Assembly (NCBI RefSeq): GCF_000353285.1
Contig: NZ_KB731324.1
Span: 1,072,577-1,136,576 of the forward strand
DNA length: 64,000 bases
Reading direction: 5' to 3'
Origin: Leptolyngbya boryana PCC 6306
Lineage (GTDB): Bacteria > Cyanobacteriota > Cyanobacteriia > Leptolyngbyales > Leptolyngbyaceae
Shown here piece by piece: positions 1-64,000 of the stretch. Position numbers and translations under genes: made by a program. The notes below the pieces were generated by a model. That model saw nothing but the letters and a program-made list of their open reading frames with translations. It did no database searches and was not told the origin of the DNA. Each line of letters begins with the position of its first letter. The stretch's first letter is position 1.

Positions 1-1244
1 TAGTTTAGAGTCGTTAGGGCACGATCGACCGCCGCGATCGCGCGATCGATTTCTTCAGAAGTGACGATAAGCGGCGGGACGAATCGCAAGACTTTTGGGC
101 CTGCGGGGACGAGAAGAACGCCTTCCTCGATGGCGATTTTGACGATATCGGCTGCGGTGAAAGTGCTGTCGGAACTGAGTTCTAGACCGTCAATGAGTCC
201 CCAGCCGCGAACGTCGGAGATTAAATGAGGAAATTTTTGGGCGAGTTGGATAAGTCCTGAACGCAGTTGTTCGCCACGAGCTTGAACGTTTGCCAGAAGA
301 TTTTCGCGTTCGAGTGTGTGGCAGACAGCAAGAGCAACAGCACAGGCAAAGGGATTACCGCCAAATGTGCTGGCGTGATCCCCTGCGCTGAAGACGTTGC
401 AATGAGATTTGCAGAGCATTGCACCAATGGGAACTCCGCCACCCAGACCTTTCGCAGATGTGAAAATGTCAGGTTCGATATCGAGATTTTCGTAACCCCA
501 AAGTTTACCGCTGCGACCCATACCGACTTGGACTTCGTCCATGATTAGGAGAATGCCTTTTTCGTCGCAGAGTTGGCGAACGGTTTGGAAATAGGCGCGA
601 TCGCCAGGACGAACTCCTCCTTCACCTTGTAAACCTTCGAGCATAATTGCTGCGACTTGAGGTTCGTTGCGATCGAGATCCGCGATCGCGCTCTTTAGCG
701 CTTCAACGTCATTGTAGGGAACGTAATGAAACCCAGGGACTAGGGGATCAAAGTTTTGTTGATATTTGGGCTGTCCAGTGGCGGTAATGGTAGCAAGGGT
801 GCGCCCGTGGAAACTCGCGTTCGCGGTGATGATGATGGGATGAGTAATGTTACGGACTGTGTGAGCGTATTTGCGGGCAAGTTTGATGGCAGCTTCGTTG
901 GCTTCAGCGCCAGAATTGCAGAAGAAAGCACGATCGGCACATGAATGCTCAACGAGCCATTTGGCGAGGTCACCTTGAGGGGTGTTGTAATAGAGATTGG
1001 AAATGTGGACAAGAGTTTGAGCTTGTTCGGTGACGGCTGCAATCATAGCGGAATGAGCGTGACCGAGAGTGCAGGTGGCAATTCCAGCGACGAAATCCAG
1101 ATATTCTCGTCCTTGGTCGTCCCAAACTCGGCAGCCTGACCCACGCACAAGGGTTAGGGGAAAGCGGGCGTAAGTAGACATGACGTATTCGTCGAATTCT
1201 GCGCTGGAGAAGGGGGAGGATTTTACAAGGGTTTCTGGACTCAC
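1..1244 (-). CDS. argD: N-acetylornithine aminotransferase, 3' end at window edge
   Basis: PLP-dependent class III aminotransferase that converts N-acetylglutamate semialdehyde to N-acetylornithine in arginine synthesis. Reading the minus strand gives one open frame over the whole stretch with the motifs FCNSGAEANEAAIKLARKY, SFHGRTLATITATGQPKYQ and SAKGLGGGVPIGA (PLP lysine in SAKG), and a C-terminus VLRFVPPLIVT. I chose the GTG at 1244 (reading SPETLVKSS); an ATG at 1181 would remove about 21 residues that cyanobacterial ArgD proteins usually have. The frame stays open to the edge, where the last two bases read TA, so the stop codon probably straddles position 1. About 414 codons are visible, full length for the family. 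Confidence 0.93.
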   Translation of the reverse strand, partial: MSPETLVKSSPFSSAEFDEYVMSTYARFPLTLVRGSGCRVWDDQGREYLDFVAGIATCTLGHAHSAMIAAVTEQAQTLVHISNLYYNTPQGDLAKWLVEHSCADRAFFCNSGAEANEAAIKLARKYAHTVRNITHPIIITANASFHGRTLATITATGQPKYQQNFDPLVPGFHYVPYNDVEALKSAIADLDRNEPQVAAIMLEGLQGEGGVRPGDRAYFQTVRQLCDEKGILLIMDEVQVGMGRSGKLWGYENLDIEPDIFTSAKGLGGGVPIGAMLCKSHCNVFSAGDHASTFGGNPFACAVALAVCHTLERENLLANVQARGEQLRSGLIQLAQKFPHLISDVRGWGLIDGLELSSDSTFTAADIVKIAIEEGVLLVPAGPKVLRFVPPLIVTSEEIDRAIAAVDRALTTLN

Positions 1245-1428
1245 TGGCTTTTATCCTTGAATTTGGGGTGAAAAGAACATATTAATAGAAGTCTTTCGGG
1301 AGTGGGGAAAGGAATGAACTTTACGATAGAAGTTTGCTGACTTTATTTCATGAAACGGACATCTATATTTCGTGAAGGTTACGGTAAGCAAAGTTTGGAG
1401 AATGTTCTGAAACTGCTGAACGATTTCT

Positions 1429-3399
1429 CTAAATGACGCGATCACTTCCCCCATCCAGTGGCACTTGTGCTCCTATCGTTTTGGCAAAGGTTTTACCCGC
1501 CATTGCTGCAACCATGATGGCAACCTCGTGCGAGGTGATTTCAGTTTTTAGGAGATTGCGAGTTTTATAAGCGTCTACAGTGAGTCCATAACGGGCAGCT
1601 CGACTTGACAGGACTTCTTCGCTCCAAATGCTTGTATCGTATACGCAGTCAGGATGTACCATATTGACTCGAATTCCAAAGGGAGCGAGTTCTAAAGCTG
1701 CAATTCGAGCAAGTTGGGTTAGCCCGGCTTTGGCAACGGAATAGGCGGCGGCTCCTGGGCCAGGCGCGAGGACGTTGCGAGTTGCAATAATTACGATCGC
1801 AGGATCAATACCCTGTTTGAGAATCGGAATGCAGGCTTGTAAAAGTTGCTGATGGCTGGTGAGATTGACCGCTAAGCTTTGTTTCCAGATATCGGCAGAG
1901 AGATCCTCAATCAGTTGACTGCTTGGGAAGATGCCTGCGTTGGAGACCAAGATATCGAGTCCACCAAAGCGACGAACTGCTTCTGTAACTGCATGATTCA
2001 AGATATGCGGTTCAGTCACATCGCCTTGAATACCGACAAAATCTGGTTTGTTCATTTGTTCAACGATCGCAGGGTTCAGATCGAGTCCGATTACGACTGC
2101 GCCTAGCGATCGTAGATATTCTGCACAAGCCCGACCAATGCCGCTGGCTGCTCCAGTTACAAGCGCAATTTTTCCCTGAAATTCAGGTTCAGCTTTTGCT
2201 TTTCCCAGTTTGGCTTGTTCTAATTCCCAGTACTCCATGTCGAATAGATCGTTTTCGGGTAAGGCTGTCCACCCTCCCAAAGTTTCGCCTGCCTGAATGG
2301 CTCGAATGGTGTGGTCTACAATGTCAGTCGTGATTTGAGCTGCTTTGATACTGCGGTCAAATGTGAGCGTTCCATAACCACTCCAGACTGCCCAACGTGG
2401 TGCGGGATCGAGACATGTCAAAGACCCATTGGTATGACGATCGAAGTAATTCCGATATTGTTCGGCATAGGTGTGAATGTCGGTTTCCGGGTCTGTTCCC
2501 AGGATCACTGGAATAGGTTTGGTGCGGATGACGTGATCGGGAGTGATCGGGCCTCTCGTGGCGATCTCGTTTACATTCGTCAGTCTGGAGAATCCGACGG
2601 CTTCTGCAGTTTGATTGAACTGTGCGAGCATTGGTTTGCCCTGGACTTGAGAAATGGTTTTGCGAATCGTGGCTAGCGTGATCCAATTTGGATCTGTAGC
2701 GGGGGCTGTAGCGGGTGTGCTCACGCCTTGATCTGTGAGGTATGTTTCAGCTTGGGTGACGAGATGAATCATCTGATCGTAGGCATCACGGGCTTTGTCG
2801 GCAAAGGTAAAGATGCCGTGGTGCATGAGGATCATGCCGTCATAATTGTCCCAGTTGAGATTGTGAGTGATTTCCCAAATTTTGCGGGCTAGGATAAAAC
2901 CTGGCATGACGTAGGGGATGACCAAGATACGATCGCCGTACAATTCTCGAATTCGGGCTTCTCCGTTTGGGCTGTTTGTGATCGTGACGACTGCATCGGC
3001 ATGGGTGTGATCGACATAAGCGAACGGGATAATGGCATGTAAAATCGCTTCGACTGAAGGAGTTGGAGCGTGGGGATTGAGCATTGCTGCTCGCTGCTGA
3101 GTCACCATTTCGGAATCGCTCAGGTGCTCTCGCTCGGCTAATCGCTTTAATACTTCTAATCGAACAGGAGCAAATCCCGCTGATTCGATGGTGGCTAGAT
3201 CCCAACCGCTGCCTTTGACGTAGAGAACTTCTTCTAGATCACCAAAGAAATTGGGAACCGTGACTTTAACAGAAGTGTTGCCTCCTCCGTGCAGCACCAA
3301 GTCCGGTTCTCGTCCCAGGAGTTGCGAGGTGTAGACCCGCATCGCTAATGGATCGCTGGCAAATGTCTGAGCAATGGTATCGTCCCATTGATTTTTCAT
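1429..3399 (-). CDS. Bifunctional class II aldolase / short-chain dehydrogenase
   Basis: A 656-residue fusion protein. Residues about 1-260 form a class II (fuculose/rhamnulose-phosphate type) aldolase domain: LHGGGNTSVK, then YVDHTHADAVV with metal-binding histidines, then MHHGIFTFAD. Residues about 405-656 form a Rossmann short-chain dehydrogenase with the nucleotide-binding motif TGAASGIGRA, SNAGIF, and a catalytic YSVAK. The family is known for rhamnulose-1-phosphate aldolase coupled to lactaldehyde oxidation; the substrate here cannot be read from sequence, and no rhamnose kinase or isomerase lies nearby. It sits 184 bp upstream of argD on the same strand, probably a separate unit. Confidence 0.88.
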   Translation of the reverse strand: MKNQWDDTIAQTFASDPLAMRVYTSQLLGREPDLVLHGGGNTSVKVTVPNFFGDLEEVLYVKGSGWDLATIESAGFAPVRLEVLKRLAEREHLSDSEMVTQQRAAMLNPHAPTPSVEAILHAIIPFAYVDHTHADAVVTITNSPNGEARIRELYGDRILVIPYVMPGFILARKIWEITHNLNWDNYDGMILMHHGIFTFADKARDAYDQMIHLVTQAETYLTDQGVSTPATAPATDPNWITLATIRKTISQVQGKPMLAQFNQTAEAVGFSRLTNVNEIATRGPITPDHVIRTKPIPVILGTDPETDIHTYAEQYRNYFDRHTNGSLTCLDPAPRWAVWSGYGTLTFDRSIKAAQITTDIVDHTIRAIQAGETLGGWTALPENDLFDMEYWELEQAKLGKAKAEPEFQGKIALVTGAASGIGRACAEYLRSLGAVVIGLDLNPAIVEQMNKPDFVGIQGDVTEPHILNHAVTEAVRRFGGLDILVSNAGIFPSSQLIEDLSADIWKQSLAVNLTSHQQLLQACIPILKQGIDPAIVIIATRNVLAPGPGAAAYSVAKAGLTQLARIAALELAPFGIRVNMVHPDCVYDTSIWSEEVLSSRAARYGLTVDAYKTRNLLKTEITSHEVAIMVAAMAGKTFAKTIGAQVPLDGGSDRVI

Positions 3400-3488
3400 A
3401 GCTCTATCGCTCCTGAGTCTTTACAGCAGGTTTTACCTGCAGAAGTTCAGGTTCTCAGCCTAAATTGAAAATGTCAATCTTCTGAAGA

Positions 3489-3535
3489 TGGGCGATGAGG
3501 GACTCGAATCCCTGACATCCTCTTGGTCAGGAGGA
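3489..3535 (-). pseudogene. tRNA-Val-like 3' half (remnant)
   Basis: On the minus strand this stretch matches the 3' half of the intact tRNA-Val gene at 4398-4470: acceptor 3' strand, T-arm and most of the anticodon arm. A 15-base block ending the acceptor strand is identical and extends two bases beyond the tRNA end. The T-stem has lost two pairs, the anticodon loop appears to be eight bases (CTGACCAA), and no D-arm or acceptor 5' strand follows, so it cannot fold as a tRNA. It lies in direct orientation downstream of the intact gene, the geometry left by integration at a tRNA 3' end. Confidence 0.6.
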
Positions 3536-3724
3536 ATCATTTGACACTGTTGGGTTGTTAACAACATTAGAACTGCTTGAGTACTCATCTGCCTAAATCG
3601 TTTCTCTACTGAGATGAAACCTGGCGCTACGATCGCAGTTAATTTTGATGAATTGCAACCGATTGAGGCTCACCTTTAAGAGAGACTGATCGATATGACC
3701 TATCCTCTATTGAATGAATGACCT

Positions 3725-3931
3725 ATGAATATAGAAAACGATTCTAGCGATCTTGTTGCTGATATTCTGGAACGCTTTCAAACTCTGATCAATGAAAACC
3801 TCAGCGAAGATGAGATTGAAGCTCGCCTCAAAACGGATTTTACAGAGGAAGAGCAAAAGATTATTAGTGAGACTTTTTTGAGCCTGCTCGAAGCAGGGGA
3901 GACCGAGCGCCACTTTCCATTAGATGGCTGA
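3725..3931 (+). CDS. Small acidic hypothetical protein
   Basis: 68 residues, strongly acidic and probably helical (DLVADILERFQ, LSEDEIEARLKTDF, TEEEQKIISETF). I do not recognise the family. No clear Shine-Dalgarno sequence precedes the ATG, but codon use and the amphipathic pattern look like a real protein. It is the only plausible gene between the tRNA-Val remnant at 3489 and the intact tRNA-Val at 4398, so it could be cargo of a decayed element or simply an isolated gene. Confidence 0.45.
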   Translation: MNIENDSSDLVADILERFQTLINENLSEDEIEARLKTDFTEEEQKIISETFLSLLEAGETERHFPLDG

Positions 3932-4397
3932 AGGGATAGAAGTAATATCGCGAAATTCGATTCCTACTTTGAGTCTTGCTGCTTTTGCATGAGGATCTCA
4001 CTCAGAATTGCCTGAATTGACAGCACACAGAATGAGTTGGCAGAAAAAATCGTTGCTGACCTATGTGCACAGATGCAAGTCATATCACAAGGCAACGCCT
4101 TGCTCTCCCCGTTTTGGGATTCTATTCCCTTTACTATGGTTTTTGTCTCAATATCATGTAGGTAGGCACTGTAGCCACCTAATCAATCCAAAAATCTTCC
4201 CAATTTCTTAAATGAGCCTATAGGAACGGATAATATTTTGGCACTATTTTATTTTAACAGGAAATAATGGTCAGTTGTAAGCGAGTTTTAGCGGGAATCG
4301 ATTTTTATTAACACACGCCCCAACTTCTCCAAAACCAATCGCTCCCCTTATCTTGGTTATTTTTGGAGACGGTAAATCTTACAACCTTCAAACATGA
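3932..4397. other. Gene-poor stretch before tRNA-Val
   Basis: 466 bases without a convincing gene. A 67-codon frame at 4008-4211 has no ribosome site and no recognisable protein pattern and I do not call it. No terminator with a T-run or integrase fragment was found. With 3400-3724, which holds the tRNA remnant, this forms a low-coding island in an otherwise dense region. Confidence 0.5.
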
Positions 4398-4470
4398 TGG
4401 GCGATGAGGGGCTCGAACCCCCGACATCCTCCTTGTAAGGGAGGCGCTCTACCAACTGAGCTAATCGCCC
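4398..4470 (-). tRNA. tRNA-Val (anticodon UAC)
   Basis: Full cloverleaf on the minus strand: acceptor GGGCGAT paired with ATCGCCC, D-arm TTAGCTCAGTTGGTAGAGC, anticodon stem CCTCC/GGAGG around loop CTTACAA (anticodon TAC, valine), and T-arm with loop TTCGAGC. The length is 73 nt with discriminator A; CCA is not encoded. It stands alone, divergent from the gene at 4550. Confidence 0.96.
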
Positions 4471-4549
4471 GCGCTTTGCGTGCTTAATTAATATAACAGA
4501 TAATTCAAAATCTATTACGATTTTATCCAGATTTCTTTTTTGATTTGCG

Positions 4550-5098
4550 ATGCCTTCTGGTCGGACACATGACAGCATTACTTTATGGAGCTTACCGATC
4601 GTGGCAGGAATCACGTTCGGATTAACTCAAAGCGGCAATCTGACGCTGCTCGTTTCCGGGGGATTTCTCTTTGCAGGGTTGATGTTTGGCCCAGATTTGG
4701 ATATTTACTCGCAGCAGTATAAACGTTGGGGCATTCTGAGATGGATTTGGTTGCCTTATCGGCGGGGATTGCGTCATCGATCGCTGATGTCACATGGGGC
4801 AATTGTTGGGACAATTGGGCGAATTCTGTATCTCAGCGTTTGGATTGTCTTATTTGTGAGCGTCGGAATTGTTTTGAGCGCGATCGTACAACAGTTCTTT
4901 GGGGCGATTCCCAATTGGCAAAATACAGTTCAGGTTTCGATGAGCACTGTGATGCAGCAGAGTGTGAGTTTTATTCAACGCGCCCCGATCGAATGTCTTG
5001 CGTTAGGGATTGGATTAGAACTGGGGGCAATGAGTCACAGTTTGAGTGATTGGATTGGGTCTCGGATCAAACGCTGGAACAAGCGACGAAAGCGCTAA
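4550..5098 (+). CDS. DUF2227-type putative metal-binding membrane protein
   Basis: 182 residues with three or four hydrophobic segments and conserved polar motifs typical of the DUF2227 family: SGRTHD near the N-terminus, GPDLD at about 47-51, LRHRSLMSHG at about 74-84, and MSHSLSDW near the C-terminus. The repeated His/Asp pattern suggests a bound metal ion in a membrane hydrolase-like protein; no reaction is known. The end is strongly basic (IKRWNKRRKR). The following mazG starts only about 30 bp later on the same strand, so the two are probably cotranscribed. Confidence 0.82.
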   Translation: MPSGRTHDSITLWSLPIVAGITFGLTQSGNLTLLVSGGFLFAGLMFGPDLDIYSQQYKRWGILRWIWLPYRRGLRHRSLMSHGAIVGTIGRILYLSVWIVLFVSVGIVLSAIVQQFFGAIPNWQNTVQVSMSTVMQQSVSFIQRAPIECLALGIGLELGAMSHSLSDWIGSRIKRWNKRRKR

Positions 5099-5128
5099 AG
5101 TGATTGAGTGAAAAATCTGGGAAGCCCT

Positions 5129-5938
5129 ATGAATTCTTCAATGTCTGAAACGCTAGAAGCCTTGCAAAAGCTGATCGAAGTCGTTGCCCAATTACGAAAT
5201 CCAGAAGGCGGATGTCCCTGGGATTTGGCACAAACGCCGCAATCCTTGATTCCGTATGTGATTGAAGAGGCGTATGAAGTGGTCGATGCGTTGCGGAGTG
5301 GAGATGAAGCTGCGATCGCAGATGAACTGGGTGATCTCTTACTGCAAGTCGTTCTCCAGGCGCAAGTCGCACAAGATCAACAGCAGTTTGATTTAGCGAT
5401 CGTGGCAAGAAACATTACCGAAAAACTGATTCGTCGTCATCCGCATGTTTTTGACAATTTAGCAGTCGAGAGCGTGGATGAGGTGCATCAAAATTGGGAA
5501 AAAATCAAAGCAACAGAAGCTCTGAGCGAGACGAAGCTGAGCGATCAGTTGAAAAAATATGCGCGATCTCTGCCACCTTTAGTCGCTGGCATGAAGATTT
5601 CTAAGAAGGCGGCGAAGGCTGGATTTGAATGGGAATCGATGGATGGCGTTTGGGAAAAGTTTCAAGAAGAATTAGCAGAATTTCAACACGCGCTCCAGTA
5701 TGAGAGTAAAGAAAATCAGCAGGCAGAACTGGGCGATCTGTTGTTTACCGTGATTAATTTGGCGCGATGGGCGAATCTCGATCCAGATGCCGCCCTTCAG
5801 GGGACAAACGATCGATTTATTCAGCGCTTGGTGCAGATGGAAGGGGTCGTCGATCGACCTTTATCAGAGTATTCGCTGGATGAATTAGAACAGTTCTGGC
5901 AGCAGGCAAAAGCGAAATTGGCAAAAAAAGAAAGCTAA
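5129..5938 (+). CDS. mazG: Nucleoside triphosphate pyrophosphohydrolase MazG
   Basis: Hydrolyses NTPs or dNTPs to the monophosphate and pyrophosphate; a house-cleaning enzyme acting on damaged nucleotides. The protein has two all-alpha MazG domains: the first carries GGCPWDLAQTPQSL and EEAYEVVDAL followed by ELGDLLLQVV (Mg-binding EExxE and ExxD), the second carries AKAGFEWES and ELGDLLFTVINLARW. The open frame begins with GTG at 5108; I prefer the ATG at 5129 because GGGAAG lies a few bases upstream. A further in-frame ATG is at 5141. The length of about 269 residues is usual. Confidence 0.93.
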   Translation: MNSSMSETLEALQKLIEVVAQLRNPEGGCPWDLAQTPQSLIPYVIEEAYEVVDALRSGDEAAIADELGDLLLQVVLQAQVAQDQQQFDLAIVARNITEKLIRRHPHVFDNLAVESVDEVHQNWEKIKATEALSETKLSDQLKKYARSLPPLVAGMKISKKAAKAGFEWESMDGVWEKFQEELAEFQHALQYESKENQQAELGDLLFTVINLARWANLDPDAALQGTNDRFIQRLVQMEGVVDRPLSEYSLDELEQFWQQAKAKLAKKES

Positions 5939-5994
5939 GCTTTGGCAGTCTTAGATCTTGCTTGGGAAGGAAATATAATAGATGCCTGGAAATT

Positions 5995-6342
5995 CTATAA
6001 ACCTAAACAATATCGAACTGTAGCTTCAATTTGCTGCATTTTTTCGGTAGAGAGTTGTCCAGATGATTCAGGCGGGAATCGGGTTGGATCAATCGATCTC
6101 ATTTGAAAGCAAAGAAAAACTGTTTCTAGAGGAAGTCCGCTTTCTGCTGAGGAAACACGAACATTTGTTGGATAATCACGGCGAACATTTTCTCCTTTTG
6201 TTCCAACTACGACTGTCGCAACAAGATTTGCCTGATTAATCGCATTGATCGATAAAACGAGAACAGGACGCTTACCCGATTGCTCTCTTCCTTTTACGGG
6301 ATTGAGATCGACAAAATAAATTTGCCCTCGCTGGATACTCAT
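5995..6342 (-). CDS. MazF/PemK-type toxin
   Basis: 115-residue type II toxin of the MazF/PemK endoribonuclease fold: RRGQIYFVDL-like N-terminus (here QRGQIYFVDLNP), then GKRPVLVLS, then TNVRVSS and SGLPLETVFLCFQMRSID. Family members cleave mRNA at short motifs and inhibit growth; the target here is unknown. Its start overlaps the antitoxin stop by four bases (ATGA), the usual coupled antitoxin-first order. Confidence 0.85.
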   Translation of the reverse strand: MSIQRGQIYFVDLNPVKGREQSGKRPVLVLSINAINQANLVATVVVGTKGENVRRDYPTNVRVSSAESGLPLETVFLCFQMRSIDPTRFPPESSGQLSTEKMQQIEATVRYCLGL

Positions 6343-6584
6343 GAATCTGCAAGACCATCCATTTCGGTCACTGCAAATTCTGTATTGATTGCAGCAAGCT
6401 CGGTCTGAATGTCTGGGTCATCTGCCATTGCAGTAATTTCTTGATCCCAAACTGAGCGCTGTAATACTTTCTGAGCGCGTTGCATCAGAAAATCAACGAA
6501 GTCCTCGACTTCAACCAGTTTCTCTTGGGGAAGTTGGCGAATTTTTTCTAGTAATTGCTGCTCAGATTCTGCAAGCTTATCCAT
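6339..6584 (-). CDS. Antitoxin of MazF-type pair
   Basis: About 81 residues with a leading helical segment LPQEKLVEVEDFVDFLMQRAQ typical of cyanobacterial DUF2281-like antitoxins, followed by an acidic tail that would wrap the toxin. The open frame begins with TTG at 6614; I choose the ATG at 6584 because the family usually begins near this point, though the ribosome site is weak. A TACAAT-like -10 box lies just upstream of the TTG. It lies upstream of and overlaps the toxin gene. Confidence 0.75.
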   Translation of the reverse strand: MDKLAESEQQLLEKIRQLPQEKLVEVEDFVDFLMQRAQKVLQRSVWDQEITAMADDPDIQTELAAINTEFAVTEMDGLADS

Positions 6585-6801
6585 CTTTGCTTCATCGCCT
6601 TGAAGATATGACAATTGTATCCCGGAAACAAGAACTGGAATTATGGGTATTGCTCCTGGTTCTCGAATGGGTGGTGAGAATGCGCTGCTGATTCGTGGTT
6701 TCTAAAGAAGTGCAATCAAAACTGATGCACCACCTATTATTCTGTTAACCAATCCTGATGTTTGAACTAATGAAATTAATAGTGCAAAATCTTTAAGTTG
6801 G

Positions 6802-7575
6802 TTAATACCCACTAAGTCTGCCGCGGCGTTTGGTTTCGCGTTCTGACCAGCGAAAGAGAGTAATACCAATCACAAAATAAATGAGTCCATTGATCAGGGC
6901 GATCGCGAAAGTTCCCCAATTCAATCCTGCTTGCCGTGCCATCATATCCCGCATCAAACCTGCACCTGTCGTCATTGGAATCAAATAGCCTAAAATCTTT
7001 TGCGCTCCTGCCCAAGTTTCAGTAGGAATTGTCAACACGAAGAGCAGTGAGAAATTGAAAATGCCTGCAATCTGCTGAACTGTTTTGAAAATCAGTGCCA
7101 AACTTCCGATCGCAAATGCTAATCCATATGCACCGAGAATCACAGTGATTAATGGCAGAATCAACGCTGCTGAGAATGATAGCCATCGTCCCGTGAGTGC
7201 CATGATGATGAAAAGGACGATCGTAATGACACCGCATTGAAGTAACAGATCTGAAACTGCTCTGAGCAACAGGATCTTCGTGATATTGAACGGCGAGATG
7301 AATAGCTGCTCTAAGGTTCCGACTTGGGCTTCGCGCTGTAACGTTGCATTGATACCATTCATGATGAAAATGACCAGCGACCACAAGGTATAGCCGACAA
7401 TTACAGCATCTAAGCGATCTCCGAATCGAAATCCTGATCCTGCAATGTATCCAACACTGAGGAAAAGCCCGTAGAAGGTAATACTGAGTGCGATGACTCC
7501 GCCTAGAACTTCATGAGCATAGCGCTTGTACTGAATCCAACTCCATTTGAGTTGTGCAACAAATAATTCCAGCAT
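6802..7575 (-). CDS. ABC-2 type transporter permease
   Basis: 257-residue membrane protein with about six hydrophobic segments, for example LVIFIMNGIN, ITIVLFIIMAL and LINGLIYFVIGITLF, in the ABC-2 permease layout used by exporters of drugs, lipids or polysaccharides. Its start codon directly abuts the stop of the ATPase gene upstream (7576), so the two form one exporter operon. The cargo cannot be deduced. Confidence 0.87.
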   Translation of the reverse strand: MLELFVAQLKWSWIQYKRYAHEVLGGVIALSITFYGLFLSVGYIAGSGFRFGDRLDAVIVGYTLWSLVIFIMNGINATLQREAQVGTLEQLFISPFNITKILLLRAVSDLLLQCGVITIVLFIIMALTGRWLSFSAALILPLITVILGAYGLAFAIGSLALIFKTVQQIAGIFNFSLLFVLTIPTETWAGAQKILGYLIPMTTGAGLMRDMMARQAGLNWGTFAIALINGLIYFVIGITLFRWSERETKRRGRLSGY

Positions 7576-8484
7576 TTATTTCTTTACCAATTTCAAGAAC
7601 ACATCTGCGAGGTTGGCTTGATCTTTTTCGATTCGCACGATCGCGCTTGGTTTTAAAATCTCTAAGCCTTGATACAGCAAGTCGATTTGCCGGATATAAA
7701 TCGTTTTTCCTTCAATCACGGCATCGATCGCGGCTAATTTACTTCTGCGATCGGGGTCTAATTCCTGCTCTAATTCAATTCGATACGAGTCGCCAGAAAA
7801 CTTTTGAATCAAAGTTTCTGTGCGTTCTTGAGCGACAATTTCACCCTGCTTAATAATTGCAACTCGATTAGATAATTCTTCTGCGATGTCTAGCTGGTGT
7901 GTAGTAAGGAGAATGGCTCGACCCTCTCCAGCGATTTCTCTGACCAATCGTTTTACAGTTTGAGTCGCTTCAATATCGAGTCCTAGTGTTGGTTCGTCGA
8001 GAAGAAGTAATTGTGGCTCATGAATTAGCGCAACTGCGATCGCTAATTTTTGCTGCATACCGCGTGAGAGATTTTGCACGATCGTCGATCGCTTATGCAT
8101 CAGTTCAAATCGCTCGAGCAAAACTTTCGCCCGTTGCCGTGCCACATAGCCGCTTAATCCGCGCAGCACTCCAAAATATTCCAGATTTTCTTCAGGAGTT
8201 AAGCGCCAATAGACATTGCGATTGCCTTCGAGTACGGCTCCGACTGACTTTAGCGCGATCGACTGCTGGTGGGGATTCCGTCCTGCAATTTTGACTTGTC
8301 CTCGATCGGGCAAAACTAACCCAGCAATCATCTTGATTGTCGTGGTCTTGCCCGCACCGTTTGCCCCTAAAAATGCCAGCACTTCATGGCTTTCGATTCC
8401 AAAAGATACATTTCGTACCGCTTCGACTGTCTTGCCTCCGCTGCGGTAGGTTTTCTGTAACTGGTCAACTTCTAAAACTTGCAT
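7576..8484 (-). CDS. ABC transporter ATP-binding protein
   Basis: About 302 residues. The nucleotide-binding domain shows Walker A GANGAGKTT (about 40-48), Q-loop region, signature LSRGMQQK, Walker B LLLLDEPTLGLD and the switch histidine in LLTTHQLD. The C-terminal 80 residues form the extra domain found in ABC-2 drug/polysaccharide exporter ATPases. The open frame starts with TTG at 8487; ATG at 8484 is the likely start. It is transcribed with the permease immediately downstream. Confidence 0.92.
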   Translation of the reverse strand: MQVLEVDQLQKTYRSGGKTVEAVRNVSFGIESHEVLAFLGANGAGKTTTIKMIAGLVLPDRGQVKIAGRNPHQQSIALKSVGAVLEGNRNVYWRLTPEENLEYFGVLRGLSGYVARQRAKVLLERFELMHKRSTIVQNLSRGMQQKLAIAVALIHEPQLLLLDEPTLGLDIEATQTVKRLVREIAGEGRAILLTTHQLDIAEELSNRVAIIKQGEIVAQERTETLIQKFSGDSYRIELEQELDPDRRSKLAAIDAVIEGKTIYIRQIDLLYQGLEILKPSAIVRIEKDQANLADVFLKLVKK

Positions 8485-8669
8485 CAATGTTCAATCGAAA
8501 TGGCTCTGTGACTATGATGACAGATTCAATCTTCTGTCTTTGGTTTGTTTTTCTATAAGGCAATCCCAATTATATTAATATTTGTGAAATGGTATTGTCT
8601 AAATTCCACAAAAATGGTCTAGATTCTTGGCTGATACCGTGTTGTTCATTTCACAAAGGAGCAGTTTTT

Positions 8670-9209
8670 GTGACTGTGGAGCTACTACTCTCTTCTCAGG
8701 CTGATGATCAGTTGATTTCAGCTTTTTTCCGACAATCTCAGGGGCAATGGCGATCGGAGCGACGATATTACACGTTGCCAGGTGGCGAAGTCAAAGAGGT
8801 TAACAGTTTGCTGACGATCCGTTTTTTAGAACAGGGCGATGCGGAGCTGATAGAACTTGCCCGACTGCATGGACTTGCCGATGAAACCGCGATGACTTGC
8901 GGTGCGGCAGTGAGTTGGGAAAGCGAAAATAGCGCTTCGGGACGTGTAGAGTCCAAAGGCTCGACCCTGTTTGGGGTGATTGGCTCGGTGTTGTATCGCG
9001 ATCGCGGTTTTGCGACATCCAAGCCGATTACGGCTGGATTTTACTTCACCAATCCAGATACGCTTTGTCTGAGAACAGAGTACAAAGGCTCTGTGTTTGA
9101 AGAAGAACTCAAACTGGTGGGTGACAAATACCGCACCCGACAGACCATCATTTCACGCGCAGGTGAACAACTGATGATTGGTCAGTATCTGGAAAAACGT
9201 CTCGCTTAA
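8670..9209 (+). CDS. CpcS/CpeS-family phycobiliprotein lyase
   Basis: Chromophore lyase of the lipocalin-like CpcS/CpeS family, which attaches phycocyanobilin to cysteines of phycobiliproteins. The signature is FFRQSQGQWRSERRYYTLPGG, here continuing EVKEVNSLLTIRFL; the C-terminal half has the beta-barrel strands GFYFTNPDTLCLRTEY and RTRQTIIS. The frame is open from 8589, but GTG at 8670 has a good AAGGAG eight bases upstream and removes an N-terminus foreign to the family. Length is 179 residues, as expected. Which subfamily (cpcS, cpcU, cpeS) cannot be fixed by eye. Confidence 0.85.
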   Translation: MTVELLLSSQADDQLISAFFRQSQGQWRSERRYYTLPGGEVKEVNSLLTIRFLEQGDAELIELARLHGLADETAMTCGAAVSWESENSASGRVESKGSTLFGVIGSVLYRDRGFATSKPITAGFYFTNPDTLCLRTEYKGSVFEEELKLVGDKYRTRQTIISRAGEQLMIGQYLEKRLA

Positions 9210-9230
9210 GTCATGAAGCGTCTGTGCGAA

Positions 9231-10049
9231 TTAGGGCTGAAGGAGTACAGGCGCTTTTTGATCTCCTCCGACAATAATCACTTTCGAGTTTTGCGAAGCG
9301 GCTAATTGCTGCATAGCTTCGATTTGCTTAAAGCGCAACGCTTGTTCACTTAATCCCTGCGACAAAATTCGTTGTGCATCCGCATTTCCCTGTGCTTCAA
9401 TGCGTTTACGATCGGCTTCCTGCCGCTCCCGCTCCAAGACGAATTTCATTCGTTGTGCGTCTTGTTCTGCTTTCAGTTTTTCTTGTACTGATTTCTCTAC
9501 GCTGTCTGGCAGTTTCACATTGCGGATCAGTGCATCTTCGATAATGATGCCGCGATCGCTCAACGCTTTGTTGAGATTCTCCCGAAGTTGTTGCGCTAAG
9601 GCTTGGCGATCGCTGGTGTAAATCGTTTTCGATTCAAAATTTGCGGTTGCACTCCGCATCAGCGATCGTACTTGGGGAACCAGCACGATTTCTTCATAGT
9701 TCATGCCGACCGTTTGATAAAGCTGTTTTGCTTTTGCTGGATCAATTCGATACAAAACACTAATATCGACATTCAGCATTAAGCCTTCTTTTGTCGGCGT
9801 TTGTAATGTCTCTTTGAATTCGCGGGTTTGAGTCGAAAAAGTGACCATGCGAGCCGTTGGATTCTTGAGGTGAACTCCTGGTGTAAGCGGTTGTTCTGAG
9901 ACTTGACCATAGAAATCGACGATGCCAATTTCTCCAGTCGAAATCACTGTGATAGAACGTAGTAATGTGATCAATCCACCCATGCCAAGGAGCGCGGCAA
10001 TAACAATCAACGGAATCTTCGATCGCAGATTCAAACTCATAGATTGCAT
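9231..10049 (-). CDS. Prohibitin/SPFH (band 7) membrane protein
   Basis: 272 residues. One N-terminal transmembrane helix (LIVIAALLGMGGLITLL, about 14-30) is followed by an SPFH domain (GEIGIVDFYG, PGVHLKNP, VDISVLYRIDPAKA) and a C-terminal charged coiled coil (EKLKAEQDAQRMKFVLERERQEADRKR in several heptads). Family members form membrane-bound ring scaffolds and can act with FtsH proteases. AAAGG lies nine bases before the ATG. Confidence 0.88.
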   Translation of the reverse strand: MQSMSLNLRSKIPLIVIAALLGMGGLITLLRSITVISTGEIGIVDFYGQVSEQPLTPGVHLKNPTARMVTFSTQTREFKETLQTPTKEGLMLNVDISVLYRIDPAKAKQLYQTVGMNYEEIVLVPQVRSLMRSATANFESKTIYTSDRQALAQQLRENLNKALSDRGIIIEDALIRNVKLPDSVEKSVQEKLKAEQDAQRMKFVLERERQEADRKRIEAQGNADAQRILSQGLSEQALRFKQIEAMQQLAASQNSKVIIVGGDQKAPVLLQP

Positions 10050-10147
10050 ATTTTTTTACCTTTTGATTGAGATGGAGTTAAAGTACCCAAATCGCTAGCC
10101 TTGCAATGAGATACAACTGCGATCGCGGACTTTCCCAGCTTCAAAGG

Positions 10148-10966
10148 TTAAGAACTGGATAAGGTTTTCTGTGCGAGTTGTGTAAGTTGTTTAACCTGTT
10201 CAAATTCAGGTGCATTCGTTACAGTTTCAGACTGTAACCAGAGAAGAAATTCAATATTTCCAGCAGGTCCTAAAAGTGGCGACCAAGTTAATCCTTGATA
10301 GTACCAACCCAAAGATGTTGCAGCGTCTAAAACTTGCACGATCGCACTGGCTTGATCTTTGAAATCTCGCACGACACCTTTTTTACCAATGCGATCTTTT
10401 CCTACTTCAAACTGGGGTTTCACCAGCAACACTAATTCTCTTGGAACTTGTAATAATTCCCACAATGCGGGCAGAATTTTTGTTAGCGAGATAAACGAAA
10501 CGTCAACCACAGCTAAATCAGGAATGGGTTGATCTGCTTGATATAATTCCTCAGCTTTTAGATGTCGAATGTTTGTTCTTTCTCGTAAAATCACGCGCGG
10601 ATCTTGACGCAAACTCCATGCCACTTGTCCGTATCCAACATCAATTCCATACACCAATTTTGCGCCGGATTGTAATAGGCAATCTGTGAAGCCCCCGGTT
10701 GAAATTCCGCCGTCCAAACAGACTCGATCGCTGACGTTAATCTGAAATTCTTCGAGCGCTTTGATCAGTTTTTCTCCTCCGCGTGAGACGAAACGCGATC
10801 GCGCTTTTACCTCAATTTCAGCATTGACTTCAACTTCCGTTCCCGGTTTATCAATCAATTGCTGATTCACGCGCACTTCCCCAGCTTGAATTAATCGCTG
10901 AGCCTGCTGGCGCGACGTACACAACGCACGATCGACAAGTAACGTATCCAGTCGTTGTTTAGACAT
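10148..10966 (-). CDS. tlyA: TlyA-family rRNA methyltransferase
   Basis: 272 residues. The N-terminal S4 RNA-binding domain (QRLDTLLVDRAL, SRQQAQRLIQAGEVRVN) is followed by a FtsJ-like SAM-dependent methyltransferase with SRGGEKL (about 60-67), CLDGGISTGGFTDCLL as the SAM site, and DVSFISL. TlyA proteins make 2'-O-methylcytidine in 16S and 23S rRNA; some are misnamed hemolysins. In the SAM motif, DGGISTGGF replaces the more usual DVGASTGGF. The gene stands alone, divergent from exoD. Confidence 0.9.
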   Translation of the reverse strand: MSKQRLDTLLVDRALCTSRQQAQRLIQAGEVRVNQQLIDKPGTEVEVNAEIEVKARSRFVSRGGEKLIKALEEFQINVSDRVCLDGGISTGGFTDCLLQSGAKLVYGIDVGYGQVAWSLRQDPRVILRERTNIRHLKAEELYQADQPIPDLAVVDVSFISLTKILPALWELLQVPRELVLLVKPQFEVGKDRIGKKGVVRDFKDQASAIVQVLDAATSLGWYYQGLTWSPLLGPAGNIEFLLWLQSETVTNAPEFEQVKQLTQLAQKTLSSS

Positions 10967-11089
10967 TTCAAATCTTGAGCAAGCAATGTCTGCTCATTAT
11001 TACGCAATCCGGGGGACGTCACACGTCCGACAAACCTATTTAATGTCAGGAAAGTAATGTTGAAGAAAATCGCTTGAGCCAATTTCCGT

Positions 11090-11710
11090 ATGAGACTAGC
11101 CACTCGACGTTCCGAACTCCATACGTCAAAACTCTTGCAAGACTTTCTGCGACAACATGATGGCGAAACCATTCGGTTAGGCGATCTGATTCGAGGATTG
11201 GGTAAGCGATCGTTTGGACCGACACTCTTGATCTGTGCTTTACCGGAAGCCTTACCGTTACCGATCGCGGGAGTCTCTGCCTTTATCGGGATGCCCTTGG
11301 TTTTGGTTTCGCTTCAGTTAATGCTGGGCTATACAACCCCGTGGTTTCCGAAATGGATTGCGAATCGATCGATAAAACGAAAAGACTTTGAGAAAGGTGT
11401 AAACATTGTTTTACGTTATCTGGCTCGATTCGAGAAAATCATTCGTCCAAGATGGAAATTGATCACAACTCCGATCGCAGAACGGTTATTATCAATTTTC
11501 TTCTTTCTACTGGCTTGCGTGATTGTTCTGCCGATTCCCTTTGGAAATTTCTTGCCTGCGATCGCGCTCGTCATTATCAGTCTAGGACTGATTGAGGGCG
11601 ATGGTTTAGTGATTGTCGTTGGAATTATTACTGCTTGTCTTGTGCTGGCAGTCATGGCAGGTGCGATCGTCGCTTTCTTTTCCTGGAGCATGACCGTGAT
11701 CAAGCTCTGA
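11090..11710 (+). CDS. ExoD-family exopolysaccharide membrane protein
   Basis: 206 residues matching the ExoD family: a polar N-terminus ending in LRQHDGETIRLGDLIRGLGKRSFG, then hydrophobic segments (LLICALPEALPLPIAGVS, MPLVLVSLQLMLG, LLSIFFFLLACVIVLPIP, FLPAIALVIISLGLIEGD, LVIVVGIITACLVLAVMAG). ExoD was found as an exopolysaccharide-synthesis gene in Rhizobium; its biochemical role is unclear. It ends at a bidirectional hairpin shared with the convergent gene at 11772. Confidence 0.85.
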   Translation: MRLATRRSELHTSKLLQDFLRQHDGETIRLGDLIRGLGKRSFGPTLLICALPEALPLPIAGVSAFIGMPLVLVSLQLMLGYTTPWFPKWIANRSIKRKDFEKGVNIVLRYLARFEKIIRPRWKLITTPIAERLLSIFFFLLACVIVLPIPFGNFLPAIALVIISLGLIEGDGLVIVVGIITACLVLAVMAGAIVAFFSWSMTVIKL

Positions 11711-11723
11711 ATTCAATACTCAA

Positions 11724-11753
11724 AGAACTCCGAAGTCTAAACCCCGGAGTTCT
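11724..11753. terminator. Bidirectional hairpin between exoD and secreted gene
   Basis: Perfect 9-bp stem AGAACTCCG / CGGAGTTCT with a 12-base loop, placed between two converging genes. No strong T-run follows, so efficiency is uncertain. Confidence 0.6.
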
Positions 11754-11771
11754 CAGCACTGTAGCTAGGAT

Positions 11772-12194
11772 CTAGGTTTTCTGTGCATTGCAGACGTAAT
11801 TCATCACTGTATGAGCACTACTTCCCGCCCTTGGCTGAAACATCATTCCAGCTTCGCCATAATCAAACTTCTGAATCAGTTTGCGATTCTTCGTATAGGC
11901 ATTCACCTTGCGTAACCGTTGCGCCTTCGCTCCACAATCTAACGACCAGCGAACTACTGCGCCGTGCACCGGCTGATCGACCTTCGTATCCAAAAACGCA
12001 TTATTCGGCTCAGGAAATTCTCGATACTCCCAATACCAAACGATATTGCCATTGCGCTGAATCGTGCTGGTATCGACGAAAAACCGATCTTTTGCCTCGT
12101 TTTCTGTCACTTTTGTCCATTCCGCAGCACTTGCTGCCGGAGCGATCGCTGCACAAATTAAGCCAGCGATCGCCAAATTCAAAACAGCTTTCAT
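11772..12194 (-). CDS. Secreted protein, surface-adhesin-E-like
   Basis: 140 residues with a clear signal peptide (LNLAIAGLICAAIAPAASA, cleavage after about residue 23). The mature part has WTKVTENEAKDRFFVDTSTI, then NIVWYWEYREF, KVDQPVHGAVVRWSLDCGAKAQR, the pattern of small adhesin-E-like domains with a conserved Cys pair. Function is unknown; periplasm or outer surface is likely. Its ATG shares its A with the TAA stop of the upstream gene (TAATG), indicating translational coupling. Confidence 0.7.
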   Translation of the reverse strand: MKAVLNLAIAGLICAAIAPAASAAEWTKVTENEAKDRFFVDTSTIQRNGNIVWYWEYREFPEPNNAFLDTKVDQPVHGAVVRWSLDCGAKAQRLRKVNAYTKNRKLIQKFDYGEAGMMFQPRAGSSAHTVMNYVCNAQKT

Positions 12195-12859
12195 TATCTT
12201 TGACTCGGTTGTTCAGTAATCGGGCTATTGGGATTGCTTCCGCGCACGGGAGGCGTAAGATTGCGAATCGCTTGTAAGGCAGATTGATCTCTCGGACGCT
12301 CATCTAATGCGCGCTGAAAATAGAGCCGTGCCGTCTTCTGATCTTTGCGCTGCGCTGCCTCAATCCCGGCTGCCATATAGCGATCGTAAAACGTCTTGGC
12401 AGTGGGTTTTCCAGGCTCCGTCACCTGATATGCTTTCACAACTTGCTGGACATAGGGAGCCGTTTCACGCGCATTGAACTTCGTTGGGTCGCCCGTCATC
12501 CACCAAGCTGCCAGGCGTTGCACCGCAGTCGTCTCATTCGTGTCTCTTGCGTATTGTTTAACCGCATCGCGCATGACACAAGTGACAATCGAACGTGCTG
12601 CTGCTGCATTGGCTTGAAACTCAGTCGGAGATAACTCTTTTCCTCCACATTGTTTTGACCAACGTGTGACATTTTCAGGTTTTACCTGCCAATCACTGTA
12701 CAGACCTGTTACAGGTTTTTCTGGCTTAGAAGCTTGGCGCATGGCTTCAACAAGCCGAACAATCTGAGCATCCGTCATCTGAGCCGAGACAGGTGCAGCG
12801 ATCAGACTTAGTGCAACGATAAAGCTTGATCGCGCTACAAGTTGCTTACAAAATTGCAT
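12194..12859 (-). CDS. Secreted hypothetical protein with TPR-like end
   Basis: 221 residues. A signal peptide (SSFIVALSLIAAPVSAQ) is followed by a helical domain with cysteines (WSKQCGGKELSPTEF, ARSIVTCVMRDAV) and ends in a single TPR-like hairpin, KDQKTARLYFQRALDERPRDQ. I do not recognise a named family. It is the first gene of a two-gene secreted-protein operon with the gene at 11772, overlapping by one base. Confidence 0.72.
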   Translation of the reverse strand: MQFCKQLVARSSFIVALSLIAAPVSAQMTDAQIVRLVEAMRQASKPEKPVTGLYSDWQVKPENVTRWSKQCGGKELSPTEFQANAAAARSIVTCVMRDAVKQYARDTNETTAVQRLAAWWMTGDPTKFNARETAPYVQQVVKAYQVTEPGKPTAKTFYDRYMAAGIEAAQRKDQKTARLYFQRALDERPRDQSALQAIRNLTPPVRGSNPNSPITEQPSQR

Positions 12860-13061
12860 AACCGCCTTTAAAGTTTTGCATTAAATGGAAATTAGGATCT
12901 GAGGACTATTTTGGTTGGATTAAAGTGCCACCCTGCGACAAACCGTATTTTACTTGAAGATCAGAAAATGAATCAGAATTTCAGCTTCAAAAAACTATGG
13001 AGGAATGGTGGAAAAAGATCAAGCGTGCGCTTAACAATTGCTTAAGTTTATGCATTACAAA

Positions 13062-13092
13062 AAAAAGGAGAGAATCAATTTCCCTCCTTTTT
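13062..13092 (-). terminator. Terminator downstream of CAAD gene
   Basis: Stem AAAAAGGAG / CTCCTTTTT with a 13-base loop, just past the stop of the minus-strand CAAD gene at 13117. Read on the minus strand, the stem ends in a run of T. Confidence 0.6.
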
Positions 13093-13116
13093 CATAGTTT
13101 GTCCGAATCGCCGTTT

Positions 13117-13551
13117 TTACTTGTTCACGTGACCCACGACTTGATCTTTCAACTTGTTGAACTCCTCGCCCAACTCACTCCGATTCGAGGCTTTGAGCAA
13201 ATAGCGATAAATGAACCAAACGCTATATCCTAAGCCGATTAATTCAAACGTCGGCTCCAACAAAGGCACTTCATTAATTGCCCCAAGCAGTGCAAGCGTT
13301 AATTTCACAGACACGATCGAACCAAAAATCAAACCTGCAACCACGAGGGGTTTGCGTTGTTCTGAGAAAAACTTACCCAACAATTCTGGCAGAGTTGACA
13401 AAACCGTATAAGTTTTGTCTGCGATCTCGCGCCATTGCTCAGAGGATACACCAGATGACACAGGCGCTAGAGTTCCAGCCTCATCCATTTTGATTTTCGT
13501 TGGTGTTTCGACAGCGGTGGGGGTTTCCATTTCTTTCACTTCAGGTTCCAT
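13117..13551 (-). CDS. CAAD-domain (CURT1-like) thylakoid membrane protein
   Basis: 144 residues. The N-terminal 50 are polar and disordered (EVKEMETPTAVETPT), followed by WREIADKTYTVLSTLPELLGKFFSEQ, a hydrophobic pair of segments (PLVVAGLIFGSIVSVKLTLALL; PLLEPTFELIGLGYSVWFIYRYLL) and an amphipathic tail (ELGEEFNKLKDQVVG). This is the CAAD domain, found free as CURT1/CurT, which bends thylakoid membranes, and appended to some cyanobacterial aminoacyl-tRNA synthetases. Here it is free-standing, so a thylakoid-shaping role is the likelier one. Confidence 0.85.
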   Translation of the reverse strand: MEPEVKEMETPTAVETPTKIKMDEAGTLAPVSSGVSSEQWREIADKTYTVLSTLPELLGKFFSEQRKPLVVAGLIFGSIVSVKLTLALLGAINEVPLLEPTFELIGLGYSVWFIYRYLLKASNRSELGEEFNKLKDQVVGHVNK

Positions 13552-13895
13552 ACTAAATTCCTTGGAAACAATAACCTAAATTCGTCTCGCTGGGCTAGAC
13601 CTCCCAGTAATACGGACAGTAGCAGAATTCAAAATTGATTTTCGCTATCTCTCAAACATAGCGAAAGTTCAGACAGGAACTTGTCACTAGCAGGATAGAT
13701 CATGACTTAAGAATTTGAATTCTGTAAACCCTACTTTTGATGAATTTTGAATCTGAACTAGAAGGTTCGAGTCCGGTCAAGTTTCACAATATAGTTAATT
13801 TGTTCTAGTCAGCTTCAGTTGACATTATCATATGTCGCGATCGTAATTTCAGCGCGTATTCTCACTTATTTTTTCCGAGCTTTTAGTTCTTAAAA
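13552..13895. other. Intergenic, one hairpin
   Basis: 344 bases without a gene. A perfect 9-bp hairpin TTTCGCTAT / ATAGCGAAA lies at 13640-13666. AT-rich sequence around 13720-13760 could hold the promoter region of the CAAD gene. A T-arm-like string near 13773 is not part of any tRNA fold. Confidence 0.5.
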
Positions 13896-14558
13896 CTACA
13901 GTATGTCCCCATCTGTAATCGGTTTGGGGAAATTAGGGGATGCGCAAAACTCAAGCATGGCTTGCCAAATTTCAGGTTCTTGATCCGTCAACCCGTGATC
14001 GCTCTCCAGTTCAATGAATTTCACCCACGATCGCGTTTCTGCAAAGGTTCGACTCTGCGCGATCGGAATAATTTCATCCCGAATGCCATGCACAATTAAG
14101 GTCGGGATCGGTTTCTGAAGTTGCGCTTCGTCGTATTGCTCTAAATCTTCGACAATTCCGTAATTCAAGAAGCGCGATCGCTGGTCGCCATAGTGATAAA
14201 TCGACAGTGGATTTCCCGATCTCCATTTTTCTAATTCTTTTGGATCAAATCGGGGGAGCCAATGTTCGAGGTAATTGAATGCTGGGGCAAGCAGAATAAT
14301 GCGATCGACGAAATCACAGCCTTCAGCAATCCAAGCGGCTGTTAATCCGCCAAAGCTCGAACCAATTAGGGTGACAGGTTCATCGATCAAGGCTCGAACT
14401 TGTCGGATTTGGCGAGTCAGCGTGAGATTTTGAAAATCCCCTTGATTGAGATCAGGAATTTCTAGAGAGAGACGAAGGGATTGAAAGCGATCGCGAAGAC
14501 GTTCGGCTTTGATCGATCGCGGACTCGACGCAAACCCATGTAGATAGAAATATTTCAT
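13896..14558 (-). CDS. YqiA/YcfP-family alpha/beta hydrolase
   Basis: About 220 residues with the YqiA-type esterase layout: YLHGFASSPRS at the N-terminus, nucleophile elbow IGSSFGGLTAAW, acid in VHGIRDEIIPI, and catalytic histidine in ESDHGLTDQ. It is probably a cytosolic esterase of unknown substrate. The open frame starts at TTG 14567; ATG 14558 gives the family's usual start KYFYLHGF. The SIMPL gene ends 13 bases upstream, so they form an operon. Confidence 0.82.
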   Translation of the reverse strand: MKYFYLHGFASSPRSIKAERLRDRFQSLRLSLEIPDLNQGDFQNLTLTRQIRQVRALIDEPVTLIGSSFGGLTAAWIAEGCDFVDRIILLAPAFNYLEHWLPRFDPKELEKWRSGNPLSIYHYGDQRSRFLNYGIVEDLEQYDEAQLQKPIPTLIVHGIRDEIIPIAQSRTFAETRSWVKFIELESDHGLTDQEPEIWQAMLEFCASPNFPKPITDGDIL

Positions 14559-14571
14559 CTCTCTCAAGAAT

Positions 14572-15309
14572 TTAATAACTAATTTGCAATGTCACTGAGC
14601 CTTCTACTCGTTGTTCTCCACCGATCACCGGACTCGGAGCTGCTGAAACTTTCGCATCTCGCATCTGCATTAACGCCGCTTCCCGAAAAACTGGAGTAGG
14701 AGGCGTTGCGCCATTAATCTGAACACTGACGATGTCTTTGCGCGTCAGATTCAATGCACTAAAGACGGCATCTGCCTGAGTCTGCGCGTCTTGGGTTGCT
14801 TTGCGCAGCGCCACTTTCTGTGCCGCTGCGATCGCATCATCCGAAGCCACAAAACTCACGCTATCAATCCGAGTCGCCCCTGCGCGCACTGCTTCATCTA
14901 AAATTCCACCCGCGCGCTCATTTGACGTACGAAATGAAACTGTATTAGAAGCCGTATAACCAATCAATGTCTGACGATTATTCGCGTAGTCATAACGAGG
15001 ACTCAAATTAATCCCAGTCGTTTCCAACTTCTCAACCTGACGCGATTTCAAGAAATTGACAACCGAATTCGATTTGCGTGCCACTTCCTGCTGTACTTCA
15101 TTCGCAGTCTTACCCTGCACCTCAACTCCCAACCGCACTTGTGCCAGTGTCGTCTGGATATCTTCAAATCCACGACCCGAAACCGTCAATGTCCGCATGA
15201 GTTTCTCCTGAGCAAAGGCAGGACTGATCATTGCAAAGCTCATCATTCCAACTGCGATCGGCACAGCACTCAGCCAGTGAGATTTCCGAACTAAACTCAT
15301 CATCACCAA
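14572..15309 (-). CDS. SIMPL-domain (DUF541) periplasmic protein
   Basis: 245 residues with a signal peptide (WLSAVPIAVGMMSFAMISPAFAQ) and a SIMPL/DUF541 domain: TLTVSGRGFEDIQTTLAQV, then NEVQQEVARKSNSVVNFLK, GYTASNTVSFRT and ALRKATQDAQTQADAV. Members are periplasmic or outer-membrane proteins (for example BP26, YggE) linked to stress tolerance; the molecular role is unclear. Upstream partner of the YqiA-type gene. Confidence 0.85.
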   Translation of the reverse strand: MVMMSLVRKSHWLSAVPIAVGMMSFAMISPAFAQEKLMRTLTVSGRGFEDIQTTLAQVRLGVEVQGKTANEVQQEVARKSNSVVNFLKSRQVEKLETTGINLSPRYDYANNRQTLIGYTASNTVSFRTSNERAGGILDEAVRAGATRIDSVSFVASDDAIAAAQKVALRKATQDAQTQADAVFSALNLTRKDIVSVQINGATPPTPVFREAALMQMRDAKVSAAPSPVIGGEQRVEGSVTLQISY

Positions 15310-15948
15310 TATCCATTGCGTAAGAATCCTTTTACTGTGCCATCGAATTGAATCCTTGCCGCGCTCAGTTACGCTTTTCGCAACCTGATTCAGAGTTTAG
15401 AAAAGTTAAGTTTTCTTAAACGGTGTAGCAATATTGCCGTACCCCTCTATGTTTGTTTATTAAGGAACCCAGGAACGCGCGAAATCGTTTATGATTAGTA
15501 ATCATGTTCTACGCAATTTACCAGTAGTTCGCTAAAATAGTAGGGTAGAATCTAATACTCAAAAAGATTAGTTCTATCTCTTGATTTATCACTGATCGGG
15601 AACGCTAACCACAGATGGCAAATTCATCGATGCCCCTCTTAATCTTGCCGGATTGCCGATGTTATGTTGCCACTGTCTTCTTTCCACTTGAATGAGTCTG
15701 ACTCGATTCAAGAGTTGCGCCTAGTCCCTTTACTGCTTCAACAATGACTTTAAGAGTGTCGCCTCCCCAGTCTCGCCTTCCGAGCCTCTCTCTTTTTACG
15801 CTTCATCCTCGATCTTTGATGAGAAAGCTCCCTTGCGATCCCTGCGATCCAAAAAATCCCTAAAGTTCTGTTCAGTACGAGACTGCGGAGAAAATCAAAC
15901 TGCGGTCTAATTTCGATTACATAGAGTTATTTCGCTCAGGAGAAGCAC
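15310..15948 (+). promoter_or_regulatory. Long non-coding leader upstream of DUF6679 gene
   Basis: 639 bases between divergent genes. No tRNA or known RNA is recognised. Candidate promoter elements lie around 15520-15560 (GCTAAAATAG, TAGGGTAGAATC), which would leave a 5' leader of roughly 350-400 bases before the gene at 15949. Two tiny frames, 15664-15747 (27 codons) and 15744-15863 (39 codons), overlap at ATGA, but neither has a ribosome site. The start at 15949 itself has CAGGAG eight bases upstream. Confidence 0.45.
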
Positions 15949-16260
15949 ATGCTACACCGCAAGATCTATCAACTCTGTTGTGACGGTCGCGAAGTCTGGA
16001 TCTTCTTGCGGGATCAACAGCGCTGGATCGAACGTGCCAAAATCCTTGATATCGAAGGTGATCTGGTCACACTGCGCTACGAAACCGAAGAAGAAGATGA
16101 AAATTGCTCTTGGGAAGAAATGGTCCGCCTCGAAAGCATTGGGGCGGTAACTCAAAAGCTTGCCTCTGTTCCAAAAGGCTGTGTCGAACCCCTGGTTTCC
16201 GATGATTGTCCTGAAGCGGAACAACTCTCAAACCCACCCTTCGACAAACGCGAAGACTAA
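15949..16260 (+). CDS. DUF6679-family cyanobacterial protein
   Basis: 103 residues, conserved only in cyanobacteria as far as I know. It begins LHRKIYQLCCDGREVWIFLRDQ, followed by a small beta-barrel-like pattern (WIERAKILDIEGDLVTLRYE) and an acidic region (EEEDENCSWEEMVRLESIG). The look is that of a small nucleic-acid or protein binding fold, but no function is assigned. CAGGAG precedes the ATG at good distance. It is monocistronic, ending at the terminator at 16288. Confidence 0.8.
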   Translation: MLHRKIYQLCCDGREVWIFLRDQQRWIERAKILDIEGDLVTLRYETEEEDENCSWEEMVRLESIGAVTQKLASVPKGCVEPLVSDDCPEAEQLSNPPFDKRED

Positions 16261-16287
16261 GACTAATTCAGCTTCGGCAAATTTAAG

Positions 16288-16327
16288 GCAAGAGAGGAAA
16301 GAGCAATCTTTCCTCTCTTTGCTTTTT
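16288..16327 (+). terminator. Terminator after DUF6679 gene
   Basis: Stem of about 15 bp (GAGAGGAAAGA / TCTTTCCTCTC with flanking pairs, loop GCAA) followed by five T. Confidence 0.85.
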
Positions 16328-16385
16328 AGTTTTTTTAGCGCCTCATTTCGTTGCAATCGAGGTGTCTCTGAAGCAGACGAGAAAC

Positions 16386-16667
16386 TCAATTCCAAGGTTT
16401 TTCAAAGTAGTCCGGGCAATCGATCGCATCTTCAGACAGCGCGCTCATTGGATGAACTGGGCATTTGAGATTGTAATCGCCTGTGAAGAATTGACAATCT
16501 GGGCAAGGGATTTGATGCATGTGTTTAGCTTCATTCACGGCATCACGAGTTGCTGTGAACACCCGCCAAACCAGCATCAAGACTAAGCTCCATGCCATCA
16601 CAAAGCAAATCGGAACCAGAAACGGACGAAACCAGATGATCAGATGCGCCAGAAATTTAAAGAGCAT
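16386..16667 (-). CDS. Small membrane protein with Cys-rich tail
   Basis: 93 residues: one or two N-terminal membrane segments (FLVPICFVMAWSLVLMLVW) and a cytosolic or lumenal tail with four cysteines and several histidines (HMHQIPCPDCQFFTGDYNLKC, split here as CPDCQFF and LKCPVHP, then DAIDCPDYF). The CxxC pair plus later cysteines suggest a zinc or iron-sulfur site. I recognise the layout from cyanobacterial hypothetical proteins but know no function. Confidence 0.7.
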   Translation of the reverse strand: MLFKFLAHLIIWFRPFLVPICFVMAWSLVLMLVWRVFTATRDAVNEAKHMHQIPCPDCQFFTGDYNLKCPVHPMSALSEDAIDCPDYFEKPWN

Positions 16668-16792
16668 AAGTTAAAAATAAAGCTGATCGATTCGGGCAGT
16701 TTAGGATAAATATTAATAGAGCCTGCTGGCATCTATCCCTGGCTTAAGGGTTATTTACCAAGTTTCGCGATGCCCCTTCACAGACACTACTT

Positions 16793-18265
16793 ATGAGAGT
16801 TTCTCTTGCCTCCAGTCCCGCGCAATCTAAGCAGCTTCGTCACCAGCTTGCTCACCCTGAAGATTCCCTCTCTTATGAGTTGGGCAAAGCCGTCCAAGAA
16901 CTGCCCCCGGTCTACACGCGATTCATGGCAGGCAGTATTAGTGTCCTTGTGCTAGGCACGATCGGGTGGGCGCACTTTAGCGAAGTGGAAGAAGTCGCGA
17001 ATGCTCAAGGTAAATTAATTCCCTCGACTGAGGTTCGACCCTTCCGCGCTCCCAGTGTGGGGACGATTACCAAGATCAATGTTAAGCCTGGACAGATTGT
17101 CCAAAAAGGGCAAACTTTAATGGAGATTGATCCAGGTGCGACTGAAACCAATGTCGCGAGTTTGCAGAACGATGCGAGAAAAATTCAAGAAGACATTCGC
17201 CGCTTAGAGGCAGAAAGCCAAGGCAAAGCTTCGACTGGGAATGAATTACAAGATCAGTTGATTGCATCGCGTCAGCGTGAATTCAGTGACAAGCAAAATG
17301 CAGCGATCGCAGAAGCGAATCGGCAAAGTGCAGCCATTTCTGAAGCGCAAAATCGTCTAGAGCGGTTTCAAGAGAATCTGGTTAATGCGCGTGCCACATT
17401 GACCAATGCGACAGCCAGCAAAGCTGATGCGCGCGCAAATTTGGAGATTGCCCAAGAACGCCGCCAACGCTTACGATCGCTCGAAAATACGGGAGCTGTT
17501 CCCCATTTAGAGATTCTGAATGCAGCCGCTCAAGTCACTCAAGCGAGCCAACAGTTGACCAGTGCTGTGAATCAGATCAACGAAGCCCAAGGACAGATTG
17601 TTTCGCTGGAAAAAGAAATCGACGCGCAGCGAGACCGAATTCGCCAAGCTCAGCAAGCCTTTGAGTCTGCGAAAAGTACCGCAATGGGCTTAGCACCTCA
17701 GCGCCAGTCAGAAGTTTTGACTCAGTTAAAACAGCGTCGAGAAGAGTTAACCCGCAAACAAGGTGAAATCGCCGTTGCAACTCAGCAGCGCAAAGATCGT
17801 GAAGCCTTAACCGCACCCTTCACAGGTGTGGTGTACAACCAGAAAGCCACATTAGGTCCGATTCAGCAAGGTGAGGAACTGCTCTCGATCGTGCCTGAAG
17901 ACAAAGACTTAATTCTGGAAGTGAAGATTCTCAACCGAGATATCGGCTTTATCCGTCCGGGAATGAAAGCGAAAGTCAAACTTGCAACTTTCCCATATCA
18001 AGAGTTTGGCATCATTGAAGGCGAACTCGTTTCTGTGAGTCCAGATGCGGTCGTTGAAAAAGATGCGAATGGGCAAGATCTAGGCCCGGTCTTTCCAGCT
18101 AAGGTGAGAATCGATCGTAAGGCGATCCAAGTGCGCGGCAAAGATGTGGAACTTTCCCCAGGGATGGCGGGAACGGCGGATATCGTGACTCGGAAGAAAT
18201 CGATTCTGTCTTTCTTGACTGAACCCGTCACGAAGCGGTTTAACGAAGCCTTTTCTGTTCGCTAA
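16793..18265 (+). CDS. HlyD-family periplasmic adaptor subunit
   Basis: 490-residue membrane fusion protein of a type I secretion or efflux machine. It has a cytosolic N-terminus, one membrane helix (about 44-62, MAGSISVLVLGTIGWAHF), a split lipoyl domain (FRAPSVGTITKINVKPGQ and APFTGVVYNQ), a long alpha-helical hairpin rich in Gln/Ala (about 110-330) and a beta-barrel C-terminus (GFIRPGMKAKVKLATFPY). This is the HlyD form that pairs with an ABC exporter such as HlyB; no ABC partner is adjacent here. It ends at a good terminator. Confidence 0.9.
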   Translation: MRVSLASSPAQSKQLRHQLAHPEDSLSYELGKAVQELPPVYTRFMAGSISVLVLGTIGWAHFSEVEEVANAQGKLIPSTEVRPFRAPSVGTITKINVKPGQIVQKGQTLMEIDPGATETNVASLQNDARKIQEDIRRLEAESQGKASTGNELQDQLIASRQREFSDKQNAAIAEANRQSAAISEAQNRLERFQENLVNARATLTNATASKADARANLEIAQERRQRLRSLENTGAVPHLEILNAAAQVTQASQQLTSAVNQINEAQGQIVSLEKEIDAQRDRIRQAQQAFESAKSTAMGLAPQRQSEVLTQLKQRREELTRKQGEIAVATQQRKDREALTAPFTGVVYNQKATLGPIQQGEELLSIVPEDKDLILEVKILNRDIGFIRPGMKAKVKLATFPYQEFGIIEGELVSVSPDAVVEKDANGQDLGPVFPAKVRIDRKAIQVRGKDVELSPGMAGTADIVTRKKSILSFLTEPVTKRFNEAFSVR

Positions 18266-18282
18266 TTCTCGACTGTTTCAGG

Positions 18283-18314
18283 AATCGGGGATCTGCTTGG
18301 ATCCTCGATTTTTT
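18283..18314 (+). terminator. Terminator after hlyD-like gene
   Basis: Stem AATCGGGGATC / GATCCTCGATT (one G-U pair), 6-base loop TGCTTG, followed by T-rich sequence. Confidence 0.85.
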
Positions 18315-18462
18315 GGTTTTTTCAAGACTTATGCAAAAAATCTTAATTTAACAGAACGTAATATTTCACATCTGCGCTATGATAGACCATAGTGTAGCGA
18401 AACGATTGCGTCTGACCACTCCCCTCAACCTTCGAGCGGAAGTAGCGTGAGGAAACTCCCGG

Positions 18463-18495
18463 AGCGATCGAGCTAACCGACTAGGAGCTATCGCT
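18463..18495 (+). promoter_or_regulatory. Stem-loop in rimO leader
   Basis: AGCGAT-cg-AGCT pairs with AGCTATCGCT (10 bp, two-base bulge) about 50 bases before the rimO start. A TATGAT -10-like box near 18377 would give a leader of about 150 bases. A second small stem CTATG/CATAG lies near 18380. Function is inferred only from structure and position. Confidence 0.45.
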
Positions 18496-18543
18496 GCGAT
18501 TTTTCAGGATTCCGATCGACTTACTTACCCCCTCCGAAGTTAC

Positions 18544-19896
18544 ATGGGCAACAAGCCAACTATTGCGTTCTCTCATTTAGGCTGCGAAAAAAATAGAATT
18601 GATACCGAACATATGCTTGGTCTACTGGCTCAAGCCGGATATCAAGTTGATGCTGACGAAGAGTTGGCAGATTATGTTATTGTCAATACTTGCAGTTTTA
18701 TTCAAGCCGCACGGGAAGAATCAGTGCGGACACTGGTCGAATTAGCGGAAGCTGACAAAAAAATTGTGATCACAGGCTGCATGGCGCAGCACTTTCAGGA
18801 ACAACTTTTAGATGAACTGCCCGAAGCCGTCGCCCTCGTTGGGACAGGTGATTATCACAAAATCGTTGATGTGATTGCACGAGCAGAAGCTGGAGAGCGT
18901 GTGAAAGAGGTTTCACAAGAACCGACTTACATCGCAGATGAGACGACCCCTCGCTATCGCACTACGACCGAAGGCGTTGCTTATCTCCGGATTTCAGAAG
19001 GATGTGATTATCGATGTGCGTTCTGTATTATCCCGCACTTGCGTGGAAACCAGCGATCGCGCACGATTGAATCAATTGTCCAAGAAGCTGAACATTTAGC
19101 CGCTGAAGGCGTGAAAGAGATTATCTTAATCTCGCAGATCACCACCAACTATGGACTTGACCTTTACGGTGAGCCAAAGTTAGCCGAACTGTTGCGCGCC
19201 CTTGGAAAAGTGGACATTCCTTGGATTCGGATGCACTACGCTTATCCGACCGGATTGACCCCGAAAGTTATCGAAGCGATTCGCGAAACGCCGAACGTTC
19301 TCCCTTACCTCGATTTACCTCTGCAACATTCCCACCCGGAAGTGCTCAGAGCCATGAATCGCCCTTGGCAAGGTCGGGTCAACGACGGCATTATTGAGCG
19401 GCTCAAAGCTGAGATCCCGAATGCTGTTTTGAGAACTACTCTGATTGTCGGATTTCCTGGAGAAACCGATGAACATTTTGAACATCTCAAGCAGTTTATT
19501 CAGCGTCACGAATTTGATCACGTTGGAGTGTTTACCTTCTCTCCTGAAGAAGGTACTCCCGCCTACGACTTGCCCAATCAGTTGCCCCAAGAGGTAATGG
19601 ATGCGCGTCGAGATGCCTTGATGCAACTCCAGCAAGCGATTTCTCTTAAACAGAATCGTGCGCAGATTGGCAAAGTCGTAGATGTCTTGATCGAACAAGA
19701 AAATCCGCAGACCGGAGAACGAATTGGGCGATCGGCTCGATTTTCTCCTGATGTGGACGGACTCGTATATGTCGAAGGCGAAGCGGCGTTGGGCACGATT
19801 GTGCCAGTGACGATCGTGGATGCAGACATTTACGACTTGTATGGTCGAATTGCCACGGCTGCGGACTTGATCCAACTGCCTGCAATGACTGTTTAA
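18544..19896 (+). CDS. rimO: Ribosomal protein S12 methylthiotransferase RimO
   Basis: Radical-SAM enzyme that adds a methylthio group to Asp of ribosomal protein S12. The 450-residue protein has the N-terminal UPF0004 domain ([26 protein letters not shown] with three cluster cysteines), the radical-SAM motif CDYRCAFC at 154-161, and a C-terminal TRAM domain (VLIEQENP onward). HLGCEKN and the S12-type TRAM set it apart from MiaB. It is followed by a crhR-type helicase, the same order as the rimO-crhR operon known from Synechocystis. Confidence 0.93.
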
Positions 19897-20014
19897 TCGC
19901 TGTGTTGAAACGACGATGTTCCCGTTGTCGCATAGACTGACCGAAATGTTAGACCTTCACTGTTTCTAGCTTTTCATCTCTTTTCCCCGCGCCTTTAAAG
20001 TTGGCAATTAACAC

Positions 20015-20073
20015 GTAGTTCGGCTCGAACTGCGACCCGATTCAGACGGTTTTGGTTTATGAAAAGACCGTCT
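20015..20073 (+). promoter_or_regulatory. Two stem-loops in rimO-crhR spacer
   Basis: Hairpin one at 20015-20033: AGTTCG / CGAACT around GCT, extended by two pairs. Hairpin two at 20044-20073: AGACGGT / ACCGTCT with a 16-base loop and no T-run, so not a typical terminator. They lie 60-115 bases before the helicase start. In Synechocystis the rimO-crhR spacer is an RNA-processing site; these stems may serve the same purpose (inference). Confidence 0.5.
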
Positions 20074-20130
20074 TGAGGTCGAGAATGTTGCCTCTGATGG
20101 CGCACGACCATGACTTTTACAGGAGACTCA

Positions 20131-21579
20131 ATGACCCTTTCTTTTCATAGCCTCGGACTGTCTGAAGACCGGATTCGCCATCTCGAAGAACTCGGATTTA
20201 CTGCTCCGACTGCCATCCAAGCCCAAGCCATTCCTCATTTACTCGCTGGGCGTGATGTCGTCGGTCAAGCACAAACCGGAACTGGGAAAACTGCGGCGTT
20301 CGGGCTTCCGATTCTGGAGCGGATTGATACAAAATCCCCCACAGTCCAAGCGCTGATTCTGACTCCGACTCGCGAATTGGCGATGCAAGTTTGCCAAGCG
20401 ATTCGTACGTTCACTGACGATCGTCGAGTTAAAGTCGTCACGATCTACGGCGGACAATCGATCGATCTACAAGTTGATCGCTTACGTCGTGGCGCTCAAA
20501 TTGTCGTCGGAACTCCCGGTCGAGTGATTGATTTGCTCGGTCGTGGTGATCTAAGACTCGATAATCTCAGCTGGCTCGTTCTCGACGAAGCAGATGAGAT
20601 GCTGAACATGGGCTTTATTCAGGATGTTGAGAAGATCTTGAATCAAGCGCCTGTTGAACGTCAAACGACGTTCTTCTCGGCAACGATGGAACCTTCGATC
20701 CGTAAGTTGGTCACCAAGTTCTTGCGCTCTCCGGTGACGGTGACGATCGAACAACCCAAAGCCGCTCCTTCTCGCATTAATCAAGTTGCTTACACGATTC
20801 CTCGCGGATGGACAAAAGCTCGGGCAATTCTACCGATTCTCGAATTGGAAGATCCCGAAGCCGCAATTATCTTCGTGAGAACTCGTCGGGCAGCCGCAGA
20901 ATTGACCAGCCAATTACAAGCCGCTGGACATAGTGTGGATGAATACCACGGTGATTTGAGCCAAAGCCAACGTGAACGGCTATTGCTCCGGTTCCGCCAG
21001 CAGCAGATCAAATGGGTGGTCGCGACCGACATCGCGGCACGAGGAATCCATGTGGATAACTTGACCCATGTGATCAACTACGACTTGCCGGATAGCGTTG
21101 AAAGCTATGTGCACCGGATTGGTCGGACAGGTCGTGCGGGTAAAGAAGGCACGGCAATTTCGCTGGTGCATCCGCTGGATCGTCGCAAACTGCGCGATAT
21201 CGAAAATCACGTTCGCCAACGCTTAGAGATTAAGCCAGTTCCGACTCGTGCGGAAATTGAAGCTCGCTACTTAGATAAGCTGCAAGCTCAAGTGCGCGAG
21301 ACGCTAGCAGGAGAGCGAGTCGCATCGTTCTTGCCGATTGTGTCTCAGTTGGCCGAAGATTACGAACCGCATACGATCGCGGCTGCGGCATTGCAGATGA
21401 TCTACGATCGCACTCGTCCCGCTTGGATTACCATCGGGACTGATCCGACTCCTGAAGAAGAAGCTTCTTCGAGAGGCGGTGCGAAGCAGAAGCCTGTGAA
21501 GCGTTCTAGACCTTCTGGAGGACATTCTGCTTCAGGTAGTTCTGGTCAGCGTCGTCATCCTGCGGCACGATCGAAGTAA
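20131..21579 (+). CDS. crhR: DEAD-box RNA helicase, CrhR type
   Basis: 482 residues. Helicase core motifs in order: Q-motif FTAPTAIQAQAIP, Walker A AQTGTGKT (47-54), PTRELA, TPGR, DEAD (152-155), SAT, then the C-terminal domain with ARGIHVDN and HRIGRTGRAG. The C-terminal extension GERVASFLPIV...AAAALQMIYD and a Gly/Ser/Arg basic tail match the redox- and cold-regulated helicase CrhR. The ATG at 20131 has AGGAGA just upstream, better than the ATG at 20110. The upstream gene is rimO, as in the known rimO-crhR operon. Confidence 0.9.
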   Translation: MTLSFHSLGLSEDRIRHLEELGFTAPTAIQAQAIPHLLAGRDVVGQAQTGTGKTAAFGLPILERIDTKSPTVQALILTPTRELAMQVCQAIRTFTDDRRVKVVTIYGGQSIDLQVDRLRRGAQIVVGTPGRVIDLLGRGDLRLDNLSWLVLDEADEMLNMGFIQDVEKILNQAPVERQTTFFSATMEPSIRKLVTKFLRSPVTVTIEQPKAAPSRINQVAYTIPRGWTKARAILPILELEDPEAAIIFVRTRRAAAELTSQLQAAGHSVDEYHGDLSQSQRERLLLRFRQQQIKWVVATDIAARGIHVDNLTHVINYDLPDSVESYVHRIGRTGRAGKEGTAISLVHPLDRRKLRDIENHVRQRLEIKPVPTRAEIEARYLDKLQAQVRETLAGERVASFLPIVSQLAEDYEPHTIAAAALQMIYDRTRPAWITIGTDPTPEEEASSRGGAKQKPVKRSRPSGGHSASGSSGQRRHPAARSK

Positions 21580-21603
21580 TCTACAATAGATTCCTGTGTA
21601 TAA

Positions 21604-21636
21604 AAGACTCCGACTTCTTTAAGAAGTCGGAGTCTT
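21604..21636 (+). terminator. Hairpin after crhR
   Basis: Perfect 16-bp inverted repeat AAGACTCCGACTTCTT and its complement with a one-base centre. No T-run follows directly (AGAGCTTTT), so it may work as a weak terminator or RNA end-protector. Confidence 0.7.
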
Positions 21637-21656
21637 AGAGCTTTTGAACCTTCTTT

Positions 21657-22439
21657 ATGCCAGTTGTTCTTTCTACAGATTTGCTTGCCTTCTATCGTGA
21701 CCTGAGCCAGCGGACTCTCACCGTCGTTGATCTGGAAACCTCTGGGCATAAACCGCCTCGCAGTCGAGCGATCGAGGTGTCGGTTCTGAATGCAAATTTG
21801 AAAGACGGCATTCTGAATCAAGAAACGTATTTGATCAATCCTGGCGTGTTGATTCCGCCGATCATTACGAATATTACGGGCATCACGCAAGACATGGTGG
21901 ATGGTGCACCGCCGCCGGATGAGGTGTGGCTCAAGTGTTTGCCCTTGTTCGAGCAGGGAACTTTAACGGCTCACAATATTGGATTTGACTATCCGTTTAT
22001 TCGAGCAGAATATGCGCGGTTGGGGATTCCATTTTATCGATCGCAATCCGAGCAGTTTTGCACTGTTCAATTTGCACGCTTGATGCTCTCAGAGTTGCCT
22101 TCTCGGAGTTTGCCGAACTTGGTTAAACATTTTCAGTTTCCAGTTGGCGCATCGCATCGCGCGGAAGCAGACACGATGGCATGTTGGCTACTTGCAGAAA
22201 TGCTCTTGAAAGAGATTGCAAATGAAGATGATGAAGCGGTTTTAGCAAAAATTGGACAGCAGCTTCTTTCGACGAGTGAGGCTGCCAAACTGATTGGCGG
22301 CTCGCAAAAATCAGTGCGATCGCGGCTTGAGCAAGCGGGTGCTGAACCCTATATTTCTCGAACCGGAACACCGTTGTATCGCCGTGCAGATGTTGAGCGT
22401 CTTTATTGGCAAAAGCACCAACTTTCTTTGTCGTCTTGA
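21657..22439 (+). CDS. DnaQ-like 3'-5' exonuclease with C-terminal HTH
   Basis: 260 residues. Residues 15-190 are a DEDDh exonuclease: VVDLETSGHKPPRSRAIEVSV (D and E), HNIGFDYPFIRAEY (third acidic residue) and SHRAEADTMA (His and last Asp). Residues about 200-260 read STSEAAKLIGGSQKSVRSRL...RRADVERLYW, a MerR/excisionase-like helix-turn-helix. Such fusions suggest a DNA- or RNA-directed exonuclease; substrate unknown. The crhR hairpin lies 20 bases upstream. Confidence 0.83.
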   Translation: MPVVLSTDLLAFYRDLSQRTLTVVDLETSGHKPPRSRAIEVSVLNANLKDGILNQETYLINPGVLIPPIITNITGITQDMVDGAPPPDEVWLKCLPLFEQGTLTAHNIGFDYPFIRAEYARLGIPFYRSQSEQFCTVQFARLMLSELPSRSLPNLVKHFQFPVGASHRAEADTMACWLLAEMLLKEIANEDDEAVLAKIGQQLLSTSEAAKLIGGSQKSVRSRLEQAGAEPYISRTGTPLYRRADVERLYWQKHQLSLSS

Positions 22440-22557
22440 ACGGTAAAATAGCAGAACTAAAAGAAATGCAGATTCAATCTTGTTACGGTATCAACTCTTA
22501 CTAAACTTCGTATCTAGATCCGCTAAGGTCACAGAACTGTGACTCAGGTTAGAAGTC

Positions 22558-23484
22558 ATGCGTCTAGAGCAATTGCAGGCGTTTTTGGCGATCGTTGAAA
22601 CCGGAAGTTTTCAACAGGCTGCCCGAAAATGTGCGGTCACTCAATCGACTATTAGCCGTCAACTCCAGGCATTGGAAGCTGATTTAGGGATGCCGCTGTT
22701 TCATCGGACGACTCAGGCAAAATTAACGATCGCGGGAGAACAGTTTCTACCTCACGCCCGCAAAATTTGCCAGGAATGGCAGAATGCCATCAGTGAGTTG
22801 GAAGAGTTGCGATGCGGCAAACAGCCAGAACTATGTGTTGCAGCCATTCATTCGGTCTGTGCGTTTCATTTGCCGCCTGTGTTGCAGCAATTTTGTCAGG
22901 ACTATCCTGACGTTCAGCTTCGCGTCACTTCGTTAGGGAGCGATCGCGCGTTAAAAGTCCTGAAAGATGGCTTGGTAGATTTGGCGATCGTGATGAATAA
23001 CCGCTTTCTCACTGCGAGTCCAGAAATGGTTGTAGATGTTCTTTACGACGAGCCTGTTCGGGTTCTGATGGCAGCCGATCATCCTTTGACGAAATTTGAT
23101 CAAGTGCCTTGGTCAGAATTGGTTCGCTATCCGCAAGTTGTTTTCAAAGATGGATACGGAATGCAACGGCTTGTCCAAGAGCAGTTTCAGCGGCAAGGAG
23201 TTACGTTGAAAGCAGCTTTGGAGCTGAATACTTTAGATGCATTTCGCGGTGTTGTGCGGCAGGGAGAATTGATTGCTTTGTTACCGCAAGGCGCGATTCA
23301 GGATGTGCATTTAGATTCGACTTTAGTGATTCGATCGACTAGCGATCCGGTTTTAGTGCGACAAGTGGTGTTGGTGACGACGCAAGATCGATTGCAAATT
23401 CCACCGATTCAACGATTTCGGGCATTGGTGCAGGAAATCATGCATCCTGCATTTCTGAAGCGAAGTCCGAGTGCGATCGTGTGA
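22558..23484 (+). CDS. LysR-family transcriptional regulator
   Basis: 308 residues. The N-terminal winged helix (LEQLQAFLAIVETGSFQQAA, TQSTISRQLQALEADLG, FHRTTQAKLT; residues 1-60) is followed by a LysR effector domain (ELCVAAIHSVCAFHLPPVL, GLVDLAIVMNN, RVLMAADHPLT). The ligand is unknown. It lies 82 bases upstream of a TrpD-like gene on the same strand, so it may control or be cotranscribed with it. Confidence 0.9.
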   Translation: MRLEQLQAFLAIVETGSFQQAARKCAVTQSTISRQLQALEADLGMPLFHRTTQAKLTIAGEQFLPHARKICQEWQNAISELEELRCGKQPELCVAAIHSVCAFHLPPVLQQFCQDYPDVQLRVTSLGSDRALKVLKDGLVDLAIVMNNRFLTASPEMVVDVLYDEPVRVLMAADHPLTKFDQVPWSELVRYPQVVFKDGYGMQRLVQEQFQRQGVTLKAALELNTLDAFRGVVRQGELIALLPQGAIQDVHLDSTLVIRSTSDPVLVRQVVLVTTQDRLQIPPIQRFRALVQEIMHPAFLKRSPSAIV

Positions 23485-23566
23485 AGGCGTTTGAGCAGGA
23501 AACAATCTGGTATTGTGGAACCCTTTGGAAGGTTGCAGCGGTTCATTCATTCTGTAGGCAAGCACT

Positions 23567-24628
23567 ATGAGTTACGAGTTCCGGGAGTTACTTAAAAAAG
23601 TTGGCAGTGGGCCGCATACAAGCGAAAATTTGACGCGCCAAGAGTCAGAAACTGCGACTCGCTTGATGCTGCTGCAAGAAGCAACCCCGGCTCAGATTGG
23701 GGCATTTATGATTTCTCATCGCATCAAGCGCCCAACGGGTGAAGAACTAGCCGGGATGTTAGATGCCTATGATGCGTTAGGTAAAAAGCTGCCCCCGATC
23801 GCATCCAAGATCCCAGTGATGGTGATGTGTAACCCCTATGATGGTCGATCGAGAACTGCGCCTTTAAGTCCGCTTGTTGCGATCGTTTTAGCAGCAGCAG
23901 GAGTTCCAGTTGTACTGCACGGCGGCGATCGCATGCCAACCAAAGAAGGCGTTCCGTTGATTGAGCTTTGGGATGGGTTAGGCGTGAATTGGAAAACCGT
24001 GTCGCTGGAGCAGATTCACGCAATTTTGCAGCAAACTGGATTAGGATTTGTCTACTTGCCGCATCATTTTCCGTTGGCTCAAGGATTGGTGGAGTATCGA
24101 GAGCAAATTGGCAAGCGTCCGCCGTTTTCGACGCTGGAATTGATGTGGAATCCGTATGCAGGCGAGTCGCATTTGATTTGTGGGTATGTTCATCCGCCGA
24201 CTGAAGGCATGTTTCGCGATGCCTTTGCGCTGCGAGGAACCACATTATTTACTACGGTCAAAGGATTAGAAGGCAGTTGTGATTTGCCGCGCGATCGAAC
24301 GGCGATCATTGGGATGGCAGCGGGAGAAAAGTTCGATCGCTTAACGTTGGTTCCTCGCGATTATGGATTTGCCGCAAAAGAATTGCCGTTAGTCTCGAAT
24401 GAGGATCTGATCGATCAGATGCGGGCAGCGATGAGAGGTGAGCCTTCGGAACTGATGCAAGCGACCATTTGGAATTGTGGATTTTATCTCTGGAGAGCCG
24501 GAGCCTGCACGAGTCTTGAATCAGGATTTTCGCAAGCGCAGGCGATTTTAGAACTAGGACAGGCGGAGCGGAAATTACAGCAAGTGATTCATGCGATCGA
24601 AGCGTGTCGCTCAGTTCTCAGTAATTAA
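23567..24628 (+). CDS. Anthranilate phosphoribosyltransferase-family protein (TrpD2-like)
   Basis: 353 residues of the nucleoside phosphorylase/phosphoribosyltransferase class II fold: an N-terminal helical domain (RELLKKVGSGPHTSENLTRQES, LMLLQEATPAQIGAFMISHRIK) and a core with VVLHGGDRMPTKEGVPLIE, where true TrpD has HGNR-type sequence. The usual TrpD GTGGD motif is absent at the expected place (NPYDGRSRTAPLSP instead). So it is a paralogue, similar to YbiB/TrpD2 proteins that bind nucleic acids, and not the tryptophan enzyme. It is followed by a strong terminator. Confidence 0.82.
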   Translation: MSYEFRELLKKVGSGPHTSENLTRQESETATRLMLLQEATPAQIGAFMISHRIKRPTGEELAGMLDAYDALGKKLPPIASKIPVMVMCNPYDGRSRTAPLSPLVAIVLAAAGVPVVLHGGDRMPTKEGVPLIELWDGLGVNWKTVSLEQIHAILQQTGLGFVYLPHHFPLAQGLVEYREQIGKRPPFSTLELMWNPYAGESHLICGYVHPPTEGMFRDAFALRGTTLFTTVKGLEGSCDLPRDRTAIIGMAAGEKFDRLTLVPRDYGFAAKELPLVSNEDLIDQMRAAMRGEPSELMQATIWNCGFYLWRAGACTSLESGFSQAQAILELGQAERKLQQVIHAIEACRSVLSN

Positions 24629-24661
24629 AAAGCCTTGCAGTCTATAGTAGTCCTACATATG

Positions 24662-24713
24662 AGGTGGGGAGTAGGGAGTGAGGATCTTCTACTCCCTACT
24701 CCCCACCTTTTTT
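24662..24713 (+). terminator. Terminator/palindromic repeat after trpD-like gene
   Basis: Perfect 18-bp stem (left arm AGGTGGGGAGTAGGGAGT) with an 11-base loop, followed by six T. The GGGGAGT-rich arms resemble the repeat copies at 45824 and 46662, so this is probably a member of a dispersed repeat serving as a terminator. Confidence 0.88.
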
Positions 24714-24789
24714 AGTCCTTACCACTCAAACAGACTCGCTATACGCTCACACACCTCGCTAAAATAGAGGCGTTGCTTATGAAATTGCT

Positions 24790-25098
24790 ATGCCTCCTCG
24801 TTGGTCTCGAATCCCTGATCGTAAAGACGCAGACTATCGCCAACTCGACGATCGTATGACGTTTGCGACGCATGTTGCTTTATTTGCGGCTGCAAACTCT
24901 GGCATGTGGTTTTTCAGAATTTTACAAAAAGCCGATTGGTCATGGTCAGTTTGGGTGACAGGTGCTTGGGCTAGTGTCTTAGTGGCGCATGCGATTTATA
25001 TTTTTGCGATCGCAGACTACTCTGAACCTGTTGTCGCAACTTCTCAACCGAAAGGCTTTAAACCTAAAGAGAAACCCTCAAAATCACCCAAGAGATAG
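24790..25098 (+). CDS. 2TM-domain cyanobacterial membrane protein
   Basis: 102 residues with two membrane segments (HVALFAAANSGMWFFRIL; WVTGAWASVLVAHAIYIFAI) joined by a short Trp-rich loop, and a basic C-terminal tail ending in lysines and prolines. The layout matches the 2TM domain family of cyanobacterial proteins; no function is known. It begins PPRWSRIPDRKDADYRQLDDR, a polar N-terminus conserved in homologues as I recall. Confidence 0.75.
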   Translation: MPPRWSRIPDRKDADYRQLDDRMTFATHVALFAAANSGMWFFRILQKADWSWSVWVTGAWASVLVAHAIYIFAIADYSEPVVATSQPKGFKPKEKPSKSPKR

Positions 25099-25155
25099 GA
25101 GAATTTGGCATCGTAGATTCAGTATGGTTTGAAAGTTGAACCCTGAAAAAGTCTT

Positions 25156-25467
25156 ATGGCAAACTCCACAACTTCAGAAACAATCGAAGCCTTAGCTGCT
25201 GAAATCGGTGAATCAGTGTATATCGACATTGCAAAATGGCATCTCTATCTCAACGATGCTCATTTGCATACGGTTTTAGCAGAACGGCTTTTTCCGCTTG
25301 TCTCGAGTGGGACAGCGATTCAAGAAGATGACGTGCTGAACATTGTCCAAAGCATTCTGGTGAAAGTTGGCGGAGGGAAACGCGAAATTCCCTTGCTCGA
25401 TCTACTTCCTATGCAGTGCCAAGTCAGCTTGATCGATACGTTGGAAGAGTTTCAACGCAATCTGTAG
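25156..25467 (+). CDS. DUF3181-family protein
   Basis: 103 residues, soluble: TIEALAAEIGESVYIDIAKWHLYLNDAHLHTVLAERLFPLVS and GGGKREIPLLDLLP match DUF3181, a cyanobacteria-specific family of unknown function. It lies 57 bases after the 2TM gene on the same strand and probably shares its transcript. Confidence 0.85.
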   Translation: MANSTTSETIEALAAEIGESVYIDIAKWHLYLNDAHLHTVLAERLFPLVSSGTAIQEDDVLNIVQSILVKVGGGKREIPLLDLLPMQCQVSLIDTLEEFQRNL

Positions 25468-25562
25468 CAGACGGTATTAGGCAAAGAATGGTGAGTCCGC
25501 TTCTGATGGACTTGATTGAAGGGCGTCTGAATTCTATTGACTATCTTGTCGAAGCTAGAGTC

Positions 25563-27233
25563 TTATGTAGTTTGTCGAATCGGAATCTGAATCAGAAATT
25601 CTGTCCCCTCTCCTTCTGTTGAGCAACACTCTAATTTGCCGTGGTGCTTCTCAACAATTAATTGATAACTAATCGACATTCCCATTCCTGTTCCTTTCCC
25701 TACAGCCTTTGTCGTAAAAAATGGGTTGAAAATTTTCTGCTGGATTTCTGAGGAAATTCCTGTGCCGTTATCGCTGATCGCAATTTCGACCGATTCTCCA
25801 ACGACTGAGGTGCGGATCGTGATTTGAGGTTGGGAAGTTGATTCGAGTGCGTCGATCGCATTACTCAAAATATTCATAAAGGCCTGGTTGAGTTGCCCAG
25901 CTTGACACTCAACTTTCGGGAGTTCACTATAATCGCGCTGAATGTGAATTTCTGGGCGATCAGGAGATGCGTTCAAACGATGACACAGAATTAGTAGCGT
26001 ACTTTCAATCCCCTCATGTAAATCGACCGCTTTAAATTCAGCTTCGTCGAGCCGGGAAAAATTTCGCAACGATAAGACAATCTCTCGAATTCGCTCAGTT
26101 CCCGATTTCATCGAACCCAAAATTTTTCGCAAATCTGACTGAATGAATTCTAGGTCAGATTCTTCTGCCACAGTATGAATGGCTGCCACTGGCTCGGGGT
26201 AATGCTCCTGGTAAATTTTTAGAAGATCTAGAAGTTTGTCAGTATATTCTTTCAAGTAGGATAAATTTCCGTAAATGAAAGAAACGGGATTATTGATTTC
26301 ATGAGCGATTCCCGCGACAAGTTCTCCAAGACTCGACATTTTCTCAGCTTGAATCAATTGGAGTTGGGCTTGAGTCAGGTCTTGTAAGGTCTGCTCTAGT
26401 TCTTGAGTGCGTTCCTGCACTTTTTCTTCAAGTGTATCTTTAGCAGCTTCGAGGTCTTCGATCATCGTGTGAATTTGTCGATCGATCGGTTGCGCAATCG
26501 ATCGACTTAGAACCCAAGCCACTGCACCTGCTGTAACAGGAATCAGAACCATCAGAAGTCCTGCCCAGCCTTGGGCAATGGTAACCTCTTCGGCCGCATC
26601 CTGCTGAATCTGTGCGGCAATTTTTTGACTATCGTTCAGCAACGATACGAGTGGATATTCAGTTGCTTGAAAGTCGGCGCTTTCCTGTCCTTTGGCATCA
26701 AGGAGCTGCTTACGTGCTTTGAGAGCCGCTGCAATCTTCTGCATTTTGGACTTATCGAAAGGCTTCAGGGATAAATTTGCCTGTTCTTGTTGTGGGTCAG
26801 CAATTCTAAACTGAAAAAATGCTTTCTCCGTGAGTAAAAACTTCTGATGGGTTTGCTTCCACCGTTGCCAATCCCAGAGAAAGGTCTGCTCAAATTTCAG
26901 GGTGCCTTCAAATTTTGACGATTGAAACGCCTGGTTCATGCCTTGATTGATTTGTTCCCAAGCCGTTTCAATTCGAGTGAGGGCAATGGTGCGCTCCTGG
27001 GGAGAAAGTTCATGCTGAAGTAGAGTATTTTGTGCGGCTGCAATCTGAGATCGCCCTTCGATCATTTTCCAAAGCCCATTCGCTTTAATCAGGCTCGTAT
27101 GGCTCAGGTGAGTCGTGCTCTGCATCAACCGATTAATCGTATTAGAACTACTTGCAAGCCCAATTAACGAGATCGACGTTGGAACCAAAAAGGCAAGAAA
27201 TAATTTCGTCTGGAGATTGATGCGCCTAAGCAT
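25563..27233 (-). CDS. Membrane-bound sensor histidine kinase
   Basis: 556 residues. An N-terminal membrane helix (LFLAFLVPTSISLIGLA) and a second at about 215-235 (LLMVLIPVTAGAVAWVL) enclose a roughly 180-residue helical sensor region. A coiled coil rich in Glu/Gln (EEKVQERTQELEQTL) leads to the H-box VAGIAHEINNPVSFIYGNL, then N-box NAIDAL, G1 ISDNGTGI, F-box FFTTKAVGKGTGMGMSI. The pattern matches cyanobacterial Hik-type kinases whose response regulator is elsewhere; no regulator lies adjacent. The signal is unknown. Confidence 0.9.
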   Translation of the reverse strand: MLRRINLQTKLFLAFLVPTSISLIGLASSSNTINRLMQSTTHLSHTSLIKANGLWKMIEGRSQIAAAQNTLLQHELSPQERTIALTRIETAWEQINQGMNQAFQSSKFEGTLKFEQTFLWDWQRWKQTHQKFLLTEKAFFQFRIADPQQEQANLSLKPFDKSKMQKIAAALKARKQLLDAKGQESADFQATEYPLVSLLNDSQKIAAQIQQDAAEEVTIAQGWAGLLMVLIPVTAGAVAWVLSRSIAQPIDRQIHTMIEDLEAAKDTLEEKVQERTQELEQTLQDLTQAQLQLIQAEKMSSLGELVAGIAHEINNPVSFIYGNLSYLKEYTDKLLDLLKIYQEHYPEPVAAIHTVAEESDLEFIQSDLRKILGSMKSGTERIREIVLSLRNFSRLDEAEFKAVDLHEGIESTLLILCHRLNASPDRPEIHIQRDYSELPKVECQAGQLNQAFMNILSNAIDALESTSQPQITIRTSVVGESVEIAISDNGTGISSEIQQKIFNPFFTTKAVGKGTGMGMSISYQLIVEKHHGKLECCSTEGEGTEFLIQIPIRQTT

Positions 27234-27333
27234 ATAAGATTCATTTCATGAATAGAAACGAAAGTAAGTCCGTATCTTTCAACGTACCCAGAATTTTTTT
27301 GCAAATCCGCAATTCATGTTAAGTGTAGAAAAA

Positions 27334-27765
27334 TTAAGCGCGAGTTGCTCTTCGCTGATCTAGCCATTGCTGAAGAATGATAGCGGCAGCTTTACGATCG
27401 ATTAATTCCTTGTTTTCTTGTAGCGAAATTCTGGCTGCCTTCATCGATTCTTCCGCTTCAAAGCTGGTTAATCGCTCATCGATAAATTCATACGGCAACG
27501 CTAAAGCATTGGAAATGGTCGCCGCAAATTTCTGAATATGGAGCGCCTGTTTTCCAAGCGTTCCATCCATTGAATAAGGCAATCCGATGACAAGAATTTC
27601 AATTTGTCGATCGACCACGATTTGACGCAATTCTTCGATTGTTTGAGGATAAGATTTGCGCCGAATCGTGGTTAATCCTGTTGCAATTAACCCTGTTCCA
27701 TCGCAGCCCGCAACTCCAATGCGTTTCTGACCCACATCTAATCCAAGGGCTGCAACTCTTTCCAT
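27334..27765 (-). CDS. ruvX: Putative pre-16S rRNA nuclease / RuvX (YqgF)
   Basis: 143-residue RNase H-fold protein: AALGLDVGQKRIGVAGCD (first catalytic Asp), VIGLPYSMDGTLG, YEFIDERLTSFEAEE (Glu) and ELIDRKAAAIILQQWLD (last Asp). YqgF proteins process the 5' end of 16S rRNA and were also named Holliday junction resolvases. The start abuts the stop of the GNAT gene (27766), so the pair is an operon. Confidence 0.92.
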   Translation of the reverse strand: MERVAALGLDVGQKRIGVAGCDGTGLIATGLTTIRRKSYPQTIEELRQIVVDRQIEILVIGLPYSMDGTLGKQALHIQKFAATISNALALPYEFIDERLTSFEAEESMKAARISLQENKELIDRKAAAIILQQWLDQRRATRA

Positions 27766-29016
27766 TTAGCAACAGGGATCTTCACGGTGCGGGTCTTGAG
27801 CCATCTTGAGCAATTCCTGCACATTTTTTGGCGTTTCGGACTTTGGTTCTGGCTGATCTGGAGACGTAATTTTCGTCGATTTCATCATCGAGATTCGACC
27901 TGGCACCGGCTTCCGAGTAGGCTGCAAGCCTTGCAGCATCTCTGCCAACTGTAATCCTTCTGCGATCGATTTTGTTTCTCGAACTTTATGCCAAACTGAG
28001 CGAGACATCAAAAGCGTATGTCCAATCCGCTCTGCGCCAATGCTATCTAAATAGCCCTCACGCTCGGGTTGATAATCCGGTGATGCAATTTGCAGCTCTT
28101 GAGCCGGGAGATCCTGCATGATTCGCGCCATCTGCGCCATCAATTCAGGATAGAGCCAGGTGTAAGCAGGATTGACGGTGAGCTGTGCCGTATGCGGTTG
28201 TGAACCGTCGCGGCTGAGTCGTAGTTGGAAATATCCGATTGCCGCTTTGCGCTGCGGCTCAAACACATATCCACTCACAACTTCAGTGCGCGTCAAAATC
28301 TGCTTTGCCCACTCGACCAAGCTGCCAAATACACTGGTCTTAAAATCTTGGATATGTCGATCGAACACCTGCCGTACCAGCGGTGGCATTGCCATCGTGT
28401 CCAACTGATAGAGCAGTTGAGCATCGGCATTACTGACGGGCAGTAAATTCGGTAAGTCTGGCTCACGCTCAGCTAGCGTCTGAAGTTGCTCGGTCGAAAT
28501 CGACCAATAGGTCATATTCGCCAAAGGTTGAAATCCATTATGGCGATACAGATCTAAGGCTGACTTGTCGTTGACATCAATTTCTAAAACCCAGGTTCGC
28601 GCTTGCCAAATTCGCTCGAGACAGAATCGAATGAGCAGCGATCCCACATCGACTTTCGTGAGAACTTGTGCTTCTGCCTGGTCAGATTCCACGATCGCAG
28701 GAGTGACCATGACGCGATCGACTCTCCAAGTGCTGCCTGTCCGATTAAAAGGCGAGACTCGAATCATGCCCTGAATCTTTTGATTCAATTCAGCCACATG
28801 CACACAAGAGAGCGACTGAAAAGGATTGGGAAACAGGCTGAGCACCTTCAGAACTCCGTACCAATTCCGCAGCGATACCGTTTTCTCGCGCACGGTCGAG
28901 CAGTGGGGCAAGTTGATTTCTGGCGATTGCTGAGCAAGTTGATCAATCGCATCGAGATCACGATATTGGACAGGACGGATGACAACGGAAGCAGTCTTCT
29001 GAGGAAGTCGAGACAT
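27766..29016 (-). CDS. GNAT-family N-acetyltransferase, tandem
   Basis: 416 residues. The first half is a GNAT fold (VVIRPVQYRDLDAIDQLAQ, WRVDRVMVTP, VGSLLIRFCLERIW, LEIDVNDKSALDLYRHNGF), the second a degenerate one (GYFQLRLSRDG, LPAQELQIASPDYQPEREGYLDSIGAERIGHTLLMSR in parts). The C-terminus ends in a short linker with DPHREDPCC. Substrate is unknown; conserved in cyanobacteria next to ruvX as far as I recall. The paired cysteines at the very end are unusual. Confidence 0.8.
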   Translation of the reverse strand: MSRLPQKTASVVIRPVQYRDLDAIDQLAQQSPEINLPHCSTVREKTVSLRNWYGVLKVLSLFPNPFQSLSCVHVAELNQKIQGMIRVSPFNRTGSTWRVDRVMVTPAIVESDQAEAQVLTKVDVGSLLIRFCLERIWQARTWVLEIDVNDKSALDLYRHNGFQPLANMTYWSISTEQLQTLAEREPDLPNLLPVSNADAQLLYQLDTMAMPPLVRQVFDRHIQDFKTSVFGSLVEWAKQILTRTEVVSGYVFEPQRKAAIGYFQLRLSRDGSQPHTAQLTVNPAYTWLYPELMAQMARIMQDLPAQELQIASPDYQPEREGYLDSIGAERIGHTLLMSRSVWHKVRETKSIAEGLQLAEMLQGLQPTRKPVPGRISMMKSTKITSPDQPEPKSETPKNVQELLKMAQDPHREDPCC

Positions 29017-29097
29017 AAGGATATCAGCAGCAATTCAACCCCAGGTTAAGCGTTGGGCAAGGGCATTAGGTAAACCTTAAGGGGTATTTATTTAAGG

Positions 29098-30306
29098 TTA
29101 TTTTGCCGATTGCAGCCCAACAGTAGCGCGTTCTGTAAAGGTATCGGTCGGACGAATCAGAACTACAGGAGTCTGTTCGTTGGCATTCCCAGCAGGATTG
29201 CTGATGAGAGCTTGATGCAGCAAGGACGTAGATACGCCTGACGATGCTGCTAATATTTTAACTCGTTTCAAGTCGTTCACATCCACAATTGCCGCAGATA
29301 GCCCAGTTTCTCGTTGAATGCGATCGCATAATTCCTGAGAGTTTTCAGGACCCATGACGATAAATTGGTCATAGGGCGGAATTGTTCCAGTCACGTCATC
29401 GATCAATCGCGCTTGTTCACCTGCGAGGCGGTAGAACATGCCTTTCACCCCAAAAATTTTCGCGATCGAGCCAACAATAAATGCAAACAGTACCCGTGCT
29501 TCGCCTTCGATATCAATCAGCGATTGCAGTCCGCAAGCAGTCGCCAAACTGGAGGTCGGATGGAACATGTAAGACAGCCGAGTTGCTAACCAACCGGGTT
29601 TGATCTCGCTGGGATGGCGGTAACGACCTTGCATAATCGCGATCGGAGATTCACCGATCGTCACAATATCCCCGGGTTGAGCATGAGGCATGACATACCG
29701 TTTCACGACACTCACGGGATCATCTAAGTGCGTCAGCAAATGGGTCTTAATCGGCAACACATCAGCATTTTGTGCGGGTCGCCAGCGTTTTGAGTCTTCG
29801 ACTGCCGGGAACTTCAGGGGCACGATGACATGGCGAATTTTGGGGAATCGACCTCGAGAGCCATAGGAAACGTAATGCAGTTGAATCCAAGCGACTTTTA
29901 ATTCGCTGAGGTTGGCGCCTTCGATTTCGACAATCACTTCGATTGGGTCATGTCCCATACTCTTAATGATGTGGGCTTCCCAATAGCCATCATTGCGAGG
30001 TTCTGCGCCTTGGAAGCGGGGAATGATCCGAGTTTTGACTTGAATCCCCTCTAGGCTCCCCGAAGAAAGGAGTTGAACTTCTGCATGAACCGTAGGAGCC
30101 ATGACTTCTAAACGGCGCGTTAAATTGGTCAATTCGATCTGACCGACTAGAACGTATCGCTGGGGTTCGTAGACTGCGAGTTCCCATTTGCCTGAGGTCA
30201 TCTCCAGTGTATTGCTTGGACGCTGCCAATATTGAGCTTCGAGCAGCAACAAGACGAGCAGAACGAATCCGACAAGACCAGCGAGAATGCCAATTAGAAT
30301 AACCAC
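29098..30306 (-). CDS. CofE-like (F420-0:gamma-glutamyl ligase family) membrane protein
   Basis: About 402 residues. An N-terminal membrane helix (VILIGILAGLVGFVLLVLLLL) precedes a beta-rich region with AVYEPQRYVLVGQIELTN, then a domain matching the F420-0:gamma-glutamyl ligase fold (VKRYVMPHAQPGDIVTIGESPIAIMQGR read in parts; FVMGPENSQELCDRI; AAIVDVNDLKR). The frame is open to 30447, but GTG at 30306 has AAGGAG five bases upstream and removes the overlap with the methyltransferase gene. Whether it ligates glutamate to F420-0 or to another acceptor is unknown; no cofC/cofG/cofH is present here. Confidence 0.78.
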   Translation of the reverse strand: MVILIGILAGLVGFVLLVLLLLEAQYWQRPSNTLEMTSGKWELAVYEPQRYVLVGQIELTNLTRRLEVMAPTVHAEVQLLSSGSLEGIQVKTRIIPRFQGAEPRNDGYWEAHIIKSMGHDPIEVIVEIEGANLSELKVAWIQLHYVSYGSRGRFPKIRHVIVPLKFPAVEDSKRWRPAQNADVLPIKTHLLTHLDDPVSVVKRYVMPHAQPGDIVTIGESPIAIMQGRYRHPSEIKPGWLATRLSYMFHPTSSLATACGLQSLIDIEGEARVLFAFIVGSIAKIFGVKGMFYRLAGEQARLIDDVTGTIPPYDQFIVMGPENSQELCDRIQRETGLSAAIVDVNDLKRVKILAASSGVSTSLLHQALISNPAGNANEQTPVVLIRPTDTFTERATVGLQSAK

Positions 30307-30379
30307 AAAAGCTCCTTGTACCGTTGCCAGAAAAAGATATACGTGACGCGCACGATCGTCAACATATTGCCATACAAGA

Positions 30380-31327
30380 TTATGATGTTTCGCGATTTTT
30401 TGAACGTCGTTCTTCGCGATTGCGGTCTTCCCAAAACCATGCTTCATCGGATTGTTTTTTAGCCGATTCGATTCTGGGGATCGCCCAACTTAAGTATTCT
30501 GCGTGTCGATCGCAACCGAGCCAGTTCCGTCCGAGTTGTTCGGCAACGACTGCAGTTGTGCCGGAACCCAGGAACGGATCGAGAATGCGATCGCCTCTTT
30601 GAGAAGAAGCCAAGACGAATTTTCTTACCAATTCTTCGGGTTTTTGAGTGGGATGAGGTGTTTTTTCGTTCATGCCATTGCAGGTCGTTGGCACTTCAAT
30701 TACATCTCGCGGTTTTGCACCTTTTGGGTGAGGCTGCCACAGCTTTGTTACTTTTTTACCTTTGCCGTATTGGCTAGTTTCGGCTTGAGGATGTTCGGGA
30801 TATTTCAGGGTGTGTTCGCCGTAACGAGTGCGGATGTTCTCAATCGATAGGGTGAATTTTCTTGATTTGCGAAAATGCAAAATGCTTTCATGCGATCGAC
30901 CCCAATCATTTGATAAGTTCGCTTTATTTTTGTAGTGCCAAATCAGCCAACGGCATCCTTGAAAAAATTGCGAGGCGGGTAGTTTTAGATCAGCCAATAT
31001 TTCAGAAAAGCCACAAATATAAAACGTTCCTGTCGGCTTGAGAATTCGGGCGACTTGTTCAATCCATTGCAGTGACCATTCGAGATACAATTTCTGAGAT
31101 TCAAAACTGTCCCATTCTGCTTTTTTAAGATTGTAAGGCGGATCGGCAAACACTAAATCGATCGACTCAGAAGGTAGTGATTTCAGCCATTCAACCGCAT
31201 CGCCGAGCCAAAGCTGACCGTTATCATGGGTGTAGAAAAGTTTAGGAGATGATATTTCTTTTCCTGAATGGGTCACTGTATGATCAAGCGATTTAAGATG
31301 ATCAATAGCCGATTCAAACTGCGGCAT
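30380..31327 (-). CDS. Orphan DNA methyltransferase (beta class, DPPY)
   Basis: 315 residues. Motif IV FADPPYNLKK at about 61-70 comes before the SAM motif ILDPFLGSGTTAVVAEQ at about 247-263, which is the beta-class order. DPPY allows N6-adenine or N4-cytosine methylation. No restriction gene is adjacent, so this is a solitary methyltransferase of the sort common in cyanobacteria (for example GGCC- or GATC-specific enzymes). The recognition sequence cannot be read from the protein; the HIP1-rich genome makes a GATC or CGATCG specificity tempting but unproven. Confidence 0.87.
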   Translation of the reverse strand: MPQFESAIDHLKSLDHTVTHSGKEISSPKLFYTHDNGQLWLGDAVEWLKSLPSESIDLVFADPPYNLKKAEWDSFESQKLYLEWSLQWIEQVARILKPTGTFYICGFSEILADLKLPASQFFQGCRWLIWHYKNKANLSNDWGRSHESILHFRKSRKFTLSIENIRTRYGEHTLKYPEHPQAETSQYGKGKKVTKLWQPHPKGAKPRDVIEVPTTCNGMNEKTPHPTQKPEELVRKFVLASSQRGDRILDPFLGSGTTAVVAEQLGRNWLGCDRHAEYLSWAIPRIESAKKQSDEAWFWEDRNREERRSKNRETS

Positions 31328-31388
31328 ATCTAACAGAAAAATGGTGCATTAGCACTATATCCGATCGATTCATTCTTTTTACTTTGTG

Positions 31389-31868
31389 ATGCAATATTCT
31401 GTCCATCCACCGAGCGAATTTATTTGTCAGCATTCTGAGAAGTTATTGCCAGATTGGTCTGACCCAATTCGCTCGATCGTGGTGGTTCTACAGCCTGCCG
31501 ATCGCGAGTTAACAGAACACTGCCCGGAAGCGGATCATCAAAAGCAAGTGTTGCGATCGCAGTTTCTCTCTTTTGGTTTGAAAGTGACAGAAATGCTCCG
31601 CCAACAAGGGCACTTAGCGGATTTGTTTGATCCGAAAACGGGGTTGCCGATTTTGTCAGAATCCGGGTCTTTGCGGCTCGATGATGTGGCGGTTGTGCGA
31701 TCGACATTAGGATATGCAACAAAAGCGATCGGCAATTGCTTCACCGTGATTCATCCCCGCTGGGGCAGTGCCGTTTATCCTTCGATTTTGATGTCTTCTG
31801 CAAGTCGAGAATTAGTTGAATCGATCGTCGCAGGTTTGCTGGAATGCCACCATTCTTTGAGAGGCTGA
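31389..31868 (+). CDS. MMADHC-type (cblD-like) protein
   Basis: About 159 residues similar to the protein family named after human methylmalonic aciduria and homocystinuria type D (MMADHC): PADRELTEHCPEADHQKQVLRS, FLSFGLKVTEMLRQQGHLADLF and DPKTGLPILSESGSLRLDD. In humans MMADHC directs cobalamin between cytosolic and mitochondrial enzymes; the bacterial role is not established. The ATG at 31389 follows an in-frame GTG at 31386. The last 94 bases overlap the 3' end of the convergent gene at 31775. Confidence 0.75.
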   Translation: MQYSVHPPSEFICQHSEKLLPDWSDPIRSIVVVLQPADRELTEHCPEADHQKQVLRSQFLSFGLKVTEMLRQQGHLADLFDPKTGLPILSESGSLRLDDVAVVRSTLGYATKAIGNCFTVIHPRWGSAVYPSILMSSASRELVESIVAGLLECHHSLRG

Positions 31869-32179
31869 GGCAGTTTGCACCAATACAACGTCATGACGAT
31901 TGGCTCGTGCGCCTCACGTCCGACGATTTCGACGCTGTAAGAAGGACTGTTGCGAGTTGCCAAATCGACAATAAACCGTCGTCCAATTCTGCGCCAACTG
32001 GGTTCTTTTCCACGCCATTCGATTCGGCAGCAGGGGTAGGGAAGCTGTTCTCGATCGAATAAGCGACAGCAAGCGCCAATTACGCGATAGGTAAAATGTC
32101 CACCGGGGCTGGAAAAAGTGTGCCCATGAGTAAATGGATGAGATGTGGAAGTAGAAGTGAGTTCAGAGCTGTTTGACAT
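31775..32179 (-). CDS. Cys-rich hypothetical protein, 3' end overlaps MMADHC gene
   Basis: 134 residues with two CC pairs (IGACCRLFDREQLPYPCCRIEW), then RRIGRRFIVDLATRN and an aromatic stretch VMTLYWCKLPQPLKEWWH. Basic and compact; family not recognised with certainty. It converges on and overlaps the MMADHC-type gene by 94 bases, so the final 25 or so residues are encoded opposite a conserved gene. No clear ribosome site, but composition looks coding. A palindromic repeat lies directly upstream. Confidence 0.6.
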   Translation of the reverse strand: MSNSSELTSTSTSHPFTHGHTFSSPGGHFTYRVIGACCRLFDREQLPYPCCRIEWRGKEPSWRRIGRRFIVDLATRNSPSYSVEIVGREAHEPIVMTLYWCKLPQPLKEWWHSSKPATIDSTNSRLAEDIKIEG

Positions 32180-32191
32180 ATGAAATAAACA

Positions 32192-32248
32192 GTGGGGCAG
32201 GCAAAGATGCCTGCCTCTGGATTTGAGTGGGCAAGATACCTACCCCAC
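32192..32248. repeat. Nested palindromic repeat
   Basis: Inner perfect hairpin GGCAGGCA / TGCCTGCC with loop AAGA at 32196-32215 region, enclosed by GTGGGG (32192) and CCCCAC (ending 32248). GTGGGGCAGGCA-type palindromes recur between genes in cyanobacterial genomes (family knowledge); here it separates the PRC-barrel gene from the gene at 31775 and could end the former's transcript. Confidence 0.65.
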
Positions 32249-32268
32249 GGTAGACATGAGAGATCAGC

Positions 32269-33411
32269 TTAGTAGCCTTCCTCTTCATATTCGGGTTGTT
32301 TTTGTTTCGGCTTCTCAGGAATGTTGAGCGGAATCCGTTCAGATTCATCCTCTGTGTCTTCAGCCGGGACTTCTAGCGTGTCTTCATCCTCTTCGGCTTC
32401 AGCTTGAGGCTGTTCTGCCCAAGGATCTTCATCGAGATTGCCGGGTTCAAAGCTGTCTGGAGTAGGTTGAGTTCCCGGTTCTGTATCCACGACCGGGGTG
32501 TAATCTACAACGATCGCTTCTTCTTCCTCTTCGTCTACCCAGGTTGATTTGGTGTCGAGATTATCCTCTTCATCATCGACGGTTGCCAAACTGCCCCAGT
32601 TATCCAATTCGTCTTCTTCGTCTTCTTCGTACGCTTCTGGCGGTGGATAGGCTTGCGCTTCGCGATATTGCTGACGCGGAGGTTCTTGATTTCGCTCGAT
32701 CGGAATCGGTTCACGATAACGCGGCTCGTCGTCATAGCCCAAATCGTCATCGCTCCAGGTTTCTTCAACGGGTTGTTGAATGCGTGGCTGCACATTTACT
32801 TGAGTCGGCTGACCCGAAGGAAGCTGATTTTCAGGACGGGCTGGAGCCAAATATTGCGGTTCGTCTTTTTCCCAGGGGGCACGACCAATGCCGAGACGTT
32901 CAAGCACGCCGACGCTGAGTTGATTCATGCGGTCTTCCGAGCCTTCGACGACGATGAGGCGATCGGGACCACTGCTGACGATTTCATCGATCGAGAGTTC
33001 GTAGGTGCTAACAACTTGATCGGGAATGAGTGGCAGTCCAATTGATGCGATCGTTAATGCATCTAATCTGCCGCTATCGATATCAAATCGGAAGCCTCGA
33101 ACTTTTCCAAGCAGTTCACCCGTTTCAGTAATGACTTCGTATCCGATCAAATTGCTGTAGCCTTCAAGATCGACATCTTCGATCACATCTTCGTCATCGA
33201 CTAAGATCACATCCCCAATCTGGCGAATGCTATCGAGCATCATCGGTTGAGCAGTGCCGTAGAACAGATTCGGGCGCAAACTGAGGGCAACAACCGCTTG
33301 GCTGTCAATGTCCACCCAAAGCTGACTCACCACGCCAAGCCGTTTGCCTGTGGTGCGTGTAATCACCTGAGTTCCAAGTATGTCGGAGCGTTGGCGAAAT
33401 TCTTCTGTCAT
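32269..33411 (-). CDS. PRC-barrel protein with long acidic tail
   Basis: 380 residues. Two PRC-barrel modules at about 8-75 (RSDILGTQVITRTTGKRLG) and 88-160 (LIGYEVITETGELLGKVRG), then GPDRLIVVEGSEDRMNQLSVGVLERLGIG. From about 185 on, the sequence is disordered and very acidic with Pro/Glu/Asp runs (EEDEEDELDNWG, DEEEEEAIVV, AEEDEDTLEVP). PRC barrels serve as assembly modules in photosynthetic reaction centres, RimM and archaeal division proteins. It starts 93 bp downstream of the smc stop on the same strand, so it is probably in the smc operon. Confidence 0.83.
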   Translation of the reverse strand: MTEEFRQRSDILGTQVITRTTGKRLGVVSQLWVDIDSQAVVALSLRPNLFYGTAQPMMLDSIRQIGDVILVDDEDVIEDVDLEGYSNLIGYEVITETGELLGKVRGFRFDIDSGRLDALTIASIGLPLIPDQVVSTYELSIDEIVSSGPDRLIVVEGSEDRMNQLSVGVLERLGIGRAPWEKDEPQYLAPARPENQLPSGQPTQVNVQPRIQQPVEETWSDDDLGYDDEPRYREPIPIERNQEPPRQQYREAQAYPPPEAYEEDEEDELDNWGSLATVDDEEDNLDTKSTWVDEEEEEAIVVDYTPVVDTEPGTQPTPDSFEPGNLDEDPWAEQPQAEAEEDEDTLEVPAEDTEDESERIPLNIPEKPKQKQPEYEEEGY

Positions 33412-33503
33412 TGAGTCCCGAATCCTGTCTATTTACGCTTTTTTCTAATTATCAAACCATATGAAGGATCAAACGATACGGAATGCCGAACGTGATCCGA
33501 TTC

Positions 33504-36500
33504 TTAAACACTTTGAGGAAGTTTGATACCCAGGACTTGGGTAAAGGCTCCTCGTGCTTGAGTAACCCCGATCGTTCGCTGAGCGCGTTCGATCATCGGA
33601 CGACGCAAACTCACGACAATAAATTGAGCTTGTTGCGCCTGCTGCTGAATCATTTTAGCTAATCGCTCGACGTTTGCTCCGTCTAGGAACATATCAACCT
33701 CGTCAAACGCGTAGAACGGGGAGGGACGATACCGCTGAAGGGCGAAAATGAAACTCAGAGCAGTCAAAGATTTTTCACCCCCAGACATGGAGGCAAGCCG
33801 TTGCACAGGTTTGCCTTTCGGGTGAGCGATCAGGTTCAATCCGCCGTTAAATGGATCGTTTGGATCTTCAAGCTGTAAGCGTCCGTCGCCATCCGATAAG
33901 GTGGCAAAGATCTTCTGGAAGTTCAAATCAACCGCTTCATAGGCTTCCATGAAGGCACGCTGTCGCAGAGTGGTAAAGTTCTCAATTCTTAACAGCAACT
34001 CAGTACGTTCTTCTTGTAACGTTTCGAGTTTTTCGGTGAGTTCGTCTAACCGGGCTTGGGTGCGATCGTATTCTTCTAACGCCAACATATTCACAGGTTC
34101 CATTGCCTGAAGGCGTTTTTGCATCGAACGGAGTTCGTGCTGAAGTTGTCCGAGATCGCGAGTGGCATTGTCGGGAATTTCAGGAACCGGATCAGGCAGT
34201 TCGGCGCGTTGGGCTTCGAGGGCTGCTTGCTGTTCAGCGAGGCTAGCTCGACGAGATTGCTGAGTTTCTAGCGTTTGATCACGTTGCCAAATGTGCTGCT
34301 GCTGGCGATTCTGAAGTTCGCGGAGCTGTCGATCGACTGCATCGCGTTTGTATCGTTCTTCGCCTAAGGTTTTATCGAGTTCAGCAAGTGTGGCTTTGAG
34401 TTCGGTGATCTGGGTATTGACGGCAGTTTGTTGATTTGTATTTTCTGATTGCTGCTGCAATTGTAGAGTTTGCTGGGTGCGAGACTCCTGAATTCGGAGT
34501 TGTCCTTGCTCGATTTTTTCCTGTAATAGTTTTCTCTGAGTTTCAAGATCTTGGGAGCGTTGTTCGATCGCTCTTAAATCTCCCTCTTTCTGGTTCAGAT
34601 CGGTTTCTAATTCCCGAATGCCCGCTTGAATTTGCTGCCATTCGCTATGAGACTGCGATTGCTCTAATTCCGCCAAGGTCGTTCTTAATCGGGCTAAATT
34701 CGCCTCTTGAACTGGAAGTTCCGACTCTAAGACTTGTAAGCGAACTTGCGCTGCTGCCAGTTCTTTTTGATTGGTTTCAAGCTGCTGGGTGAGTTGAATT
34801 TGTTGTTTTTCCAAGCGATCGAGTTCGACTTTGGCTTGATCCGCTTTGACTTTCAATTCTGCGTGTTGTTGACGCGCATCGCTGAGAAATTTGGTGCGGT
34901 CTTTCTGAAGAATGGTTGCTTTCGCGATCGAGCTTTCACAATGTCCCAAAATCTGATCGATTTCTTGCAGTCGCCGCTTTAATGCTGCGATTTCCGGTGA
35001 TTCTGCGGCTTGACCTTTGCCAAATCGTAACGACGATCGAGCGCCGCTACTTCCCCCGGTCATTGCTCCACTCGATTCGAGTAATTCGCCATCTAAGGTC
35101 ACAATCCGATATTGCCCGATATGTCGTCGCGCATCAGAGAGTGTCTCAAAGACAACAGTTGTACCGAAGATGTAAGCAAATACGTCGTAATAGCGATCCT
35201 CGAAGTCGATTAAATTAATCGCGTAATCAATGCAGCCCTGCATCGATCGCATCGTGGCACGATTGGGAATATGAGGCGGCTTGAGTTTATTGAGCGGTAA
35301 GAATGTGGCTCGTCCAGCCCGTCGCTGTTTGAGAATATCAATGGCTGCTGCTGCGATCGCATCATCTTCGACCACAATATTTGCCAGTCGTCCACCCGCA
35401 GCGGTTTCTAAGGCAAGCTGATAGCGCGAGCTGACCTGTCCGAGTTCTGCAACTAAGCCACACACTCCGGATAGTCCCATTTTCATGATGACTTGCGAAG
35501 CCTGAGTGCCTTGTGCTTCTTGCACCGCTTGAGTTTGGGCTTCTAATTTATCTAAGGCGCGTTGCTTATCTCGTTGTTCAGCCAGTAATCGTTTCTCAGT
35601 TTCTTGTTGAATCTGCAACTCTTGTTCAACTTCCGCGAGCGCTTGCGCCATCGATTGAACTTGCTGCGTCGCGGCTGCAAATCGTTGAGTGATATCTGCT
35701 GCTGCGATCTGCTGCTGATTCAATTCGGCTGTAGTTGTTCTGAGGGCTTCTGTTTGCTCTTGAACTTGGCGATCGAGTTGATTGGTTTTTTCTCTCAATC
35801 CAGCTTGTTCAGCCCGTTGCGGCTCCAAAGCTTTGATCAAGGTTTCAATGTGATGGTGCAATTGGGTTTGTTCTTGTACCCAAGCTTCTGCATTGGCAGC
35901 CGAAGCATTTGCCTGTTCGCGTTTCTGCTCAAGTACTGCCTTGGCTTGATCACGCTTCTGAGTTGCCGCAATCAGCTCTTGGGTTTCGATGGATTCTTTC
36001 TCACGGGTCAGCGCTGCCAAGGTTTGCATGTTTTCCTGGAGGTCTTGCTGCGCTTTGGATAAAGTCGCAATCAAATCCTGGCTTGATTTCTGCAAGTCTT
36101 GCTGTTGACGTTCTAACTGGCGCAGTTCAGCTTCTCGCGCTGCGAGGGTCGATTGCACTGCGATTTGTTCTTCTTCACCGAGCGATCGCACATGTGCATT
36201 CAGTTTCTCTAATTCAGCAGTCACTTGATTGATTTCAAGTTGCAGTGCTGCTAGCTGTTCAGTCAAATCAGCGATCGCTGTTTCATCGGATTGAATTTGC
36301 TCTTGTAATTTGCGAACGCCTTGCGCGGCTTGTTCGTAACGGATGACGACTTCCCACTGCTCTTTCGCTTGCAGTTCTGCGCGCAGTTTTTTGTATTTCT
36401 CGGCTTTGATCCGATCTTGAGCTAAGCGATCGCGCTGCTCGATCAATTCACGCTCGACAATGTGAAATTTATCTTCTTGATCTTTTACCGCATCGAGCTT

Positions 36501-37208
36501 GTCTTTCGCTTGGTTGATTTTGCGATCGAATGAAGCAACTCCTGCCAATTCATCAATGATTTCACGACGTTCTCGCCCGTTCATCGAAATGATCCGAGTT
36601 ACATCCCCTTGTAAGACAACGTTATATCCCTCAGGATAGATCCGCATCCGGTTCAACTGCTCATGCAGTTCTGTTAACGTACAGGGTTCATCATTGATGA
36701 AATAGTTTGACGTATACGTTCCCTGCTGTGTTACCCGCAATTTACGAGTCACTTTCCACTCTACGTTGATTTCACCGTTGCTATTACCATTTTCAGAACC
36801 GTTTAATTCATAAACGACATCTGGTGCAGAGACATGACCATTCTCATGATGTCCATTTGCCGAACTCTGACTTGGCTCATTCAATGAAACATCGATATTA
36901 CTTTCATCTGGATTGCTGAGAGCATTAAACAGATCTAATTCATCTGATAGATCAAATACTGTTGTCACTGCCGCTTCGACGGTTGCTCGCCCTTTCGTGG
37001 CCTGTGCATGATTGACCAGGTCAGGCAATCGCTCAGCCCGCATCCCTTTTGAGCCTGCTAGCCCTAAGCAAAAGAGCAATGCATCCAGTAGATTTGACTT
37101 CCCTGATCCGTTTGGACCTGAGATCACGGTGAACCCTGGCAGCAACGGAATCGGCGTTGTGCCGCCAAAAGACTTGAAATTTGTTAGTTCAACACGCTTA
37201 ACGTACAC
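33504..37208 (-). CDS. smc: Chromosome segregation protein SMC
   Basis: 1234-residue SMC ATPase. Walker A GPNGSGKSNLLDALLF at about 33-48, two long coiled-coil arms rich in Gln/Glu/Ala, a hinge at about 520-680 (GVCGLVAELGQV, RRAGRATFLPLNKL), then the signature MSGGEKSLTALSFIFAL and Walker B FYAFDEVDMFLD near the C-terminus. Between Walker A and the first coil is an insert of about 55 residues rich in Asn/Ser/Gly/His (NGHHENGHVS). The start is GTG at 37208. No scpA or scpB lies nearby. It condenses and separates chromosomes. Confidence 0.95.
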   Translation of the reverse strand: MYVKRVELTNFKSFGGTTPIPLLPGFTVISGPNGSGKSNLLDALLFCLGLAGSKGMRAERLPDLVNHAQATKGRATVEAAVTTVFDLSDELDLFNALSNPDESNIDVSLNEPSQSSANGHHENGHVSAPDVVYELNGSENGNSNGEINVEWKVTRKLRVTQQGTYTSNYFINDEPCTLTELHEQLNRMRIYPEGYNVVLQGDVTRIISMNGRERREIIDELAGVASFDRKINQAKDKLDAVKDQEDKFHIVERELIEQRDRLAQDRIKAEKYKKLRAELQAKEQWEVVIRYEQAAQGVRKLQEQIQSDETAIADLTEQLAALQLEINQVTAELEKLNAHVRSLGEEEQIAVQSTLAAREAELRQLERQQQDLQKSSQDLIATLSKAQQDLQENMQTLAALTREKESIETQELIAATQKRDQAKAVLEQKREQANASAANAEAWVQEQTQLHHHIETLIKALEPQRAEQAGLREKTNQLDRQVQEQTEALRTTTAELNQQQIAAADITQRFAAATQQVQSMAQALAEVEQELQIQQETEKRLLAEQRDKQRALDKLEAQTQAVQEAQGTQASQVIMKMGLSGVCGLVAELGQVSSRYQLALETAAGGRLANIVVEDDAIAAAAIDILKQRRAGRATFLPLNKLKPPHIPNRATMRSMQGCIDYAINLIDFEDRYYDVFAYIFGTTVVFETLSDARRHIGQYRIVTLDGELLESSGAMTGGSSGARSSLRFGKGQAAESPEIAALKRRLQEIDQILGHCESSIAKATILQKDRTKFLSDARQQHAELKVKADQAKVELDRLEKQQIQLTQQLETNQKELAAAQVRLQVLESELPVQEANLARLRTTLAELEQSQSHSEWQQIQAGIRELETDLNQKEGDLRAIEQRSQDLETQRKLLQEKIEQGQLRIQESRTQQTLQLQQQSENTNQQTAVNTQITELKATLAELDKTLGEERYKRDAVDRQLRELQNRQQQHIWQRDQTLETQQSRRASLAEQQAALEAQRAELPDPVPEIPDNATRDLGQLQHELRSMQKRLQAMEPVNMLALEEYDRTQARLDELTEKLETLQEERTELLLRIENFTTLRQRAFMEAYEAVDLNFQKIFATLSDGDGRLQLEDPNDPFNGGLNLIAHPKGKPVQRLASMSGGEKSLTALSFIFALQRYRPSPFYAFDEVDMFLDGANVERLAKMIQQQAQQAQFIVVSLRRPMIERAQRTIGVTQARGAFTQVLGIKLPQSV

Positions 37209-37580
37209 AGGGAGTCAGTAAAAAACAGTGTTTAGTGTAGCCCGGAATCAAACAAGTGAGCTAAATTAGCGGAATTTCTATAATAGATAGCACACTTAGA
37301 ACGTCTGATCTACAAAAAATCAAACGGATTTGTGCAATTCTACTGCGATCGATCAGATTGTCAAGGTGATTTTCCTGCGTATCAGCGTATTTTCGCGATC
37401 GAGACTCACATATCGCCAGCGTTTACAATTCAGTCAGAGGTGCAGAATCAATCAGGAAAGGTTCTTTTTCTGGTCTCCCAATTGAAAATCCAAAATTCAA
37501 AATCGTCTCCCTCTTCCCAATCCGGGGAAATCTAGATCAGTAGACCTACCTCAGATTTGACCTGTTTTTGGGAAAGCCTC
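37209..37580. other. Intergenic between smc and FHA gene
   Basis: 372 bases between divergent genes; both promoters should lie here. TATAAT-like sequence at about 37279 could serve smc or its divergent neighbour. Near 37485-37502 the string AAAATCCAAAATTCAAAAT is a fragment of a simple A/T repeat frequent in cyanobacteria. No RNA gene or stable stem recognised. Confidence 0.45.
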
Positions 37581-38255
37581 ATGATAAAAGCATTTCATAG
37601 CCCAGACGATCGCCATTCTGCGATTTCTGCTGTCACAAATCAATCTCCGGATGCCCTCGCATCCTTCTGGGAAGAACTGGAAGAACAGCTAGATGAGGAA
37701 AACCCTGAAGAACAGCAAATCGCCAAAAGCCCAACGTTGACGATCGATCTTGAAGAAGCGAAATCCGCGATCGAGTCTCCGGTCACTCCAGAAGCGAAAC
37801 CTCGCTATATTCAAGGTGTTGTGTCGGGTCAACAGGCATGGCTCGTCACCAATTTGCTGAGAAGTGAATCGATGAGTCTTAAACAACCGCAAATGGTTTG
37901 GACAATTGGACGCAATCGATCGGCAGCATTGCCCCTACAGGATCGTAAGCTTTCTCGTCGTCATGCTGTGATTCTCTATGTTGTGAATGAAGGCTTCTAC
38001 TTCGTTGATCTCAATAGCATGAATGGCTCGTACATCAACGGAACAAGAGTTCAACAGCGCCAGCGCCTTCAGGATGGGGATTGCCTCTGCGTCGGTAGTA
38101 CTCGCTTTTTCTTCTTTACAAGCGTGCAAGAACGCGCGTCAGAAGCCCTGCATCCTGAAGTATTAGCCCGTCTGAATGATGCAGAATCCCGGAATAGAGA
38201 GTTTATTGACTTTTCAGAGTTGCAGGAAGAGATCTCCTTCAACGTGCCTCAATAG
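37581..38255 (+). CDS. FHA-domain protein
   Basis: 224 residues. The N-terminal half is acidic and low in structure (EELEEQLDEENPEEQQ). The C-terminal half is an FHA phosphothreonine-binding domain with the canonical pattern: TIGRNRSAALPL, KLSRRHAVILY, NSMNGSYINGTRV and LQDGDCLCVGSTRF. It likely reads the output of a Ser/Thr kinase; one such kinase is encoded at 50748 but is not adjacent. ATG at 37581 follows GGGAAAG; the frame's TTG at 37557 is less likely. Confidence 0.87.
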   Translation: MIKAFHSPDDRHSAISAVTNQSPDALASFWEELEEQLDEENPEEQQIAKSPTLTIDLEEAKSAIESPVTPEAKPRYIQGVVSGQQAWLVTNLLRSESMSLKQPQMVWTIGRNRSAALPLQDRKLSRRHAVILYVVNEGFYFVDLNSMNGSYINGTRVQQRQRLQDGDCLCVGSTRFFFFTSVQERASEALHPEVLARLNDAESRNREFIDFSELQEEISFNVPQ

Positions 38256-38314
38256 CGCCCCTAAAAAGAAAACTCTGTCTGAATCTCGCATCGGGTTTGG
38301 GCTGCATCGATCTC

Positions 38315-39790
38315 TTAAAACTGTCGTGTCCAGTCATGCCAGCGTTCGACAATCACTTTCGTCTGGGTGAAGAATTCGATCGCTTGCCATCCTTGACCAT
38401 GCAAATCCCCAAAAAAGCTTTCTTTCCAACCACTAAACGGGAAGAATGCCATCGGTGCTGCAACTCCAATATTAATTCCGATATTCCCCGCTTCAGCTTC
38501 GTAGCGGAATTTTCGGGCTGCAGCTCCACTAGAAGTAAACAGGGAAGCCATGTTTCCGTATTGGCTTTGATTGATCAGGGCGATCGCGTCATCAATTGAA
38601 TCGAGATGAATCAAGCTCAGCACTGGTCCAAAAATCTCAGTTTTAGCAATTTCACCTGCCGGATCAATGTTCTGCAAAATGGTTGGTCGAACAAAGTGAC
38701 CTTGCTCATATCCAGAAATTTTGGGTGCTCGACCATCGACTAAAACAGTTGCACCTTCTGTTTCTGCTTGTTGAATGATAGTTTCAATTCGGGTCTTACT
38801 TTGATGAGTGATCACAGGTCCCATTTGTACCCCGGAATCTAGTCCAAACCCAACTTGGCGCGAGGTTGCAGCTTCAGCGATTGCATCTGTAAAAGTAGAT
38901 TTTGCACTGCCAACTGTAATGGCAATTGAAGCAGCTAAACATCGTTGTCCTGCACATCCAAAAGCACTATCTGCCATAATTTTCGTTGTCATCGCAATAT
39001 CTGCATCCGGTAGCACAATGACGGGATTTTTCGCGCCACCTTGGCACTGTGCCCTTTTCCCATTTGCGGCTGCCCGACTATAGACATATTTCGCGACTCC
39101 CGTCGATCCGACAAAGCTAATCGATCGAATTGCGGCATGATCCAGCAAAGCATCGACCACTTCTTTCGCTCCATTGACCAGATTGACCACGCCTTTGGGT
39201 AAGCCTGTTTGTTCGAGCAAAGTAAAGATGCGCTGCATGGTCAGAGGCACCCGTTCAGACGGCTTAATAATGCAGGTGTTGCCACACGCGATCGCGTAAG
39301 GCATAAACCAAAATGGAATCATACCTGGAAAGTTAAACGGTGTAATGACTGCGGTGACTCCCAGCGGTTGGCGAATCATATGTTCATCAATGCCACGCGC
39401 AATGTCTTCTGAGTTATAGCCCTGCATTAAGATGGGAATTCCACAGGCAACCTCGACATTCTCGATCGCGCGTCTCATTTCGCCTTTGGATTCTGCAAGC
39501 GTCTTGCCACATTCGAGTGTAATCGTCTGGGCAATGTCCTCGAAATGCTCCTCGAGCAATGCCTTGAGCTTGAATAAATACTGCACGCGTTCAGTCGCGG
39601 GCGTGCGTCGCCAGGTTTGAAATGCAGTTTGAGCAGCTTGAGCGGCTCGATCGACTTCACGCGCAGGCGAGAGCGGAACTTTACTTAAAACTTCGATCGT
39701 GGCTGGATTTCTGACTTCTAAATAAGTTTCAGTTTCGGGAATAGACCATTCGCCATTGATGTAGTTTTGAACGATCGAAGAGTGCGTCAT
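38315..39790 (-). CDS. mmsA: CoA-acylating methylmalonate-semialdehyde dehydrogenase
   Basis: 491 residues of the CoA-acylating ALDH branch: [54 protein letters not shown] and active-site [11 protein letters not shown] (catalytic Cys). These enzymes turn methylmalonate or malonate semialdehyde and CoA into propionyl- or acetyl-CoA in valine, beta-alanine or inositol breakdown. No other genes of those pathways lie alongside, so the substrate stays open. Full length for the family. Confidence 0.88.
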
Positions 39791-39864
39791 ATCGGTTCCT
39801 CACTTCTATGAGAAGATCTTGCCGCAACTTCGTTGGATTAAGCTACCTGAAATAGATTGAAAAA

Positions 39865-39946
39865 TGCGGATGAAAGGACTTGAACCTTCACTTCTTGCGA
39901 AACCAGAACCTAAATCTGGCGCGTCTACCAATTCCGCCACATCCGC
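39865..39946 (-). tRNA. tRNA-Leu (anticodon UAG)
   Basis: 82-nt class II tRNA on the minus strand: acceptor GCGGATG / CATCCGC, D-arm GGCGGAATTGGTAGACGCG, anticodon stem CCAGA / TCTGG around TTTAGGT (anticodon TAG), short variable arm, T-loop TTCAAGT. Discriminator A, CCA not encoded. The arm between anticodon and T stems (TTTCGCAAGAAGTGA) is the long variable loop expected of leucine tRNA. Confidence 0.95.
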
Positions 39947-40018
39947 GCAATGAGAAATATTATAACAGGGATAAGGAGAAAGGAAACAATTTGTTCTCCT
40001 CATCCCGACAAAATGCTG

Positions 40019-40351
40019 TTAAGGCAGACTGCCCAGACTGAGAGGAATAAGATTGCCTTCGATCGTGAGTCCCAAGAGTATGTTCTCGCCGGAGCGGATA
40101 GGTTTGCCAGTAAGGGCGCAGCGATCGTCGGTTTGAGCGGTAGCAGATAGAGTAGCACGCACATCGGCGGATGAGAGAGAGGGGGAATAGCTGCCCGATC
40201 GCTGTTGCACATAGTTCCACAAAATGTCGCGAATGAGCGCTTGATAGCCTTGGTTGCCAGAAAGTGCTTTTAGCTCCTCCTTCAACTCACGCTCTAAACG
40301 GATGCTCGTCACTTCCATTTCCGTTGTGCTGGTGCGAGTTAAGGTATGCAT
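40019..40351 (-). CDS. Ribbon-helix-helix domain protein
   Basis: 110 residues. Residues about 14-50 read TSIRLERELKEELKALSGNQGYQALIRDILWNYV in parts, the ribbon-helix-helix pattern of small DNA-binding regulators. The rest (RCALTGKPIRSGENILLGLT) looks like a small compact beta fold. ATG at 40351 has AAGGAG seven bases upstream. It may be a transcription regulator; targets are unknown. It sits between tRNA-Leu and the men genes. Confidence 0.75.
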   Translation of the reverse strand: MHTLTRTSTTEMEVTSIRLERELKEELKALSGNQGYQALIRDILWNYVQQRSGSYSPSLSSADVRATLSATAQTDDRCALTGKPIRSGENILLGLTIEGNLIPLSLGSLP

Positions 40352-40413
40352 GAACGGTCTCCTTTTGGAATAGGTTTGTCAGATTTATAATACAAGTGTA
40401 GTACGTGATTTCG

Positions 40414-41820
40414 TCAACTGTCAGATCTTTTATGTAAATCCAGAATTGCTTCGATGCGATGGCGCTGGATTTTTCCTTGCAAACTTCGTGGGATCTGAGC
40501 GACAGCGATCCATCGTTTAGGAATTTTGAATGAAGTTAAGTGTGATTTTAAGGCAGTTTTAATCTCTTCAAACGTAACCGTTTCATCATCAGGAACATAA
40601 ATTGCCGTCACGCTCTGTCCCCAGATTTCGTCCGGAATTCCTAAAACGTGAATATCTCGGACAAGATTGGTTGATCGAATTGCAGATTCCACTTCTGCCG
40701 GGAAAATGTTCTCACCGCCGCTAATGATCTTGTTGCTGTCACGACCGATGAGATGGAGATAGTTTTGTTCATCAAAGTATCCCAAATCGTCAGGTTCAAA
40801 GGTTTCAGGCTGATCGAGATTCGGGTAATACCCAAGCATCAAGGATTTTGAGCGGATTAAGAGTTTTTGATGAGCGATCGTAATTTCTGCATGAGGTAAA
40901 ACTTGCCCACACCCTTGAACACCCTTGAGAAAATCAGCAGGTTTGAGCGTTGCAATCTGAGAAGCAGTTTCGGTCATCCCGTAAGTTGGGGCGATCGGAA
41001 GATGTTTCAATCGTGCGTCTTCAAGGAGATTTGACCAAGCGGGTGCGCCTCCGAGCAAAATGGTTCTGAATTTGGCGAGCCAATCTGCATGAGGCATCAA
41101 TTGCTGGAGTTGAGTCGGAACCAGAGAGATGAAGAAGTTTTGCGGATCGAAGTCGGTGTTTAGATTTTTCCAGGATTGAAGCGTGAATGTGCCGTTTGTG
41201 AGCAGCGATCGCATCAATTGCATTAAACCGCTGACGTGATAGAGCGGGAGAACGCAGAAAGAGTTAATGCGATCAAGTTCAAAATATTGGCGAAATCCTT
41301 GAACAGAAGCAGTGAGAGTGTCCCAGGTGTGAATTGCAAACCGAATTTTGCCAGAAGTGCCTCCAGTCGGAATCATGATCAGCAGCGCTTCGTGCTGAGC
41401 TTCAGTCGGCTTCAGTACCCTAAATCCCTCATTCTGGGGGACTTTGAAATCAGGAAATTCTCGACATTCAAAGTCCCCCAAAATTGGGGGATTTAGGGGG
41501 CGATTCTCCAAGCCTTCCACAAACCTAGGTTCTCCCCAAATCAGAGTCGGTTGAGCCAATTCAAACACCTGTTTCCATTCGGTTTCGCCCCAATCTGGAT
41601 TGCAAAGAAACAGTTCACAAGGCACAGAACAAGCTGCAATAAATCCTGCCATCCATTGAATTGGATCTCGATCGCATAAAAACACGGTCACGCTCGCGTG
41701 TGCCGGAGGCATCGCCCGCTCATATTTCAATAACTCTCGATACCGCAGTTCAGCAATTTCCTGAACTCGGCGACGCTCTACAAAATCAAATGTCGCTAAT
41801 CGACTTAAAGGCTCTTCCAT
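40414..41820 (-). CDS. menE: 2-succinylbenzoate-CoA ligase MenE, with in-frame repeat insert
   Basis: AMP-forming ligase that activates o-succinylbenzoate with CoA in phylloquinone synthesis. The 468-residue protein has the P-loop MIPTGGTSGKIRFA, LPLYHVSGLMQL, YGMTETASQIA, and C-terminal GRDSNKIISGGENIFPAEVE and LTSFKIPKRW. Residues about 108-136 (PLNPPILGDFECREFP, then FKVPQNEGFR) are unlike other MenE sequences and are encoded by the palindromic repeat at 41417-41499. The gene overlaps menC by 16 bases. Confidence 0.9.
   Translation of the reverse strand: MEEPLSRLATFDFVERRRVQEIAELRYRELLKYERAMPPAHASVTVFLCDRDPIQWMAGFIAACSVPCELFLCNPDWGETEWKQVFELAQPTLIWGEPRFVEGLENRPLNPPILGDFECREFPDFKVPQNEGFRVLKPTEAQHEALLIMIPTGGTSGKIRFAIHTWDTLTASVQGFRQYFELDRINSFCVLPLYHVSGLMQLMRSLLTNGTFTLQSWKNLNTDFDPQNFFISLVPTQLQQLMPHADWLAKFRTILLGGAPAWSNLLEDARLKHLPIAPTYGMTETASQIATLKPADFLKGVQGCGQVLPHAEITIAHQKLLIRSKSLMLGYYPNLDQPETFEPDDLGYFDEQNYLHLIGRDSNKIISGGENIFPAEVESAIRSTNLVRDIHVLGIPDEIWGQSVTAIYVPDDETVTFEEIKTALKSHLTSFKIPKRWIAVAQIPRSLQGKIQRHRIEAILDLHKRSDS
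41417..41499. repeat. Palindromic repeat element inserted in menE
   Basis: Two arms of about 31-33 bases, the left beginning at 41418 with CCCTAAATCCC and ending GGGGGACTTTGAA, the right its near-perfect inverse complement ending at 41499, with about 18 bases between. The translation in menE reads NPPILGDFE and VPQNEGF, a peptide that recurs at interrupted sites in cyanobacterial proteins. The insert is in frame and has no stop. Confidence 0.8.
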
Positions 41821-42686
41821 AACTCCTCAAAGTCTTCGCTATTCAGTTCATCAAACCAATGCGTTGTCCCGTAGCCAACGGCTCGCTGACTCAGTTCCGC
41901 TGCCAGTTGTAATCCTGCCCGACGACCAATCTCAGTCTCAAACACTGTTGAAAAAACTGTATCGAGTTGATGTTCTCGACAAAATTGGCGCAGTTGAGAA
42001 GGAAAGCCCGCGATCGCTGGTTTAACCACAAAAATTCCGCGCCAGCCTCGCTCATAACACGCTTTCAATTGAGCCAAAGTTGAGACAGACTCATCTAATG
42101 CGATCGCAGTTCGATACATCTGGCTCAACTTCAGCATGGTTTCAAACTGATCGGTTCGCATCGGCTGCTCGATAAATTCAATTCTGGATTGATCACAGAA
42201 TTCGAGCCATTGATGCGTTTCAGATTCCGTTAACCCCATGTTTGCATCGAGTCTTAAGTTTGCATGTTGCGGTAATTGATCCAGTAAGGCTTGGACTGTT
42301 GCGATTTCGATTTCGATTGGAGCGATCGCGATTTTCAATTTAAACGTTCGATAGCCCTGATCCCAGAGCGATCGCCATTCATCAGACATCAAAGCACTCT
42401 GAGGCATTGCTTGGAATTGCTCTGAATTCAGCGCCGACTCAAATCCAAATTGACACGCTGGAAACGGAATTTGTTGAATCCAATCGAGATCGATGTCATG
42501 GGGAGCAGATTGGCAAAGCTCGATCGCGTCTTGCATCGATTCTGAGCCAAACCACTCCAGTGGCGTAATTTCTCCAAAGCGATCATCTAATCGGATTAAA
42601 ATTCCTTCCCGGACTGACCATTCTCCATAATGTGTTTTGAGAGATTGGCGAAATCGTCGTTGATAAGGTCGAAATTCAAATTGCAT
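41805..42686 (-). CDS. menC: o-Succinylbenzoate synthase MenC
   Basis: 293 residues, enolase-superfamily dehydratase that forms o-succinylbenzoate from SHCHC. The muconate-lactonizing-enzyme barrel is visible: TFKLKIAI (Lys general acid/base), NLRLDANMGLTESE (metal Asp), EFIEQPMRTDQFE (Glu), ALDESVSTL (Asp/Glu) and FVVKPAIAG (second Lys). The gene overlaps menA by 11 bases upstream and menE by 16 downstream, so the three are translationally coupled. Confidence 0.92.
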   Translation of the reverse strand: MQFEFRPYQRRFRQSLKTHYGEWSVREGILIRLDDRFGEITPLEWFGSESMQDAIELCQSAPHDIDLDWIQQIPFPACQFGFESALNSEQFQAMPQSALMSDEWRSLWDQGYRTFKLKIAIAPIEIEIATVQALLDQLPQHANLRLDANMGLTESETHQWLEFCDQSRIEFIEQPMRTDQFETMLKLSQMYRTAIALDESVSTLAQLKACYERGWRGIFVVKPAIAGFPSQLRQFCREHQLDTVFSTVFETEIGRRAGLQLAAELSQRAVGYGTTHWFDELNSEDFEELWKSL

Positions 42687-43584
42687 ACAGGAACAGAAAT
42701 CCTAACCCAAATAGCAATCCGAACCAAAAATGCAATTCAACCGCAATTAATCGACAACGCAAGAGTTTATGGGGTTGATGATACTGTGAACCGATTGTAT
42801 GACATAGCCTTTTCGCAACTGGAAAACTCAGCAGCGAGAGCAACGTCCAAACTGGGAACAGTTTCAAAATGACAAATAGAATGGTCAACGCATAAAAGCT
42901 GCCACAAATCCAAGGAAGAAGCTGAGCAGAGCGCTTCGCGCCAAGCCGAACCACCGGAGACTTTTTCCCGATCGCTGCATCATCTTCGACTTGATTAAAA
43001 TGCGAACAAAACAGAATCAAACTCGTCGCAATTCCCACTCCGATCGAAGCCGCTAAATTTGTTCCTGACCAAGCTTTAGTCTGACTATAATAAGCCGCCG
43101 AAAATGCTAAAGGTCCAAATGCTAAGAAACACAATGGCTCGCCCAAACCCTGATAGCTCAATCGAAATGGAGGTCCTTGATAGATATAACCGATCGCACA
43201 ACAAGCCAGCACTAACCCAATCACAGTAAAGTCACCCTGCATCAGCGCGATCGCCAAAATTCCCGATAATCCCGCTACCAAAAAAGCATTGGAAATCCAA
43301 AAGATCAGCGACTTATTTCCAGTCAAATTCACGACCGAATTCGCCTTATTGACATCGACTCCTGTCTCAGAATCAAACACGTCATTGCTGAGATTTTCCC
43401 AAGCCAGAATCAAAATTGCAGAAATTAGAAACGTAAAAAATACCAGAAGATTCAACGATCGAGTCTCTGCAAAAGCCACCGCAGATCCCACCCAAATTGG
43501 CATGACCGCAACGCTATACATCGGCGGTTTAATTGCGGCATACCAAAGTTTTTTCTTAGAAGGCTCAACCGATCGCAAGGTCAT
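42676..43584 (-). CDS. menA: DHNA phytyltransferase MenA
   Basis: 302-residue UbiA-family prenyltransferase with about eight membrane helices. The Asp-rich motifs are NDVFDSETGVDVNK and HFNQVEDDAAIGK, binding phytyl diphosphate; the reaction attaches phytyl to dihydroxynaphthoate in phylloquinone for photosystem I. The start lies after GGAGATGAG. It heads the overlapping men genes; purE lies 93 bp upstream on the same strand. Confidence 0.92.
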   Translation of the reverse strand: MTLRSVEPSKKKLWYAAIKPPMYSVAVMPIWVGSAVAFAETRSLNLLVFFTFLISAILILAWENLSNDVFDSETGVDVNKANSVVNLTGNKSLIFWISNAFLVAGLSGILAIALMQGDFTVIGLVLACCAIGYIYQGPPFRLSYQGLGEPLCFLAFGPLAFSAAYYSQTKAWSGTNLAASIGVGIATSLILFCSHFNQVEDDAAIGKKSPVVRLGAKRSAQLLPWICGSFYALTILFVILKLFPVWTLLSLLSFPVAKRLCHTIGSQYHQPHKLLRCRLIAVELHFWFGLLFGLGFLFLYAI

Positions 43585-43677
43585 CCACTCATCTCCTAAT
43601 TACTGAAAAGCTTATGAGCAAGCGATTTCCAGTCTCCCATTTGAGTTTGAACCAAATTACGATCGGTTATAGAAACG

Positions 43678-44196
43678 TTACATCTGTTGAAGATACTGCT
43701 GATATCCAACCCGCCCTAACTCTGCCTGCTTTTGCTGCACCATATCCGTCAAACTCTGGCGATACGCTTGCAGTTTGGCAAACAACTCAGCATCATGACT
43801 GCCCAAAATCTGAACAGCCAAGAGTCCTGCATTTTTGGCATTCCCGATCGCCACAGTCGCCACTGGAATTCCCGCAGGCATTTGCACGATCGAGTACAGC
43901 GAATCGATCCCCTGAAGCGTCTTCGTCTGTACCGGAACCCCAATCACAGGCAACACCGTCATCGCTGCCACCATTCCCGGCAAATGCGCTGCACCTCCAG
44001 CCCCGGCAATAATCACTTTCAATCCACGAGTATGCGCCTCTTTTGCATACTGCACCATTCGCTCTGGCGTGCGATGTGCCGAGACAATTTCCACTTCACA
44101 CGGCACACCAAACTCCTCACAAACTGCGATCGCTGCCTGCATCGTCGGCAGATCCGAATCGCTTCCCATAATGATCCCAATTAGCGGCTGACTCAT
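43678..44196 (-). CDS. purE: N5-CAIR mutase PurE
   Basis: 172 residues; converts N5-carboxyaminoimidazole ribonucleotide to CAIR in purine synthesis. Motifs: [34 protein letters not shown] (catalytic His), [32 protein letters not shown]. The frame is open to 44226, but the ATG at 44196 gives the standard [10 protein letters not shown] start. The divergent nagA begins only 40 bases away. Confidence 0.95.
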
Positions 44197-44236
44197 GTGC
44201 GAAAATCCAAAACGAATCCAGATCAAACACTAAAAC

Positions 44237-45370
44237 ATGCTGATTATCAATGCTCAAGTTCCTGGTTTCTCCGGTTTGCAGCAAATCTTGATCGAGAATG
44301 ACAAAATCGTTGAGATTGCACCCTCGATCCAATCCCCAGCCGAAGCCAGCGAAACTTCGACCCTTGTGATCGATGCTGAAGGAGATTGGATCTCGTTAGG
44401 CGGCATTGATTTACAAATTAACGGGGCATTAGGCTTAGCCTTTCCCGATCTCAACTCAGATAACGCCCACCAGTTAGACAAAATTTGTGACTTTCTTTGG
44501 CATCAAGGTATCGATGGATTCTTGCCCACAATTGTTACAACCTCGATCGAGAATATTCAGCGATCGCTCCAAATCATCGCTGAAGCCAATCATCCTGAAA
44601 TTCTAGGCGTTCATCTCGAAGGTCCGTTTCTCAATCCGCAAAAACGAGGCGCACATCCTGAAGAATTTCTTCTGCCCTGCACAATTGAAACGATTAAACA
44701 GGTTTTAGGCGATTATGCCTCGATCGTCAAAGTCATAACGTTAGCTCCAGAACTCGATCCCAGTGGAGCCACGATCGAATATCTCAAATCTCTCGGCATT
44801 ACCGTTAGTCTCGGACACTCTCAATCAACCGCAACCCAAGCCCAACAAGCCTTTGATCAAGGCGCTTCAATGGTCACACATGCTTTCAACGCGATGCCCA
44901 GTTTGCACCATCGCGAACCTGGACTACTAGGAGCCGCCATTACAAATCCTCACGTTTATTGTGGCTTAATTGCAGATGGGCAGCATGTCTCACCGATCAT
45001 GATGGAGATTTTGCTCAAAGCGAGCGAATACGATCGCGGAATTTTTCTTGTCAGTGATGCCCTTTCACCGCTTGGACTCCCGGACGGACGCTATCCTTGG
45101 GACACTCGACAAATCGAGGTGACAAATGGCACCGCAAGATTATTCGACGGCACTTTAGCCGGAACAACGCGATCTCTCTTTTCAGGTGTGCAAAATCTGG
45201 TGAATTGGAACCTTTGTGATCTGGGAACTGCGATCGCGCTATCGACGACTGCTCCCCGCACTGCAATACATCTTCCAACCTATCTATATCAGCCTGCGCG
45301 TCTTTTACGCTGGAGCCAAGTTGGTCAAGAAATCCAAATGCAGCGTCTCACCACAAATATTGCTTCGTAA
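44237..45370 (+). CDS. nagA: N-acetylglucosamine-6-phosphate deacetylase NagA
   Basis: 377-residue amidohydrolase that removes acetate from GlcNAc-6-phosphate for cell-wall recycling. Motifs: GGIDLQINGALG, GVHLEGPFLNPQKRGAH (metal site), SLGHSQSTATQAQQAFDQGA, VTHAFNAMPSL, and SDALSPLGLPDG (catalytic Asp). It is divergent from purE with a 40-base gap. Start at ATG 44237; no good ribosome site visible, which may be due to an overlap of control elements with the purE 5' end. Confidence 0.92.
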   Translation: MLIINAQVPGFSGLQQILIENDKIVEIAPSIQSPAEASETSTLVIDAEGDWISLGGIDLQINGALGLAFPDLNSDNAHQLDKICDFLWHQGIDGFLPTIVTTSIENIQRSLQIIAEANHPEILGVHLEGPFLNPQKRGAHPEEFLLPCTIETIKQVLGDYASIVKVITLAPELDPSGATIEYLKSLGITVSLGHSQSTATQAQQAFDQGASMVTHAFNAMPSLHHREPGLLGAAITNPHVYCGLIADGQHVSPIMMEILLKASEYDRGIFLVSDALSPLGLPDGRYPWDTRQIEVTNGTARLFDGTLAGTTRSLFSGVQNLVNWNLCDLGTAIALSTTAPRTAIHLPTYLYQPARLLRWSQVGQEIQMQRLTTNIAS

Positions 45371-45938
45371 ACAAATTTTATGTGACAGATACAATTCTGT
45401 CTCACTGAATTCCGTAAATTTTCTCAAACTCTCTTACACTTCGATATAGGACAGGTGGTGCGTAACTCGTTACCCTCCGTAGACTTATCCCTGTTCAGAG
45501 AAATCCGAAAACCCCTAAAAAAACGGGGCACGGTTCAGGTGCCCCCAAGATACTCAGATTGACTTGTCAAAGCAAAAGTTCCCTCACAGCCTCAACAGAC
45601 CTGTAAAATTACGGGCAACTGCCGAGTGATTTGGGGTTTTGCCTTCTCGTAGAATACCTGAGAATACCGAGGCGTAGTGATGGCTACATGAAAATTTCAT
45701 AAGAACCTCATGTTTGTACGCAAATTATTAGCAATCCACGAATAAGACCAAAAGTAAGACCAGTTCTTGCACCACAAAGTCAGGCGATATCTTTTCTAGT
45801 CGTCAAGTGGATGGATTTTGCGAAGTGGGGAGATGGGGAGTGGGGAGTCTCTTCGTGGAATTTCGCTCTGATCTGGGTTCAGGGGCGATCGTCGTAATAC
45901 GATAGTTGAGGCGAATCAACGAGATCACAAGCGGATAT
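45371..45938. other. Gene-poor stretch before chlM
   Basis: 568 bases without a convincing gene. A hairpin GGGGCAC / GTGCCCC lies at 45525-45545. Between 45690 and 45780 runs AT-rich sequence with repeated AAGACCA strings (45746, 45757). The left copy of the chlM-flanking repeat is at 45824-45845. A 38-codon minus frame at about 45580-45700 has no support. No RNA gene recognised. Confidence 0.5.
45824..45845 (+). repeat. Left copy of 22-bp inverted repeat around chlM
   Basis: Begins AGTGGGGAGATGGGG; its exact reverse complement is at 46662-46683. G-rich pattern related to the terminator arms at 24662. Confidence 0.85.
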
Positions 45939-46625
45939 ATGAACGGAGTGGATGATAAAACCGAAGTGCGTGAGTATTTCAATGCCACGGGCTTCGATCG
46001 CTGGAAACGTATCTACGGCGATGGTGAAGTAAATAAGGTACAACTCGATATCCGCACAGGGCATCAGCAAACAGTCGATACTTTGCTGGACTGGTTCAAA
46101 GCAGATGAAAATCTAGCAGATTTGACGATCTGCGATGCGGGATGTGGAGTTGGCAGCTTGAGTATTCCGCTGGCACAAGCAGGTGCAACCGTTTTTTCGA
46201 GTGATATCTCAGAAAAAATGGTGGAAGAAGGGAAAGAAAGAGCGATCGCGCTTGGACTGAAAGATAATCCGACTTTTGTCGTACAAGATTTGGAGACTCT
46301 AAGCGGCAAGTATCATACCGTCGTTTGTCTGGATGTGCTGATTCACTATCCGACCGAGCAAGCCGCCGATATGATCAAACACTTAGCAAGTTTGGCGGAA
46401 AATCGTTTAATTCTCAGCTTTGCCCCGAAGACCTGTTTATTAGTGATTTTGAAGCGAATCGGTGAGTTTTTCCCAGGCCCGAGTAAGACGACTCGCGCTT
46501 ATCAGCATCGTGAGAAAGACATCGTAAAAGTGTTAGAAGACTGTGGATTGAAAGTCAAGCGAACTGCAATGACGAGCACGAAGTTTTACTTCTCTCGTAT
46601 GTTGGAAGCTGTTCGTGAAGAATAG
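45939..46625 (+). CDS. chlM: Magnesium-protoporphyrin IX methyltransferase
   Basis: 228-residue SAM methyltransferase that methylates the 13-propionate of Mg-protoporphyrin in chlorophyll synthesis. Motifs: REYFNATGFDRWKRIYGDGEVNKVQLDIR (family start, in parts), ICDAGCGVGSLSIPLA (SAM site), FVVQDLETLSG, CLDVLIHYP, and FPGPSKTTRAYQHRE. The frame has a TTG at 45906; ATG at 45939 fits the family start. Perfect inverted repeats lie just outside the gene on both sides. It is downstream of nagA but separated by about 570 bases. Confidence 0.93.
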   Translation: MNGVDDKTEVREYFNATGFDRWKRIYGDGEVNKVQLDIRTGHQQTVDTLLDWFKADENLADLTICDAGCGVGSLSIPLAQAGATVFSSDISEKMVEEGKERAIALGLKDNPTFVVQDLETLSGKYHTVVCLDVLIHYPTEQAADMIKHLASLAENRLILSFAPKTCLLVILKRIGEFFPGPSKTTRAYQHREKDIVKVLEDCGLKVKRTAMTSTKFYFSRMLEAVREE

Positions 46626-46661
46626 GAAGATAGGGGGATAGGGAGAATGCAGCTTTCGCTA

Positions 46662-46683
46662 CCCCACTCCCCATCTCCCCACT
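46662..46683 (-). repeat. Right copy of 22-bp inverted repeat around chlM
   Basis: Exact inverse complement of 45824-45845, ending in CTCCCCACT. It lies between the stop of chlM and the stop of the minus-strand gene at 46684 (touching its end) and may also act as a terminator with the G-rich string at 46630-46642. Confidence 0.85.
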
Positions 46684-47490
46684 TTACCGAGTCCCCGTGA
46701 CACTCGCCCAAAAGTATTTTTTGAATGAATTCATATCTGTATTCACGGTGAGTTTTTTCGACCAAGTGTAAATGTCGAAAGCAACCCGATCGCCATTCAT
46801 CTCAAATCCACCGAGCAACGTTACCCAATGGCTCGGAAATGGAACCGGAGGGGGATCGCCTTGTAAAAATCCTTCAGCAGTGACGAGCAGCATCGCCACA
46901 CCACCCGACTGAATCGCGGCGATCGCCGCCTGCATCGCTTTGACATCACTAAACAGATATGCCTGATGATAGGCAGTCTTGGAATAGCCTAAAAGCTCAT
47001 CAATCCAGCCTTTAACCTCCCAAGATTTCGTCATACCGGCTAGATTCCGAATCAGATCAGGCGCATTTGGTTCTACTGGAAATAGAGAATTCTCTGACTC
47101 GCGCAACGTTGATAAAACCATCCAATCTGCTTGCTCCATGCGCAAATTCTGATCTCGATTGCTCCGCAGCGCAGCGCTTGCTTGAATCCAACGGTTTGTG
47201 CCTTGAAACCCACCCCTTTCAAATAGAGTCTGGCAAATCTGAACGTAACGAGTCGGTTGCTTGCGAACCAGTTCAAACAACACACTGGCGGGTCCACAAA
47301 ACGGCTGCCCACCTTGATTGATTTGGAACGGATCAGCGACGCGCGATCGCATCTCTGCAATCACCGTTGCCTTATCCAAACCCGCCCAAATCCCCGTGGC
47401 ACGCGATTGCTCAAATGCATCAATCTCACTCATCGCCGCCTGAACGTAGCCTGCATCCGGCGCATATAAATTAGCCGCAGTTGTGATCAT
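46684..47490 (-). CDS. Putative papain-like cysteine peptidase-fold protein
   Basis: 268 residues. The layout suggests a papain-like (C39/phytochelatin-synthase-like) fold: Cys65 in GGQPFCGPASVLFELVRKQ, His221 in PSHWVTLLGGF and Asp239 in RVAFDIYTW. No signal peptide or membrane helix. The family is not recognised with certainty; similar domains occur as bacterial toxins, effectors or self-standing peptidases. ATG at 47490 has AAGGAG eight bases upstream; the frame extends to a GTG at 47541, within a 14-bp palindrome, and I do not use it. Confidence 0.72.
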   Translation of the reverse strand: MITTAANLYAPDAGYVQAAMSEIDAFEQSRATGIWAGLDKATVIAEMRSRVADPFQINQGGQPFCGPASVLFELVRKQPTRYVQICQTLFERGGFQGTNRWIQASAALRSNRDQNLRMEQADWMVLSTLRESENSLFPVEPNAPDLIRNLAGMTKSWEVKGWIDELLGYSKTAYHQAYLFSDVKAMQAAIAAIQSGGVAMLLVTAEGFLQGDPPPVPFPSHWVTLLGGFEMNGDRVAFDIYTWSKKLTVNTDMNSFKKYFWASVTGTR

Positions 47491-47527
47491 TACCGGGACT
47501 CCTTCTGGGGAAAAAAGAACTGCATCG

Positions 47528-47541
47528 GTGATATATATCAC
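47528..47541. promoter_or_regulatory. 14-bp palindrome GTGATATATATCAC
   Basis: Perfect dyad about 38 bases upstream of the chosen start of the papain-like gene. It could be an operator for that gene or for the divergent gene at 47643. Position and symmetry are the only support. Confidence 0.35.
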
Positions 47542-47642
47542 TTCCTAAAGAGGAAAAAGTCACGGGTCAGTCCTTGATCTGTCACCCACGCTCCACTTCA
47601 AAAAGCCGATATTAGTATCACAACGCTCTTGTAGTTTTCCCG

Positions 47643-47852
47643 ATGGAATCCTCTCTTTTACTGACAGATTCAATTTCCGATTTGTTCGCTGAAGTCAGCA
47701 ATACAGGCAGAATGACTCCGCTGGCTTGTCAAAAGCTTCAAGCGGCAATGTTGGATCAGCAAACAACTGACGAAGAAAAGCAAGCAATCGAGCGCCTACT
47801 CTATGCGATCCGATTGGGTCGCGTTCAGGTCATTGAAGAAATCCATGGCTGA
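47643..47852 (+). CDS. Small conserved cyanobacterial protein
   Basis: 69 residues, helical and acidic: SISDLFAEVSNTGRMTPLACQKLQAAML and DEEKQAIERLLYAIRLGRVQV. I recall such short proteins in cyanobacteria, sometimes beside two-component or DUF2949 genes, but no function. Its stop overlaps the start of the next gene by eight bases. Confidence 0.65.
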   Translation: MESSLLLTDSISDLFAEVSNTGRMTPLACQKLQAAMLDQQTTDEEKQAIERLLYAIRLGRVQVIEEIHG

Positions 47853-48099
47853 TAGAACGCGATCGCTGATTCAATTTCTCACTGATGAGCTAGCTGTCTC
47901 ATCCGATTCGATAAAAATCGGGCTACAGTACTCAGAGGAGATCGATAGCCTCTTACCGATCGTACTTTGGCAGTACGGCTTTATTACACTGACTGAATTA
48001 GAAACAATCTTCGATTGGCTTGCCGCTTCTACTTCTGTCATCAGCAGCAGTCATCTGTCTGACAGGGTAACTCTCTGGCTAGATGAAGTAATTCAGTAA
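47845..48099 (+). CDS. DUF2949-family protein
   Basis: 84 residues: LIQFLTDELAVSSDSIKIGLQYSEEIDSLLPIVLWQYGFITLTELETIFDWL in parts, matching DUF2949, a cyanobacteria-specific family of unknown function. The frame is open from 47803, but the ATG at 47845 gives the standard start and overlaps the previous stop, consistent with coupling. Confidence 0.82.
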   Translation: MADRTRSLIQFLTDELAVSSDSIKIGLQYSEEIDSLLPIVLWQYGFITLTELETIFDWLAASTSVISSSHLSDRVTLWLDEVIQ

Positions 48100-48142
48100 A
48101 ACCGCTTACAGTCTGAGTTAATACGCAGAACGGAGGTTAAGA

Positions 48143-49228
48143 ATGCGAATTGCTCAGATTGCTCCTTTGTGGGAGACAGTTCCTCCTCCCGCTTATGGTG
48201 GGGCAGAACTGGTTGTGAGTTTATTGACTGAAGAACTTGTTCGTCGTGGTCATGAAGTTACATTGTTTGCAACAGGAGATTCCAGAACCCAAGCGAATCT
48301 TGAAGCGATTCATCCCAGTGCATTGCGATTAGATCCATCTGTCAAAGAACATACAGCTTATGAAGCAATGCAGTTAAGTCAGGTTTATCAGCACTCAGAC
48401 GAATTTGACATTATTCATTCCCATATTGGATTTGCTGCATTGGCTTGCGCGCAATTAGTGAAAACGCCGACTGTACATACTTTACATGGAACATTTAGCT
48501 TAGATAATCAGAAAGCATTCAGTCTTGCTAAGTCTCAGCCTTATGTAAGTATCTCAGATACTCAACGGGAGCCACAATTAGAGTTAAATTATGTCGCTAC
48601 GGTTTACAACGGGATCGATCCTGCGACTCATCAGTTTTATTCTCAGCCAGATGAACTACAGTACCTGGCTTTCTTAGGGCGACTTTCACCTGAGAAAGGT
48701 CCACATCATGCGATCGAGATTGCGAAACGGACTGGATATCCACTGAAAATAGCGGGAAAGGTCGATCGAGTCGATGTCGATTATTTTGAGCAAGAGATTA
48801 AACCGCACATTGATGGCGAACAAATTCAATATCTAGGCGAAGCAAATCATATTCAGAAAAATCATTTAATGGGCAATGCGATTGCAACATTATTCCCGAT
48901 TACTTGGCGTGAACCGTTCGGATTAGTCATGGTGGAGTCTATGGTTGCAGGGACACCCGTGATCGCGTTAGAACTCGGGGCGACTTCTGAAGTCATTGCA
49001 CATGAAAAGACCGGATTCCTCTGCCAAAACGTCGATGAATGTATTGAGGCTGTGCATCGGATTGATGAAATCGATCGCATTGCTTGCCGTAGACATGTAG
49101 AAGAAAAGTTTGGTGTGAAGCAGATGGTCGATGGTTACGAAGCAGTCTATCGACAGTTGCTTGCTGAGAAGTTTGCTCAGAATGGACATAGCAAGAGTGC
49201 GCCCTCTCTAGCTGGGATGAAATATTAG
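48143..49228 (+). CDS. Family 4 glycosyltransferase
   Basis: 361 residues of GT-B fold: AQIAPLWETVPPPAYGGAE and LVRRGHEVTLFATGDS at the N-terminus, AFLGRLSPEKGPHHAIEIAKR in the middle, and the EX7E motif in REPFGLVMVESMVAGTPVIAL. Substrate is unknown; sugar addition to a cell-surface or storage molecule is likely. It is preceded by CGGAGGTTAAG a few bases before ATG, a good ribosome site, and ends at a terminator. Possibly cotranscribed with the two small genes upstream. Confidence 0.87.
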   Translation: MRIAQIAPLWETVPPPAYGGAELVVSLLTEELVRRGHEVTLFATGDSRTQANLEAIHPSALRLDPSVKEHTAYEAMQLSQVYQHSDEFDIIHSHIGFAALACAQLVKTPTVHTLHGTFSLDNQKAFSLAKSQPYVSISDTQREPQLELNYVATVYNGIDPATHQFYSQPDELQYLAFLGRLSPEKGPHHAIEIAKRTGYPLKIAGKVDRVDVDYFEQEIKPHIDGEQIQYLGEANHIQKNHLMGNAIATLFPITWREPFGLVMVESMVAGTPVIALELGATSEVIAHEKTGFLCQNVDECIEAVHRIDEIDRIACRRHVEEKFGVKQMVDGYEAVYRQLLAEKFAQNGHSKSAPSLAGMKY

Positions 49229-49256
49229 AAGAATCGATAAAATTAGCACTTTAGGC

Positions 49257-49286
49257 ATGGGTGATTGATCAAGATCACCCATTTTT
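49257..49286 (+). terminator. Terminator after glycosyltransferase gene
   Basis: Stem ATGGGTGAT / ATCACCCAT, loop TGATCAAG, followed by TTTT. Confidence 0.85.
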
Positions 49287-49393
49287 GTGGAAGCAACTCT
49301 AAAAATGCAGTTGGGTATGATGAAGATACTGCAATGAACCATAAGGATATTGCAAATCGCCAGTTTAATTTGGAACTTCACGGAGTCTGAACG

Positions 49394-49840
49394 ATGTTGA
49401 AACCATTCGGATTTGGAATTTTAGCTACCTTAGTCACAGTCAGTAGTGTCATGACCCCTGCTGCTGCTCAGAATCCACCTAAACCCACTGTTACACCTGC
49501 ACCGGAAGCCCAATTTATTCCAAGAGCGAGAGTAGAACTGAAGGGCGATCGTGTGAACATTATGTTAGTTAACAAAACAAATGCAGCGATTTCGTATCAA
49601 GCGGTTGGCGATACCCAGGTAAGAACCTTGCCTGGTCGGGGAACTGTGATGCTGCAAGGTTTGCGAGTTCCGACAACTTTGACCCTCGATCGCCAAGATT
49701 CTGGGCTACTGCAAGTGACTCCAAAGCAATCTCAAAAGGCTCCTGGCACAATCGAGGTGACTTTAGAAACGAACACTGATCTTGGAACAGACAGCCCCAC
49801 GATGCGCGTTGAAGAAAACGGCTCCATCTTCCTGTACTAA
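49394..49840 (+). CDS. Secreted hypothetical protein
   Basis: 148 residues with signal peptide (FGFGILATLVTVSSVMTPAAAQ), a Pro-rich linker, and a beta-rich domain (ARVELKGDRVNIMLVNKTNAAISYQAVGD; RVPTTLTLDRQDSG; TIEVTLETN). The immunoglobulin-like look suggests a periplasmic beta-sandwich. No family recognised. Ends at the hairpin at 49847. Confidence 0.7.
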   Translation: MLKPFGFGILATLVTVSSVMTPAAAQNPPKPTVTPAPEAQFIPRARVELKGDRVNIMLVNKTNAAISYQAVGDTQVRTLPGRGTVMLQGLRVPTTLTLDRQDSGLLQVTPKQSQKAPGTIEVTLETNTDLGTDSPTMRVEENGSIFLY

Positions 49841-49846
49841 GACACA

Positions 49847-49886
49847 TTACATCACCTAAACCAATCACTGGTCTTGGGTGATGTAA
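49847..49886 (+). terminator. Hairpin after secreted-protein gene
   Basis: Stem TTACATCACC / GGTGATGTAA with an inner ACCA / TGGT pairing; no T-run, so moderate support. Confidence 0.6.
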
Positions 49887-50008
49887 GTAGAAAATTGCCC
49901 GCTACTATAGAATCCGAATTGATCAAGCTCCGCCTGTGCTCAGCTCTGAATGATTGCAGATCGCATGTTTGAAGCTTGCGAATCGGAATTCAATACACGA
50001 ACAGTAGC

Positions 50009-50320
50009 TTATTTCCTGATGTTAGATAGCAACTGTCCGAGTTCTTGAAGTTTAGAAGCTGAACTGCCTTCTTGAGAGCCTACGGCAGAGGAAACTTGAT
50101 GACCGAGAGCCGAGAGAATTGCTGGGATCTCGCCGCTGCGGACACCGCCATCGATCGCTAACTTTAATTCACCTAATGTTTCTGCAATTTCGGTTCCCGT
50201 GAGTTGCTGCTGCCACGCTTCGATATTGGCGATCGCTGCTTCTGGATCAATTTTTGCTAAGTCATTCTTCAAAAGTGCGATTGTGGCATCGAGATCAGCC
50301 GTTTGAGCTTGGTTTGCCAT
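50009..50320 (-). CDS. Small conserved helical protein
   Basis: 103 residues, probably four helices: DATIALLKNDLAKIDPEAAIANIEAWQQQL, EIAETLGELKLAIDGG, AILSALGHQVSSAV, KLQELGQLLSN. Soluble, no Cys. Not a named family that I recognise. It is alone on its strand, divergent from the kinase gene. Confidence 0.62.
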   Translation of the reverse strand: MANQAQTADLDATIALLKNDLAKIDPEAAIANIEAWQQQLTGTEIAETLGELKLAIDGGVRSGEIPAILSALGHQVSSAVGSQEGSSASKLQELGQLLSNIRK

Positions 50321-50747
50321 GAATTTATCCTAACTTTGCTAATAACTCTCCATTCTTTGAAATTCGAGCGCACTCTTCGTCAACCTGTGGGAAGAAACAC
50401 ATCGGAAACAGTGCCCATCTGGGGAATGTATTTTAAGCTGACAACTCTCTACAGTAGAGATGTTCGAGCAGTTGAGCGGGAGTTGTTTGCTTCGGAGTAG
50501 TAGGAGTGCAGCCTGTTACTTTTGATTGCAAACAACACCCCTTTCTTTTCTCTTGGGGCTGATTCAACTTGACGATCGTGGGCTGATGGGATCACCATGA
50601 CGATACTGACTCAGCATTACCATTCATTGTTAAAATCTTGCCTGAAACCATTTCAGTAGTGAATGAAGTCAAGAATTTTACCTGACCGCTGTAGTGATCC
50701 TTAGAGATAGGGTAAAGGCAGCATTAAAACATGAGTGGGGGGAATCC
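50321..50747. other. Intergenic upstream of kinase gene
   Basis: 427 bases. A 65-codon plus frame at 50303-50500 is not convincing as a gene. CCCC/GGGG at about 50536-50560 could pair weakly. The stretch before the kinase start (50730-50747) reads GAGTGGGGGGAATCC and includes a plausible ribosome site. No RNA gene recognised. Confidence 0.45.
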
Positions 50748-52637
50748 GTGAGTCTCTTGCAACGATTTCAGTTCAATTCACCCAAAAAATTGCTGGGGGG
50801 TCGCTATCAAGTGATCCAAGAGTTAGGATCTGGCGGATTTGGGCAAACGTTTCTCGCCACAGATCTACATCTACCAGGGCAACCTCACTGCGTCGTCAAA
50901 CAACTGAAACCTCAGTCTACTCATCCCCGAAGTTTACAAATTGCCGCGAGGCTCTTCGATACAGAAGCTCAAGTTCTTTATCGCTTAGGACATCACGATC
51001 AGATTCCGCGCTTACTCGCTCACTTCCAGGATGGTACGGAGTTTTACTTGGTTCAGGAGTGGATCGATGGGAATTCTTTGAGCGAAGAATTCGTTAGCGG
51101 TCAGCCTTGGTCAGAGGCGCAAGTGACCCATCTGCTGCAAAGTCTGCTGAATGTTCTCAGTTTCGTGCATCAACAGAATGTCATTCATCGGGATATTAAA
51201 CCCTCCAATCTGATGCGTCGTTGCTCTGATGGAGAAATTGTGCTGATCGATTTTGGGGCAGTGAAACAAGTCAGAACGGGATTGAGTCATCCTCATGCGG
51301 CTCCCACCCAGACCATTGCGATCGGCACACCGGGCTATATGCCTTACGAGCAAATCGCAGGGACTCCTCGGTTTAGCAGTGATGTTTATGCGGTTGGAAT
51401 TGTTGCCATTGAGGTGCTGACTGGGATTTCAGTCCATCAATTGAGCCAAGATACAAATACGGGAGAGCTTCAGTGGCGCGATCGCGTGCCCGATCTCAAT
51501 CTTGCGATCGCGACCTTGCTAGAGCAAATGGTCTGTGCTGATTTTCGCGATCGCTATGCGACTGCTGGAGAAGCTCTAGCAGCACTTCAGGCGATCTCTA
51601 GTCAGATCACGCTGCCACCTCAAATGCAGCGACCCATTCCCCCAAAGCCAGCTGAAATTCCTGCGATCGCCACACAAGCTACCCTAGCTGTCAACCCTGT
51701 TCCCCGCTCTGGCGCACCGATTCACAGACGCAACTTCCTTCCTTTTCTTAACTTGTCTCAATCTACTGCTTTAGCGCCAGGATCTTCGAGCAACACATCT
51801 CTACCACAGGGCAACACGCTCAAGCAACAGGTCTCTGTGAGAGGGCGCAAACTTTTGAGCAAAATTCCGCATCGTCGAATGACGCTATCTGCGGTTGGAC
51901 TGGTTATCCTCGCTCTGTTTGGATGGAATGCAACTCGTCATCCTCAAACTATTCCTGCTGTTCAGACGAGTATTCCTACTCCCTCTCCTTCAACGTCTGC
52001 CGATTCCGTTGCGGCACTCTTGAGTGAGGCAAATCAACATCGAACTGCTCAACAATATCAACGTGCGATCGACACTTATGAGCAAGTCATTGAACTAGAT
52101 GCAAAATCTGCTGAAGCACATTGGGGACGATGCTATAGTTTGAACTATTTGCAGCAGAGTAAAGCTGCGATCGCAGCGTGTGATGCCGCATTAGCTTCAC
52201 GCGCTGATTATCCGGAGGCGCTGTGGAGCAAGGGCTATGCGCTAGAGCAGCAGCAACAATATGAGCCAGCTTTGGCACTTTACGAGCAAGCCATTACACT
52301 CAAGCCAGACTTTGCTGAAGCCTGGAGCAATAAAGGCACACTCCTCTTGCAGCTGGGTCGTTTAGAGGCAGCGATTATGGCATTGGATCGGGCGATCTCG
52401 CTCAAGCCAGAACTCGCCGAAGCTTGGAACAACCGGGGGGCAGCACTGTGGGGAGTGGGACGGACTGATGATGCGATCTCGTCGATCGACAAAGCAATTC
52501 AAATTCGCCCTGATTATGCCGATGCGTTAAGTTTACGGCAGCAAGTCGAGCAAAAACTTCAGCAAGGAAGTACTCAAAAGCGAGACAAGCAGAGTAAGAC
52601 AAATCGGGCTTTGAAAAGATCTGACAAAAAGATCTGA
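50748..52637 (+). CDS. Ser/Thr protein kinase with TPR domain
   Basis: 629 residues. Kinase domain about 18-280: Gly loop ELGSGGFGQTFLA, catalytic HRDIKPSN (His147), DFGAVKQV (Asp168) and activation segment IGTPGYMPYEQ. A Pro/Ser linker leads to a membrane helix (about 381-400, LSAVGLVILALFGW) and at least four TPR units (QYQRAIDTYEQVIELDAKS, QYEPALALYEQAITLKPD, RLEAAIMALDRAISLKPE, RTDDAISSIDKAIQIRPD). This is the Spk-like membrane kinase plan of cyanobacteria. GTG 50748 has a G-rich ribosome site; GTG 50694 would add 18 residues. Confidence 0.88.
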   Translation: MSLLQRFQFNSPKKLLGGRYQVIQELGSGGFGQTFLATDLHLPGQPHCVVKQLKPQSTHPRSLQIAARLFDTEAQVLYRLGHHDQIPRLLAHFQDGTEFYLVQEWIDGNSLSEEFVSGQPWSEAQVTHLLQSLLNVLSFVHQQNVIHRDIKPSNLMRRCSDGEIVLIDFGAVKQVRTGLSHPHAAPTQTIAIGTPGYMPYEQIAGTPRFSSDVYAVGIVAIEVLTGISVHQLSQDTNTGELQWRDRVPDLNLAIATLLEQMVCADFRDRYATAGEALAALQAISSQITLPPQMQRPIPPKPAEIPAIATQATLAVNPVPRSGAPIHRRNFLPFLNLSQSTALAPGSSSNTSLPQGNTLKQQVSVRGRKLLSKIPHRRMTLSAVGLVILALFGWNATRHPQTIPAVQTSIPTPSPSTSADSVAALLSEANQHRTAQQYQRAIDTYEQVIELDAKSAEAHWGRCYSLNYLQQSKAAIAACDAALASRADYPEALWSKGYALEQQQQYEPALALYEQAITLKPDFAEAWSNKGTLLLQLGRLEAAIMALDRAISLKPELAEAWNNRGAALWGVGRTDDAISSIDKAIQIRPDYADALSLRQQVEQKLQQGSTQKRDKQSKTNRALKRSDKKI

Positions 52638-52804
52638 CAACGATGATGATTAGAAAGGTTTTCTACGAGTCACATGGGATATCTAATTACAGCAGCACTT
52701 GCGAAAAGTGAGGGTTTCCTGATTCGCATTTTGTAATAAACAAACAAAATATGCAGATTGCGACCTATAAATTACGGTAAGACCTTCGTGTAGAGGCTCG
52801 TTCG

Positions 52805-53269
52805 ATGGATGAATCTTGTGTGATTCCGGTCATCAAATCTCCCGCTGAGTATCAGGCTTACCGCATTAGTCCTCACGATACGAATCGGCTCGCGATTGTC
52901 TTTGACCCTACGATCGCGAATTTTTCGCTGACGCTATGTGTTGAGATATTCGATATTGGTGGCAAGACTCCTCCCAATCGACATCAACTCGCGATCGAAA
53001 TGTTCTTTGTGCTGAAAGGTGAAGGCATTGCCATCTGCGATGGTAAAGAAGTACGGATTCAGGCAGGCGATAGTCTACTGGTGCCGCCAACCGGGATTCA
53101 TGAAATCCGAAATATTGGAGCAGAAAGACTTTATGCCCTCTGCATCATGATTCCAAATGAGGATTTTGCAGAATTGATTCGCAGTGGAACGCCCGTTGAA
53201 TTAGATGCGGAAGATATGGCAGTGCTGCGACGATCGCCCGTGCCACAACTGACTTATCACGATCGATAA
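52805..53269 (+). CDS. Cupin-domain protein
   Basis: 154 residues with a single cupin: KTPPNRHQLAIEMFFVLKGEGIAICDG (metal-site pattern HxxxE) and VRIQAGDSLLVPPTGIHEIRNIG. Small cupins include dioxygenases, isomerases and regulators; the substrate here is unknown. A rubredoxin- or sugar-type ligand cannot be inferred. Standalone gene after the kinase, in its own transcript as far as spacing shows. Confidence 0.82.
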   Translation: MDESCVIPVIKSPAEYQAYRISPHDTNRLAIVFDPTIANFSLTLCVEIFDIGGKTPPNRHQLAIEMFFVLKGEGIAICDGKEVRIQAGDSLLVPPTGIHEIRNIGAERLYALCIMIPNEDFAELIRSGTPVELDAEDMAVLRRSPVPQLTYHDR

Positions 53270-53375
53270 GTTTTTTCAGATGAGTTTATGCCCGTGCTTC
53301 TATCCTGTGGTAGACGGAAATACGATCGCAAATTCTTTAGGATAGCTGCGAGTAAATTCATTGAGGACTTTATAT

Positions 53376-53693
53376 ATGAAACGTCTAATCGGAACAGTAT
53401 TCGCAGTAGTATTAGTTGGTTTTATGAGTTGGGTAGGCTTCTTTGCACCTGCGTTTGCTGCGGTTTCGACTCAGCCACCGGGACATGAAGAAGTCATCAG
53501 TCCAGACGGAGAGCAATATTCCAGCCGGGAAGAAGCTTATGAAAAAGCAACAGAAGCGGCAAGCGATCCGAATGGATTAGATAAGGAATATCAGAAGGAT
53601 TTGAAAATCTTTAAGAAAGAAAACCCTGACCAAGCCAATCTGATTGAAAAAGCAGAAGCAGCTGTTGAGAAAGTTGTCAGCGACAAGAAATAA
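53376..53693 (+). CDS. Secreted small protein, acidic helical
   Basis: 105 residues with a signal peptide (LIGTVFAVVLVGFMSWVGFFAPAFA) and a mature part of Glu/Lys/Ala-rich helices (SREEAYEKATEAASD, KDLKIFKKENPDQANLIEKAEAAVEKVV). Likely in the thylakoid lumen or periplasm. ATG 53376 follows GAGG at nine bases. Function is unknown. Confidence 0.7.
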   Translation: MKRLIGTVFAVVLVGFMSWVGFFAPAFAAVSTQPPGHEEVISPDGEQYSSREEAYEKATEAASDPNGLDKEYQKDLKIFKKENPDQANLIEKAEAAVEKVVSDKK

Positions 53694-53796
53694 CTTGATT
53701 TATTTTGACTGCGCTCAACGTTCCGCACTTGTTATGAGTTGAGCGCAGCCGAATCTTCCGATACGTTTTAAGCTCGTGATTCCACTTTTCCTCTAG

Positions 53797-55026
53797 TCAT
53801 CTCCCCAATTTATTGGGAATCCCTTCACATCCTCCTGGAATGGTTCCCCGTGTTCTCGAACCGCCCCAAGCACAGCAGTAATAGCGCTGCTCCTCAGACA
53901 TATCTTCTACGCCTGTAAAATCAGCATTCTCAATTACCGCACCGGTATATAGACCGGTCTTAAAATTGGGTGGCTCTGTGCGACTACGAGGAGAAGCTGT
54001 TTCAGCTTTGCCGTAAAAGAAACGAGTTCCGCTCAAATCCGCACCCTGCAAACTTGCTCCACACAAAACAGTTCGCGTAAAATTCGTTTTGACTAAATCG
54101 CAATTGGTGAGATTGGCTCGAATCAGATTCGCCTCACTCAAATCTGTCCAGCGTAAGTCTGTTCCTGAGAGATCCGCCGCTGCCAGCATCACCCCCAGGT
54201 CGATCACTCGAATTCCATGCAATCGATCTTCGGCATAGCCACCTGAGCCATCTAAAATTGCTCGTCCTAATCTCTGATCCCGTTTGAGCGGAGACAATAA
54301 CTTGGCACGGGATAAGAAGCGAATAATCTTGGCTTTTCCTGAACCGTCTACACTGCTTAAAATCGCAGCCGTTCGCCCTTCTGCGATCGCTCTTTCTTGT
54401 GGCCAATCTTCTAATAATCCTTCCTCATCTAACACCAGATCCGAAATGCCTTGGAAATAGGTATCGATTGTTTGTTGTTGGGTAATCGTATTTTGCTGAA
54501 TCGTCAGATCCTTCGAGATCACGTACTGTCGCCAAGCAATATAAACCGCCAAAATCGCGATGAGAATCTGTCCCAAGGCTCCAAAAACTTCACCGAGCGC
54601 CCCGATCGCGTCCCAATCTAACTTCTGGTACAACGCGCCTAGCCTTTTGCCAAGACCCAATACCTGAGCTAATCCGACCACACCGAGCACCAAGCCGAGC
54701 GTGCCTAAGAAAATGCCCTGATCTTGCTCAGTCACCAGCTCAATCAAGACCGGCTTCAAGGTGGGAAAGAGAATCTGAACCGAGAGCAAAATCGCCACGA
54801 TCGAGCCTGCCAAGATCAGCCAAAACTGATTGATCACCAATCCGATGATCACGATCGCCAGTGCCAAGAGCAAAATAATCGATCGGTTGGGATTTGGAGG
54901 AGAGCCTGTGTTTAAGGAGCGTTGATGAGCAGCGGTTCGCTCACGCGCAATCTCCGCATGGGTAGGAATCGTTGAAATTTCGCCGTTCGGGGAATTGGAG
55001 GAAGCCAAATTGGGATCAGCAGACAT
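53797..55026 (-). CDS. Membrane protein with pentapeptide repeats
   Basis: About 409 residues. Four or five hydrophobic segments lie in the first half (IILLLALAIVIIGLVINQFWLILAG; GIFLGTLGLVLGVVGLAQV; GQILIAILAVYIAW). The second half has a short pentapeptide-repeat array of about 8 turns (ADLSGTDLRWTDLSEANLIRA, NLTNCDLVKTNFTR in parts, SLQGADLSGTRF) and ends with a Cys-bearing tail (YYCCAWGGSR). Seen in cyanobacteria as a conserved plan; function unknown. The frame opens at TTG 55035; ATG 55026 is preferred. Confidence 0.82.
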   Translation of the reverse strand: MSADPNLASSNSPNGEISTIPTHAEIARERTAAHQRSLNTGSPPNPNRSIILLLALAIVIIGLVINQFWLILAGSIVAILLSVQILFPTLKPVLIELVTEQDQGIFLGTLGLVLGVVGLAQVLGLGKRLGALYQKLDWDAIGALGEVFGALGQILIAILAVYIAWRQYVISKDLTIQQNTITQQQTIDTYFQGISDLVLDEEGLLEDWPQERAIAEGRTAAILSSVDGSGKAKIIRFLSRAKLLSPLKRDQRLGRAILDGSGGYAEDRLHGIRVIDLGVMLAAADLSGTDLRWTDLSEANLIRANLTNCDLVKTNFTRTVLCGASLQGADLSGTRFFYGKAETASPRSRTEPPNFKTGLYTGAVIENADFTGVEDMSEEQRYYCCAWGGSRTRGTIPGGCEGIPNKLGR

Positions 55027-55296
55027 GCTTAGCAAACAGAATTAAGTAGTCAATAAGCTTTATCCTACTCGCTTCCTAGAAGGCTGATCGGTATCTTGTT
55101 AGGGATTATTTGCTATTTACCAGATAAAGTTGTGGGTTAGTTTGATTCAGTCTTAGGTTAGAAATTATGGCTTGATTGCGAAAAAAGATTCCTGAGATGT
55201 GACAAAAAACGGCTTTTATGCCATAAAATTCGTTCAACTTCGCAGAATTACAGTATTAGTATTCTGTGACAAGATACATTTGGAGTTTTCAACGTT

Positions 55297-57393
55297 ATGA
55301 GTTACGCAACAGAATCGGCTCAGCCTTCCGTTTTGGAGCTGGCGCGATCGGGGAATCCCAAGGCGATCGCGTACTGGCTGAATGTATTTCTGTTACCTCA
55401 TAATCTTTTCGCGCAAGCAGAACCCGCAGCCCAACCCGGCTGTTTCAAAATTTTAATCGAGTTCCATCCTTCTCCTGATGTCGATGCGCGATCGCCCGAG
55501 TTTCAACAAAATTTGATGCGGTTCGTTTGTCATCACATGTGGAAACTGAATTCTGATGTGATCGATGGCATTCAAGTTGTAACGCGGTTTATCGGCAAGC
55601 CGCAGATGCTTTGGCGCAAGACGGTCAGAGTCGTGTCTCCAGCCCGCCGCGCCAAACTTGCAGCCAAACTTGCAGAAAGTGCTCCCCAATCTGCTGCACC
55701 GGCTGAGATCAAAACTCGAATTCAGCAAGTCACGCGACAGAAAGTTCAATTCCGTGCCTTGCGATCGCTTTTGCTGACAGGAACAACCGCAGCGGCTTTT
55801 ATCATCGGTTGCTGGCTAGGCTATTCGGATGCTCCGAATGAGCAAAAAACCGCAACTGCTGCCAATTCGACTCTCACCACTCGCCCGGATACCATCAAGA
55901 CTGTTCTCGAGTCAGTCCAAGTGAACAAGGTTCAGGCGGACATGGATGGAACGGCAACGATCCTATTTGGGGGCGATGTGGCATTGACGAAAAATTATAC
56001 TGAGCTGGTCAAAGACGACCCAAAATGGGCGTTTGCTGAATTAGAAGAATCAAGGCTCGCAGACCTGTCGATCGTCAATCTCGAAGCTCCCTTTACAACC
56101 GCAACTGACTCCAAGCAAGCTGAGCCATTCAAAGTCGATCCGGCACAAGTTGAGGTGCTCAAAAATGGTGGGATTGATGTTGTGAATCTTGCCAACAATC
56201 GCATCATGGATTACGGAAGCACAGGACTAGATGACACCCTGAAAACGCTTGAACAAGCTGGAATTCGCCACTTTGGAGCCGGACGAGATGAAAAAGAAGC
56301 GCGTCGTCCAGAAATTTTAGAAGTCGATGGGCAACGAGTCGCCTATCTCGGTTACTACGGTTCAGAGACTCAAGCGGCAACCGCAAATCAGCCCGGAATT
56401 AATCGAAAACACAACGATCGAATTGCGGCTGATATTCAAGCGATTCGGGATCAAGTCGATTGGGTGATTGTGAACTTTCACTGGGGCGAAGAGATTTCTA
56501 AATATCCCAGTGATGCCCAGATGGAGTTAGCGCATTTCTCGATCGATCAGGGTGCGGATCTCGTCATCGGACATCACTCCAGCATTTTGCAGGGTGCAGA
56601 ACTCTATCAAGGTCGCCCGATCGTCTACTCACTCGGAAATTTCATTTTCGGTGGCAAGCCTGAAAGCACCTATGACAGTGCCATGCTGCGAGTTGCACTC
56701 AAAGATCGTCAAATGAAAGTGGAACTGCTGCCTGTTGAAGTCAATGGGTTCCAACCGAGAATCGCTCATGGCGATCGCGCAGCAGAAATCTTACATCAGA
56801 TCGAGTCGGTTTCAGACTCATTTCCGCAAGCCCTCAAAACTCCGCTTGTCATTGATGCAAGGACAAATACGGTCACGAAACCAGACGGAACCCAGACTGA
56901 ATCTCAAACGCCTATCTCTGAGCCATCGAAGCCTGAGTCTCAGCCTGAGCAATCTGTACCCGAAGGAGAAGCTCCTCCTGCGGCTGAGTCACCCACAGAA
57001 GAAGCCACTCCTTCTGTTGAATTTGCCCCGACTGCACCAGTACCGACCGAGCAATCTGCTCCTGCGATCGAGCCATCTCCTGACTCTAGCCCTGTTGAAT
57101 CACCGAACCCTGAACAATCTGCACCGACTGAAGAAGCGCCATCCAGCGAGTCTCAACCCGGTTCACCGCCTTCTCAACAGCCTTGGAACAACAATTCATT
57201 TATCAATCAAAACAATGGATCTCCGGCTCCGATGGTTCCGCAGCAAACCTCTCCTAGCCCACAGGCAACCCAAGACCCTCATACCCATTTAGACGATGCT
57301 ACCCGTTCGCCTTCGACGAATAGCTTAGAGCCGATCAAACGTCGTTATGCCGAAGCTGACCGCTCAGACTCACAGACGGCTTTCAATTTTTAA
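55297..57393 (+). CDS. CapA-family protein with N-terminal cyanobacterial module
   Basis: 698 residues. Residues 1-120 carry a soluble module (VLELARSGNPKAIAYWLNVFL) seen in several cyanobacterial proteins. One membrane helix at about 153-171 is followed by a CapA/PgsA metallophosphatase-like domain (ILFGGDVALTKNY, NLANNRIMDYGSTGLDDT, VNFHWGEEISKYP, GHHSSILQGAELYQGRPIVYSLGNFIFGG in parts), then a roughly 180-residue Pro/Ser/Glu tail. CapA proteins act in surface polymer synthesis; here the domain is probably periplasmic. The tail also gives spurious frames. Confidence 0.87.
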   Translation: MSYATESAQPSVLELARSGNPKAIAYWLNVFLLPHNLFAQAEPAAQPGCFKILIEFHPSPDVDARSPEFQQNLMRFVCHHMWKLNSDVIDGIQVVTRFIGKPQMLWRKTVRVVSPARRAKLAAKLAESAPQSAAPAEIKTRIQQVTRQKVQFRALRSLLLTGTTAAAFIIGCWLGYSDAPNEQKTATAANSTLTTRPDTIKTVLESVQVNKVQADMDGTATILFGGDVALTKNYTELVKDDPKWAFAELEESRLADLSIVNLEAPFTTATDSKQAEPFKVDPAQVEVLKNGGIDVVNLANNRIMDYGSTGLDDTLKTLEQAGIRHFGAGRDEKEARRPEILEVDGQRVAYLGYYGSETQAATANQPGINRKHNDRIAADIQAIRDQVDWVIVNFHWGEEISKYPSDAQMELAHFSIDQGADLVIGHHSSILQGAELYQGRPIVYSLGNFIFGGKPESTYDSAMLRVALKDRQMKVELLPVEVNGFQPRIAHGDRAAEILHQIESVSDSFPQALKTPLVIDARTNTVTKPDGTQTESQTPISEPSKPESQPEQSVPEGEAPPAAESPTEEATPSVEFAPTAPVPTEQSAPAIEPSPDSSPVESPNPEQSAPTEEAPSSESQPGSPPSQQPWNNNSFINQNNGSPAPMVPQQTSPSPQATQDPHTHLDDATRSPSTNSLEPIKRRYAEADRSDSQTAFNF

Positions 57394-57408
57394 CCATCAT
57401 TCCTTCAC

Positions 57409-58284
57409 TTGCCTGTGTTTTCTATCGAACGTCGTCGCCAACAATTTGATACTTATGTGTTGCTCGATCGAGCTTCCAATTCTAAGCTCGAAATTGTTCC
57501 CGATCGCGGGGGCATTATTACGAGTTGGCAAGTTCAAGGGCGTGAATTGCTCTATATGGATACCGCCCGATTCGCTGATCCAGCGCTATCTGTCCGAGGC
57601 GGCATCCCAATTTTGTTTCCGATTTGTGGCAATCTTCCCGAGAATACTTACACCTATAAAGGTCAGACTTACACGCTGAAGCAGCACGGATTTGCGCGAG
57701 ATCTGCCTTGGGAAGTGGTTGATCAAAAAACAGAGGGCGAGTTGAGTTTTACGATTGGGCTTTCTAGCAATGCACAAACTTTAGAACATTACCCATTCGC
57801 GTTTCGTCTGGCATTCACGTATGCCCTGCAAGGTCAGACTCTCTTGATCACGCAGAAGATTGCGAATCTCTCAGATGAAGTGATGCCGTTTTCGATTGGG
57901 TTTCATCCCTATTTTCTCGCCTTAGAAAAGCATCAATTGAGATTTGAAATTCCAGCCGATCAAGCCCTCGATCAAAGAACTCAAGCTACTCATCCTTTTT
58001 TCAACACCTTCGATTTTGCCCAAGACGAAATTGATTGGGCATTTCTGAACATCAGTCGCCAAGTCTCGAATGTCACGGATCTCAGTCGTCATACGCGGAT
58101 TACTTTGACCGCTGCAGATGAGTTTCCAATTTTGGTGTTTTGGACACTAAAAGGCAAGGATTTCTACTGTTTAGAACCTTGGAGCGCGCCTCGAAATGCT
58201 TTGAATACAGGCGATCATCTTTTGTCGATCGCCCCAAACTCGACCCTCACAACAACGGTGAGCTTGTCAGTTGAGTTTTCATAA
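57409..58284 (+). CDS. Aldose 1-epimerase-family protein
   Basis: 291 residues of galactose-mutarotase fold: SKLEIVPDRGGIITSWQVQG, GIPILFPICGNLP, YTLKQHGFARDLPWEV (catalytic His) and FSIGFHPYF (second His), FWTLKGKDFYCLEPWSAP with the catalytic Glu. Probably a sugar-phosphate epimerase of the YeaD type; the substrate is not fixed. It begins 16 bases after capA with a TTG start and likely shares its transcript. Confidence 0.84.
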   Translation: MPVFSIERRRQQFDTYVLLDRASNSKLEIVPDRGGIITSWQVQGRELLYMDTARFADPALSVRGGIPILFPICGNLPENTYTYKGQTYTLKQHGFARDLPWEVVDQKTEGELSFTIGLSSNAQTLEHYPFAFRLAFTYALQGQTLLITQKIANLSDEVMPFSIGFHPYFLALEKHQLRFEIPADQALDQRTQATHPFFNTFDFAQDEIDWAFLNISRQVSNVTDLSRHTRITLTAADEFPILVFWTLKGKDFYCLEPWSAPRNALNTGDHLLSIAPNSTLTTTVSLSVEFS

Positions 58285-58351
58285 TAAAAGCGATCGCTCA
58301 ATGAAGAAGCGATCGCACGTTCATAGAGTATAGAGTTAGTGCTGAAATGTC

Positions 58352-59140
58352 TTAGTTTGCTTTTGCTGCCTTACGACGACGAGAAGCAGCGAGAAGTCCA
58401 ACCAGTCCCAGCCCGATAACCGTTGTGGGTTCGGGGACTTTTGTTACTTCAACTCTCGAGAGCGTGAAATCAGAGTTCTTCGCTCCAGCAGGTGTGGTGG
58501 TGCTATTTGGCGCCGTTTGAGCTAGCGCTTTCAAGCTGAATCCTGTGATCTTGATATCTCCAAACGGATTGGTGATGCGATAAGACCCACCCGCGTCTTT
58601 TGAGGAGAGAGCCAGATTGGTTACCGTCCCGCCTAGACTCCAAACAGCAGAGTTAGCACTCGTTACACGCAGCGTTCCTGACCCAATGCCACCATCGGCT
58701 TGAACGAGCGCAACTTCAAAAACTCCGTCGTTATACACGCCTGGTCTGTACAGAAAACTGAGATCTAAAGCCTTCAAAACTCCAGCACTTTTGAAACCAA
58801 CACTTAAGGTTTCGTCGATATCAATTTCACCAAGCGATTGATTGTTCACAGTTTCACCAGCCGGGTTCCCATTTGCGTCTTTGCTGCTATCGATACCGAT
58901 ACCCAGCACGCCACCAACTGTTTTTTGTGTCAGAACGGGATCAAACGCGTTTCTAGTTGTACTCGCACCGACAGAGAAGAAGCCGTTCACATTGCAGTTC
59001 GTTTGCCCGACGCATCCTGCGTTGACTGCATCAGAGGCACTAAAACTAAAAGAAGCAGCATTTGCAGAAGGCTGGAAAGCCACGATCGCACCCGTTGCCA
59101 AAACGCCAGCGAAAAGAGAGAGAGAAACTTGCTTATTCAT
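58352..59140 (-). CDS. PEP-CTERM sorting-domain protein
   Basis: 262 residues: signal peptide (LSLFAGVLATGAIVAFQPSANA), a beta-rich mature part with FGDIKITGFSLKAL, and a C-terminal PEP-CTERM anchor, VPEPTTVIGLGLVGLLAASRRRKAA, the substrate tail of exosortase. Such proteins are secreted or surface-attached. The minus-strand end is followed by two HIP1 octamers that can pair as a hairpin (58290-58317). Confidence 0.87.
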   Translation of the reverse strand: MNKQVSLSLFAGVLATGAIVAFQPSANAASFSFSASDAVNAGCVGQTNCNVNGFFSVGASTTRNAFDPVLTQKTVGGVLGIGIDSSKDANGNPAGETVNNQSLGEIDIDETLSVGFKSAGVLKALDLSFLYRPGVYNDGVFEVALVQADGGIGSGTLRVTSANSAVWSLGGTVTNLALSSKDAGGSYRITNPFGDIKITGFSLKALAQTAPNSTTTPAGAKNSDFTLSRVEVTKVPEPTTVIGLGLVGLLAASRRRKAAKAN

Positions 59141-59493
59141 AACAGATCGATACGAAATCAGAGAAATGGGTTTGCAGAGAAGGTTCGAGACTCAAGGCGG
59201 GGGGTGCGCTTTGACAATTCAGTGTTGCTACGTTCAGAGGCTCATGCTCGTCTTCGATATATCCAAGTTATTACGGAGCGTCCGTAATTGTCCTATGCGT
59301 ACGTACGAATTCATTTAAGCTTCAAGTAAGAAGGAGATATATCGAGTTCATATAAGGATTTTGTCAACATGAGAAACTCCGTGCTACTGAAAATACGATG
59401 TAATTATTGACACATTTATTATGAAAATCACCCGTATCCTATAGAGAAGATACGGGTGATTTTCAGGTCTCTCATGGTTAGAGAGAAAAAAGA
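59141..59493. other. Intergenic with terminator
   Basis: 353 bases. It holds the promoter region of the PEP-CTERM gene (near 59260-59340, including AGGAGATAT at 59332) and a strong hairpin at 59424-59463. No other gene seen; short plus frames here are shadows. Confidence 0.5.
59424..59463 (-). terminator. Terminator of HEAT-repeat gene
   Basis: Perfect 15-bp stem AAAATCACCCGTATC and its complement, loop CTATAGAGA, with TTTT following on the minus strand. Confidence 0.85.
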
Positions 59494-60153
59494 CTAGGCT
59501 GTAAGTGCCTGTTTTGCTTGACTCGCGACTGATTCTGACTCATCGTGCGTCAGCGTTTCGATCGTTGATCGTGCCTCTGGCGTATTCAATCTTGCCAACG
59601 CCTGCACCACTCGCTGGCGGACTTGCCAGTCAGGGTTAGTGGCATAGGGAATGAGTAATTCTACGGCACGAGGATCACCGAGTTCTCCGAGTGATCCGAT
59701 CGCCACAGGTTGTATGACGACATTCTCTGAATTCAACGCTTCAACGAGCAAATCGAACGATCGTGGGTCACCCAGTTCGCCTAGTCCTGCAATGATGCTA
59801 AATTGCACCAGCCATTCTGGACTATGACGATAGAGCGTTTCAAGATCTGGATAAGCTTCAGTCAGTTGAAGGGCACAGATCGAGTCTGCGGCGGCAGCCT
59901 GAACATCGGGTTCCGAATCTGCAAGGGCGACTTGGAGCAGTTGCAGAGCGGTGCTGAGATCTTGACTTCCCAAGGATGCAACCTGACTGACGGCAGCATA
60001 TCGCACTCGCACATTGCTATCGACCACTGGGATTTGAATTAGCTCAAATGCGATCGCCGGATCGAGTTGGCGCAATTGATTGATGCCCCGTAAGCGCTCG
60101 CCAAAATCTTGGGATTGTAAAAGATCTCGGACTGAATCTGGTGTAATAGTCAT
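59494..60153 (-). CDS. nblB: HEAT-repeat protein, NblB-like
   Basis: 219 residues made of about six HEAT units (FGERLRGINQLRQLDP, NVRVRYAAVSQVASLG, EPDVQAAAADSICALQ, WLVQFSIIAGLGELGDPRSF, DPRAVELLIPYATNPDWQVRQRVVQALARL). This is the size and repeat layout of NblB, needed for phycobilisome breakdown; related HEAT proteins are phycobilin lyases such as CpcE. The name rests on pattern memory and should be checked. It lies 13 bp after the CBS gene on the same strand. Confidence 0.75.
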   Translation of the reverse strand: MTITPDSVRDLLQSQDFGERLRGINQLRQLDPAIAFELIQIPVVDSNVRVRYAAVSQVASLGSQDLSTALQLLQVALADSEPDVQAAAADSICALQLTEAYPDLETLYRHSPEWLVQFSIIAGLGELGDPRSFDLLVEALNSENVVIQPVAIGSLGELGDPRAVELLIPYATNPDWQVRQRVVQALARLNTPEARSTIETLTHDESESVASQAKQALTA

Positions 60154-60166
60154 GAATTAACAAGGA

Positions 60167-60637
60167 TTATTCGGTTTGTTCGGCTGCCATGGTGCGAATG
60201 ATATCGCCACGCGTGAGGATTCCGACCAAGTGACCGGATTGATCAATCACAGGCAGCCGATGCACTTTACGATCGTGCATCAATTTGGCAGCTTTTGAGA
60301 GTGGAGTTTCCGGAGTGGTGGTGGTAACCGGAACGGCACTCATCACTTCACCCACAGTTTGTCCTAGCGCTTTGTGTAACTCTTTTTCATACCGACCAGG
60401 ATTTTCTAAATAGATCACACTGTCGAGCAGCATAATGTAAGCGGGTGGTGTGACATCCGTTTCACGCCACATCAAGTCCGTTTCGGAAATAATGCCGATG
60501 AGATGCTGATCGTCATCTAGAACAGGCAAACCGCTGATCCGTTTGTCTGCCAGAATTTTAATCACTTCAGTAATTGAGGTTTCAGGGTGAACCGTAATCG
60601 GAGCGCGGCTCATCGCCTCTGCAACAGTTTTCGCCAT
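60167..60637 (-). CDS. Tandem CBS-domain protein
   Basis: 156 residues with two CBS domains: AEAMSRAPITVHPETSITEVIKILADKRISGLPVLDDDQHLIGIISETDL and GEVMSAVPVTTTTPETPLSKAAKLMHDRKVHRLPVIDQSGHLVGILTRGDIIRT in parts. Free-standing CBS pairs bind adenosine nucleotides and regulate partners by energy state. It is upstream of the NblB-like gene, with 13 bp between, suggesting cotranscription. Confidence 0.86.
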   Translation of the reverse strand: MAKTVAEAMSRAPITVHPETSITEVIKILADKRISGLPVLDDDQHLIGIISETDLMWRETDVTPPAYIMLLDSVIYLENPGRYEKELHKALGQTVGEVMSAVPVTTTTPETPLSKAAKLMHDRKVHRLPVIDQSGHLVGILTRGDIIRTMAAEQTE

Positions 60638-60735
60638 AATTGCTATGTTTAGGAGGGATATTTCAATTATTCAAGACTTTTCTGGTGAGATTGTGCTTCA
60701 TTCATAGGATGTAACAACGGGCAGAAATTGAACTG

Positions 60736-61215
60736 ATGCAAGCTCCAACCCAAACCCAAATGCTCAAGCATTTACGTCATGCAAATCGGATTGCTCAGCA
60801 CGCGATCGAGCAAGGTCATCATCCGTTTGGAGCCATTCTCGTTGCACCGGATCAAGAGACAGTGCTGCTAGAACAAGGCAACCTTGATACCGTCAATCAT
60901 GCTGAAACGACTTTAATTCGGATTGCTTATACCCAGTACGAGCCGGATTATCTCTGGAACTGTACACTTTACTCGACAGTTGAACCTTGTGTGATGTGTG
61001 CTGGAACACAATACTGGGCAAATATCGGGCGTTTGGTCTATGGAATTTCGGAACGGCGATTGTTAGAGCTAACCGGAAATCATAACCAGAATCCGACTTT
61101 AGAGATTCCATGTCGATATGTCTTTGAGCATGGACAGAAGCAGATTCAGGTTTGGGGTCCGATCGCTGAAGTCGAAGCTGAGATTGTTGCATTGCATGAA
61201 AGGTTCTGGACATAA
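60736..61215 (+). CDS. Nucleoside deaminase
   Basis: 159-residue CDA-fold zinc enzyme: NHAETTLIR (HxE zinc motif and proton donor) and TVEPCVMCAGTQYW (PCxxC zinc motif). Of the guanine-deaminase/tRNA-adenosine-deaminase type; no tRNA-binding tail is evident, so a free base or nucleoside substrate is likely. Confidence 0.83.
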   Translation: MQAPTQTQMLKHLRHANRIAQHAIEQGHHPFGAILVAPDQETVLLEQGNLDTVNHAETTLIRIAYTQYEPDYLWNCTLYSTVEPCVMCAGTQYWANIGRLVYGISERRLLELTGNHNQNPTLEIPCRYVFEHGQKQIQVWGPIAEVEAEIVALHERFWT

Positions 61216-61328
61216 CATTAAATCGTCCCAATAAAGTACGGAAATCCTTACCTTTTGGCGAAGAATTGCAGACAGGCGATCGAGCGAAACTTTCTACAAT
61301 AAAGAAAACGTTTCGAGATAAATCCGCA

Positions 61329-63242
61329 ATGCCAGTAGACACAAACAACAAGCGCACTCAGCGCCCTCGGCAGTTCGGAGGCGGGTTGCTGATTGTATTT
61401 ACCTTACTCATATTGCTGAATTTTGTCGCTCCCAGCTTTGGATCGCAGACGCAGCAGATTGCTTATAGTGATTTCGTTTCACAAGTGAAATCAGGAAATG
61501 TCGAACGAGCGATCGTCGGCAATGACAAAATTGAATTTACGCTGAAATCGAACGAACCCTTACCAGAAGGCACTCGTCCGCGCGTATTTGAAACTACTCC
61601 AGTCGCGATCGACTTAGATTTACCAAAAATTTTACGGGAGAACAATGTTGAATTCAGCGCACCTACTCCTAGCGCTTATGGCTGGATTGGAACCTTGTTA
61701 AGTTGGGTACTTCCGCCCCTGATTTTCTTTGGAATTTATAGCTTCTTGGTCAATCGCCAAGGGGGAGGAGCCGCAGCTTTAACAGTCGGTAAAAGTAAAG
61801 CACGCATCTACTCCGAAGGAACGACAGGCGTTAAGTTCAGCGATGTCGCAGGCGTAGATGAAGCAAAAGCTGAGCTGCAAGAAATCGTGGACTTTCTGAA
61901 AAATGCAGATAAGTATGCACGACTAGGGGCGAAGATTCCTAAAGGTGTGCTGCTGGTTGGACCTCCTGGAACCGGGAAAACAATGTTGGCAAAAGCGATC
62001 GCTGGCGAAGCGGGCGTACCATTCTTCTCGATTTCGGGGTCTGAATTCATTGAATTGTTTGTTGGGGTCGGGGCATCGCGAGTTCGAGACTTATTTGAAC
62101 AAGCGAAACAGCAAGCGCCTTGTATTGTGTTCATTGATGAGCTAGACGCATTGGGTAAATCTCGCAGTGCTGGCAACATCATGGGCGGCAATGATGAGCG
62201 TGAACAGACGTTGAACCAATTGCTGACGGAGATGGATGGATTTGATGCCAACACAGGTGTGATTCTGCTAGCAGCAACGAACCGTCCAGAAGTTTTAGAT
62301 CCAGCCTTACGTCGTCCGGGTCGCTTCGATCGTCAAGTCGTTGTCGATCGTCCTGACAAAATCGGACGTGAAGCAATTCTCAACGTTCATGCTCGTGCAG
62401 TGAAGCTTTCAGACGATGTTGATCTCGCAAAAATTGCAGTTCGGACGCCTGGTTTTGCTGGGGCAGATTTAGCAAACTTAGTGAATGAAGCTGCTTTACT
62501 TGCCGCTCGAAACAATCGGGATGCAGTTGTAATGGCAGACTTTAATGAAGCGATCGAACGAGTCATTGCCGGATTAGAAAAGCGCTCTAGAGTGCTTAAC
62601 GAAACCGAGAAGAAGATTGTCGCTCACCATGAAGTCGGACATGCTTTAATCGGGGCATTGATGCCGGGTGCAGGTAAGGTTGAAAAAATCTCGATCGTTC
62701 CTCGCGGAGTCGGTGCTTTGGGCTACACCTTACAACTGCCTGAAGAAGATCGATTTTTAATGGCAGAAGACGAAATTCGAGGTCGGATTGCAACCTTACT
62801 AGGCGGGCGATCTGCTGAAGAAATTATCTTCAACAAAGTCTCGACTGGAGCCAGTGACGATATCCAAAAAGCAACTGATTTAGCAGAACGATCAATCACA
62901 ATTTATGGCATGAGCGATCAGCTAGGCCCTGTTGCATTTGAAAAAATGCAGCAACAGTTTATGGAAGGCTACGGGCCTTCTCGCCGTCAAATCAGTGCCA
63001 AAGTGACCGAAGAAATTGATCAAGAAGTTAAAGCGATCGTCGATAACGCTCACCACATGGCGCTGGCAATTCTGCGAGAAAACCAAGCACTCCTTGAAGA
63101 ACTTTCTCAGACTTTGCTGAATCAAGAGGTTCTAGAAGGAGACGCGCTGCGACAAGAGCTAAGCCGCGTTCAAATTCCTGCCGGACTTGAACACTGGCTA
63201 CAAACAGGCAAGTTTGACTCAACGATGCTACAAACCGTTTAG
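61329..63242 (+). CDS. ftsH: ATP-dependent zinc metalloprotease FtsH
   Basis: 638-residue membrane protease. Membrane helices at about 20-37 and 120-138 surround a lumenal domain; AAA+ domain with Walker A GPPGTGKT (from residue 211), Walker [36 protein letters not shown]; zinc site HEVGH (434-438). ATG at 61329 gives the usual N-terminus; the frame opens at 61266. Several FtsH types exist in cyanobacteria; the sequence near the start recalls the FtsH1/FtsH4-type group, but I cannot assign it firmly. Confidence 0.93.
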
Positions 63243-63254
63243 CCAACTCCAGAA

Positions 63255-63285
63255 GGTCTCCGAATTCTCACAGAACTCGGAGACC
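63255..63285 (+). terminator. Hairpin after ftsH
   Basis: Stem GGTCTCCGA / TCGGAGACC with inner TTCT / AGAA pairing, 31 bases in all; no T-run. Confidence 0.6.
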
Positions 63286-63359
63286 TCAATTCTCAGCAAT
63301 TTATCGCAAAGCCTTTAATCATCTGCAAATTGACGACGAAAATGTACCGTATAACTACT

Positions 63360-63531
63360 GAGATCTCGCTTCTATCTTTGGGGGGATTTCGTGTTAAGGG
63401 CAATACATTCTAGTGAATCTACAGATGAGAATTTAGGGCAGGACTGCGATTATTAGCACATAAGTCATTTCATTAGAGAGTATCAACTTTCACAGCTACC
63501 AGCCCAGTGGTGTCGCGCTACTGGGTTTTTT
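63360..63531 (+). ncRNA. Candidate small RNA with strong terminator
   Basis: Between ftsH and the convergent Hsp20-like gene. A TTGACG box at 63330 and TATAAC at 63350 (14-base spacing, short) could start a transcript near 63360. It would end at a terminator at 63503-63531: CCCAGTGG / CTACTGGG with a G-U pair, loop TGTCGCG, then six T. The interval holds no protein frame and is not the expected end of ftsH, which has its own hairpin. Identity unknown; alternatively a 3' UTR end of ftsH. Confidence 0.4.
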
Positions 63532-63606
63532 ATTGCCTTTTTTTGATACTAAAAAACTCTAGCTGACTCAGAACTAGAGTTTTAAATGATGACCGAGCGT
63601 TTGGAA

Positions 63607-64000
63607 TCAATCGTAACTGCGATCGATCGGTTCAATCTTAAACTGATACCGCATCTTCCAAGCTTTGTGGAGGATAAAAGAAATCGTATCGTGATTCAAA
63701 TCTGCGACTGCAGAATGAACCTGAATTGCAGAAGGTAATGGAATTAGGCTGCGGAACGTAAAAGGATAGGCATTCCAATCCAGACTTGTATCGAGCAAAT
63801 CAATTTCTTGTTCGCCTTGGATCAAAATCGTTTCCTGGCTCAATTGAATATTGAGACTTTCAGAGCGCAAGTTTGGAATCTTGATTGTGAGAAAAATTTC
63901 GTGCTGAGTTTCTCGAACTTCAATCTCTGGAGGAGTCGAAAACCCGAGATCGCACGTCCACAGCAAAGAATTAGTACGGTCTTGTCTCTGTTCCTCAAGC
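63607..64000 (-). CDS. Hsp20/alpha-crystallin-like protein, 5' end beyond window
   Basis: The visible 3' 130 codons show an alpha-crystallin-like beta-sandwich: PPEIEVRETQHEIFLTIKIPNLRSESLNIQLSQETILIQG (in parts), then FRSLIPLPSAIQVHSAVADLNHD and ISFILHK. A TTG at 63966 exists, but the frame stays open upstream to position 64000 (reading LEEQRQDRTNSL), so the true start lies past the window. The IxI/V tail motif of canonical Hsp20 is not obvious. Probably a small heat-shock or assembly chaperone. Confidence 0.65.
   Translation of the reverse strand, partial: LEEQRQDRTNSLLWTCDLGFSTPPEIEVRETQHEIFLTIKIPNLRSESLNIQLSQETILIQGEQEIDLLDTSLDWNAYPFTFRSLIPLPSAIQVHSAVADLNHDTISFILHKAWKMRYQFKIEPIDRSYD

Follow-up and report, generated by a model that had tools for sequence, protein, structure and literature searches.

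The window, meaning the whole 64,000-nucleotide stretch analysed here (G000:C1:1072577-1136576), lies within the 7.26-Mb genome of the cyanobacterium Leptolyngbya boryana PCC 6306 (G000) and carries menE, the gene for o-succinylbenzoate--CoA ligase. The identity of the product is given by the NCBIfam models PRK07445 and menE as well as by the Pfam AMP-binding and C-terminal domains, and the invariant motif residues are retained (e.g., T152-G154, E284, G369-E370, and K450). A sequence-only reading of this DNA had described an 83-nt palindrome inside the gene. Inverted arms are indeed found at that place (41426-41448/41467-41489, 87% complementary; 41418-41440/41476-41498, 83%), and the palindrome is better described as two inverted hairpin units of 34–35 nt separated by an 18-nt spacer, spanning 41415-41501. 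The features of the locus, in window coordinates, are as follows.

40414-41820, minus strand: menE, o-succinylbenzoate--CoA ligase of 468 aa with an in-frame insert (open reading frame, NCBIfam, Pfam).
41407-41517, minus strand: codons of MenE residues 102–138, the sole stretch with pLDDT below 50 (AlphaFold2).
41467-41501, minus strand: first hairpin unit U, GCCCCCTAAATCCCCCAATTTTGGGGGACTTTGAA, full consensus, translated as PLNPPILGDFE.
41449-41466, minus strand: 18-nt spacer separating units U and U'.
41415-41448, minus strand: second unit U', inverted, reading FKVPQNEGFRVL.
41385-41414, minus strand: outer arm TGAAGCCGACTGAAGCTCAGCACGAAGCGC (LKPTEAQHEA), matching the arm AGAAGCCGACC-AAACGAAGCGA found beside the core in other copies.
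42406-42435, minus strand: the menC site (NSEQFQAMPQ), empty here and filled by one unit (SPLNPPxxGDFE) in six congeners.

The core in menE (41415-41501, minus strand) thus consists of two inverted units of the form GCCCCCTAAATCCCCCA-n-TGGGGGACTTTGAA plus the spacer, which on the coding strand read GCCCCCTAAATCCCCCAATTTTGGGGGACTTTGAA, 18 nt, and TTCAAAGTCCCCCAGAATGAGGGATTTAGGGTAC. Unit U' is slightly decayed, with GTACCC in place of GCCCCC and CCCTC in place of CCCCC. The entire palindrome lies within the 468-aa reading frame and contains no stop codon, in agreement with the earlier statement that the frame is kept. About 28 residues had been regarded as foreign to MenE; foreign they are, and the segment is longer, as the conserved arm of ~30 nt (41385-41414) adjoins the core on its coding 3' side. 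In the AlphaFold2 model (28 sequences, mean pLDDT 86), which is confident outside residues 102–138, this segment sits between the strand formed by residues 93–96 and the P-loop strand 147–151, in keeping with the placement of the insert in a loop ahead of the P-loop. Read as RNA, the coding strand of the palindrome is predicted to fold into one long hairpin of -62.6 kcal/mol (z -6.1; dinucleotide shuffles, -38.1 +/- 4.0). None of the Rfam families matches this hairpin at its cut-off, and matches to miRNAs are those of generic hairpins.

The corresponding loop of MenE (strand 93–96 to P-loop) differs strongly among relatives. In G002 and G011 it is short and free of the unit; G000, G001, G016, and G027 have doublets there, G005 and G007 have one unit each, G004 retains a remnant, and G003 and G006 possess a different palindrome. 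A wider survey of MenE also found the unit in G143, which belongs to another family, and a unit-like sequence in family f25. Two side observations concern this loop: the other palindrome family (GCCCCGGAATGGAATTCGGGGCTAAC..., with AAGTCCACTGAAGGGGACTGAAG) stands in frame in the MenE loop of G006 and G003, and a third palindrome type (CACCCCCCTACCCCCCTCTCC) was noted in the same loop at locus L033. In the MenE tree, in which the placement of G016 is unsure, carriers of the unit are spread over separate genera, and the insert is missing from G011, which is the sister of G027; more than one insertion is therefore needed. In several genera, this one MenE loop has received insertions separately, and the palindromes involved are sometimes unrelated. 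The alignment of orthologues further bears on the idea that the residues are native loop sequence and the palindrome coincidental. The loop is variable in length and composition across cyanobacteria, but the residues do not occur without the palindrome, the loop of close relatives being either empty or occupied by whole, half, or other palindromes, and near-identical 35-nt units are present at tens to hundreds of sites per genome and in unrelated proteins. This idea is refuted.

The expectation that further copies would exist in the genome proved correct, with ~15 loci of the unit identified by BLAST and 29 matches to a covariance model. The same model yielded from at least 58 to at least 121 matches in each of six congeners, at least 33 in a seventh (G004), and at least one match in 46 genomes out of the 58 that were searched; unit matches of a position weight matrix far exceed those in reversed-sequence controls. 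Plasmids carry the unit as well, singly in Synechocystis PCC 6803, Gloeocapsa, and Moorena, and as whole doublets in Pseudanabaena. Two more unusual arrangements were observed, namely a tandem array in G027 (C102:118392-118979) of a ~185-bp repeat including the unit and a beta-like end (see below), and an element of ~75 bp in G011 (L293-L296; GAGTCACTGCGTTGGGCGGGTTCCCCGACTTAAGGCAAGTGACGT) that lies within the hairpin loop of the unit, between CCCCC and GGGGG, producing nested palindromes.

In-frame copies occur in at least six enzymes: MenE, MenC, BioF, CobN, CobB, and EgtB. The peptide had been suggested to recur in other cyanobacterial proteins, and in the latter five it does, as SPLNPPxxGDFE, SKSPxxGGFRG, or KVPQNGGFRG. 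Orthologues free of the insert are known for MenC (two), BioF (seven), and CobN (four). The MenC unit is absent from G000, G004, and other genera. The BioF insert of ~54 extra residues is found only in G001, the site being empty in seven congeners, and in G002 the two flanking matches abut exactly. The CobN insert is shared by the clade G001/G005/G007 and missing in G000, G003, G004, and G006. CobB carries a copy in G001, and EgtB contains two single units in G003 as well as a copy at the same linker in G000. As a candidate, a unit stands in frame in a linker of MenD in this genome (G000:C1:320510-320545; NSKSPKLGGFRGL), which after MenE and MenC is the third phylloquinone-pathway enzyme concerned; this MenD has no net extra length compared to that of Listeria. 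A family-2 glycosyltransferase of this genome is a further candidate for an in-gene unit, and a doublet was seen in frame in an 814-aa reading frame of G002 (C117) with an NTPase-like region (GEPGAGKTT).

The usual form of the element, as seen in 1.6 Mb from seven genomes, is a head-to-head doublet of ~82 or 105 bp whose flanks are conserved as arms of ~30 bp (AGAAGCCGACC-AAACGAAGCGA on one side). In relatives, many copies additionally possess outer terminal repeats of two kinds, termed alpha and beta, around the shared core, so that full elements measure ~175–200 bp and resemble miniature inverted-repeat transposable elements (MITEs) with the core inside. The palindrome had been taken as the mobile unit; mobile it is, and in relatives it forms the core of this larger element. 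The alpha terminal inverted repeat is AACGTSARTTCGAYGA (element of ~160–200 bp in total), the beta repeat CTACCGTGTACACACAAGT (mostly ~170–200 bp, with TA at both ends), and paired terminal repeats lie mostly 154–201 bp apart and enclose the core. Direct repeats of at least 5 bp flank 7 of 13 alpha copies compared to 2.6% of mismatched pairs, and those of at least 4 bp flank 8 of 13 compared to 7%. The terminal inverted repeats expected of a MITE are present in relatives as alpha and beta pairs flanking the core, and alpha copies also show target-site duplications of 5–6 bp, while the TA at both beta ends is inseparable from the terminal repeat itself. The menE copy of G027 has alpha-like ends when read by eye. 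The menE copy of L. boryana comprises the core and one arm without a clear terminal repeat or target duplication, and its transposition is accordingly inferred from relatives.

Short beta copies nearly always retain part of the core or remnants of units; the core may therefore never move alone. The possibility that the core is a separate element nested in beta was rejected, no clean core-free beta having been found. Among nine genomes, no autonomous partner with matching ends was detected, all beta pairs lying 86–375 bp apart. A perfect beta end of 28 bp is separated by 13 bp from a fragment of an IS630 element. This adjacency is attributed to coincidence because other copies of that insertion sequence end in GCTATA directly after the gene, and IS630 was rejected as the parent of the beta ends. 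Separately, two IS630-family copies in this genome (G000:C1:223000 and 32155) are 99.6% identical over 956 bp, marking a recently active insertion sequence. A preference of beta for the centres of palindromes is striking in single copies and not significant overall.

Inverted hairpin pairs with spacers of variable length, present in many copies and mostly between genes, are also typical of REPINs, in which an inverted pair of short REP hairpins is moved by a RAYT (Y1) transposase; REPs and REPINs are known to be intergenic with some copies in reading frames, and their GTAG and CGTC families include the cyanobacterial GTAG-12, -15, and -16 (PMC3733652). The consensus described here, however, ends in GCCCCCTAAAT and ACTTTGAA and has neither a GTAG nor a CGTC terminus. 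Furthermore, in this genome and eight others searched, no unit occurs within 1.5 kb of any of the 21 Y1_Tnp loci, on which ground a RAYT/Y1 transposase was rejected as the driver, and G005 and G016 are rich in units yet devoid of any Y1_Tnp match. Terminal repeats and target duplications rather suggest a MITE of the DDE type, and an identity as REPIN is very improbable.

Most copies in relatives are intergenic. Outside the men loci, only 2 of 57 sampled elements are genic in a sample partly chosen around consensus copies, though reading frames cover 83% of the DNA. In L. boryana itself, three to four of the 15 loci examined lie in genes; few copies are left in this genome and the genic share is higher. 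It is conceivable that intergenic copies decay or are deleted, while the loss of a coding copy would endanger the reading frame. The elements are not specially readable: 1.47 of six frames per element are open compared to 2.20 in shuffled sequence, and the core length modulo 3 is random. An element adapted for being read was consequently rejected, and given the mostly intergenic location, the making of protein is best seen as an occasional outcome, not as a design. The proposal of a mobile palindrome that makes protein sequence, comparable to the Rickettsia palindromic elements (RPEs), therefore holds with respect to in-frame copies in enzymes and needs correction on this point. Likewise, the recurrence of the PLNPPxxGDFE frame requires no selection for the peptide, because the other two sense frames of the consensus unit are closed by TAA and TGA.

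A different pattern emerges from the codons of the inserts. In MenC of G001, G002, G005, G006, and G007, all nine codons of the unit that encode the same residue are invariant, compared to 67 of 188 elsewhere in the gene; expressed by agreement between these menC genes, the inserted codons are identical and other same-residue codons agree at 59–80%. In MenE, eight of eight same-residue codons are identical between G000 and G005, as opposed to 144 of 289 (50%) in the remainder. The codons of the element are thus identical across species where the remaining gene has diverged to 50–64%, which simple inheritance of one old neutral insertion does not predict, as divergence would be expected. Possible explanations for this identity are gene conversion by the many copies in the genome, recurrent insertion at one site, or constraint acting on the hairpin. 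That genomic copies rewrite the coding ones, by conversion or repeated insertion, is a tentative suggestion; it would amount to concerted evolution within enzymes, with the DNA being kept while the gene diverges.

The identical codons in MenC and MenE, together with the very stable fold and the repeated hits in men genes (MenE, MenC, and the MenD candidate), are also what might be seen if the hairpin were a functional RNA or DNA element selected in these genes for mRNA processing, pausing, or stability, with the peptide as a by-product. Such a role appears unlikely, since the element is abundant in the intergenic DNA of many genomes and resides in the unrelated enzymes BioF, CobN, CobB, and EgtB, MenE of G002 and G011 does without it, the hairpins of G003, G004, G005, and G007 are halved or collapsed, and no Rfam family matches at cut-off. 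The segment in menE is instead very probably a copy of a non-autonomous, MITE-like palindromic mobile element which landed in frame in a tolerated surface loop, and the interpretation given by the sequence-only reading is in this respect supported. According to the proposed course of events, a copy in a stop-free frame and of frame-keeping length would have entered the surface loop of MenE, and its translation, as modeled, would add ~38 disordered residues directly before the P-loop, and these would be tolerated. The family is built on a core of two inverted hairpin units and a spacer, to which relatives add arms and an alpha or beta terminal repeat, and is probably moved in trans by a DDE transposase. 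The rarity of copies in genes may stem from purifying selection that removes those breaking the frame or lying in unsuitable places, and survival in MenE from the permissive loop. The simplest account would be transposition everywhere, with selection sparing those in-gene copies that keep the frame in loops and linkers.

Mobile palindromes within proteins have been described before. The RPEs and the protein-coding palindromes of Wolbachia are mobile elements of MITE size that form stable stem-loops and are tolerated in frame in conserved enzymes (PMC2229807, PMC10969869). The cyanobacterial element is likewise a mobile palindrome with a stable stem-loop, inserted in frame in conserved enzymes (MenE, MenC, BioF, CobN, CobB, and EgtB), with insert-free orthologues on record, a comparison resting on architecture and behaviour. 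In contrast to RPEs, nearly half of which lie in genes (PMC10969869), only a small minority of the cyanobacterial copies in relatives is genic; moreover, the hosts are free-living, and there are two kinds of terminal repeat with target duplications. ERIC and the 107-bp Correia/NEMIS elements are non-autonomous, carry terminal inverted repeats, and occasionally form in-frame fusions (PMC2229807). The present element shares all three properties, but differs in that a two-hairpin core is common to two types of terminal repeat and one MenE loop is reused by separate insertions. Unlike REP/REPIN-RAYT systems, it lacks the GTAG/CGTC tag and a linked Y1 transposase. Nezha and other previously described elements are likewise MITEs of cyanobacteria (cited in PMC10969869), with which the present family might be identical. 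The element therefore behaves like an RPE, has the architecture of a MITE, and does not qualify as REP/RAYT. A review from 2024 deemed similar events conceivable in other prokaryotes, and a literature search, whose scope did not extend to older papers on cyanobacterial repeats, returned neither protein-coding palindromes in cyanobacteria nor the sequence of the unit. In-frame mobile palindromes are already known from Rickettsia, Wolbachia, and a few MITEs; the cyanobacterial case is new to the literature searched.

The best-known protein-coding palindromes are those of the Rickettsiales, obligate intracellular bacteria in which weak selection offers a convenient explanation. The same process is seen in cyanobacteria that are free-living and have large genomes, three of the enzymes having empty sites in near relatives, which makes it testable how mobile DNA supplies enzymes with new segments. 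In addition, caution is advised with annotated cyanobacterial proteins, in which transposon-derived loops are present.
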